Positions 1-32,116 of a DNA stretch of 32,116 bases are shown here, piece by piece. The notes beneath the pieces were generated by a model. It did not search any database and had not been told where the DNA came from. It was given only the letters and a program-made list of their open reading frames with translations. Positions within the stretch are counted from its first letter, which is position 1. Every line of letters starts with the position of its first letter. The DNA is from Bordetella parapertussis (GTDB lineage Bacteria; Pseudomonadota; Gammaproteobacteria; Burkholderiales; Burkholderiaceae_E). The stretch lies in contig CAMCXH010000017.1 of the NCBI GenBank assembly GCA_945883285.1, positions 1 to 32,116 of the forward strand, written 5' to 3'. Both the position numbers and the translations under genes were made by a program.

Positions 1-1098
1 GGCAACCAGCATGTACTTGGACTCGGCGGAAATGCCGGTGATGAGGGATCCCAGATAGGTCAGCGCGGCATTGTCTGTGACCGCCGTCAGCGCAACCCCA
101 CCGAAGAACAAGGCCAGCGGCTCCAGGCTCGACACGATGGGCTGCAGCCACCAGGCCTGCAGTCCTCCGAGCACGACCAGACCTGCCAGGAAGAACGCGA
201 CCAGCAAGGCCTCTTTGATAATCAGCGGACTCTGATGTTTTTCATAGGCTTGCGTAAAGCCCAGGAACATCAGAAAGAGCCAAAGGAATGCCACCGGATG
301 GTGGGCCAGAACCACGACACCCGCAAGCAGGACGAGATGGAAAAGCACCACGGGCATAGGCACCCGCGCTTGCGACGCGGTGACCTCCAATGCCGGTTCG
401 CACAAATGCTTGCGAAGAAAGAAAGTCGCGATGGTGGCGTTGAGCACCACGGCGATGGCAGCCTTCCATCCGAAGGTCGCGAGCATGAAGGCGCTGTCCC
501 ACTGCCAGGTTGCCGCCACCATCAGCACAGGCGGTGCCGCAAAACTGGTGAGCGTTCCACCGATGGAGATGTTGACGAACAGAACGCCAAGCGCCAGATA
601 CTTCAGTCTCTCAGGGACTTGTGGTCGAAAAATTCTTGGCGCCAGCAACAGCGCCGAAATCGTCATGGCCGCGGGCTCCGTGATCAGCGAACCAAGCAGT
701 GGCGCCGCTGCCAGGCCGAACCATGCGCTGGCTAACGGCGTTGGCAAGGGCACCAGGCGTGCAATGTTGTCCACAGACCAGATCACCGTGCTGAGCACCG
801 GCCGCGACGCAGCAATGACCATGACGACAAAGACAAACAGGGGCTCGGTGTAGTTGCGAGACTCGGCATAGGCCAGGGCTTTGTCGCCGCCCAGCATCAA
901 TGCCATGCAGACAATGAGGATGATGGACCAGAAGCCGAAGACGACCTCCACTTCACCCAGAAGATGCAACAGCCCTGAGTGATTGGGAAATCGGTGTGAG
1001 AGTCGGTCGAACTGCTTGGCTGCGAAAGTGTGTGCCACCGCTAGAACGAAGATGGCAAGCGCGATAAGCTGAAGCGATGCGTCAGATGTCGGATGCAT
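1..1098 (-). CDS. Putative Na+/H+ antiporter, 3'-truncated by window edge
   Basis: The reverse strand is open for 366 codons from ATG 1098 to the window edge, so the C-terminus is missing. The protein starts MHPTSDASLQLIALAIFVLA and is mostly hydrophobic, with about nine or ten membrane segments visible. A central stretch reads SLITEPAAMTISALLLAPR, with a charged Glu inside a membrane-like segment. The stretches NISIGGTLTSFAAPPVLMVA and GGVALTAVTDNAALTYLGSL also look like the half-helix and ion-site regions of ArsB/NhaD-type transporters. The EPAAMT motif fits the putative Na+/H+ antiporter family (Pfam Na_H_antiport_3). Expected role: sodium/proton exchange at the inner membrane. It is transcribed away from the DUF3300 gene. 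The ion specificity is inferred from family resemblance only. Confidence 0.8.
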   Translation of the reverse strand, partial: MHPTSDASLQLIALAIFVLAVAHTFAAKQFDRLSHRFPNHSGLLHLLGEVEVVFGFWSIILIVCMALMLGGDKALAYAESRNYTEPLFVFVVMVIAASRPVLSTVIWSVDNIARLVPLPTPLASAWFGLAAAPLLGSLITEPAAMTISALLLAPRIFRPQVPERLKYLALGVLFVNISIGGTLTSFAAPPVLMVAATWQWDSAFMLATFGWKAAIAVVLNATIATFFLRKHLCEPALEVTASQARVPMPVVLFHLVLLAGVVVLAHHPVAFLWLFLMFLGFTQAYEKHQSPLIIKEALLVAFFLAGLVVLGGLQAWWLQPIVSSLEPLALFFGGVALTAVTDNAALTYLGSLITGISAESKYMLVA

Positions 1099-1488
1099 GG
1101 TCGTGAGAGCCCCGCGTGGCGGCCCGACCAGCGCATAAACCTGCCATTCCGCGAATCGGTCTGGCACCCGTGTTGATCCTAACCAAGCTGAGGGAAATGT
1201 TCCAGGTTGAATGCGAGTGCGCTTGCGCAGGGTCGGGTCAGTGGCCTCTTCGGGTCCCTGTTCGTGTCAACGTCATGCTTTTGCCCCGGGCATGAGTGAT
1301 GCCAGAAAAGATTGCCGATGCCACGGGCACCCATCAAAGTGGCGCTACCCGTCGATTCGCGGTGCAGATGTCAGAGCTTCCAAGGCGTCCAGCAGTCTTG
1401 GTCAGCCCTGTCATGTAGTAAAATTTATTTTTTCTTGTCTGGCATCGTTCAGCGCTGCGGGCATCAAACAGAATCTCAGGAGAGGCAA
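1099..1488. promoter_or_regulatory. Divergent intergenic region between antiporter and DUF3300 genes
   Basis: This 390-nt stretch separates two divergently transcribed genes and holds no convincing gene. The only AT-rich part is around 1411-1436. There TTGGTC (1398-1403) and TAAAAT (1419-1424) form a possible sigma-70 promoter for the plus-strand genes, but the 15-bp spacer is short and the call is weak. The DUF3300 frame stays open upstream to 1312, but the strong ribosome site sits at 1478-1484. Confidence 0.3.
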
Positions 1489-3012
1489 TTGATCAAAACA
1501 GTTCGCTCGCGGCTCAGGCAGATGCTCCATGCTCTGATGCTGATGCTGCCACTGGCAGTGGCGGCGCAAAGCGCTGACAAGCCGTATACCGTCGAGCAAC
1601 TCGACCAGATGATGGCGCAGATCGCCCTGTATCCCGATCCGCTGCTGTCCCAGGTCCTGATGGCGGCGACCTATCCCGACGAGTTTGGGCAGGCAGTGGC
1701 CTGGTCCAAAGCGCATCCTGACGCCAAGGGCGACTCGGCCGTGAAGATGGTCGAAAACCAGCCCTGGGATCCGTCGGTCGCTTCGCTGGTGGCCTTTCCC
1801 GACGCCCTGATTACGCTGGGTGACAGACCCGACTACGTGCGCAACCTTGGCGACGCCTTTCTTGCGCAGCCTCAAGACGTCATGGACTCGGTGCAGCGCT
1901 TGCGACTGAGCGCGCAAAAGGCCGGGAACCTGCAGTCCAACGAACAGGTGAATGTCTCGATGCAGGCGGCGCCTCGTGCGCAGGCATCGTCCAGCGTCGT
2001 GGTCACCTCGGCCGCGCCGCCGCCGCAAGTGATCGTGATCCAGCCGGCGCAGCCCTCGGTGATCTATGTGCCTGCCTACAACCCGGCGGTGGTCTATGGG
2101 CCTTGGATGTATCCCTCCTATCCGCCCTACTACTATCCGCCGCCCCCGGGTTACTGGTGGTCGCGCACGATTGCGACCGGCATCGCATGGGGTGTCGGCA
2201 TTGGTGTGACCAATGCCCTGTGGGGAGGGTTCAATTGGGGGCGTGGCGACGTCAATATCAATGTCAATCGCTATAACAACATCAACGTCAACAACCGCCT
2301 GAATGTGAATGCCGGCAATACAAGCTGGAATCACGATTCCAGTCATCGCGGCAGTACGCCCTACAAGGGTGGTGACGGCACGCGCCAGAAGCTGGACAGG
2401 CAGCGCGAGGTGGCCGATCGCGAACAGTTCCGTGGTAGAGAGGCGGCAGCCGCCGGCAACCGCGAACCCAACCGTGATGCAAACCGCGATGCAAGCCGGG
2501 ACCGTGCGGCGCAGACCATGCAGGATCGAAGCGCGGGTCAGGATCGAGCGGCAGCCAGACCGGCTGCCGGGGCAAGCGCTGGAGGGCCTGAGCGCGACGC
2601 GGCACGCCAGAGGGCAGAAGGTGCTGACCGCGACGCGGCACGCCAGAGAGCAGAAGGTGCTGACCGCGACGCGGCACGCCAGAGAGCACAGGAGGCTGAT
2701 CGCAATGCAGCACGCCAGAGAGCACAGGAGGCTGATCGCAATGCAGCACGCCAGCGTGCGCAGCAATCCTCACGTGACAACGCGCTGAGCGGTGCAGGCG
2801 ATCGCCAATCGCGTCAGCAGGTCGACCGTGGCGCGGCAAGTCAGGCTGCGGCACAGCGACCGCAGGCGACGCCTGCAAGGGCGCCAGCCGCGGCTGGCGG
2901 TGGAGCGATGGGAGCAGGGTCTGTACAAGCGAGGCCTGCCGCTGCAAGGCCGGGTGGCGGTGGTGGTGCCGGTGCAGCAAGGGGTGCCGGCGGCGGGCAT
3001 CACGGTCGATAA
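1489..3012 (+). CDS. DUF3300 secreted protein with tandem-repeat basic tail
   Basis: 507 residues. I chose the TTG at 1489 because AGGAGA (1479-1484) lies just upstream; the frame runs open to 1312, and ATG 1522 is a weaker choice. Residues 1-27 form a signal peptide ending in AVAAQS. Residues ~30-150 hold the DUF3300 core, with YTVEQLDQMMAQIALYPDPL and a NQPWDPSV motif. A Pro/Tyr-rich segment near residues 185-225 includes VYVPAYNPAVVYG-like sequence (here VIYVPAYNPAVVYG). Asn-rich sequence follows (NINVNRYNNINVNN). The final ~150 residues are low complexity, rich in Arg, Asp, Gln and Ala, with 12-residue repeats and a Gly-rich end. The function of DUF3300 is unknown to me. It lies 14 nt upstream of a DUF2950 gene, a pairing seen in other proteobacteria. 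Confidence 0.85.
   Translation: MIKTVRSRLRQMLHALMLMLPLAVAAQSADKPYTVEQLDQMMAQIALYPDPLLSQVLMAATYPDEFGQAVAWSKAHPDAKGDSAVKMVENQPWDPSVASLVAFPDALITLGDRPDYVRNLGDAFLAQPQDVMDSVQRLRLSAQKAGNLQSNEQVNVSMQAAPRAQASSSVVVTSAAPPPQVIVIQPAQPSVIYVPAYNPAVVYGPWMYPSYPPYYYPPPPGYWWSRTIATGIAWGVGIGVTNALWGGFNWGRGDVNINVNRYNNINVNNRLNVNAGNTSWNHDSSHRGSTPYKGGDGTRQKLDRQREVADREQFRGREAAAAGNREPNRDANRDASRDRAAQTMQDRSAGQDRAAARPAAGASAGGPERDAARQRAEGADRDAARQRAEGADRDAARQRAQEADRNAARQRAQEADRNAARQRAQQSSRDNALSGAGDRQSRQQVDRGAASQAAAQRPQATPARAPAAAGGGAMGAGSVQARPAAARPGGGGGAGAARGAGGGHHGR
2593..2772 (+). repeat. 36-bp in-frame tandem repeat, about five copies
   Basis: Units start at 2593, 2629, 2665, 2701 and 2737; the last is incomplete and diverges after about 18 bp. 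Each encodes a 12-residue unit such as RDAARQRAEGAD or RNAARQRAQEAD. Units 1-2, unit 3 and units 4-5 form sub-families, which suggests recent stepwise duplication. Because 36 is a multiple of 3, copy-number changes would lengthen or shorten the tail without a frameshift. Confidence 0.95.
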
Positions 3013-3026
3013 CAGGAAACACGGAC

Positions 3027-3935
3027 ATGAAGACAAAGTCATCTGCCCTGCGCTTGTCGCGAGTGGCTCTCGGAACTGCGCTGATGGCCGGCGCCCTGGC
3101 AATCACACCCGCGGCTTACGCACAGGCCTTCTATGCAACACCGGTGGCCGCCACACAAGCGCTGGTCGACGGGATTGCACGCAGCGACGATGCACAGCTG
3201 AAGGCGGTTCTGGGCGCCGATTACAAGCGCTATATCCCGGACAGCACGACGTCATATGACGACAAGCTGGCGTTCCTCGAATCCTGGTCGCGTTCAAACA
3301 GGATTATCGATACCGGAGCCGGCAAGGCCATGCTCGAGGTGGGGACCAGCGGCTGGACGCTCCCGATTCCGCTTGTGCAGTCGGCCTCAGGCTGGCGCTT
3401 TGATACCCGTGCCGCGCCTGCCGAAATGCGTACACGGCGCATCGGGCGCAACGAGCTTTCTGCGATCCAGGTCGTGCTGGCGTACACCGATGCGCAGGAG
3501 GAATACTTCGCGAAGGATCCCGATGGCAAGGCCACCAAACACTTTGCCCTGCGTGCGCTGTCCTCGCCTGGCAAGCGCGATGGCTTGTACTGGGCGTCCT
3601 TGCCTGGCGAAGCCCAGAGCCCGCTCGGCCCGGATTTCGCTGATGCCAAGCGTGGAATGGCTTATCACGGTTATCTCTACCGGCTGCTGACAGCTCAAGG
3701 CAAGGATGCGCCCGGTGGCGCGAAGAGCTACCTGCGCAATGGCCTGATGACCGAGGGTCATGCGCTGATCGCCTGGCCGGAGCGCTATGGCGACACCGGT
3801 GTCATGAGCTTCATCGTCAATCGGGATGGTGTCGTGTACCAGAAGAACCTGGGGCCAGGCACAGACGCCGCCGCACGACAGCTGATGACCTACAACCCGG
3901 ACGCAAGCTGGTCAAAAGTCAAGGCCAAGCGATAG
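3027..3935 (+). CDS. DUF2950 family exported protein
   Basis: 302 residues with a signal peptide at residues 1-33 ending AYAQAF. The start ATG 3027 is preceded by ACAGGAAACACGGAC. The mature protein carries the typical DUF2950 run: an early segment ATPVAATQALVDGIARSDDA, a core with GWRFDTRAAPAEM and RRIGRNELSAIQVV, then YHGYLYRLLTAQGKDAPGGA and a C-terminal GVMSFIVNRDGVVYQKNLG. The length is normal for the family. The 14-nt gap from the DUF3300 stop indicates cotranscription. The role is unknown; a periplasmic or envelope location is inferred from the signal peptide. Confidence 0.88.
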   Translation: MKTKSSALRLSRVALGTALMAGALAITPAAYAQAFYATPVAATQALVDGIARSDDAQLKAVLGADYKRYIPDSTTSYDDKLAFLESWSRSNRIIDTGAGKAMLEVGTSGWTLPIPLVQSASGWRFDTRAAPAEMRTRRIGRNELSAIQVVLAYTDAQEEYFAKDPDGKATKHFALRALSSPGKRDGLYWASLPGEAQSPLGPDFADAKRGMAYHGYLYRLLTAQGKDAPGGAKSYLRNGLMTEGHALIAWPERYGDTGVMSFIVNRDGVVYQKNLGPGTDAAARQLMTYNPDASWSKVKAKR

Positions 3936-4160
3936 CCGTCTTTTGGCTGACCAAGGGCGCGGTCTCTACGCCTTGACGCAGCCTTGCGCTGCGCTAAGGT
4001 GCGAGTCCGGCTCTCGCGAATTCGGCACTCATACCGGGTGCGTCCGTGCTCGGGCGATGCAGGATTTGCGGTATTCGCAGGGGGTCTCCCCGGTGTTTTT
4101 GCGCTGACAGCTCAGCAGATACACTGTCGACGACACGCAGCCTCCTGCCTGAAAGCCCCC

Positions 4161-5738
4161 ATGCACATCAGCGATTCAAATGTCGGGACCAGAAGCTCCC
4201 TCGATATGCCTGTCATCGACCTCAGCACCTTGACCGTGGAAGGCGTCCAGGAAGGTTTCAAGTCCGGTGCCTTCACTGCAGAAAGCCTTGCTCAGGCGTG
4301 CTTGCGACAGATCGACCTCTATAACCGCCACTACAACGCGATTATTTTTTTGAACGATGCGGCCCTGGCCGACGCTCGGGCGATCGATCAACGCCGCCAG
4401 GCTGGCGAGGTGCTCGGGCCGCTTGCCGGTGTTCCGGTTGTCATTAAAGACCCGATGGACATGGTTGGGTTTCCGACGACGGCCGGCTGGTCACTGCTCT
4501 GCAGCAAGACCGGCGGCATTGACCTTATGCCTGAGACGGATGCGCCGGTGGTCGCACGCATGCGTGCCGCAGGTGCCATTTTGCTGGGCAAGACCAACGT
4601 GCCGGTGCTCAGCAGCTCGGGTACCCATGCCGACAACAGCTGGGCCGGACCGACACTGAACGTTACGATGCCTTCGCGCGTGCCGGGTGGCAGCAGCGCC
4701 GGAACCGCGGCAGCCGTTGCCGCCAGCATGGCGGTGCTCGGGCTGGCGGAAGAAACCGGTGGCTCGATCCAGAACCCGGCATCGGCGCAAGACCTGGTTG
4801 GCATCAAACCGACCATCGGCCTGGTGCCGAATGCAGGCGTGGTGCCTTTGTCCAGCAACCGCGATGTCGTGGGGCCGATCGCGCGCTGCGTTCGCGATGC
4901 CGCGCTGTGCCTCGATGTATTGGCCGGATACACCGCTGAAGATCCGAAAACACTGGCTGGTGTCGGAAAGAAGCCGCCGCTTGGCTACACCGCAAAGCTG
5001 CATGCCGGGGCACTGAAGGGCGTGCGTCTGGGGCTATATGGCCCGGGCTGGCGAGACCAGCCCCTGTCGCAACAGACGCAGCAACGCTACGACCGTGCCG
5101 CGCAGGAGTTGACGGCACAGGGTGCAGTTCTGGTCGACGATCCGTTTGCAGGGTCGGACTTCGCAGCCTTGAGAAAACAGACCATTCCCACCGCCGATTT
5201 CGACGCGCGAGGCCTGGAATCGGTACCTTACGATCTTCAGAAGTACCTCGAACGCCTCGGCCCGAACGCGGCGTTGAAAAGCTTTGCCGCGTTTGCCCGG
5301 GCCACTGCCCGCGAGTCGGCCTTCGGCCCCAAGGGCCTGCTCAGTTTCATGCACAGGCTGCCCCAGTTCGTGGCCTGTCTGAACTCGCCCACGGTTCCGC
5401 CCGATTTGTCCGAATTCATCGCGCTCAAGGCACGCTACCTTGAGATTGTCGAGCAGGTCTTCGCGCGTGAAAGGCTCGATGGCCTGGTGTTCCCTCAGAT
5501 GCGCGAAGAGTTGCCCGTGTCCGGATTGGGGCTCACTATCAAGGAAACCACCGTCAGTGAAATCAATATCGCCGGCATGCCTGCGGTGGCGATGCCTGCG
5601 GGCTATTACGCGTCCGGTGCACCCTTCGGACTGCTGTTTGTGGGCAAACTCTGGAGTGAGGCCGATCTGCTGGCCTATGCCTACAGCTACGAGACGGCGA
5701 CTCGGCACCGAAAGGCGCCGGCCCTGACGGCCGGCTGA
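4161..5738 (+). CDS. Amidase signature family enzyme
   Basis: 525 residues from ATG 4161. ATG 4206 (MPVIDLSTL) is an equally possible start, since neither has a strong ribosome site; the frame is open further upstream but the extra sequence looks non-coding. The amidase signature is clear: Lys96 in VVIKDPMDM, the Gly/Ser motif PGGSSAGTAAAVAAS with Ser178/179, and the nucleophile Ser202 in EETGGSIQNPAS, giving the Ser-Ser-Lys triad. Family members hydrolyse amide bonds of small amides or amidated compounds, usually in the cytosol. The usual DTGGSIR motif here reads ETGGSIQ, which may affect substrate choice. No transporter or pathway gene flanks it, so the substrate cannot be named. GatA is unlikely because no gatB or gatC neighbours it. 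Confidence 0.88.
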   Translation: MHISDSNVGTRSSLDMPVIDLSTLTVEGVQEGFKSGAFTAESLAQACLRQIDLYNRHYNAIIFLNDAALADARAIDQRRQAGEVLGPLAGVPVVIKDPMDMVGFPTTAGWSLLCSKTGGIDLMPETDAPVVARMRAAGAILLGKTNVPVLSSSGTHADNSWAGPTLNVTMPSRVPGGSSAGTAAAVAASMAVLGLAEETGGSIQNPASAQDLVGIKPTIGLVPNAGVVPLSSNRDVVGPIARCVRDAALCLDVLAGYTAEDPKTLAGVGKKPPLGYTAKLHAGALKGVRLGLYGPGWRDQPLSQQTQQRYDRAAQELTAQGAVLVDDPFAGSDFAALRKQTIPTADFDARGLESVPYDLQKYLERLGPNAALKSFAAFARATARESAFGPKGLLSFMHRLPQFVACLNSPTVPPDLSEFIALKARYLEIVEQVFARERLDGLVFPQMREELPVSGLGLTIKETTVSEINIAGMPAVAMPAGYYASGAPFGLLFVGKLWSEADLLAYAYSYETATRHRKAPALTAG

Positions 5739-5955
5739 GCTGCTGGCGGTCTTTGTTCTGGCGCGACTGGCCCTGAGCGCTTCGGCTTGCCGCCCAAGCG
5801 GATCAGCCGAGCCTGGAGGCAACACCGCGATTAACGCACCCATCGGCGTACTGCACAGGACGATGACCGCGGTGATGTCGTAGAGGATGGTCGAAGGAGG
5901 CGATCGCCTTGGCGGGCATAATCCGGACGAGGGACTCTGAGGTCCCGTCAACGCG

Positions 5956-7344
5956 ATGTCGGACCTTCCCCCTTTCAGGCCTTCAAATACCGAGCGACGC
6001 GCACCTGTGCCCCAAGGCCGGGTGCAGCGCCTGTGGCACTTTGGGCGTGCCTTGGGCGAGATGGCCGCCGGTGCTGCGGCGCAGGGGGTTGACAGCCTTG
6101 CAAGGGGGGAGCGCCCTGAACTGGCGGCCTTGCTGCTCAATCCGGGCAACGCGCGTCGGCTCGCCGAGCGGCTGTCGACAATGCGTGGCGCAGTGATGAA
6201 GGTCGGCCAGCTGTTGTCGATGGACAGCGAAGGTCTATTGCCTCCGCATGTTGCCGATCTGCTCGGTGGTCTTCGCGATCAGGCCCATGAGATGCCGGCA
6301 TCCCAGTTGGCGGAGGTACTCGAGCGCGAGTACGGCAGCAACTGGAGCCGACGCTTTCGCCGCTTCAGTTATCGGCCGGTTGCGGCGGCATCGATTGGCC
6401 AGGTACATCGGGCAGAAACCCACGATGGCCGCGTGCTTGCCTTGAAGATCCAATACCCAGGCGTGCGCCAGAGCATCGCCAGTGATATGGCCAATCTGGC
6501 GCTTCTGGCGCGCACGCCCGGCCTTGTCCCGGCTGGCATTGACATGACCTCCTTGCTTGCTCGTGTTCGCGCTCAGCTTGAGCACGAAACCGACTACCGC
6601 GCAGAAGCGCGAGCCGCCACCGAGTACCGGGCGCTCCTGGGCGACGACCCGGTATTGACCGTGCCGGCTGTCGTCGATGAGCACTGCACCGATCACATCA
6701 TCGCCACCGATTTCGCCGCTGGCTTTCCGGTCGATCGGCTGGCCCGGGGCGACAGCCCTCAGGCTCAGCGTGACCATGTCGCGGCGTCATTGAGCCGGCT
6801 TGCGGTGGATGAGTTTTTTCGGATGCGGCTGGTCCAGACCGACCCGAACTTTGGCAACTACCTGTTCGATCCGGACAGCGGGCGCATCGCACTGATTGAC
6901 TTTGGCGCGACGCAAGCGGTTACGCCCGAGCGCGTGGCCCAGTTGCGCGAACTCGGCCGTTCGTTGCGCGAAGACGATATGCAGCGCCTGGCCACCGCGT
7001 GTGAGGTCGCTGGCTTTACTGCAGCCGAGGATCCTGTCGAGCAGACCCGTGGCGTGATCGCGATGATGCGTATGGCAGGCGAGCCGCTGCGTCATGCCGG
7101 TGCCTTCGACTTTGGCGCCTCCGACTTGTTTGCTCGGGGTTTCGAGCAGGGGCGAGCCCAGTTTTTCGGTCACGGTTATGCACGTTCACCACCACCCGAT
7201 CTGCTTTTTTTGCAACGCAAATTCGCCGGGACTTTCATGCTGTGCACCCGCTTGCGCGCGCGAGTTGACCTTGCGGCGGTTTTTGGGGACGAGCTCGCTC
7301 CGCGCGCATTAACCCCAATAAGCCAGCGCTTATCGCAGGATTGA
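5956..7344 (+). CDS. ABC1/UbiB-type atypical kinase (AarF family)
   Basis: 462 residues. The ABC1 kinase hallmarks are visible in order: the KVGQ motif at residues 82-85 followed by [13 protein letters not shown], the Ala-rich nucleotide loop [10 protein letters not shown] at 142-151, the Lys164 of ALKIQYPG, the ExD-like stretch [10 protein letters not shown] near 209-218, the catalytic-type [11 protein letters not shown] at 294-304, and LIDFGAT at 313-319. Family members act as ATPases or kinases that support ubiquinone and other lipid metabolism. This copy is shorter than E. coli UbiB (about 546 residues) and lacks obvious C-terminal membrane helices. It is closer to the ADCK3-like soluble branch, so I do not name it ubiB. 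The neighbours give no pathway clue. Confidence 0.9.
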
Positions 7345-7348
7345 GAGA

Positions 7349-7368
7349 CACAATCATGTGACATTGTG
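7349..7368. other. Small inverted repeat between ABC1 kinase and chemoreceptor genes
   Basis: CACAAT at 7349-7354 and ATTGTG at 7363-7368 form a perfect 6-bp inverted repeat with an 8-nt loop in the 67-nt gap. No T-run follows, so it is not a standard intrinsic terminator. It might be a weak operator or be incidental. Confidence 0.3.
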
Positions 7369-7411
7369 GGTCCGCGCCCTCGTCGGGCAGCAACATGAGG
7401 GCCCACGCGGC

Positions 7412-9340
7412 ATGAGCGCATTGATCTCCAACCTTCGTATCGCACACAAGTTCCTGCTCGTTGGGCTAATTGCACTGGTCATGCTGGCAGTGCCCGGTAC
7501 GCTGGTTGTGCAGGACCGCATCGGTCAGTGGTCCACGGCGCGCAAGGAACTGTCGGGTCTGCCGTCATTGAGCGCAACGCTGTCGCTGGTTCGCCTCGCT
7601 CAGCAGCACCGCGGGTTCTCGGCCGGCATGCTGGCGGGTAACGAGGCGATGGTCGCCAAACGTCAGGCAAAGCAGACCGAGGTCGATGAAGCGCTGGCGG
7701 CGGTGCAAGAGGCCGTGGGCGCTCTGAGCAGCGAACGCATCAATCAGAGTCTGCGAGTCTGGTCGTCAAGCTGGAAGACGCTCTCCGGCGAAGTGGCGGG
7801 CAAGACGATTCCTGCGGCGCAGAGTTTTGCCAGGCACACCGCGCTGATTGCCGATGGGCTGGCACTGCTCGAGGACCTCAGCCATGAAAGTGGTCTGGTT
7901 TTCGAAGGTGACCCTGCCACCTATTTTCTGCAGGCGGCTGTGCTGTCGGCTTTGCCAAAGGTGACCGAAGACCTTGGGCAAATGCGTGCGCGTGGCGCCG
8001 TGCTGCTGACTCGCGGCGAGGCCTCGGGGGCTGACAAGGCGCGTTTCGAAGGCATGTCCACGCAGTTGGAGCTTCACATGCGCGAAGCCGCGAAGCTGTT
8101 GGATCAGGTGTCGCAGATCAACCCGGAGATGGGCCAGGCCTTGGCCAAACCCCTGGGCGCGGCCCGTTCGGGCGCTGCGCAAGCGCTCAGGCTGATGGAG
8201 GAGCACATCCTGCAGGCCGACAAGATCGCTTACCCGGCCAGCGACTACTTCGCAGCCTATACACGGGTCATCGACGAACAGTTCGCGCTGATGACAATTG
8301 GCTTCACGTTGATCGAAGACGCGCTGGCCCAGCATGCAGCCTCAGTACGCAGCAGCCTCGTCTGGCTTTGCATCAGCCTCACCTTGCTCGCCGCACTGGC
8401 GGTGTGGGTGATGTCGATCGCCACACGTACCACCACATCGGCGGTTGGCAATGCGCTGCGCCTGGCACAGGCGGTCGCCCAAGGGGATCTGCGCTCACGC
8501 GTGCAGACAAAGGGTAACGACGAGATCGCACAACTGCTGCGCGCGCTGGTAGCCATGAACAGCAGTCTGGAACACGTGGTCAGCGGTGTTCGGCACAACG
8601 CCGAAAGTGTCGCCACGGCAAGCGCCCAGATCGCCCAGGGCAATCAGGACTTGTCAGGGCGTACCGAGCAGCAGGCAGCGGCGCTGCAGCAAACCGCAGC
8701 CACCATGGATGAGCTGGGATCGACCGTGCGCAGCACCGCTGAGCACGCTCGCGAGGCCAATCAGCTGGCACAGGATGCCAGCAGCGTGGCGCAGCGCGGC
8801 AACCAGGCAGTGGGCCAGGTGGTGCAGACGATGAAGGGCATCAATGACAGTTCAAAGCGCATTGCCGATATCACCAGCACCATCGACAGCATCGCCTTTC
8901 AGACCAACATCCTGGCGCTGAACGCCGCAGTCGAGGCCGCGCGGGCAGGTGAACAGGGGCGTGGATTCGCGGTGGTGGCCGGCGAGGTGCGCTTGCTGGC
9001 CCAGCGCGCTGCCGACGCCGCTCGCGAGATCAAGCAACTGATCGCTGCCAGCGTCGAGAGCGTGGCGAAGGGCGCCGAGCAGGTCGATGCGGCGGGGTCG
9101 ACGATGACCGAGGTCGTGGCCGCGATCGAGCAAGTACGGGCCATTGTTGCCGAGATCAGCAGTGCCAGCACCGAACAGAGCACCGGCGTTCACCAGGTCG
9201 GTGAAGCGGTAGCGCAAATGGACCGCAGCACACAGCAGAACGCCGCGCTGGTTGAGCAAAGTGCCGCCGCTGCTGAAAGCCTTCGCCAGCAGGCCGGCCA
9301 GTTGCTGCAAGGCGTGTCGGCCTTCAAGCTGGGTGCTTAG
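7412..9340 (+). CDS. Methyl-accepting chemotaxis protein
   Basis: 642 residues from ATG 7412 ([14 protein letters not shown]); the longer open frame to 7358 adds sequence unlike the family. Membrane helix 1 spans ~13-33. A long helical periplasmic sensor follows (~34-311) with QQHRGFSAG at ~64-72, reminiscent of nitrate/nitrite-sensing (NIT-like) domains, which carry a QERG-type motif. Membrane helix 2 lies at ~312-334, then a HAMP domain to ~390. The cytoplasmic signalling hairpin has its conserved tip at about residue 496 onward ([20 protein letters not shown] and [17 protein letters not shown]). There is no C-terminal CheR/CheB-tethering pentapeptide; the protein ends FKLGA. No che genes are adjacent. 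It signals to CheA/CheW; the ligand is unknown. The stop codon lies inside a tandem repeat. Confidence 0.93.
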
Positions 9341-9396
9341 TTGGGTGCTTAGTTGGGTGCTTAGTTGGGTGCGCAGTTAGGTCCTTAGTTGGGTAA
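9329..9396 (+). repeat. 12-bp tandem repeat covering the chemoreceptor stop codon
   Basis: Five 12-bp units start at 9329, 9341, 9353, 9365 and 9377, with a partial sixth at 9389. The consensus is TTGGGTGCTTAG. The first unit encodes the final Leu-Gly-Ala and the TAG stop. Units 2, 3 and 5 keep the in-frame TAG, while unit 4 reads CAG. The array looks like slippage-driven duplication of the gene's last four codons. Confidence 0.93.
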
Positions 9397-9414
9397 CCAG
9401 GCGCCGCGATCATC

Positions 9415-10291
9415 TCAAGGCACAAGTGGGCCGCTCAAGGGCAAGACCAGTCTGTCGTCGCCACCTCCCTCCACACTGGTCATCGTGGTCAGGATCGCTC
9501 GAGCGCTCGGCGTGCCGCGTACCAGGGCATCCAGGAAGGTGACTGACCAGGTCATGACATCGGCGGATGACGAGGCATCGAGCTCGTGATCGCCACCAAT
9601 CAGTGTGACCAGCTGTCGCGTGCCGCGAAGCCGCGTTACGCCTTGCTGCGTGACTAGCACATTGCCGAAGCTTGCCAGCCATGACAGCACAGCGAAGTTG
9701 TCGCCAGACAGTGGGCTTCCAGCCAGTCCGTGCGAAAAGGCAAGGCCCGGGTATCGAATGGACGCGCTCGCGAACAGCGGCGGCTGCGCGCCTGTCTGCA
9801 TGCGCGGTACGACCTTGCCGGTGGGCAAGGCGAAGTCTGACCGGGTGTTGTCTGCACTGGTGGGATAACAGACGAGCACGACAAACTCGACCGGTTTGCC
9901 GGCAAATGAGCCAAAGAGTGTGGCGTCGTCAGGCGTATTGACGGTCACCGAGAGTGCATTGCCTGGATCGGTCAGAGGATCGTTCGCATAGCGAGCGCTC
10001 CCGTCCGAGGCAGGCCGGCCTTCCCAGTAGGCTTGCGCCTGCGCGGCGCTTTGCGCTGTGCCGCTGAAATCCTGTGCGACGTTGCTGCAGGCAATCGGAT
10101 AGGGCCCCGGGAGTGGTAGCGGCGCCACGCTGGTCGTTGCCGCCCCGCTAACAGTGCTGCCACCAGCATTGTCGTCACTTGCTGTTGCCACCACAGCCGA
10201 CAATGGCCGCTGTGAGCGCCAGCAAGCCGAGCAGTGCTGCCCCGGATCGGTTACTTGCAGTTCTGGCATTGCGATCGAGATTAGGCCTCAT
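9415..10291 (-). pseudogene. Decayed lipoprotein alpha/beta hydrolase (frameshift, internal deletion)
   Basis: An ATG at 10291 opens a 38-residue frame with a lipoprotein signal: MRPNLDRNARTASNRSGAAL then a hydrophobic core and lipobox AIVGC, ending at a TGA at about 10175. The rest lies in the next frame and is open to 9415. Skipping one base near 10180 joins GCGGNS to SDDNAGGSTVSG. The body resembles predicted dienelactone-hydrolase-like proteins: LVCYPTSADN, VPRMQTGAQPP, then the oxyanion-type FSHGLAGSPLSGDNFAVLSW and WLASFGNVLV. After that, where families of this kind carry a GxSxGG nucleophile elbow and much of the core, the text jumps to a C-terminal-looking GTRQLVTLIGGDHELDASS and VTFLDALVRG. 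I infer an internal deletion. Nothing in the gene can act as a classical nucleophile elbow. A sequencing error could explain the frameshift but not the missing core. Confidence 0.65.
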
Positions 10292-10391
10292 TACAAGCAA
10301 GTCGCGGTTTGTTTTTTCATTTTGATTCCATCGGTGCAGGGCCATTCGCAACAGCCAGTTCATCGGGAGAATTCGCTTCAGCCTTACCGAG

Positions 10392-10607
10392 TTGGCACAA
10401 TCTGTACCTGCTTCAACGGAGTACGACCATGACGATGCAAGACGAAATTTCGAGCCGCACGGCAGCGGCGGCTGCACCTACACTGCCCGGGCGATTCACA
10501 GCAGCCGAGAAGACGCACAGGCGCACGAGCAGATGGGCTTTTCTCAGGGCTGGGGCAGGGTGCTGCAGCAACTGGTTGACTATGTGAAGTCGACGCCAAT
10601 GACCTGA
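10392..10607 (+). pseudogene. C-terminal remnant of an SRPBCC/AHSA1-domain gene
   Basis: From codon 10449 the frame reads FEPHGSGGCTYTARAIHSSR and continues with AHEQMGFSQGWGRVLQQLVD, ending VKSTPMT at TGA 10605-10607. This is the C-terminal helix region of SRPBCC (START-like, AHSA1) proteins, which usually run 140-170 residues with the pattern FEPHGGGTxYTA, MGFxxGW and LxQL. Only about 52 residues are present. The upstream sequence in all three frames shows no remaining N-terminal part, and the frame's only start is a TTG without a ribosome site. It is next to the decayed hydrolase, so this is probably one deletion-scarred patch. Confidence 0.7.
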
Positions 10608-10661
10608 GTCAGCGCATGGGGGTTGGTCACTCGTGCGTTGCGCGCGCTCGGTCTGTCAAAT

Positions 10662-10690
10662 GAAAAAGCCCCGGACGACCGGGGCCTCGT
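10662..10690 (-). terminator. Intrinsic terminator after the GDSL esterase gene
   Basis: Read on the minus strand, GGCCCCGG-TCGT-CCGGGGCT is followed by TTTTTCA, a GC-rich hairpin with a four-base loop and a T-run. It lies about 20-45 nt beyond the GDSL stop at 10711, as expected for a factor-independent terminator. Confidence 0.85.
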
Positions 10691-10710
10691 GACGATTCGA
10701 CAGCAGCGAG

Positions 10711-11631
10711 TTATGTCGATTTTCGCTTTGAAAATCCAAGCGCTGCGATCGGCAGCAGCAGCAAGAACAGGGTGGACGGCTCAGGAATATAGATCGCCGC
10801 AACCAGTCGTCCCACCGCAGCAGTGGGGTGGAATGAATCCCAGTAGAGGTATTGATCCGGGTTGGCGCACAAACTCTTTTCGGTCAGGCAGGCGTCTGTG
10901 GTGTTGGTGAAACCATAGGCGAGCGGATTGGCAGCGACCATGTTGCCAATGCCGTAGAGATCCAGTAATTGCAGGTTCAGCGATGGGTAGCTGCCGCTGA
11001 TCGTTGAGATCGCCTGCAGCAGGCCCTGATTGATCGCCATGGTGATGGCGGTCGCACCGGCTGCTGCAGCGGGCCCCAGTTCCTGCACACGAGGCGTCAC
11101 CCCGACGTTAGGCACATTCACGATCACGAAGTTTTTCGCGCCACTGTTGGCCAGGGTCACGATCTCGGTGGCGATATTGTTGACGATGCCTGCGATCGCA
11201 ACCGGGACGTCGGCGGACTGGGATGCTGGCAGCACATCATTGCCCCCGCCTTCGATCCAGTACACCGCGTTGGGGTCGGCGATGCCTGATCGGCTTGTGA
11301 GGAAGCTGCCGATCTGGGTCTGGACGTTAGGGATGAAGCCGCTGCTGACGCCTGTGCCGGTTTGGGCGCCGGCCCATGAAAAGTTGTTTCCGCCCAGGAG
11401 GCTGGGGGTCAGGGTGATGCCGTAGCTGCCGGCGATGAGTTCGTCGAACAAGGGCCCGTTCGAGAAACGTCCGTTGAAGTAAGGCGGTGGGGGCGAACCG
11501 GAGGTGGCGAGGAACAGATTGCCGGTATCCATCAGGCTGTCGCCGAACACAAACATATTGCTTGGCACGGCCTGCGCAGCGCCGGTCATGAGTCCCAGCA
11601 CTACACCTAAAATCGCTGCTATCCGCTTCAT
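10711..11631 (-). CDS. GDSL-type esterase/lipase with PEP-CTERM sorting signal
   Basis: 306 residues from ATG 11631, placed by GGGAGG just upstream; a longer open frame to 11724 is ignored. Signal peptide residues 1-21 (MKRIAAILGVVLGLMTGAAQ A). SGNH/GDSL motifs: FVFGDSLMDTGN with nucleophile Ser32, the GGGND block near residue 119, and YWDSFHPTAA with Asp265 and His268. The chain ends with a PEP-CTERM tail: IPEPST at about 282-287, then a hydrophobic stretch and the basic end SKRKST. Expected role: exported hydrolysis of ester bonds. PEP-CTERM proteins are processed by an exosortase/EpsH system, which must be encoded elsewhere. The gene has its own terminator and stands alone. The substrate is unknown. 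Confidence 0.93.
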   Translation of the reverse strand: MKRIAAILGVVLGLMTGAAQAVPSNMFVFGDSLMDTGNLFLATSGSPPPPYFNGRFSNGPLFDELIAGSYGITLTPSLLGGNNFSWAGAQTGTGVSSGFIPNVQTQIGSFLTSRSGIADPNAVYWIEGGGNDVLPASQSADVPVAIAGIVNNIATEIVTLANSGAKNFVIVNVPNVGVTPRVQELGPAAAAGATAITMAINQGLLQAISTISGSYPSLNLQLLDLYGIGNMVAANPLAYGFTNTTDACLTEKSLCANPDQYLYWDSFHPTAAVGRLVAAIYIPEPSTLFLLLLPIAALGFSKRKST

Positions 11632-12018
11632 GGACTGCCTCCCAGGTTCTCGATTGTTATCAGGAAGGCACCCAGCGCACCCTCTGGGCGGATCACTAAG
11701 CGAAATGCATGCCATCAGCCGCAATGCCGCTCTGGGCTTAAAGCAAGGAAAAATGTCACGGCTTTATGCGATGCCACTGTAAAGAAATTCGACACTTCAT
11801 CGTCGACACTTCATCGTCGACACTTCATCGGTGCATCTGATGGGATCGGCATCGCGACACTTCTGTCGTGTCTCAGCGGCAAAGACTGATGCGGTTGCAA
11901 TGAACTGGTCCGGGCATCAGGACGCAATGATCGACTGGCATCCGAGCGCCACCCGCTACAACTCGCCATTGATCAAAGCGGTCGCAGTCAGCGCGGCATG
12001 ACCGCCTCGGCTGCGCAG
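11632..12018. promoter_or_regulatory. Intergenic region upstream of the GDSL esterase
   Basis: 387 nt between two minus-strand genes. It holds a 14-bp triple repeat (11790-11831) and a 33-codon open frame at 11900-12001 (+, MNWSGHQDAMIDWHPS...) that I do not recognise and that has no good ribosome site. The promoter for the esterase should lie here, but I see no clear -35/-10 pair or sigma-54 site. Confidence 0.35.
11790..11831. repeat. 14-bp direct repeat, three tandem copies
   Basis: CGACACTTCATCGT occurs at 11790-11803 and 11804-11817, and with a last-base change at 11818-11831. A partial echo (CGACACTTCTGTCG) follows about 25 nt later. It sits 160-200 bp upstream of the PEP-CTERM esterase start, so it could be a stacked regulator-binding site or simple slippage. 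Confidence 0.88.
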
Positions 12019-12480
12019 TTATCGGACTGAGCCAGTGCCTTGCGTCTCGCGGAGTCGCTTTTGCAACAGTGCGTCATAGGCAAGCGCTTCATCCAGCGAG
12101 ATCCGATCGTCGCGATTGGTGTCGGCCTGGTCGAAGTAGGCCATTCGCGCTTCGATGACTTCCTTGAACGAGAGCCGGCCGTCACCGTCGCGATCAGCCG
12201 CCTTCAATGCGCGCAAAAGCAGCTTGACACGCGACTTCTCCGGAATCGACTCGATCTCTTCCCGAGTGATATAGCCATCGCGATCATGGTCGAGCAGCAC
12301 AAAGCTGGCCGAGATATCCCGATGGAATTCATTGAGGTCGACATAGCCGTCGCGATTGGCATCGGCGTCACTGAAGATCTGTCTTGATACGGTTGGCTGC
12401 GCTGACTGGGCAGCGGCTGACACCATGAAACAGGTAAGGACCGTCGAGATGGTCAGCACATGCCAAGGATGTTTCGTCAC
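12019..12480 (-). CDS. Secreted EF-hand calcium-binding protein
   Basis: 153 residues from GTG 12480, chosen because GAGGTGA lies 5-6 nt upstream; the GTG at 12507 overlapping the lectin stop is the alternative. Residues 1-25 form a signal peptide ending SAAAQS. Four EF-hand loops follow: D40-E51 (DANRDGYVDLNE), D64-E75 (DHDRDGYITREE), D96-E107 (DRDGDGRLSFKE) and D120-E131 (DTNRDDRISLDE). The fourth has Asp instead of Gly at loop position 6 and may bind calcium less well. Expected role: periplasmic or extracellular calcium binding. It lies 23 nt after the lectin gene stop, so the two are likely coexpressed. Confidence 0.87.
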   Translation of the reverse strand: MTKHPWHVLTISTVLTCFMVSAAAQSAQPTVSRQIFSDADANRDGYVDLNEFHRDISASFVLLDHDRDGYITREEIESIPEKSRVKLLLRALKAADRDGDGRLSFKEVIEARMAYFDQADTNRDDRISLDEALAYDALLQKRLRETQGTGSVR

Positions 12481-12503
12481 GGTATTCACCTCGCGCTGAG
12501 CGC

Positions 12504-13373
12504 TCACCAGTACCAGCGTTGATTAGGGCGGCCATTGCACGAGTACATGATCACCTGCGTACCGGAGTTCAAATTGCCGCCGAAGATGTCCAGGCATTTG
12601 CTGTTCATCTGGCTCTGTATCTGCGCACCATTGGCGGCCCAGCGCTGATTGCGACCGCCATTGCAGCGCCAGGTCACCACCTTGGCGCCGTCGTTGCCAT
12701 CGCCGTTTGCGATGTCCAGGCACAGGCCTTGAACGATCAACTCGCCTCGTTGCGTCCAGGTGAAGGATTGGTTGGGGCCGCCATGGCACCGAAAGACAGT
12801 GAGTTCGGTGCCCTGGACTGCCTGGCCGCCGCGCATATCAAGGCACAGATTGTTCGGGCCTCTGATCGGGCCCTGGCGTCCGCCGCCGGGCGGATAAGCG
12901 CCTGGCGGCGGCGGATAATAGCCTGCATTGGGCGGTGGGTAATATTGGCCACCCTGCGGCGGGTAGTTCGGTTGTTGGTTGTGGTCCTGATTGCCTCGGC
13001 TTGCGAGGATGGCGATGCCCGCGATCGCAGCGGCGGCGGCGAGTGCAGCGGCGGCATTGGATGAATCTGGCGCGCCAGTGGCCGGTACTGCGGCGGGCTG
13101 CGGGTCGGCGACCGTCAGTCTGAAGCTGCCGGCGCAGCCGTTGACCCAGAGCTCGAGCGAGGTGAGGTCATAGCCCCAGGTCCGGCCGAAGCGGCAGTTG
13201 CCGCCACGTTGGTTGACCAGGTCGACTTCACGCGTTCCTCGGGGCATCTGGACGCTGGCAGGGGCGCCGTTTGCGCCCAATTCGACGATTTGCTGGCCTG
13301 CGCAGGCGATGCTGCTGGCAAATAGAAGGGGCAGGGTAGCAAGCGCAGTGACGCGCTGAAAGGCGATTCGCAA
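12504..13373 (-). CDS. Secreted DUF3011-like / ricin B lectin protein
   Basis: 289 residues from a TTG at 13373, with GGAG about 8-10 nt upstream. Signal peptide residues 1-24. Residues ~28-88 resemble a DUF3011-type module (VDLVNQRGGNCRFGRTWGYD and LWVNGCAGSFRL). An Ala-rich hydrophobic helix at ~107-125 could be a membrane anchor or a glycine-zipper-like segment. A Pro/Gly/Tyr-rich linker follows (~135-168). The C-terminus (~173-289) is a beta-trefoil ricin B lectin domain with three QxF/QxW repeats: NQSFTW, NQRWAA and NQRWYW, and LCLD/KCLD motifs. Expected role: sugar binding at the cell surface. The chain ends exactly at the third QxW repeat, a complete single trefoil. Confidence 0.85.
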   Translation of the reverse strand: MRIAFQRVTALATLPLLFASSIACAGQQIVELGANGAPASVQMPRGTREVDLVNQRGGNCRFGRTWGYDLTSLELWVNGCAGSFRLTVADPQPAAVPATGAPDSSNAAAALAAAAAIAGIAILASRGNQDHNQQPNYPPQGGQYYPPPNAGYYPPPPGAYPPGGGRQGPIRGPNNLCLDMRGGQAVQGTELTVFRCHGGPNQSFTWTQRGELIVQGLCLDIANGDGNDGAKVVTWRCNGGRNQRWAANGAQIQSQMNSKCLDIFGGNLNSGTQVIMYSCNGRPNQRWYW

Positions 13374-13495
13374 GAACGGTCTCCGTTGGAGGTTGCCGAA
13401 TGATTGTCAAGGCCACCGGGCACCGAGGCACCTGCCGGCAGACGAGAGCCATAACACCGAGGACGTGGGCGACGGCGCACAGCGTGTCACCGGGT

Positions 13496-14590
13496 TCATC
13501 TTACCGTCGGCTGCCCGCCGGCCGAGGCGGTTTCGGCGGTGCGAAAGCAGCGTGCACGGTGCCCGTCCGACAATTGTACGATTTCAGGCTGCGTCATTCG
13601 ACAGGCATCCTCGGCGATCGAGCAGCGCTCGGCAAAGGCACAACCCGGGGGCAGGGCGCTGAGGTCAGGAGGCGCGCCGGGGATTGTCACCAGGCGGGTG
13701 CCTTTGTCCATCGCGCCGTGGGCGCGACTTTGCAAAAGTGCCCGCGTATAGGGATGGCGAGGCTCGCGAATCAGGGTGCGCACCGGACCTTCCTCGACGA
13801 TGCGCCCGGCGTACATCACCGCGATGCGGTCGGCGATTTCGACCGCCGCGCCGATGTCGTGGGTGACGAAGATCACGGCAAGTCCGAGCTCGCGCTGCAA
13901 TTCGCGCAGCAGCAGCAGCACTTGAATCTGGACGGTGGCATCGAGCGCGGTGGTCGGCTCATCGGCAAGCAGCAGCTGAGGCCGGCAGGCCAGCGCCAGC
14001 GCGATCATCGCGCGCTGACGCATGCCGCCGCTCAGTTCGTGCGGATAAGCATCGAGTCGTCGTTCCGGGCTGGGAATTCGAACGCGTTCGAACAATTGCA
14101 GCGCACGCTGGCGAGCCTCGTGTGCACTGACCGACTCGTGGCGGCGAATCGCCTCAACGATCTGCGCGCCCACGGTATAGACCGGGTCGAGTGCGAGAAG
14201 CGGCTCCTGGAAGATCATCGACGTGATCTTTCCGCGGTAGTCGGCGAGCGCCTTCGGTGCAAGGTCAAGGACCGCGTGACTGCCGACGCGGATGCGCCCG
14301 CCGAGCCTCGTGCGACGCTCGGGGTGCAGGCGCAGCAGCGTGCGCAGTGTGACACTCTTGCCTGAGCCTGATTCGCCGATCAGTGCGACGACCTCTCCGC
14401 GGCGCACTTGCAGGTCGACGCCGCTGACCGCATTGACCGGTTTGCGCGCCCCGTTGAAGGTCACCGTCAGGCCCTGGATGTCGACGAAAACCTCGTCCGC
14501 ACTCGGGGTGGTCGCGGCGATGCTCGCGCTCGTGGTGCTCGTGGTGCTCGTGGTGCTTGTTGTGCTTGTGGTGCTTGTGGTGCTCGTCAT
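13496..14590 (-). CDS. Peptide-type ABC transporter ATPase (OppD/DppD-like)
   Basis: 364 residues. The start is ATG 14590, with GGGAGGT upstream, overlapping the previous gene's stop by ATGA. The first ~20 residues are Ser/Thr repeats ([12 protein letters not shown]...), unlike usual family starts. Then come Walker A GESGSGKS, the Q-loop MIFQEPLLALDP, signature LSGGMRQR, Walker B LLLADEPTTALD and the switch His of FVTHD. The C-terminal extension has HPYTRALL and a Cys-rich segment (GCAFAERCSIAEDACRM, later RCF) as in oligopeptide transporter ATPases. It powers import together with the neighbouring ATPase at the cytosolic face. It is the last gene of the five-gene importer operon. Confidence 0.93.
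   Translation of the reverse strand: MTSTTSTTSTTSTTSTTSTTSASIAATTPSADEVFVDIQGLTVTFNGARKPVNAVSGVDLQVRRGEVVALIGESGSGKSVTLRTLLRLHPERRTRLGGRIRVGSHAVLDLAPKALADYRGKITSMIFQEPLLALDPVYTVGAQIVEAIRRHESVSAHEARQRALQLFERVRIPSPERRLDAYPHELSGGMRQRAMIALALACRPQLLLADEPTTALDATVQIQVLLLLRELQRELGLAVIFVTHDIGAAVEIADRIAVMYAGRIVEEGPVRTLIREPRHPYTRALLQSRAHGAMDKGTRLVTIPGAPPDLSALPPGCAFAERCSIAEDACRMTQPEIVQLSDGHRARCFRTAETASAGGQPTVR
14528..14590 (-). repeat. 9-bp tandem repeat encoding an STT start tail
   Basis: On the minus strand the first codons after ATG repeat as AGC-ACC-ACC-like 9-bp units about six times, with a few synonymous changes (AGC/AGC, ACC/ACA/ACG). They give Met-Thr followed by six Ser-Thr-Thr units. Units are multiples of three, so length changes keep the reading frame. 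Confidence 0.9.
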
Positions 14591-15630
14591 GCGACCTCCC
14601 GCGCCGACGGCGCAGCAGGATGGCCGCTGTCTGCCACCTGCATCCAGCAGGCCACCGCATTGCCATCGGGCGAGCGCTCGAGTGACGGTTCGCGCTCGGC
14701 GCACAAGGGCTGAGCGTGTTCGCAGCGTGTGTGAAATCGGCAGCCGCTCGGCGGGTTGATCGGATTGGGCGGGTCGCCGGCAAGCGGCGGCTGGTCCGTG
14801 CGTCGGTCTGGGTCCATCGCGGGGATCGACGACAGCAGCGCGCGCGTATAGGGATGGCGAGGATCCTTGAAGAGCTGCTCCGATTCGCCGAGCTCGACCA
14901 CCTGGCCAAGGTACATCACCATCACCCGGTCGCACATGTAGCGCACGACATTGAGATCATGGCTGATGAAGACATATGTCAGCCCAAAGGCTTCCTTGAG
15001 GTCAAGCAGCAGGTTCAGGACTTGCGCCTCGACCGACTTGTCGAGCGCCGAGACCGCTTCATCGAGAATGATCAGGCGCGGCTGCAGCGCCAGAGCGCGC
15101 GCGATATTGATGCGCTGGCGCTGACCTCCGGAGAGCTCGTGCGGATAGCGCTCGGCAAAGCGCCGCGGCTCCAGACCGACGCGAGCGAGCAGGTCGCGCG
15201 CACGCTCGACCGCCTCGCGATGCGGGGTGCCGTGGACCTGCGGTGCGAAAGCAATCGAGTCCTCGATGGTCAGCCTGGGATTGAGGGAGGCATAACTGTC
15301 CTGAAAGACCATCTGCACCTGTCGGCGAAAGGCCTTCAGCGGCAGTGCTCGGCTGCCGACGGCTTGTCCCTCGAAAAGAAGCTCACCGTGGTCTTGTGCG
15401 ATCAGCTGCATCAGCACCCGAGCGGTCGTACTCTTGCCGCAGCCCGACTCGCCAACGACGCCCAGGGTCTCGCCAGCCCGCACCGAGATGCTGATGCCGT
15501 CGACCGCGCGCACCACGCCGCCGCCGCGGCCAAGGACATTTTTTTTCAGCGGAAAATGCTTGACCAGGCCGCGGGCCTCGAGCAGCGTTTGCGCCGCTTC
15601 GTTGTTCAGGTCAGACCGCGCCGTGCTCAT
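14587..15630 (-). CDS. Peptide-type ABC transporter ATPase (OppF/DppF-like)
   Basis: 347 residues from ATG 15630, overlapping the permease stop by ATGA with GGAG upstream; the longer frame to 15774 lies inside the permease gene. Walker A is GESGCGKST, the Q-loop segment is [13 protein letters not shown] (typical of the F-type subunit), the signature LSGGQRQR, Walker [13 protein letters not shown] and switch FISHDLNVV. The C-terminal part has HPYTRALL and a four-cysteine segment ([16 protein letters not shown], then ACWM). It forms the second ATP-hydrolysing subunit of the importer with the downstream ATPase, and the 4-nt overlaps on both sides suggest translational coupling. Confidence 0.94.
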
Positions 15631-16520
15631 TGCTTGATCTCCATTGCCGAACGAAGCCCATCCGACAGCAGATTGAAGGCGATCGAGGTGATGAAGATCA
15701 TGACCCCGGGCAATGCGGCAATCCAGGGCTGCACATACAGCGCGGTGCGCAGCGTATTGAGCATCAGGCCCCACTCGGGCTCGGGTGGTTTGACGCCCAG
15801 GCCGAGAAAGCTCAGGCCGGAGGCCAGGATCATCGAGACTGCGATCAGGCTGGTGGCATAGACGAAGATCGGCCCGAGGACGTTGCCGAGCACGTGAACC
15901 CGGACGATGGTCAGCGCATCGGCGCCTGAGGCGCGTGCTGCCTCGACGAAATCGCGCCCGCGCAACTGCGTCGTGACGCTCTCGGCCACGCGGGCCAGCG
16001 GCGGGATGAAGACGATCGTCAATGAGATCAGGGAGTTTGTAATGCCTGCTCCCAGCGCGCCCGACAGTGCAATCGCCAGCAGCACCGACGGAAAGGCGTA
16101 GAAGACATCGATCGTACGCATGATCAGTGTGTTGGTCAGGCCGCCGGCATAGCCGGCGATGATGCCGATGACCGAGCCGATCACGAAGGCAAAGACCACC
16201 GGCGTAATGCCCATGAACAGGGACAGCCGCGTGCCGACCATCAGCCGCGACAACATGTCGCGCCCGAGTTCGTCGCTACCCAGCGGATAGCCCTGAGTAC
16301 CGATCGGCTTGAGGCGATTGAGCATCGAGGCGGCATAAGGGTCGGCCGGCGTCAGCCACGAGCCAAACACCGCCAGTACAAACAGGCCGAGAATCACCAG
16401 CCCCGCACCCATTGCGACCTTGTCGCGCAGCAGGCGCCTGCCGACGGTTTGCCAATAGCCGGGTGAGCGCTCGAGTCCGATGTCCGGGACCTTTGTGGGA
16501 TCGACGCTGATGCTGAGCAT
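15627..16520 (-). CDS. Peptide-type ABC transporter permease (DppC/OppC-like)
   Basis: 297 residues, about six membrane helices, the first at ~35-58. An N-terminal cytoplasmic tail with [17 protein letters not shown] fits the OppC_N domain. The permease EAA loop that docks the ATPases is visible as [20 protein letters not shown] at ~189-208. The HPLG-like motif [18 protein letters not shown] is the family signature. The start ATG 16520 is 12 nt after the upstream permease stop and has AAGG upstream. It forms the membrane channel with the DppB-like permease. Confidence 0.94.
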
Positions 16521-16532
16521 TGGCGTTTGCCT

Positions 16533-17486
16533 TCAGCTGCGCGCAATGCGCGGGTCGAGCAGCGTCTGGATCACATCGACCACCAGATTGAGCAGCACGA
16601 AGAACATTGCCAGCACCAGGATCGTGCCCTGCAGCAGCGGCAAATCGCGCTGAAAGATCGCGCTGTTGAGCAAAAAGCCGGTGCCCGGCCACGAGAACAC
16701 CGTCTCGATCAGGATCGAGCCGCCAAGCAGATAGCCGAGCTGCAAACCCATTACCGCCAGCGCCGTCGGGGCCGAGTTCTTGACGACGTGCATGAAAATC
16801 CCGAGATCGGTCAGGCCTTTGGCCCGCAGCCCGACGATGAATTCCTGGGCCAGGATTTCGGCGACCAGCGCGCGCACCGTGCGTGCAATGATGCCCATCG
16901 GAATCACACTCATCGTCAAGGCCGGCAACACCATGTGTTGAAGGTGGGCCCAGTTCCAGACCCACTCGTCGGAGCCGCCCGGGCCGGCGCCGGAGGAAGG
17001 CAGCCACATCAGCTGCACCGAAAACACAATGACCAGCACCATGCCCAGCCAGTAGTGCGGCACGCTGACGCCCAGCACCGAGGTGAGCGATGCCGCTTTG
17101 TCGATCCAGCTGTTCTGAAAGTAGCCGGCAACGAAGCCGAACAGGCCTCCCAGGATGAAGCCGATCAGGGTTGCCATGACGGCCAGTCGAAGGGTATTGC
17201 CGACGGCCTTGATCACCTCGGTGGCAACCGGCCGGTTACTCGCAATCGAGGTGCCGAGATCACCCTGCAAGGCTCGCCAGACCCAGCTGGCGAACTGCTC
17301 GGGCAGCGAACGGTCGAAGCCGTAGAGGGCGCGCATCTGCTGCTGCAGCTCAGCGCTGGCATCAGGCGGCAGGATCGAGACCAGTGGATCGCCGGGCGCA
17401 AGGTGCACCAGGCCGAAGCACACCAGCGCGACGCCGAACATGATCGGCAGCGTGTAGAGAAGGCGTTGCAGCAGGAAAGCGAGCAT
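16533..17486 (-). CDS. Peptide-type ABC transporter permease (DppB/OppB-like)
   Basis: 317 residues with six or so membrane helices. The start MLAFLLQRLLYTLPIMFGVA is typical of the family, as is FGLVHLAPGDP. The EAA loop reads EFIVGLRAKGLTDLGIFMHV near residues 215-235, followed by LGGSILIETVFSWPGTG, also typical. Length is normal. It is 49 nt downstream of the binding-protein gene, and a strong stem-loop fills that gap. It pairs with the DppC-like permease. Confidence 0.94.
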   Translation of the reverse strand: MLAFLLQRLLYTLPIMFGVALVCFGLVHLAPGDPLVSILPPDASAELQQQMRALYGFDRSLPEQFASWVWRALQGDLGTSIASNRPVATEVIKAVGNTLRLAVMATLIGFILGGLFGFVAGYFQNSWIDKAASLTSVLGVSVPHYWLGMVLVIVFSVQLMWLPSSGAGPGGSDEWVWNWAHLQHMVLPALTMSVIPMGIIARTVRALVAEILAQEFIVGLRAKGLTDLGIFMHVVKNSAPTALAVMGLQLGYLLGGSILIETVFSWPGTGFLLNSAIFQRDLPLLQGTILVLAMFFVLLNLVVDVIQTLLDPRIARS

Positions 17487-17503
17487 AGGGGGAGCCAGGC
17501 AGA

Positions 17504-17530
17504 CCGGGAGGCGCTGACGGCGCCTCCCGG
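17504..17530 (-). terminator. Strong stem-loop between binding protein and permease genes
   Basis: An 11-bp perfect inverted repeat (CCGGGAGGCGC at 17504-17514, GCGCCTCCCGG at 17520-17530) with a 5-nt loop sits 6 nt after the binding-protein stop. No T-run follows. In similar ABC operons a hairpin at this spot protects the upstream mRNA or partly stops transcription, giving more binding protein than permease. That role is inferred here. Confidence 0.75.
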
Positions 17531-17535
17531 GTGGT

Positions 17536-19206
17536 TCAGTCCATCGACATCGTTGCGATATCGATGAACCAGCTGCGCGGCTGCACCACGCCCTTGACCT
17601 TTGCGCTCATGGCACGCGGGCCGACGTCATGGGCGATCCAGACGAAGGGTGCCTCCTCGACGATTCGCGCATGCAGCTTTGCAAGCGCTGCATCGCGCGC
17701 CTTGTCATCGAAGGCGCCCCTGGCATCAGCGATCAGCTTGTCGAACTCCGGGTTGCCGAAGTAGCCCCAGTTGTTCGAGGTTGGCGGGAAGGTCTTGGTG
17801 CTGGTGAAGCGGACCATCGCGAAGAACGGATCCATGGCAGCGAAGCTGACATTGGTCGCGTTAGCGCCATTGGCGGAAGGATCTTTCGCGCCCTTGCGCC
17901 AGTTTGTGAACAGCGTGTTCCACTCGATGACATCGAACTGCACATCGAAGTAGCAGGCCTTGAGCGACTGCTGGACAAACTCGTTCATCGGCAGCGGCTG
18001 CATCTGACCCGAGCCGCTGGCACTGATCTGGACCTTGACCTTGAGTGGTTTGGAAGCAGACCAGCCGGCCTCGCTCATCAGCTTCTTGGCAGCATCAGGG
18101 TCATAGGTGATGTCGAACTTCGGATTGCCCCACCACGGGTGCCCCGGCGGCACGGTGCCCTTCGGTACCGACATCATTCCGCCGAGCAGCTTGAGCAGAC
18201 CGGTGCGGTCGACGCAGAGGTTGGCGGCGTGACGCACGCGCTTGTCCAGCCATGGCGACCCTTCGGCGAACGACAACTGCCAGGGCCAGACATGCGGCTG
18301 CTGGTTGAAGTAGATCTTGTTGCCGCGACTCTGGATCTGGGGCATCGCGTCGGGAGACGGTGCCTCGATCCAGTCGACCTGACCTGACAGCAGAGCCGCC
18401 GTGCGGGCATTGGCCTCCGGCATCGGAATCATCACGACGCGGTCGATCTTCGGTACCCGTGCCGGATCCCAGTAAGCCTTGTTGGCTGCAACTTCCAGGC
18501 GCTCGCGCGGCACGAAGCGCGTCATCTTGAACGGACCGCTGCCGCTGGCATCTGCGGCGAAGGCGGTCCAGGCGGCTTTCGCCTTGTCGGCCGGCGTCGC
18601 ACCTGCGGCGGCGTCGAACTTTTTCTGCCAGTGTGCGGGGCTGGCCATAAAGAGATTGGTCAGATTCAGCGGCAGGAAGGCATCCGGCTCACTGGTCGTC
18701 AATTCGACCGTCAGCTCGTCGATCTTGCGCGCGCTGCGCAGCGTCGGCATGCGACTGGCGGTGACACCGACCTGGCTGGCATCGAAGTGTGTCGCGTCCT
18801 TGTCGAGCACCTTGCGCACATTCCAGACCACGGCATCGGCGTTAAATGCGCTGCCGTCATGGAACTTGACATTGGGGCGCAGCTTGAAGACCCATTTGGT
18901 CTTGTCTTTCGCATCGACTGACCAGGAAAGGGCCAGACCCGGAATCAGGATGCTGGGCGCGTCGGCTTTGGAGAGGTCCCATTGCGTCAGCGAGTCGTAC
19001 ATCGGGATGCCGGTAAAACGATTGCCTTCGAATCCCTGGTCGGGCTGCCCGAGCGTGCGCGGAATGTCTGCTGCCGTCATCGCGATGCGCAACACCTTCT
19101 CTTGCGCGTGGGCCGATCCGGGAACCCCTGTGCCGACGCAGATTGCCAGGGCGACCAGGCCGCTGACGATGATGCCGGGGCGGCGGGCGCTTGCATTGAA
19201 ATTCAT
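17536..19206 (-). CDS. Periplasmic substrate-binding protein, peptide-type ABC importer
   Basis: 556 residues from ATG 19206, with AGGAG upstream (CAGGAGTCAAG). Signal peptide residues 1-~35 with cleavage near SAHAQE; there is no lipobox, so it is a free periplasmic protein. The fold is SBP family 5: VLRIAMTAADIP, then YDSLTQWDLS, ALSWSVDAKDKTKWVFKLRP with NVKFHDGSAFNADAV, then SGSGPFKMTRFVPRERLEV. It delivers substrate to the two permeases. Family members bind di- or oligopeptides, opines, nickel or other small cations and compounds; the substrate cannot be read from the sequence. It is the first gene of the importer operon (13496-19206). Confidence 0.94.
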   Translation of the reverse strand: MNFNASARRPGIIVSGLVALAICVGTGVPGSAHAQEKVLRIAMTAADIPRTLGQPDQGFEGNRFTGIPMYDSLTQWDLSKADAPSILIPGLALSWSVDAKDKTKWVFKLRPNVKFHDGSAFNADAVVWNVRKVLDKDATHFDASQVGVTASRMPTLRSARKIDELTVELTTSEPDAFLPLNLTNLFMASPAHWQKKFDAAAGATPADKAKAAWTAFAADASGSGPFKMTRFVPRERLEVAANKAYWDPARVPKIDRVVMIPMPEANARTAALLSGQVDWIEAPSPDAMPQIQSRGNKIYFNQQPHVWPWQLSFAEGSPWLDKRVRHAANLCVDRTGLLKLLGGMMSVPKGTVPPGHPWWGNPKFDITYDPDAAKKLMSEAGWSASKPLKVKVQISASGSGQMQPLPMNEFVQQSLKACYFDVQFDVIEWNTLFTNWRKGAKDPSANGANATNVSFAAMDPFFAMVRFTSTKTFPPTSNNWGYFGNPEFDKLIADARGAFDDKARDAALAKLHARIVEEAPFVWIAHDVGPRAMSAKVKGVVQPRSWFIDIATMSMD

Positions 19207-19516
19207 CTTGACTCCTGTTGTGGGTGAAAGCCGCCGCTCTCCACCGGCGGATACGGCACGGGTCCTTGGTAAGCGGGCAGGAGACCCTAGAGCAAAGCTT
19301 GTGCCACGAAAAGACGGGTGTCGCTTGCGCGATTCAAGGGCTCGCTCGCCTTGAATCCTGATCTGCCTTGCGCCGCAGCCGTTCAATTGTGCACCACGAG
19401 CGCGCGAACGGTCCTGATGTGGGTCGGGAGACTCACGGCTTTGTGGTTTGCCTGCACCGAAATCGTTCGATTGCTGCGCAGCTCACGCGTCATGATCGAG
19501 AACCGCCATCGCCAAC
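19207..19516. promoter_or_regulatory. Intergenic region upstream of the importer operon
   Basis: 310 nt with no convincing gene. It holds a perfect 9-bp inverted repeat at 19331-19357 and otherwise only short scattered frames. The importer's promoter should lie here, as the gap to the decarboxylase gene is large, but I cannot place -35/-10 boxes with confidence. Confidence 0.4.
19331..19357. promoter_or_regulatory. Perfect 9-bp inverted repeat, candidate operator
   Basis: GATTCAAGG (19331-19339) and CCTTGAATC (19349-19357) are perfect complements separated by 9 nt. The position is 125 nt upstream of the binding-protein start and 160 nt past the decarboxylase stop. There is no T-run on either side, so a regulator site is more likely than a terminator. 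Confidence 0.5.
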
Positions 19517-20113
19517 TCAAAACGGTTCGAGTTTCAGCGCCCCTCGAAAGCGGGTCTTCAGGAACGCGCCGTCACGCGGTGGCAGGACGCGCGGAACGTC
19601 ATCGGCAGCGATGGCGATTCGCGCAAAAAGGCAGCCCTCACGGGCATTGACCAGTGTGCCGAGACGATCGACCGACTCCAGACTGGTCACTGCCTCACAG
19701 CGGCGGATGCCGCAGGCACGCGCCACCTCGATCAGATTGGTACCCAGTCGGGTGTGGCTGGCCTGCATGCCGGTTTCGGCAAAGTGCCCGTTGTCGAGCA
19801 CGACGATACTGAGATTGCCCGGCTGCTGCGCGCCGATGGTGGCCAGTGCGCCAATGCCCATGAGCTGCTCGCCGTCGCCTGTGATGACCAGGACGCTGCG
19901 TCCTGGCTGAGCAAGGGCCAGCCCCAGACCGATCGCGGCAGCACCGCCCATCGCGCCCCAAAGATAGAAATTTTCGGGGCGATCGCCGGCTGCAAAGACA
20001 TCGTAGGCGGCTGAGCCCAGACCGGTCACAACCAGTGCGCCGGGGCTGGCAGCAAGCAGGCGTTTGACCACCGCGCGGCGATCGAGCATCGGTTCATGTG
20101 GTGGTCTGGTCAT
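19517..20113 (-). CDS. ThDP-dependent decarboxylase, small C-terminal subunit (ComE-like)
   Basis: 198 residues from ATG 20113, which overlaps the upstream gene's stop by ATGA. The thiamine-diphosphate binding region is plain: ITGDGEQLMGIGALATIG at ~78-95 and then SIVVLDNGHFAETGMQASHT at ~102-121, the GDG...N motif. The short length and two-gene arrangement match the beta subunit of split sulfopyruvate or phosphonopyruvate decarboxylases (ComD/ComE type). It must pair with the upstream subunit to form an active site. The true substrate (sulfopyruvate, phosphonopyruvate or another 2-oxo acid) is not settled by the sequence. Cytosolic. Confidence 0.88.
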   Translation of the reverse strand: MTRPPHEPMLDRRAVVKRLLAASPGALVVTGLGSAAYDVFAAGDRPENFYLWGAMGGAAAIGLGLALAQPGRSVLVITGDGEQLMGIGALATIGAQQPGNLSIVVLDNGHFAETGMQASHTRLGTNLIEVARACGIRRCEAVTSLESVDRLGTLVNAREGCLFARIAIAADDVPRVLPPRDGAFLKTRFRGALKLEPF

Positions 20114-20649
20114 GGCTTGGCCACCCATTTTTTTCGGCCGATGAGGCGCTGAGACAGCAGGACTGCAATCGGTTCGCCGCTCTCGAACGCCGCATCCAGA
20201 CCGGCCTGCACGACATCGGCCACATCCTCCTCGCGCTCAACCCTCATGACCGTCAATCCCATGGCTTCGAGGACCGGCTGAGTCGCGCGCGACATCGGCA
20301 CCTGCCATGGATTGAACTCGGCAAACTCGCCGCGCATGGTGATCAGCGCGAGAAAGGGGAATCGGCAGTTCTGGATCAGCGACATCATGTTGATGCAGTT
20401 GCCCACACCGCTGCTTTGCATCAGCAGGACCGAACGCTCGCCGCCGAGCCAGGCACCGCAACAGGTTGCAACGCCTTCTTCTTCGGTGGTCAGGACGAGC
20501 GCCCGCATGTCGGGATCGGCATGGACGCGGCGGATGACATGAGCATGGCCGGCATCGGGCACGTAAGCCACCTGCCGGATGCCGCCTCGCTTGAGGATCT
20601 CGAAGATCTGCTCGGGCCAGGCCATCGGCGCCGGCGATGGGTCAGTCAT
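20110..20649 (-). CDS. ThDP-dependent decarboxylase, N-terminal subunit (ComD-like)
   Basis: 179 residues from ATG 20649, with AAGGAAATTCC upstream; the open frame to 20739 overlaps the previous gene. The N-terminal pyrimidine-binding domain of ThDP enzymes is recognisable: QVAYVPDAGHAHVIRRVH, then the activating Glu in TTEEEGVA at ~54-61, then VLLMQSSGVGNCINMMSLI and FPFLALITMRGEFAEFNPWQ. In fused enzymes of this family that Glu starts the cofactor ylide. The 4-nt overlap with the small subunit ensures balanced translation. The substrate is unknown; phosphono- or sulfo-pyruvate are the family precedents. Confidence 0.88.
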   Translation of the reverse strand: MTDPSPAPMAWPEQIFEILKRGGIRQVAYVPDAGHAHVIRRVHADPDMRALVLTTEEEGVATCCGAWLGGERSVLLMQSSGVGNCINMMSLIQNCRFPFLALITMRGEFAEFNPWQVPMSRATQPVLEAMGLTVMRVEREEDVADVVQAGLDAAFESGEPIAVLLSQRLIGRKKWVAKP

Positions 20650-20698
20650 GGAATTTCCTTGCCTGAGGATCAGATGATGGTCGTGCTGCCGGGAGGCC

Positions 20699-21358
20699 TC
20701 ATTCAAGGCCCTCCTGGAGCATCTGCAGACGTTGCACAACCTTGTCGAGCAACTCGGGGCTGCGCTGCTGCTCGTGAATGGCTTGCAGGTTGCTGAGCAT
20801 TCGAATGAGGATCTGTCGTGCCGACGCTGGTCGCAAAAGCCGCTCGACGCTCATGCCATAGGGCGCAGCGCGAATCTCGAGTGCCTCGTAATCGAGGTTT
20901 TTTCCGGTGAAAGGGTCAATGACCACGATGCCTTCATGCAGCGTTGCCTTGACCAGAAAATGCCCTGGAAAGGCGATGCCTTCGATGTCGATGCCGACAT
21001 GCTCGGCCAGTTCGCACAGCAGCACTGCAAGGGTGATCGGAATGCCTTTTCGAGTCTCGATGACGCGGTGAAGATAACTGTTGTCGGCGTTGTAGTAGTC
21101 ATTGGCATTGCCGGCAAACCCCTGTGTGCCATAAACAAAACCAAGAAGCCGTTGCAGTCGAGCCATCTCGGTCGTGGCACCGCGGCAGGCCTGGGACAAA
21201 GCGCGCGCCAGTTCATCGAACTTCGCCAACGTGCCCTGCAGGTCGAGCGCCGGATCGGCATCCTGGCCGATCGACGCTGCAGCCTCAAACAGCGGGATGG
21301 TGTCGGCATCGCTGATCAGCAGCTTGAAATAGGCCAGCTCGGGAATGGCTTGATACAT
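20699..21358 (-). CDS. SirB1/transglutaminase-like family protein
   Basis: 219 residues from ATG 21358. The chain has the SirB1_N plus transglutaminase-like pattern: a helical N-terminus, LLGFVYGTQGFAGNANDYYN, then DNSYLHRVIETRKGIPITLA and CELAEHVGIDIEGIAFPGHF, then IDPFTGKNLDYEAL. The usual Cys/His catalytic set of transglutaminase-like folds is not obvious here, apart from His in FPGHFLV. The family is often called SirB1 and its function is unclear. It reads in the same direction as the decarboxylase genes, 49 nt upstream of them. Confidence 0.85.
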   Translation of the reverse strand: MYQAIPELAYFKLLISDADTIPLFEAAASIGQDADPALDLQGTLAKFDELARALSQACRGATTEMARLQRLLGFVYGTQGFAGNANDYYNADNSYLHRVIETRKGIPITLAVLLCELAEHVGIDIEGIAFPGHFLVKATLHEGIVVIDPFTGKNLDYEALEIRAAPYGMSVERLLRPASARQILIRMLSNLQAIHEQQRSPELLDKVVQRLQMLQEGLE

Positions 21359-21498
21359 GGTGAAAGCAGGGCAGATGGGACCGTTGGCGCCGACCGATTG
21401 ACGGCTTGTTCAGCGATGATGCCCGAAGCGGCGCGCCGCGGTGTGGTTCAGGCGTGTCACTTCAATTGAGCGACAATCATCGTGACAAAGGAAGGCAA

Positions 21499-21909
21499 AT
21501 GAACTACCCGATCATTTCAATGGCGTTGCTGTTGGCCATCACGCCGGCACTTGGCAATGCACAGTCGACATTAGCCGATCCGTGCAAGACTCAGGCCAAT
21601 ACCATCGAGATCAATCAATGCCTGGGTAATCGGCTTGAAGCCCGCGACAAGGCTTTGAATGCAGCTTACGGTGCACTTCTGAAGCGTCTTGACGCGTCTG
21701 ATGCGACTGACGGCGTGGATTACCAGGCGATCAAGCGGCAACTTGTCGATGCTCAGCGCGCCTGGATCAGCTTCAGTCAAAACGACTGCAACGGTCGCTA
21801 CGAACTCTATGCACGGGGCACGATCCGTCAGGCGGTCTATACCAGTTGCATGATTGCGCACACCGAGCGCCGGACCAATGACCTCAGGCGCTGGATGTCG
21901 GCCAACTGA
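21499..21909 (+). CDS. LprI/DUF1311-like secreted protein
   Basis: 136 residues from ATG 21499, with AAGGAAGGCAA upstream. Signal peptide residues 1-22 (MNYPIISMALLLAITPALGN). The mature part has PCKTQANTIEINQCLGNRLE, DKALNAAYGALLKRL, LVDAQRAWISFSQNDC and TSCMIAHTERRTNDL, the helical pattern and four cysteines of the DUF1311 domain, also found in the lysozyme inhibitor LprI. It stands alone, diverging from the SirB1-like gene. Lysozyme inhibition is possible but not proven by the sequence. Confidence 0.87.
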   Translation: MNYPIISMALLLAITPALGNAQSTLADPCKTQANTIEINQCLGNRLEARDKALNAAYGALLKRLDASDATDGVDYQAIKRQLVDAQRAWISFSQNDCNGRYELYARGTIRQAVYTSCMIAHTERRTNDLRRWMSAN

Positions 21910-21926
21910 TTGCGCTTGACTTGTCG

Positions 21927-21940
21927 GCTGATCGATCAGC
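21927..21940. other. 14-bp perfect palindrome between convergent genes
   Basis: GCTGATCGATCAGC is a perfect 14-bp palindrome located 18 nt past the LprI-like stop and 73 nt past the sulfatase stop. It has no T-run, so it is a poor terminator candidate. Confidence 0.4.
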
Positions 21941-22012
21941 GTCGGCCAGGCCTGCCCACACCAGGACGCTGGCGGTCGCCCTCGATGATTCGCCCAAAAA
22001 GGAAGAAGGGCG

Positions 22013-23806
22013 TCAACCCCTGCGAGCGCGCCAGCGTCGGGCGATCAGGACCCAGCCCACGACGACCAAACCTGCGAGCGCGACGATCGTCGAGGTCAGA
22101 TAGGCCGGAAGCCAGTAATTGAAGACGGTGTTGATCATGACCTGTCGCACCGGGCTGTAATTGTCCGGCATCGGCAGTACTCCCTGTGCGGCTGCCCAGG
22201 CCGAATAGTCGGCCTGCATGGCGGCGAACTCCTGCGGCCGTTGCTGGCGCAGATCATTGGTTTCACCCGGGTCAAGACGCAGGTCATAGAGATGCCATTG
22301 CCCGTCGCCGATTGGTGCCGTGTTCAGGACGAGTTTGAGGTCACCCTTGAAGAGCGCCTTGTTGCCGGCGAGTTCATAGCCGATCGGCTCGCTATCGGTT
22401 CTCACACGCAAGGCCGGATCGGCAAGGACCGGCAGCAGGCTTCGCCCGCTGGGAGCCTCGATGGATTGGCCCTGATAGGTCGTTCCAGGCCGGGGCACTT
22501 TCGCCAGATCGAGCAGCGTTGGCAGGATGTCGGTGACATGGGTCAGTCCGGCGTGAATCTGATTGGACGCTGTGCCGGGTGCGCCGCTGATGATCAGCGG
22601 TGAGCGGATGCCGCCTTCGCCAGCGTAAAACTTGAAAGTACTCAGCGGCGATGCCGACGCGCTCGACCATGATGGGCCCGGAACGACATACGCGCCTTTG
22701 CCGCCGAGTCGATCGAGGTCTCGGTTGTAATGGAACCTCACCCAGATGTCGGCTTCCTTGTAATCCGAGCCTTCCGGTCCGTTATCGGACAAAAACACGA
22801 ACACGGTATTGTCGAATTCGCCGGTGGATTTCAGATGCGCAATCAGCCGACCCACCTCATGGTCCATCGCACTGGCCATGCCGGCATAGACCTCCATCAG
22901 CCGGGCCTGGTATTGACGCTCGGTCGGGTTCAAAGCGTCCCAGTTCTCGGTGGTGGGCATGGTGACCATCGGCGCAGATTTCGGTGCCAGCCCGAGCTCT
23001 GCAGCCCGGTCGCGCCGCGCCGCGCGAAGCGCCGTCCAGCCGCCGTCATAGCGTCCCCGGTACTTGTCGATGAAGGCCTGTGGCGCCTGGACCGGCACAT
23101 GGTTGGCCTGAAAGCCGACGTAGGCAAAGAAGGGCTTGTTGCTGGTTTCACCGCTCTTCAGATAGCCGATGGTCTTGTCGATGAAGAAGGTCGATGAATA
23201 GAACTCGGCAGGCATGACCGGCGCCTTGCCGTCTTCAAACCAGTTCACCTTCGCGTTATGCGGCAGGTAGCGCTTTTCTGGCTCCCAGTTGTCTGAGCCG
23301 GTGTCGCCCATCACGAAGGACTTGTCGAAGCCGCGGCGATCGGGAAGGTTGTCGGGCTCGCTGCCGACATTCCATTTGCCGGCCACATAGGTTCGGTAGC
23401 CGCCATCGCGCAGCAGTGTTCCCAAGGTCACGACATTGGGCACCAGCGAGCCAAGATAGCCAGGCTTGCCCAGGTGTTCACGCGGCATGGTCTCGCGAAG
23501 GTTGCCGTGACCATTGCGATGACTGTCGACGCCGGTCAGCAGCATCGATCGCGTGGGCGAGCAGGAGGCAGCGACATGAAAGTTCGAAAAGCGCATGCCA
23601 CGGCGGGCCAGCTCGTCGATGTTCGGGGTCGCGATTTCGCCGCCAAAAGCACCGACATCGGTAAACCCCCAGTCATCGGCGACCAGCACCACGATGTTGG
23701 GCCGGTCGGTCGTCGCTGCGATGGCCGTGCTGCACAAACTCAAGCCCAGTGCCATGACAAGAACCGGGCCGATCAGACGCCATGGTGGTGTCGATTTCAT
23801 GCTCAT
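22013..23806 (-). CDS. Arylsulfatase-type sulfatase with C-terminal membrane anchor
   Basis: 597 residues from ATG 23806 (AGGAAGCTGAG upstream); ATG 23800 is an alternative. Signal peptide ends about residue 31. Metal-site Asp44 and Asp45 lie in VLVADDWGFTDVG, and Cys82 of ASCSPTRSMLLTG is the formylglycine-forming Cys of the CxPxR signature. DNGPEGSD supplies later metal ligands. The usual GKWHLG motif reads GKWNVG here (around residue 145). A final membrane helix at about 570-592 ends in a basic RRWRARRG. A sulfatase-maturating enzyme must be encoded elsewhere. Expected role: removal of sulfate from an ester in the periplasm, membrane-tethered. The substrate is unknown. It follows the small membrane protein gene by 4 nt. 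Confidence 0.9.
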   Translation of the reverse strand: MSMKSTPPWRLIGPVLVMALGLSLCSTAIAATTDRPNIVVLVADDWGFTDVGAFGGEIATPNIDELARRGMRFSNFHVAASCSPTRSMLLTGVDSHRNGHGNLRETMPREHLGKPGYLGSLVPNVVTLGTLLRDGGYRTYVAGKWNVGSEPDNLPDRRGFDKSFVMGDTGSDNWEPEKRYLPHNAKVNWFEDGKAPVMPAEFYSSTFFIDKTIGYLKSGETSNKPFFAYVGFQANHVPVQAPQAFIDKYRGRYDGGWTALRAARRDRAAELGLAPKSAPMVTMPTTENWDALNPTERQYQARLMEVYAGMASAMDHEVGRLIAHLKSTGEFDNTVFVFLSDNGPEGSDYKEADIWVRFHYNRDLDRLGGKGAYVVPGPSWSSASASPLSTFKFYAGEGGIRSPLIISGAPGTASNQIHAGLTHVTDILPTLLDLAKVPRPGTTYQGQSIEAPSGRSLLPVLADPALRVRTDSEPIGYELAGNKALFKGDLKLVLNTAPIGDGQWHLYDLRLDPGETNDLRQQRPQEFAAMQADYSAWAAAQGVLPMPDNYSPVRQVMINTVFNYWLPAYLTSTIVALAGLVVVGWVLIARRWRARRG

Positions 23807-23810
23807 CGGC

Positions 23811-24083
23811 TCAGCTTCCTGATTCAGCTCGCGACCTGGCATCGGCAAGCGGCTTCCAGTGCAGCAGTCCGAACAGCAGCGTGAGAATGATGCTGACCGC
23901 CAGTGATCCCTTGTAGAGGCGCACATGCCGAAACATGAAGATCACTTCCAGCAGATGCAGTCCGAGCAGGACGCCGGCCACGATCGGTGCGTGCTCGAAT
24001 TGACCTTCGGGAAGCAGGCCGGCCAGCTTGGCGCTCGCCATCACATAAGCAAAGAGGCACAAGCCCCTCAGTAAGAGATTCAT
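23811..24083 (-). CDS. Small integral membrane protein, DUF1145-like
   Basis: 90 residues from ATG 24083, with AAGGA upstream; the open frame further upstream overlaps the SDR stop. Three membrane helices are visible: LCLFAYVMASAKLAGLLP, IVAGVLLGLHLLEVIFMF and LAVSIILTLLFGLLHW. The HLLEVIFM and short hydrophobic layout resemble DUF1145 (YhhL-like) proteins. The function is unknown. The stop lies 4 nt before the sulfatase start, so they are cotranscribed; a link to sulfatase function is only positional. Confidence 0.75.
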   Translation of the reverse strand: MNLLLRGLCLFAYVMASAKLAGLLPEGQFEHAPIVAGVLLGLHLLEVIFMFRHVRLYKGSLAVSIILTLLFGLLHWKPLADARSRAESGS

Positions 24084-24135
24084 CGGTTTCGTCCTTGGTG
24101 AACGGCGCAGTTTAGTGCCAATCACCCGAATCAGT

Positions 24136-24145
24136 ACACATGTGT
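24136..24145. promoter_or_regulatory. Short palindrome in the gap upstream of the DUF1145-like gene
   Basis: ACACATGTGT is a perfect 10-bp palindrome about 55 nt upstream of the small membrane protein start, in an AT-richer spot. It could be an operator for the sulfatase pair. The evidence is position and symmetry only. Confidence 0.3.
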
Positions 24146-24192
24146 TTGTTAATTCATCGATGTGACGAAAATCCGAGACGATGCCGGTCGAT

Positions 24193-25137
24193 CTAACCGG
24201 CTGACTTGACCGCATCCTCCCGCCTTACCGCAGGCACCACCGGCGTGAGTCCGCTCATGATGCTCGTGGGGATCTGCTCGATCAGCTGATCGACGGTGAA
24301 CACCGAACCGTCATTGGTCAGGGTCTTGAAGTCTTCGCCGTAGTAGTAAGTGTTGATTCGGCCCTTTTCGACGTGAAAGACATGGCCATTGATTGCATCG
24401 GCCCCGTCAGTGCACAAATAGGCGACCATCGGTGCAATGTGCTCAGGGCCGCGGCCCTCGAAGAAACGGTCGTATTGTTCCTGCGTCATCAGCCCGGCCT
24501 CGAGCTTGCGTTTCTGATTGGCAATCACCGCGTCGTTCATCATCATCCGTGTGTCGGCGGCGGGGCACAAAGCGTTGCAGGTGATGCCGAATTTCGCAGT
24601 TTCCCTGGCGATCGAGCGGGTCAGCCCGATGATGCCGGCCTTGGCCGCACTGTAGTTGCACTGTCCGACCGAGCCTTTGAAGGCATCGGACGAAAAGTTG
24701 ACGATTCGCCCATAGCCCTCGCGCCGCATGTATTTGATTGCATGATGAGACATTGCCCAGTGTCCCTTCAGGTGCACATTGATGACGGTGTCGAAATCGT
24801 CTTCCGACATGTTCCAGATCATGCGCTCGCGAAGCATGCCGGCAACATTGACCAGGATGTCGATCTTGCCGAAGGTATCGACGCACTGCGCGACCATCCG
24901 TCCGGCTTTCTGGTAATCGGCCACGCTGTCATAGTTGGCGATTGCGGTGCCGCCGGCGGCCCTGATCTCGTTGACGACATCGTCGGCCGGTCGCTCGTCG
25001 GTCGGTTCGCCACCGCGCCCGACACCAGGGTCGTTCACGATCACCCGTGCGCCCTCGCGGGCAAGAAGCAGCGCGACATCGCGGCCGATGCCGCGTCCTG
25101 CGCCGGTGACGATGGCGGCTTTGCCTTCAAGGTGCAT
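24193..25137 (-). CDS. Short-chain dehydrogenase/reductase (MFE-2-like)
   Basis: 314 residues from ATG 25137, with GGGAG upstream. The Rossmann motif TGAGRGIG sits at residues 11-18, the NVAG motif at ~97-100, and the catalytic set Ser149/150, Tyr162 and Lys166 in NFSSDAFKGSVGQCNYSAAK. The insertion VIVNDPGVGRGGEPTDERPA is typical of the bifunctional hydroxyacyl-CoA dehydrogenase/MFE-2 subgroup of SDRs. It is cytosolic and should use NAD(P)H. The chain is about 50 residues longer than a minimal SDR, with a C-terminal extension after residue ~250. It is 70 nt downstream of the UGSC selenoprotein gene, across a structured gap, and probably in the same transcript. Confidence 0.9.
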   Translation of the reverse strand: MHLEGKAAIVTGAGRGIGRDVALLLAREGARVIVNDPGVGRGGEPTDERPADDVVNEIRAAGGTAIANYDSVADYQKAGRMVAQCVDTFGKIDILVNVAGMLRERMIWNMSEDDFDTVINVHLKGHWAMSHHAIKYMRREGYGRIVNFSSDAFKGSVGQCNYSAAKAGIIGLTRSIARETAKFGITCNALCPAADTRMMMNDAVIANQKRKLEAGLMTQEQYDRFFEGRGPEHIAPMVAYLCTDGADAINGHVFHVEKGRINTYYYGEDFKTLTNDGSVFTVDQLIEQIPTSIMSGLTPVVPAVRREDAVKSAG

Positions 25138-25158
25138 GTCTGTCTCCCGTGTGTTGTA

Positions 25159-25196
25159 GGGGGTGCCGAGGCGCCGCCTAAGTTGGCAGCGCCCCC
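25159..25196. other. GC-rich imperfect stem-loop between UGSC and SDR genes
   Basis: GGGGGTGCC at 25159-25167 pairs with GGCA (25185-25188) and CCCCC (25192-25196), with GCG (25189-25191) bulged. The gap between the genes is 70 nt. It could slow transcription or set the relative amount of the two products. No T-run follows. Confidence 0.5.
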
Positions 25197-25207
25197 GGCG
25201 GCTTGAC

Positions 25208-25726
25208 TCAGGGCTTGTTGACCAGCAGCGCCAGAATTGCCTCCAGATGCTGATCGGCCATCGCCTTCATTTCGTCATCGGTGCGATCCTGCACAGGATG
25301 CGGCACAAAAACATAAGCCGGATCGGTACCGAGCGCCCTCGACTGGATGGCGGCTGCATCGATGAATTCAGTGGTGGCGACACCGACCGAGGGAATGCCA
25401 TTGGCTTCGAGATCTGCGAGGTCATGCGTACAGCACGACGTACAGGACCCTCAGTCGGCCAACCCTTCAATCACCACATTGACTTCACCCACGATCTGCT
25501 GACGCAGCGGCAAGGGGGCTGGCTTGGCCACCGTGGGCTTCATGTAGCGCTTGACGACGATGCCCCGCTCGGTGAGCAGTTCATCAAGGCGATCGAGAAA
25601 AACATTGCCTCGCGGCTTCGAGATATCGAGCAGACCGACCGTGAGGCCCTGTAGCTGGTCGGGGCGCGCCAGCCTTTCGCGTGACGTCGGACTTTGCTCC
25701 GCCGTCGGATCCATGATGACAGTCAT
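25208..25726 (-). CDS. UGSC family selenoprotein (in-frame UGA = Sec)
   Basis: 172 residues if UGA at 25453-25451 is read as selenocysteine (position 92). The start ATG 25726, with AGAGGTGAAATC upstream, overlaps the partner gene's stop by ATGA. The N-terminal part reads LTVGLLDISKPRGNVFLDRL, a line found at the start of UGSC proteins. Before the UGA comes VNVVIEGLAD; after it, GSCTSCCTHDLADLEANGIP, then SVGVATTEFIDAAAIQSRAL and a closing VFVPHPVQDRTDDE. The frame is open and typical on both sides, so the UGA splits one protein rather than ending it. The motif U-G-S-C-T matches the UGSC (seleno)protein family, where Cys-containing forms have CGSCT. Function is unproven; a thiol/selenol redox role is inferred. 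Reading it needs selA/B/C/D elsewhere. Confidence 0.9.
25418..25452 (-). promoter_or_regulatory. Candidate bacterial SECIS hairpin after the UGA
   Basis: The mRNA right after the UGA can fold: an outer stem GAGG/CCUC region (25452-25449 with 25421-25418), a short inner pair, then an apical helix GUAC (25443-25440) with GUAC (25431-25428) closing an 8-nt loop GUCGUGCU that begins with GU. A bacterial SECIS must lie within the coding region just downstream of the UGA. The apical helix starts 7 nt after the UGA, closer than the about 11 nt I recall for E. coli fdhF, so the match is suggestive only. Confidence 0.5.
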
Positions 25727-27174
25727 GATTTCACCTCTCTGTTGACAGGCAGCGATCCGGCTGCACCGCCGGAAGACCAGCCGCCGATGATGCCGGAGAA
25801 CATCCCGGCGCCGCCGCCCGCGCGAACAATCAGCAGTCCGCCCGGGCGAAATTTGTTCCGTGTGGTGCCTGCAACCGACTCGGGATAGCCCTCGTCGATA
25901 CCCCTGACGCCCCGCACCAGGCTGTCGCCCGGTATTTCGCAAAGCTGCATCAATTCGCCGAGCAATCGCTGTTTGCTCCAGCCGGCCTGCCTGAAGGTGC
26001 GCTCGTGCTCGGGGCAAACCACCAGCATCGCGTCGCAGGCGGGTGCGAGCTTGACGTTGTGAATCGCCTTGAGTGACTCGGCCATGCTGCGCGCAAGGCT
26101 CTCGGGAGTTCGAGATTTCTGGTCGACGATGCCCTGGAGTCCGAATCCGGCAAAGACCGTGACGCTCGAGACGCCAGGTGCAAGCCCGAAATCGCTCGAC
26201 AGGGGCTCCCAGGACGACCCTTCCTCGTCCTCGGCGAAGCAGTAGGTGTATTTGCCGGGATTGCCGAGCGTGGCCCGGTCGACCTCCTGCGGCCTGCCGC
26301 CGCCGACATTGCGAATGACGAGTTGCAAGGCCCGACCGATGGTTGCATTGGCACGGTTGCCCTGGCCGAGCGCATTGCCGCGGGCGTTCATCGAAATCTG
26401 CCGGCGTATCGGGCCATTCACCACCAGCACCGGCCCGACGAACATCGTGGTCGCAAGCACGCCGTGCATGGCAAAGGCAGGATCGAGCACCGCTTCGACC
26501 GCAGCGAGCACGACCGGCAGATACTCAGGCTTGCAGCCTGCCATGACCGCGTTGATCGCAACCTTTTCAACCGTCAGCGGCACCAGATTGGGCGGACACA
26601 CGCCGATCACTTCCTTGGGATCACGGGTGGTGCCACCGAGCATGCGCAGCACCCGGCGTTGAGTCGGCGGCACGACTGGCAACCCGTCTGTCCAGCCGCG
26701 CTCGTAGATCGCCTCGATCTCGTCCTCGTCCTCACCGAATTCAACTTTCCGAGCGGTCAATCCGGTCTGCTCGAAACGGATCAGCAGATCTTCGAGCTTC
26801 GCCGGCTCGACATTCAGCGCCCCGCAACCCGGGCGCATGGCAGGCAAGTCGGCGCCGAGTCTTTCCTGCCCGCTCACGCGCTGCCACTCGTTGCGATCCC
26901 AGCCGTAAGTGCGGTCGATCTCGGCGCCGGCCGCGCGACGGATCAGCGTTGGAACGATGTCGATGGCCAGGGCATGCGACACATTCAGTGCAGTGTCGTC
27001 AACCGGATGTCCAATCGATTCGGGAAAGGCCGGGTCGTCCTGCGTAAAGACCGTCAGATTGCCGCCCATGGCCAGCTCGGCCAGCACCGGCTCGATCAGG
27101 ACGCAGGTCGGGCAATCGCGTTTGACGACGGCGATCAGGCCTTCTACGGGTAGCGACACACGCGCAATGCTCAT
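25723..27174 (-). CDS. Thioredoxin-fold protein, partner of the UGSC selenoprotein
   Basis: 483 residues from ATG 27174, with AGGAGA upstream. Residues ~1-110 form a thioredoxin-like domain: the CPTC motif has Cys21 and Cys24 (VVKRDCPTCVLIEPV), and the cis-proline is Pro75 in IDIVPTLIRR. The rest (~155-480) is a large conserved domain with GWTDGLPVVPPTQRRVLRML, VEKVAINAVMAGCKPEYLPV, GPVLVVNGPIRRQISMN, then NATIGRALQLVIRNVGGGRP and GNPGKYTYCFAEDEEGSSWE. I remember this domain next to UGSC genes but cannot assign a reaction. Cysteines in MAGCKPEY and VCPEHE might be functional. Its stop overlaps the UGSC start by ATGA. Likely role: redox partner or catalytic subunit of a selenoprotein complex (inference). 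Confidence 0.85.
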   Translation of the reverse strand: MSIARVSLPVEGLIAVVKRDCPTCVLIEPVLAELAMGGNLTVFTQDDPAFPESIGHPVDDTALNVSHALAIDIVPTLIRRAAGAEIDRTYGWDRNEWQRVSGQERLGADLPAMRPGCGALNVEPAKLEDLLIRFEQTGLTARKVEFGEDEDEIEAIYERGWTDGLPVVPPTQRRVLRMLGGTTRDPKEVIGVCPPNLVPLTVEKVAINAVMAGCKPEYLPVVLAAVEAVLDPAFAMHGVLATTMFVGPVLVVNGPIRRQISMNARGNALGQGNRANATIGRALQLVIRNVGGGRPQEVDRATLGNPGKYTYCFAEDEEGSSWEPLSSDFGLAPGVSSVTVFAGFGLQGIVDQKSRTPESLARSMAESLKAIHNVKLAPACDAMLVVCPEHERTFRQAGWSKQRLLGELMQLCEIPGDSLVRGVRGIDEGYPESVAGTTRNKFRPGGLLIVRAGGGAGMFSGIIGGWSSGGAAGSLPVNREVKS

Positions 27175-27194
27175 CGGGTCTCCTGGGGGAAAGC

Positions 27195-28064
27195 TCAGCG
27201 CGGTGCGAGCTTGTCCTGCGTTTTGGTATCGAAGTCGCTCGCGTCATGGCGCTCGTGCAGCTGGTTTGCCGGATCGCCCATCAATCGATTCACCATCCGA
27301 CCGCGCTTGACGGCAGGTCGCAGGGCGATCTGATCGGTCCAGCGCTGAACATGCTTGTATTCCTGGACCTGCAAAAATTCGCCGCCGCCATAGAGCAGAC
27401 CCTTGGCCAGCGCGCCATACCAGGGCCAGATCGCAATATCGGCGATCGAATAATCCTGACCGGCCATGTATTCGCTCGTGGCCAGATGACGATCAAGGAC
27501 GTCGAGCTGGCGCTTGACCTCCATGGCAAAGCGATCGATGGCGTATTCGATTTTCGTCGGTGCATAGGCATAGAAATGGCCAAAGCCGCCGCCCAGGTAG
27601 GGCGCACTGCCCATCTGCCAGAAGAGCCACGACAGACAGGCAGCCCGTGCCTGGCCCTGTGCAGGAAGGAAGACGCCGAACTTTTCGGCCAGATGCAGCA
27701 GGATCGCGCCCGACTCGAAGACATTGATCGGCGTGGCGCCGCTGCGATCAACCAGCGCAGGAATCTTCGAGTTGGGATTGGCGTCGACGAAACCGCTGCC
27801 GAACTGGTCGCCCTCGCTGATGCGGATCAGCCAGGCATCGTATTCGGCGCCGGTGTGCCCAAGCGCAAGCAACTCCTCGAGCATGACCGTGACCTTCACA
27901 CCGTTGGGCGTCCCAAGCGAGTAGAGCTGCATCGGGTGACGACCGATCGGCAGATCCTTGTCATGCGTCGCGCCTGCGATCGGTCGATTGATATTGGCGA
28001 AACGTCCGCCGCTGGCCTTGTTCCAGGTCCAGATTTGCGCGGGCGCATAAGTCGCATCGGTCAT
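27195..28064 (-). CDS. yghU: Glutathione S-transferase-like protein, YghU family
   Basis: 289 residues from ATG 28064, with AGGAG upstream; the open frame to 28154 is not used. The N-terminal extension (~1-44) with IWTWNKASGGRFANINRPIA is the YghU hallmark. The thioredoxin-fold domain starts at MQLYSLGTPNGVKVTVMLEE; the glutathione-contact segment is NVFESGAILLHLAEKFG, and the all-helical domain has YSIADIAIWPWYG and a YAIDRFAMEVKRQLDVLDRH segment. YghU enzymes act on glutathione disulfides or hydroperoxides rather than classic conjugation, in the cytosol. It begins 20 nt upstream of the selenoprotein partner gene and is likely the first gene of that transcript. Confidence 0.88.
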   Translation of the reverse strand: MTDATYAPAQIWTWNKASGGRFANINRPIAGATHDKDLPIGRHPMQLYSLGTPNGVKVTVMLEELLALGHTGAEYDAWLIRISEGDQFGSGFVDANPNSKIPALVDRSGATPINVFESGAILLHLAEKFGVFLPAQGQARAACLSWLFWQMGSAPYLGGGFGHFYAYAPTKIEYAIDRFAMEVKRQLDVLDRHLATSEYMAGQDYSIADIAIWPWYGALAKGLLYGGGEFLQVQEYKHVQRWTDQIALRPAVKRGRMVNRLMGDPANQLHERHDASDFDTKTQDKLAPR

Positions 28065-28217
28065 GTGGTCGGGGCTCCTGCCGTGATATGAGTGATCACG
28101 CATCGACATGAGCGTGTTCTGGTAGAAGATAGCGAACCCGCGTGGCCAAGTCACCAGACTTGTTCACACACGGTCCGCTTTTGAGAAATTCGACCAACCA
28201 GCGTGCAAGGAAGCGCC

Positions 28218-28883
28218 ATGATCGTTGTCCACACCACTGAGCTCGAGTATCCATGGGGTACTTTGCGCTCGACCAACGCCAGCAAGGTCAAGGTCGTGCT
28301 CGAGGAAAAGGGCTTGTCCTATCGGGTTGAGCGGATGCGACCGGGTGATCTCTGGAAAAAGCCCCCTGAATTTCTGGCCAGGCATCCTCTCGGAAAGGTT
28401 CCCTATATCGAGGATGGTGATCGGTTGATCTATGACTCGACTGTCATCAATGAGTATCTCGAAGAGCAGTATTCGGTCCCGAGCCTGATGCCCTTGACGG
28501 CTTTCGATCGCGCCGCCGTTCGCATGGTCGAGAATTATTGCGACGAGGCGATATTGGTCGGCGATCTGCCAGGGCTGTGGATGCCTTACTGGTCGCCGCC
28601 TGAAAAGCGCGATCTCGAGCGCATGGAAAAGAGTCGCACCGCACTGCGCAATCGCGCACTGCCTTTCATCGAGCGCACCATCGGCGACAAGGACTATCTC
28701 TGCGGTGAGTTCAGTCTGGCCGATGTCGGTTATATGTGTCTGGCGATGGTGCTTCAGGTCGATGCGTTTGATCTCGGCGCTTTCCCGGGTGCCGCTGCCT
28801 ACCTTGAGCGCTTGCGCGCTCGACCGAGCTATCTCGCCATCAGCCCTGCGACCTCGCTTGCCGAGTCGGCCGGGCGTTCTTAG
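28218..28883 (+). CDS. Glutathione S-transferase family protein
   Basis: 221 residues from ATG 28218, with AAGGAAGCGCC upstream; a GTG at 28203 is in frame but lies inside the ribosome-site region. The N-terminal domain has NASKVKVVLEEKGLSYRVER, the segment HPLGKVPYIEDGD and the glutathione-contact DSTVINEYLEEQY. The helical C-terminal domain includes CGEFSLADVGYMC, the N-capping-box motif of GSTs. It is divergent from the YghU-type gene, sharing a 153-nt upstream region, so the two GSTs may share control. The substrate is unknown. Confidence 0.92.
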   Translation: MIVVHTTELEYPWGTLRSTNASKVKVVLEEKGLSYRVERMRPGDLWKKPPEFLARHPLGKVPYIEDGDRLIYDSTVINEYLEEQYSVPSLMPLTAFDRAAVRMVENYCDEAILVGDLPGLWMPYWSPPEKRDLERMEKSRTALRNRALPFIERTIGDKDYLCGEFSLADVGYMCLAMVLQVDAFDLGAFPGAAAYLERLRARPSYLAISPATSLAESAGRS

Positions 28884-28917
28884 TCCAGCGTGTCGTAATG
28901 GCTCTGCGACATGGGCG

Positions 28918-30147
28918 TCATGCTGGCGCCAATGTCGGCGGGTTGGGCGGGCGTGACAGGGCGAAGCCCATCTGGACAAGTCCTGCGGCAAGGCCCAGCG
29001 ACACACCAACCTGCAGGGCGAGTTGATAGGACCCGAGCGCGTCATAGGCCAGACCCCCACCGAAGGCACCGACGAAGCTGCCGATCTGGTGAGTCATGAA
29101 AGCGACACCCCCCAGCATGGCTTGCCATCTCAGACCGAAGGCTTCAGCGATATAGCCTGCCACCAGCGGCCCGACGCCCAACCACAGAAAGCCCATGATC
29201 GCCGCAAAGACCAGGGTGTTGGCAGGCGTTGCAGCCGACAGGAAGTACCAGGCGATGCCGAGTGAACGCAGGGTGTAAATGCCACCCAGCAACAGAAGCT
29301 TGTTGTATCGGCCGCCGGCCCAGCCGAAAAACAGGCTGCCCAGAACGTTGAAGCCGCCGATCACGCCAAGCGCCTGCGCACTGAGCATCGGGTCAAGACC
29401 GCAGCTGTCGAGATAGGACGGAAGGTGCGTGGTCAGAAAGACAAGCTGCATGCCGCATACAAAATAGGCGATTGTCATGACCGCAAAGGGCGGGTGCTTC
29501 AATGCGCGCAGCGCAACGACCAGGGCACGGCTCTCGGTATCGCCCGCGACCTTCGGCGGCAAGGGCAGGTCATCGACTTTGCCGGCAAACCATGCAGCCG
29601 GAACGATGACCAGGGCCATCACGATGAAGCCGGCCACTCCGACTCGCCAACCGAATTCCTGCGACAGCGCCTGACCGACCGGTGCAGCAATCAGTGCGCC
29701 AATCGAACCCGCTGCCGAGACCACGCCGAGCACCGTGCTGCGGATGGCGGCAGGAACCGGGCGTGCAGCCACCGCCATGGCGATGGCTGAACCGTTGCAG
29801 GCCATCGACGCGCCGATCGCGAAGCCGGCGCCGAGCGTCACGCCAAGCATTCCCTGGGCGGTCGCCAGCAGCGTCATGCCCAGGACATAGAGCAGGGCAC
29901 CCGAAACCATGAGCGGGCGATAGCCGATCCGAACGACCAGGGCTCCCGCGAAGGGCTGCAAAAATCCCCACACCAGGTTTTGCACGGCGATAGCCAGCGT
30001 GAATTGCGAAACCGATATCCCCACGTCTTTCGTAAGAGCGGGCATGAAAACGCCCAGGCTCTGACGCAGTCCCAGGCTCATGGTGAGCATCAGCGATGCG
30101 CCGATCAGGATCGGCAGGACAGGGCGCAGGGCGCGAAGGTCTGACAT
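28918..30147 (-). CDS. Major facilitator superfamily transporter
   Basis: 409 residues from ATG 30147, with GGAG upstream; the open frame to 30249 is discarded. About 12 membrane helices are visible. The first is PILIGASLMLTMSLGLRQS, followed by GVFMPALTKDVGISVSQFTL. The loop 2-3 motif is weakly kept (VVRIGYRPLMVSGA). A central basic loop GKVDDLPLPPKVAGDTESRA separates the two six-helix halves. The second half has GWAGGRYNKLLLLGG, the mirrored loop motif. It is an inner-membrane secondary transporter whose substrate is unknown. It converges on the GST gene and diverges from the methyltransferase gene. Confidence 0.92.
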   Translation of the reverse strand: MSDLRALRPVLPILIGASLMLTMSLGLRQSLGVFMPALTKDVGISVSQFTLAIAVQNLVWGFLQPFAGALVVRIGYRPLMVSGALLYVLGMTLLATAQGMLGVTLGAGFAIGASMACNGSAIAMAVAARPVPAAIRSTVLGVVSAAGSIGALIAAPVGQALSQEFGWRVGVAGFIVMALVIVPAAWFAGKVDDLPLPPKVAGDTESRALVVALRALKHPPFAVMTIAYFVCGMQLVFLTTHLPSYLDSCGLDPMLSAQALGVIGGFNVLGSLFFGWAGGRYNKLLLLGGIYTLRSLGIAWYFLSAATPANTLVFAAIMGFLWLGVGPLVAGYIAEAFGLRWQAMLGGVAFMTHQIGSFVGAFGGGLAYDALGSYQLALQVGVSLGLAAGLVQMGFALSRPPNPPTLAPA

Positions 30148-30242
30148 CGGTGCTCCAGTTGGTTTCCTTGCGACTGTATACCGTTCAGTTACGGGCAGCG
30201 CTCGCATTTCATCGCTGCGCCGGTTTCGAGCACAATGCGTTG
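30148..30242. promoter_or_regulatory. Divergent region between MFS transporter and methyltransferase genes
   Basis: 95 nt separating two divergent starts. TATACC near 30177-30182 is a possible -10 element for the plus-strand gene, but I see no matching -35. Shared control of the transporter and methyltransferase is plausible but not shown. Confidence 0.3.
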
Positions 30243-31265
30243 ATGTCACCGATCCGAAAACCCGATGTCTGCCAGCCCACCGGAACCGCCGAGTTGCCGA
30301 TGCTGGACGTCTACATGCCCATGATGAAGACGGCGGCGATTGTCTGTGCCGCCCGCACGGGGCTTTTCGAGGCGCTGGCCTCTGGTCCGCTCGAGACCGA
30401 AGTGCTTGCCCAGCGGATCGGTGCCAATCCTAATGGCGCGCGAACGCTGGCTGACTTTCTGGTTGCGCTCGGCTATCTGAGCAGATCCGAGACGACTTAC
30501 GCCAACACCGACAGCACCCAGCGCTGGTTCACGAGTGCCGGGCAAATCGACTACACGTCTGGCGCGCTTTGGACGCATGAGGCCTGGGCGATGATGGGTG
30601 ACCTCTCAAGCGCGGTGGTGGCCGGGACGCCGCAGCGTTCGCTGTGGGACACCATGCGTGACAAGCCGCATCTGGGCCCGCTTTTTTCGCGCTACATGCA
30701 GGCTTTTGCGCAGGATCTCGGCCCCGACCTGATCGCTCATGTGCCTGTCGCCGACGATCACACGCGACTGCTCGATCTCGGCGGATCACATGGACTGCAT
30801 TCGGTTCGCTTTTGCCGCCGATATCAGCAGTTGAATGCGGTGATCGTTGACATGCCCTCGGCGCTGACCGATACCGCGCAGACGGCGGCGCAGGCAGGGC
30901 TGTCCGATCGCATCAGCTTGCATCCTGCGAACCTGCTTGCACTCGACTGGATTCAGCCTTGCGACATCGTGCTTTACCTGTCTGTCGGTCACAACCAGCA
31001 GGAGACCGACAACCGGCGGGTGCTCGCCGAAATTGCGCGGTCACTGCGTCCGGGCGGCCTGCTTGTCATTCATGACTATCTTGCCGAAGAGCCGCTCAAT
31101 GCCTTTCATGCGGCGTTTCGGTTGACGCTGCTCTATGAGACCGGCACACGCACCTACAGCCACCAGGAATACATGGGCTGGCTTGATGAGGCGGGCTTTT
31201 CGTCGGTCTCGCGTATCGATCTGGATCCGCTCGAAAAAGGCTCCTTGCTGCTGGCGCGTCGCTGA
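30243..31265 (+). CDS. SAM-dependent O-methyltransferase (ASMT-like)
   Basis: 340 residues from ATG 30243; the frame is open to 30096, but the upstream part overlaps the MFS gene's start. No strong ribosome site is seen at 30243. An N-terminal winged-helix dimerisation domain (MLDVYMPMMKTAAIVCAART, then LAQRIGANPNGARTLADFLV) precedes the Rossmann-like methyltransferase domain. The SAM motif I reads LLDLGGSHGLHSVRF near residues 170-185, where the usual GGGxG is GGSHG. Motif-like segments VIVDMPSAL, ANLLALDWIQPCDIVLYLSV and LRPGGLLVIHDYL follow. The closest match is acetylserotonin or hydroxyneurosporene-type methyltransferases. The acceptor substrate is unknown. Confidence 0.87.
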   Translation: MSPIRKPDVCQPTGTAELPMLDVYMPMMKTAAIVCAARTGLFEALASGPLETEVLAQRIGANPNGARTLADFLVALGYLSRSETTYANTDSTQRWFTSAGQIDYTSGALWTHEAWAMMGDLSSAVVAGTPQRSLWDTMRDKPHLGPLFSRYMQAFAQDLGPDLIAHVPVADDHTRLLDLGGSHGLHSVRFCRRYQQLNAVIVDMPSALTDTAQTAAQAGLSDRISLHPANLLALDWIQPCDIVLYLSVGHNQQETDNRRVLAEIARSLRPGGLLVIHDYLAEEPLNAFHAAFRLTLLYETGTRTYSHQEYMGWLDEAGFSSVSRIDLDPLEKGSLLLARR

Positions 31266-31373
31266 GCGACTGGATAGCCAGAAACGACGGGAATCTGATC
31301 TGAATTGCGGCGGCATTTGCCCCGGACACACCAACGCGATCTGCGTCCCGGGATCAAGAAGCAGTGATCGCGC

Positions 31374-32116
31374 TCAATAGCTGAGTGCCTGAGTCTTGCC
31401 CCAAAATATTCGATAGGCAAAGATGGTGTAGCCGACGATTACCGGAAAGACGACGACCACGCCATAGAAGATGACCCGCAGGGCCTCGGTCGAACTCGCC
31501 GCCTTCCAGATCGTCAGCTGATCGACCACCAGCCAGGGAAACAGGCTGTAGGCCAGTCCGTAAAATGACAGCAGGAAAATGCCCACCGTGCAGGCAAAAG
31601 GCACTTCTGCACCGTACTGGTTGCCTTGTTCGAGGCGTATCGGCAGCCGTCTGATGCTGCGGATCATGACGCCGAAGAGCCCGAGCGTGACAGCCGGGAT
31701 CGGCAGCAGCATCAGAACGTTCGGAAATTTGAACCACTTGTCGAAGATCTCAGGGCTGATCCAGGGCGTGGCAATCGAGATGGCCACCACGCCCGCTGCG
31801 GTGAGCCACAGGCTGCTCATTGCCCAGCCAACCGCTTTGCGCTGCAGTTCGCCTTCGGATTTCATGATCAGCCAGCCGGCGCCGAGCAGACGGTAAGCCG
31901 AGATCAGACAAAGACCGATCAACGCCGCAAACAGCAGCCCAGGCAGATCCTGTCTGAAGCCTGTGATCAGTTGGCCAAGCATGAACCCCTGGGCCCATGA
32001 AGCGATCAGTGAACCTGCAAAAAAAGCGCGGTCCCAGAGCGGGCGGTGATACATCTTCGCCTTGACCCGAAAGTCGAAGGCCACGCCACGCAGCGTCAGA
32101 CCCAGCAGCATGAGCG
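31374..32116 (-). CDS. cydB: Cytochrome bd ubiquinol oxidase subunit II, 5'-truncated
   Basis: The C-terminal 247 or so codons, open to the window edge, with the stop at 31374-31376. The N-terminal third lies beyond 32116. The text MLLGLTLRGVAFDFRVKAKM is the classic CydB/CioB stretch following the first helices, and ASWAQGFMLGQLITGF and SYRLLGAGWLIMKSEGELQR-like sequence follow (here ISAYRLLGAGWLIMKSEGEL). Six or so membrane helices are visible to the end. It forms the quinol oxidase with CydA, which should lie beyond the window. The protein is about 335-380 residues in full. No cydX-like gene is evident in the 108 nt after the stop. Confidence 0.92.
   Translation of the reverse strand, partial: LMLLGLTLRGVAFDFRVKAKMYHRPLWDRAFFAGSLIASWAQGFMLGQLITGFRQDLPGLLFAALIGLCLISAYRLLGAGWLIMKSEGELQRKAVGWAMSSLWLTAAGVVAISIATPWISPEIFDKWFKFPNVLMLLPIPAVTLGLFGVMIRSIRRLPIRLEQGNQYGAEVPFACTVGIFLLSFYGLAYSLFPWLVVDQLTIWKAASSTEALRVIFYGVVVVFPVIVGYTIFAYRIFWGKTQALSY

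Follow-up and report, generated by a model that had tools for sequence, protein, structure and literature searches.

Does a reading frame interrupted by a TGA codon encode one protein with selenocysteine (Sec) at that codon, and if so, what might such a protein do? The question is raised by a stretch of 32,116 nucleotides from a genome deposited as Bordetella parapertussis (the whole stretch is hereafter called the window), in which a sequence-only reading had proposed a hidden selenoprotein of the UGSC type. Recognition of this family as selenoproteins goes back to the GOS survey of 2008, which listed 255 members with Sec and 21 with cysteine (Cys), reported the fusion of UGSC to a domain named Unknown_1 and placed UGSC among the commonest aquatic selenoprotein families (PMC2398784).

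On the minus strand of the window, the frame from 25726 to 25208 yields, with TGA read as U, 172 residues of the form ...IEGLAD-U-GSCTSCCTHDLADLEANGIP...VPHPV..., in which the UGSC motif occupies residues 92-95 (Table 1). Both the residues D-U-G-S-C-T-S-C-C and the downstream VPHPV run, on which the sequence-only reading had relied, are present in this translation. Likewise, the ATG at 25726 overlaps the stop codon of a partner gene as ATGA (25726-25723) and is preceded by a plausible ribosome site, AGAGAGG, at 25740-25734, as had been claimed for the upstream part. Under translation table 11 the frame stops at TGA 25453-25451, and the ORF list made with this table holds no in-frame ORF of at least 50 aa downstream of it. 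The read-through protein scores 146.6 bits against NF041046 (cut-off 125) and 142.5 bits against PF24696 (cut-off 25). Each half matches PF24696 independently, the half before the TGA with E 4.8e-14 (profile positions 2-92) and the half after it with E 9.6e-19 (positions 94-171), which bears out the view of a single gene on both sides of the UGA; judged from these alignments, chance is not a reasonable explanation of the two-sided match. The further suggestion that the gene would escape standard annotation holds in part: truncation at the TGA does occur, but the gene is not generally hidden, since the selenoprotein family has been known since 2008 and has Pfam and NCBIfam models. A case of truncation is found on plasmid p2-T1 of Acidovorax sp. 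T1 (L168:7986-8516), where the deposited gene of a TGA-bearing UGSC ends exactly at the TGA; this plasmid is typed as conjugative, and IS1071- and IS91-type elements lie upstream of its UGSC gene.

Table 1. Features of the UGSC locus in the window (positions are those of the whole stretch).
Feature	Position	Strand	Remarks
UGSC-family gene, predicted selenoprotein	25208..25726	-	172 aa via one UGA; terminal TGA 25210-25208
In-frame TGA, predicted selenocysteine (residue 92)	25451..25453	-	Cys aligned there in homologues; TGA also in own second copy
Shine-Dalgarno-like AGAGAGG	25734..25740	-	7 nt upstream of UGSC ATG; plausible ribosome site
bSECIS-type hairpin, predicted	25421..25439	-	7-bp stem GUCGUGC/GCAUGAC; apical loop UGUAC with G-U
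Partner gene, 483 aa	25723..27174	-	overlaps UGSC by ATGA; conserved Cys214 and Cys312
Partner N-terminal thioredoxin-fold domain	26866..27174	-	CPTC at 27103-27114; Z up to 9.9
YghU-type glutathione-dependent disulfide-bond oxidoreductase	27195..28154	-	20 bp upstream of partner; NF008731 520.7 bits (cut-off 325)
Short-chain dehydrogenase (SDR) gene	24193..25137	-	70 bp downstream of UGSC

The genes selA, selB, selC and selD, whose absence the sequence-only reading had named as evidence against its proposal, are all found in the window's genome, G000, an assembly of 249 contigs and 3.5 Mb with a completeness of 93.9%: selA (571.8 bits), selB (337.4 bits; 378.5 joined) and tRNA-Sec (70 bits; identified by ARAGORN as tRNA-SeC with anticodon tca) lie on one contig and selD (425.2 bits) on another. 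A second UGSC gene of the same genome, on contig 38 (L020:3646-4069, L234), possesses the same TGA and hairpin and overlaps a second partner gene by ATGA before it runs off the contig end. TGA and a similar hairpin recur in four further window-type pairs from three same-family genomes and in one pair from another genome (G311). Alignment with Cys homologues, which had been proposed as a check along with the search of both halves, places the TGA in the Cys column: of the 206 UGSC rows that could be assigned to the Sec column, 118 have TGA and 88 have Cys. Every one of the 118 placeable TGA-bearing rows (67 + 51, with some places represented by two loci) has its TGA in this column, while a TGA elsewhere occurs in 2 of the 88 Cys rows (one place, two loci); the distinct 42-nt sequences at the site number 101 with TGA and 81 with Cys. 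A tRNA-Sec of at least 70 bits, a threshold of our own choice (the gathering score of 47 is passed by some other tRNAs), was found in 24 of the 27 UGSC genomes tested, the remaining three having a Cys form (G143), a damaged Cys form (G277) and a completeness of 83% (G723).

The hallmark of a bSECIS element is a hairpin just after the UGA with a G in its apical loop. In the window, a hairpin starts 14 nt past the U of the UGA and its loop 21 nt past that U, and across the Sec genes the loop mostly starts 20-23 nt after it. An apical loop with G-U is present in 97 of 100 distinct Sec genes, compared with 26.3 expected under synonymous recoding, and in 6 of 79 Cys homologues, for which 7.8 are expected. 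Similarly, mean folding energy is -15.4 kcal/mol in Sec versus -8.35 kcal/mol in Cys genes (mean z -1.85 versus 0.02), with an energy that is individually extreme against synonymous shuffles in just 29 of the 100 Sec genes. The 7-bp stem is 97.8% paired in 71 aligned sequences, a value that is biased upward because the register was chosen by pairing; the apical-loop comparison is independent of that choice. The main stem register has 73 sequences, two of which were left out of this set, as were 20 more in which the stem fits better when shifted by one base. Within the set, doubly changed cells of the stem number 42 against a shuffled mean of 12.5, with none of 500 shuffles as high and at most 7 when the stem alignment is slid; one position of the stem pairs as GC in 44 of the sequences and as CG in 27. 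Taken alone, the window hairpin is unremarkable (single-sequence z -1.61, 14 of 200 shuffles as low), and a search of Rfam at this site gave nothing above the gathering score and one chance match below it. Lying directly after the UGA and carrying a G in its apical loop, the predicted hairpin nonetheless has what defines a bSECIS element.

The TGA could also be a true stop or an assembly error, in which case the gene would be a decayed or mis-sequenced Cys gene. Damage of this kind does occur elsewhere, as in a CGSC gene (G277; L027 / L030) that combines a TGA at another site with a frame break in a genome with no clear tRNA-Sec and is probably decaying, and as in 3 of the 54 TGA-bearing rows of a same-order MAG (G664, see below), which contain a further stop. 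In the window, however, each half is still recognisable as UGSC, the same TGA and hairpin stand in the genome's own second copy and in four same-family copies, and the hairpin covaries and is missing from most Cys homologues. Given the second TGA copy, the four same-family copies and the 101 distinct TGA sequences, a one-base sequencing error is very unlikely, and we regard the whole explanation by stop or error as highly improbable. On the comparative evidence, the window UGSC gene is almost certainly decoded with Sec at its TGA. Over the family at large, 188 UGSC rows (107 Sec, 81 Cys) require at least 11 changes of label on a FastTree tree, 3 of which are forced by starred branches; exchange between Sec and Cys has thus recurred, although we are unsure how often.

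The window shares with the known UGSC family (PF24696, NF041046) the sequence, the UGSC motif and the predicted Sec decoding, and adds to it a partner gene that overlaps UGSC and encodes a thioredoxin domain. Neither Pfam nor NCBIfam yielded a family for the window partner, whose core is without a family; among 44 partner relatives, thioredoxin models alone recur with any strength (best E 2.2e-5, in at most 10 members), and 43 of the 44 retain the core residues Cys214 and Cys312. Residues 3-103 match thioredoxin-like chains structurally (Z up to 9.9), and 27 of the 29 close rows of the partner have CxTC, the remaining two being cut off at locus ends (one of them, read whole, has CHTC). By both fold and CxxC motif, the window partner therefore has a thioredoxin domain, one that is missing from most partners outside the window's subtype. 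Fold and CxxC are shared with thioredoxin itself, but the domain of the partner is fused to an unnamed core of ~330 residues, for which Foldseek gave class I fumarase and cyclic amide hydrolase as best matches; their TM stays under 0.26, and no conclusion is based on them.

UGSC has a partner close by in 77 of 80 named loci: in 28 the two share a frame, and elsewhere the partner lies on the strand of UGSC at a distance of up to 500 bp, upstream in 34 loci and downstream in 15. Two of the remaining loci have it ~1.4 kb away, and in one it was not found. These loci were brought in by Cys-form UGSC through a Cys-only search pattern, with named Sec homologues outside it. Among all loci of the analysis, L028 and L051 probably stem from the same genome. 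In the G664 stretches, a same-strand partner occurs within 130 bp for 50 of 52 UGSC domains, the exceptions being one cut by the end of the fetched stretch and one with an extra stop. One of the four seeds of the partner search was out of frame, and the profile behind the counts of 50/52 and 77/80 has the right frames for the window and its close group and a few distant rows with unaligned upstream translation. As far as gene order and sequence can tell, UGSC and its partner are genetically paired. Cys-form UGSC adjoins a partner in halophilic archaea and in a Methanobacteriaceae MAG (L058, L061, L067, L103, L107); two further Methanobacteriaceae MAGs (L089, L105) have the partner ~1.4 kb from UGSC.

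Around the pair, a YghU-type homologue occurs ~1-4.5 kb from UGSC in three of four same-family loci and was found neither near the fourth nor around the second own copy; since these loci are close kin, its conservation is weak evidence. The SDR gene was rejected as a conserved neighbour, with weak matches (27-32% identity) in just 3 of the 39 UGSC loci searched. Downstream of it, the minus strand of the window carries a sulfatase (PF00884; 22013-23926) and, at 19517-20739, a gene pair that resembles the subunits of a thiamine-pyrophosphate sulfopyruvate/phosphonopyruvate decarboxylase, under the curated cut-offs.

As to the function of UGSC, the 2008 survey suggested a thioredoxin-like fold and an antioxidant or thiol-disulfide redox role (PMC2398784), so that UGSC would be a general redox protein and not a subunit of a substrate-specific reductase. 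The predicted model (pLDDT 92.6, Sec modelled as Cys) has a flavodoxin/receiver-like alpha/beta fold, in which five strands alternate with helices and Sec stands at the start of a helix. Its best structural match is chain H of 8s7v, a methyl-coenzyme M reductase activation complex (Z 12.1, 130 residues, 2.9 A). Next come a designed protein and numerous chains of receiver- or flavodoxin-like type; thioredoxins are not among the 50 matches listed and may rank lower. While the UxxC motif and the adjoining YghU-type glutathione enzyme accord with a general redox role, a separate thioredoxin domain already sits in the partner, and a single genome has dozens of divergent paralogues, almost every one with a partner of its own, which looks like substrate diversification; we consider such a role unlikely.

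A different affinity is indicated by the Sec region. The GrdB model TIGR01917 is matched at E up to 1 by 31 of 45 UGSC proteins (best 1.3e-5), and in the window protein the match covers the Sec region, residues 81-151, with 18-19 bits on the GrdB models against cut-offs of 602 and 800 (TIGR01917: 18.3 versus 602.2). Compared with a GrdB from G664 that has UGTCTRC at the Sec, UGSC gives an hhalign probability of 87.6% (E 3.5e-6), and a single BLAST comparison with the G664 GrdB-type protein gives E 2e-4. The G664 gene in question (L211:1483-4049) is a GrdB-type selenoprotein gene with TGA (...ILVSTUGTCTRC...) beside a GrdE/FarE-like gene; sarcosine-type models fit it best, and it passes only the general cut-off of TIGR01918. 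With protein B of glycine, sarcosine and betaine reductase (GrdB/GrdF/GrdH) and with PrdB of D-proline reductase, UGSC has in common the pattern U-G-x-C-T-x-C ... G(I/V)P-x-V and an adjoining gene for a second subunit. In contrast to these systems, the alignment is limited to the Sec region and the UGSC partner is unlike a GrdE: against one GrdE-like protein of G664 it reached an hhalign probability of 0.2%, which leaves the partner as GrdE unsupported. Because of this dissimilarity, the analogy rests on one region of ~70 residues, and with a match in the Sec region only and no GrdE-type partner, UGSC as a whole does not belong to the GrdB family. By analogy, UGSC may nevertheless work like the Sec domain of GrdB, and the GrdB-like Sec region suggests a reductive enzyme that depends on Sec and has a thioredoxin of its own. 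Duplicated GrdB genes serve other substrates, and the fluoroacetate reductase FarB/FarE is a proposed retargeting of a GrdB-type pair, in which the Sec is proposed to attack the activated carbon of a carboxylic acid (PMC10838667). FarB and FarE are GrdB and GrdE homologues of an anaerobic fermenter, and the passages of that paper considered here mention no UGSC domain (PMC10838667).

How widely has the pair been used? UGSC was detected in 5 of 398 sampled genomes of the phylum and in 44 of 399 genomes of the window's order (own genome included in both), 41 of the latter above the family cut-off. Fuller scoring of 23 order genomes (E 1e-3 or E 1e-5, fragments counted) gave 58 matches in G664, followed by 26, 24, 19, 19, 18, 18, 16, 14 and fewer in the others; three same-family genomes have 1, 2 and 1. 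The genome G664 is a MAG, 98% complete and 2% contaminated (loci L171-L210). Its 58 UGSC rows comprise 54 with TGA, 51 of them without any other stop, and 4 without TGA; the stretches fetched cover 52 of the 58 matches; in 51 of these the Sec column has TGA, and the remaining one is without this column. Fifty of the 52 fetched domains were compared with one another; their median identity is 27% and the highest 75%, so that strain mixing or assembly duplication is rejected as the cause of these copies. Genome-wide reassignment of TGA is likewise rejected, as TGA is an ordinary stop elsewhere in the fetched stretches: it ends 24 of 50 partner frames and 47 of 149 TctC-type frames, and in-frame TGA numbers 51 in 8,461 UGSC residues against 1 in 17,641 partner and 6 in 44,476 TctC-type residues. 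Among viral contigs, none of 20 pattern matches was a relative. For comparison, the largest bacterial selenoprotein sets quoted in a review of May 2026 are 57 and 63 genes, all families together (PMC13188914), and deep-Sep reports 46 (PMC12013277). The titles, abstracts and passages of the open literature searched contain no mention of such a UGSC expansion, which Haft and Tolstoy (2025) may treat. G664 may be the largest expansion of selenoproteins within one family.

The surroundings of UGSC in G664 offer another account of the pair, namely a catabolic module whose carboxylic acid substrate would be taken up through a TctC-type binding protein. One cluster of neighbours, which we take to be of the TctC type, unites 123 proteins in 38 of the 40 G664 stretches, where PF03401 also has matches. 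In 36 of the 40, TctC-type genes are found no more than 3 kb from UGSC, and on three of four plasmid records at least one occurs ~2-6 kb from UGSC (none is listed in the fourth). G664 is, however, rich in TctC throughout, and the density of these genes per 10 kb is equal near and far, with 2.6 at 0-2 kb and 3.0 at 2-4 kb versus 2.5-2.6 at 4-8 kb, being lower (1.1, from 4 genes) only at 8-12 kb. Coupling to TctC-type transport, which had looked strong by clustering, was thus mostly removed by the distance control; moreover, the window has no TctC-type gene and just 7 of the 80 Cys loci have one, so that the catabolic module appears improbable. A first look at G664 gave 995 TctC (PF03401) candidates, and all 150 that were scored match, a very large expansion of binding proteins in its own right.

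We therefore return to the Sec-dependent reductive enzyme. In the proposed mechanism, the genome's own SelA/B/C/D would translate UGSC from the ATG at 25726 through UGA 25453-25451, with SelB recruited by the hairpin that starts 14 nt after the U of the UGA. The product would join that of the partner gene in a two-subunit enzyme, in which the partner core would bind a small substrate and Sec might attack one of the substrate's bonds, as proposed for the Sec of GrdB-type proteins; a selenenylsulfide formed with a neighbouring Cys could then be reduced by the thioredoxin domain of the partner. We consider it likely that this proposal as a whole, a Sec-decoded UGSC and its partner forming a two-subunit enzyme recycled by the partner's thioredoxin, is correct. 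More tentatively, and with rather less confidence, the pair may represent a new class of Sec-dependent, substrate-specific reductase, composed of a GrdB-type Sec domain and a substrate-binding core, joined in the window's subtype by a built-in thioredoxin, and would have radiated to ~50 functional Sec paralogues in one same-order genome, the largest use of Sec by one family known.

Selenocysteine is costly. The bacteria richest in selenoproteins are described as predominantly anaerobic (PMC13188914, PMC5029168). The UGSC family itself is already known, and the points worth following are its partner, its copy numbers and a Sec site like that of GrdB. If ~50 diverged Sec paralogues of one enzyme do exist in a single genome, selenium chemistry would there be used as a broad toolkit, and the function of UGSC, one of the commonest aquatic families of selenoproteins (PMC2398784), would become testable through its partner.
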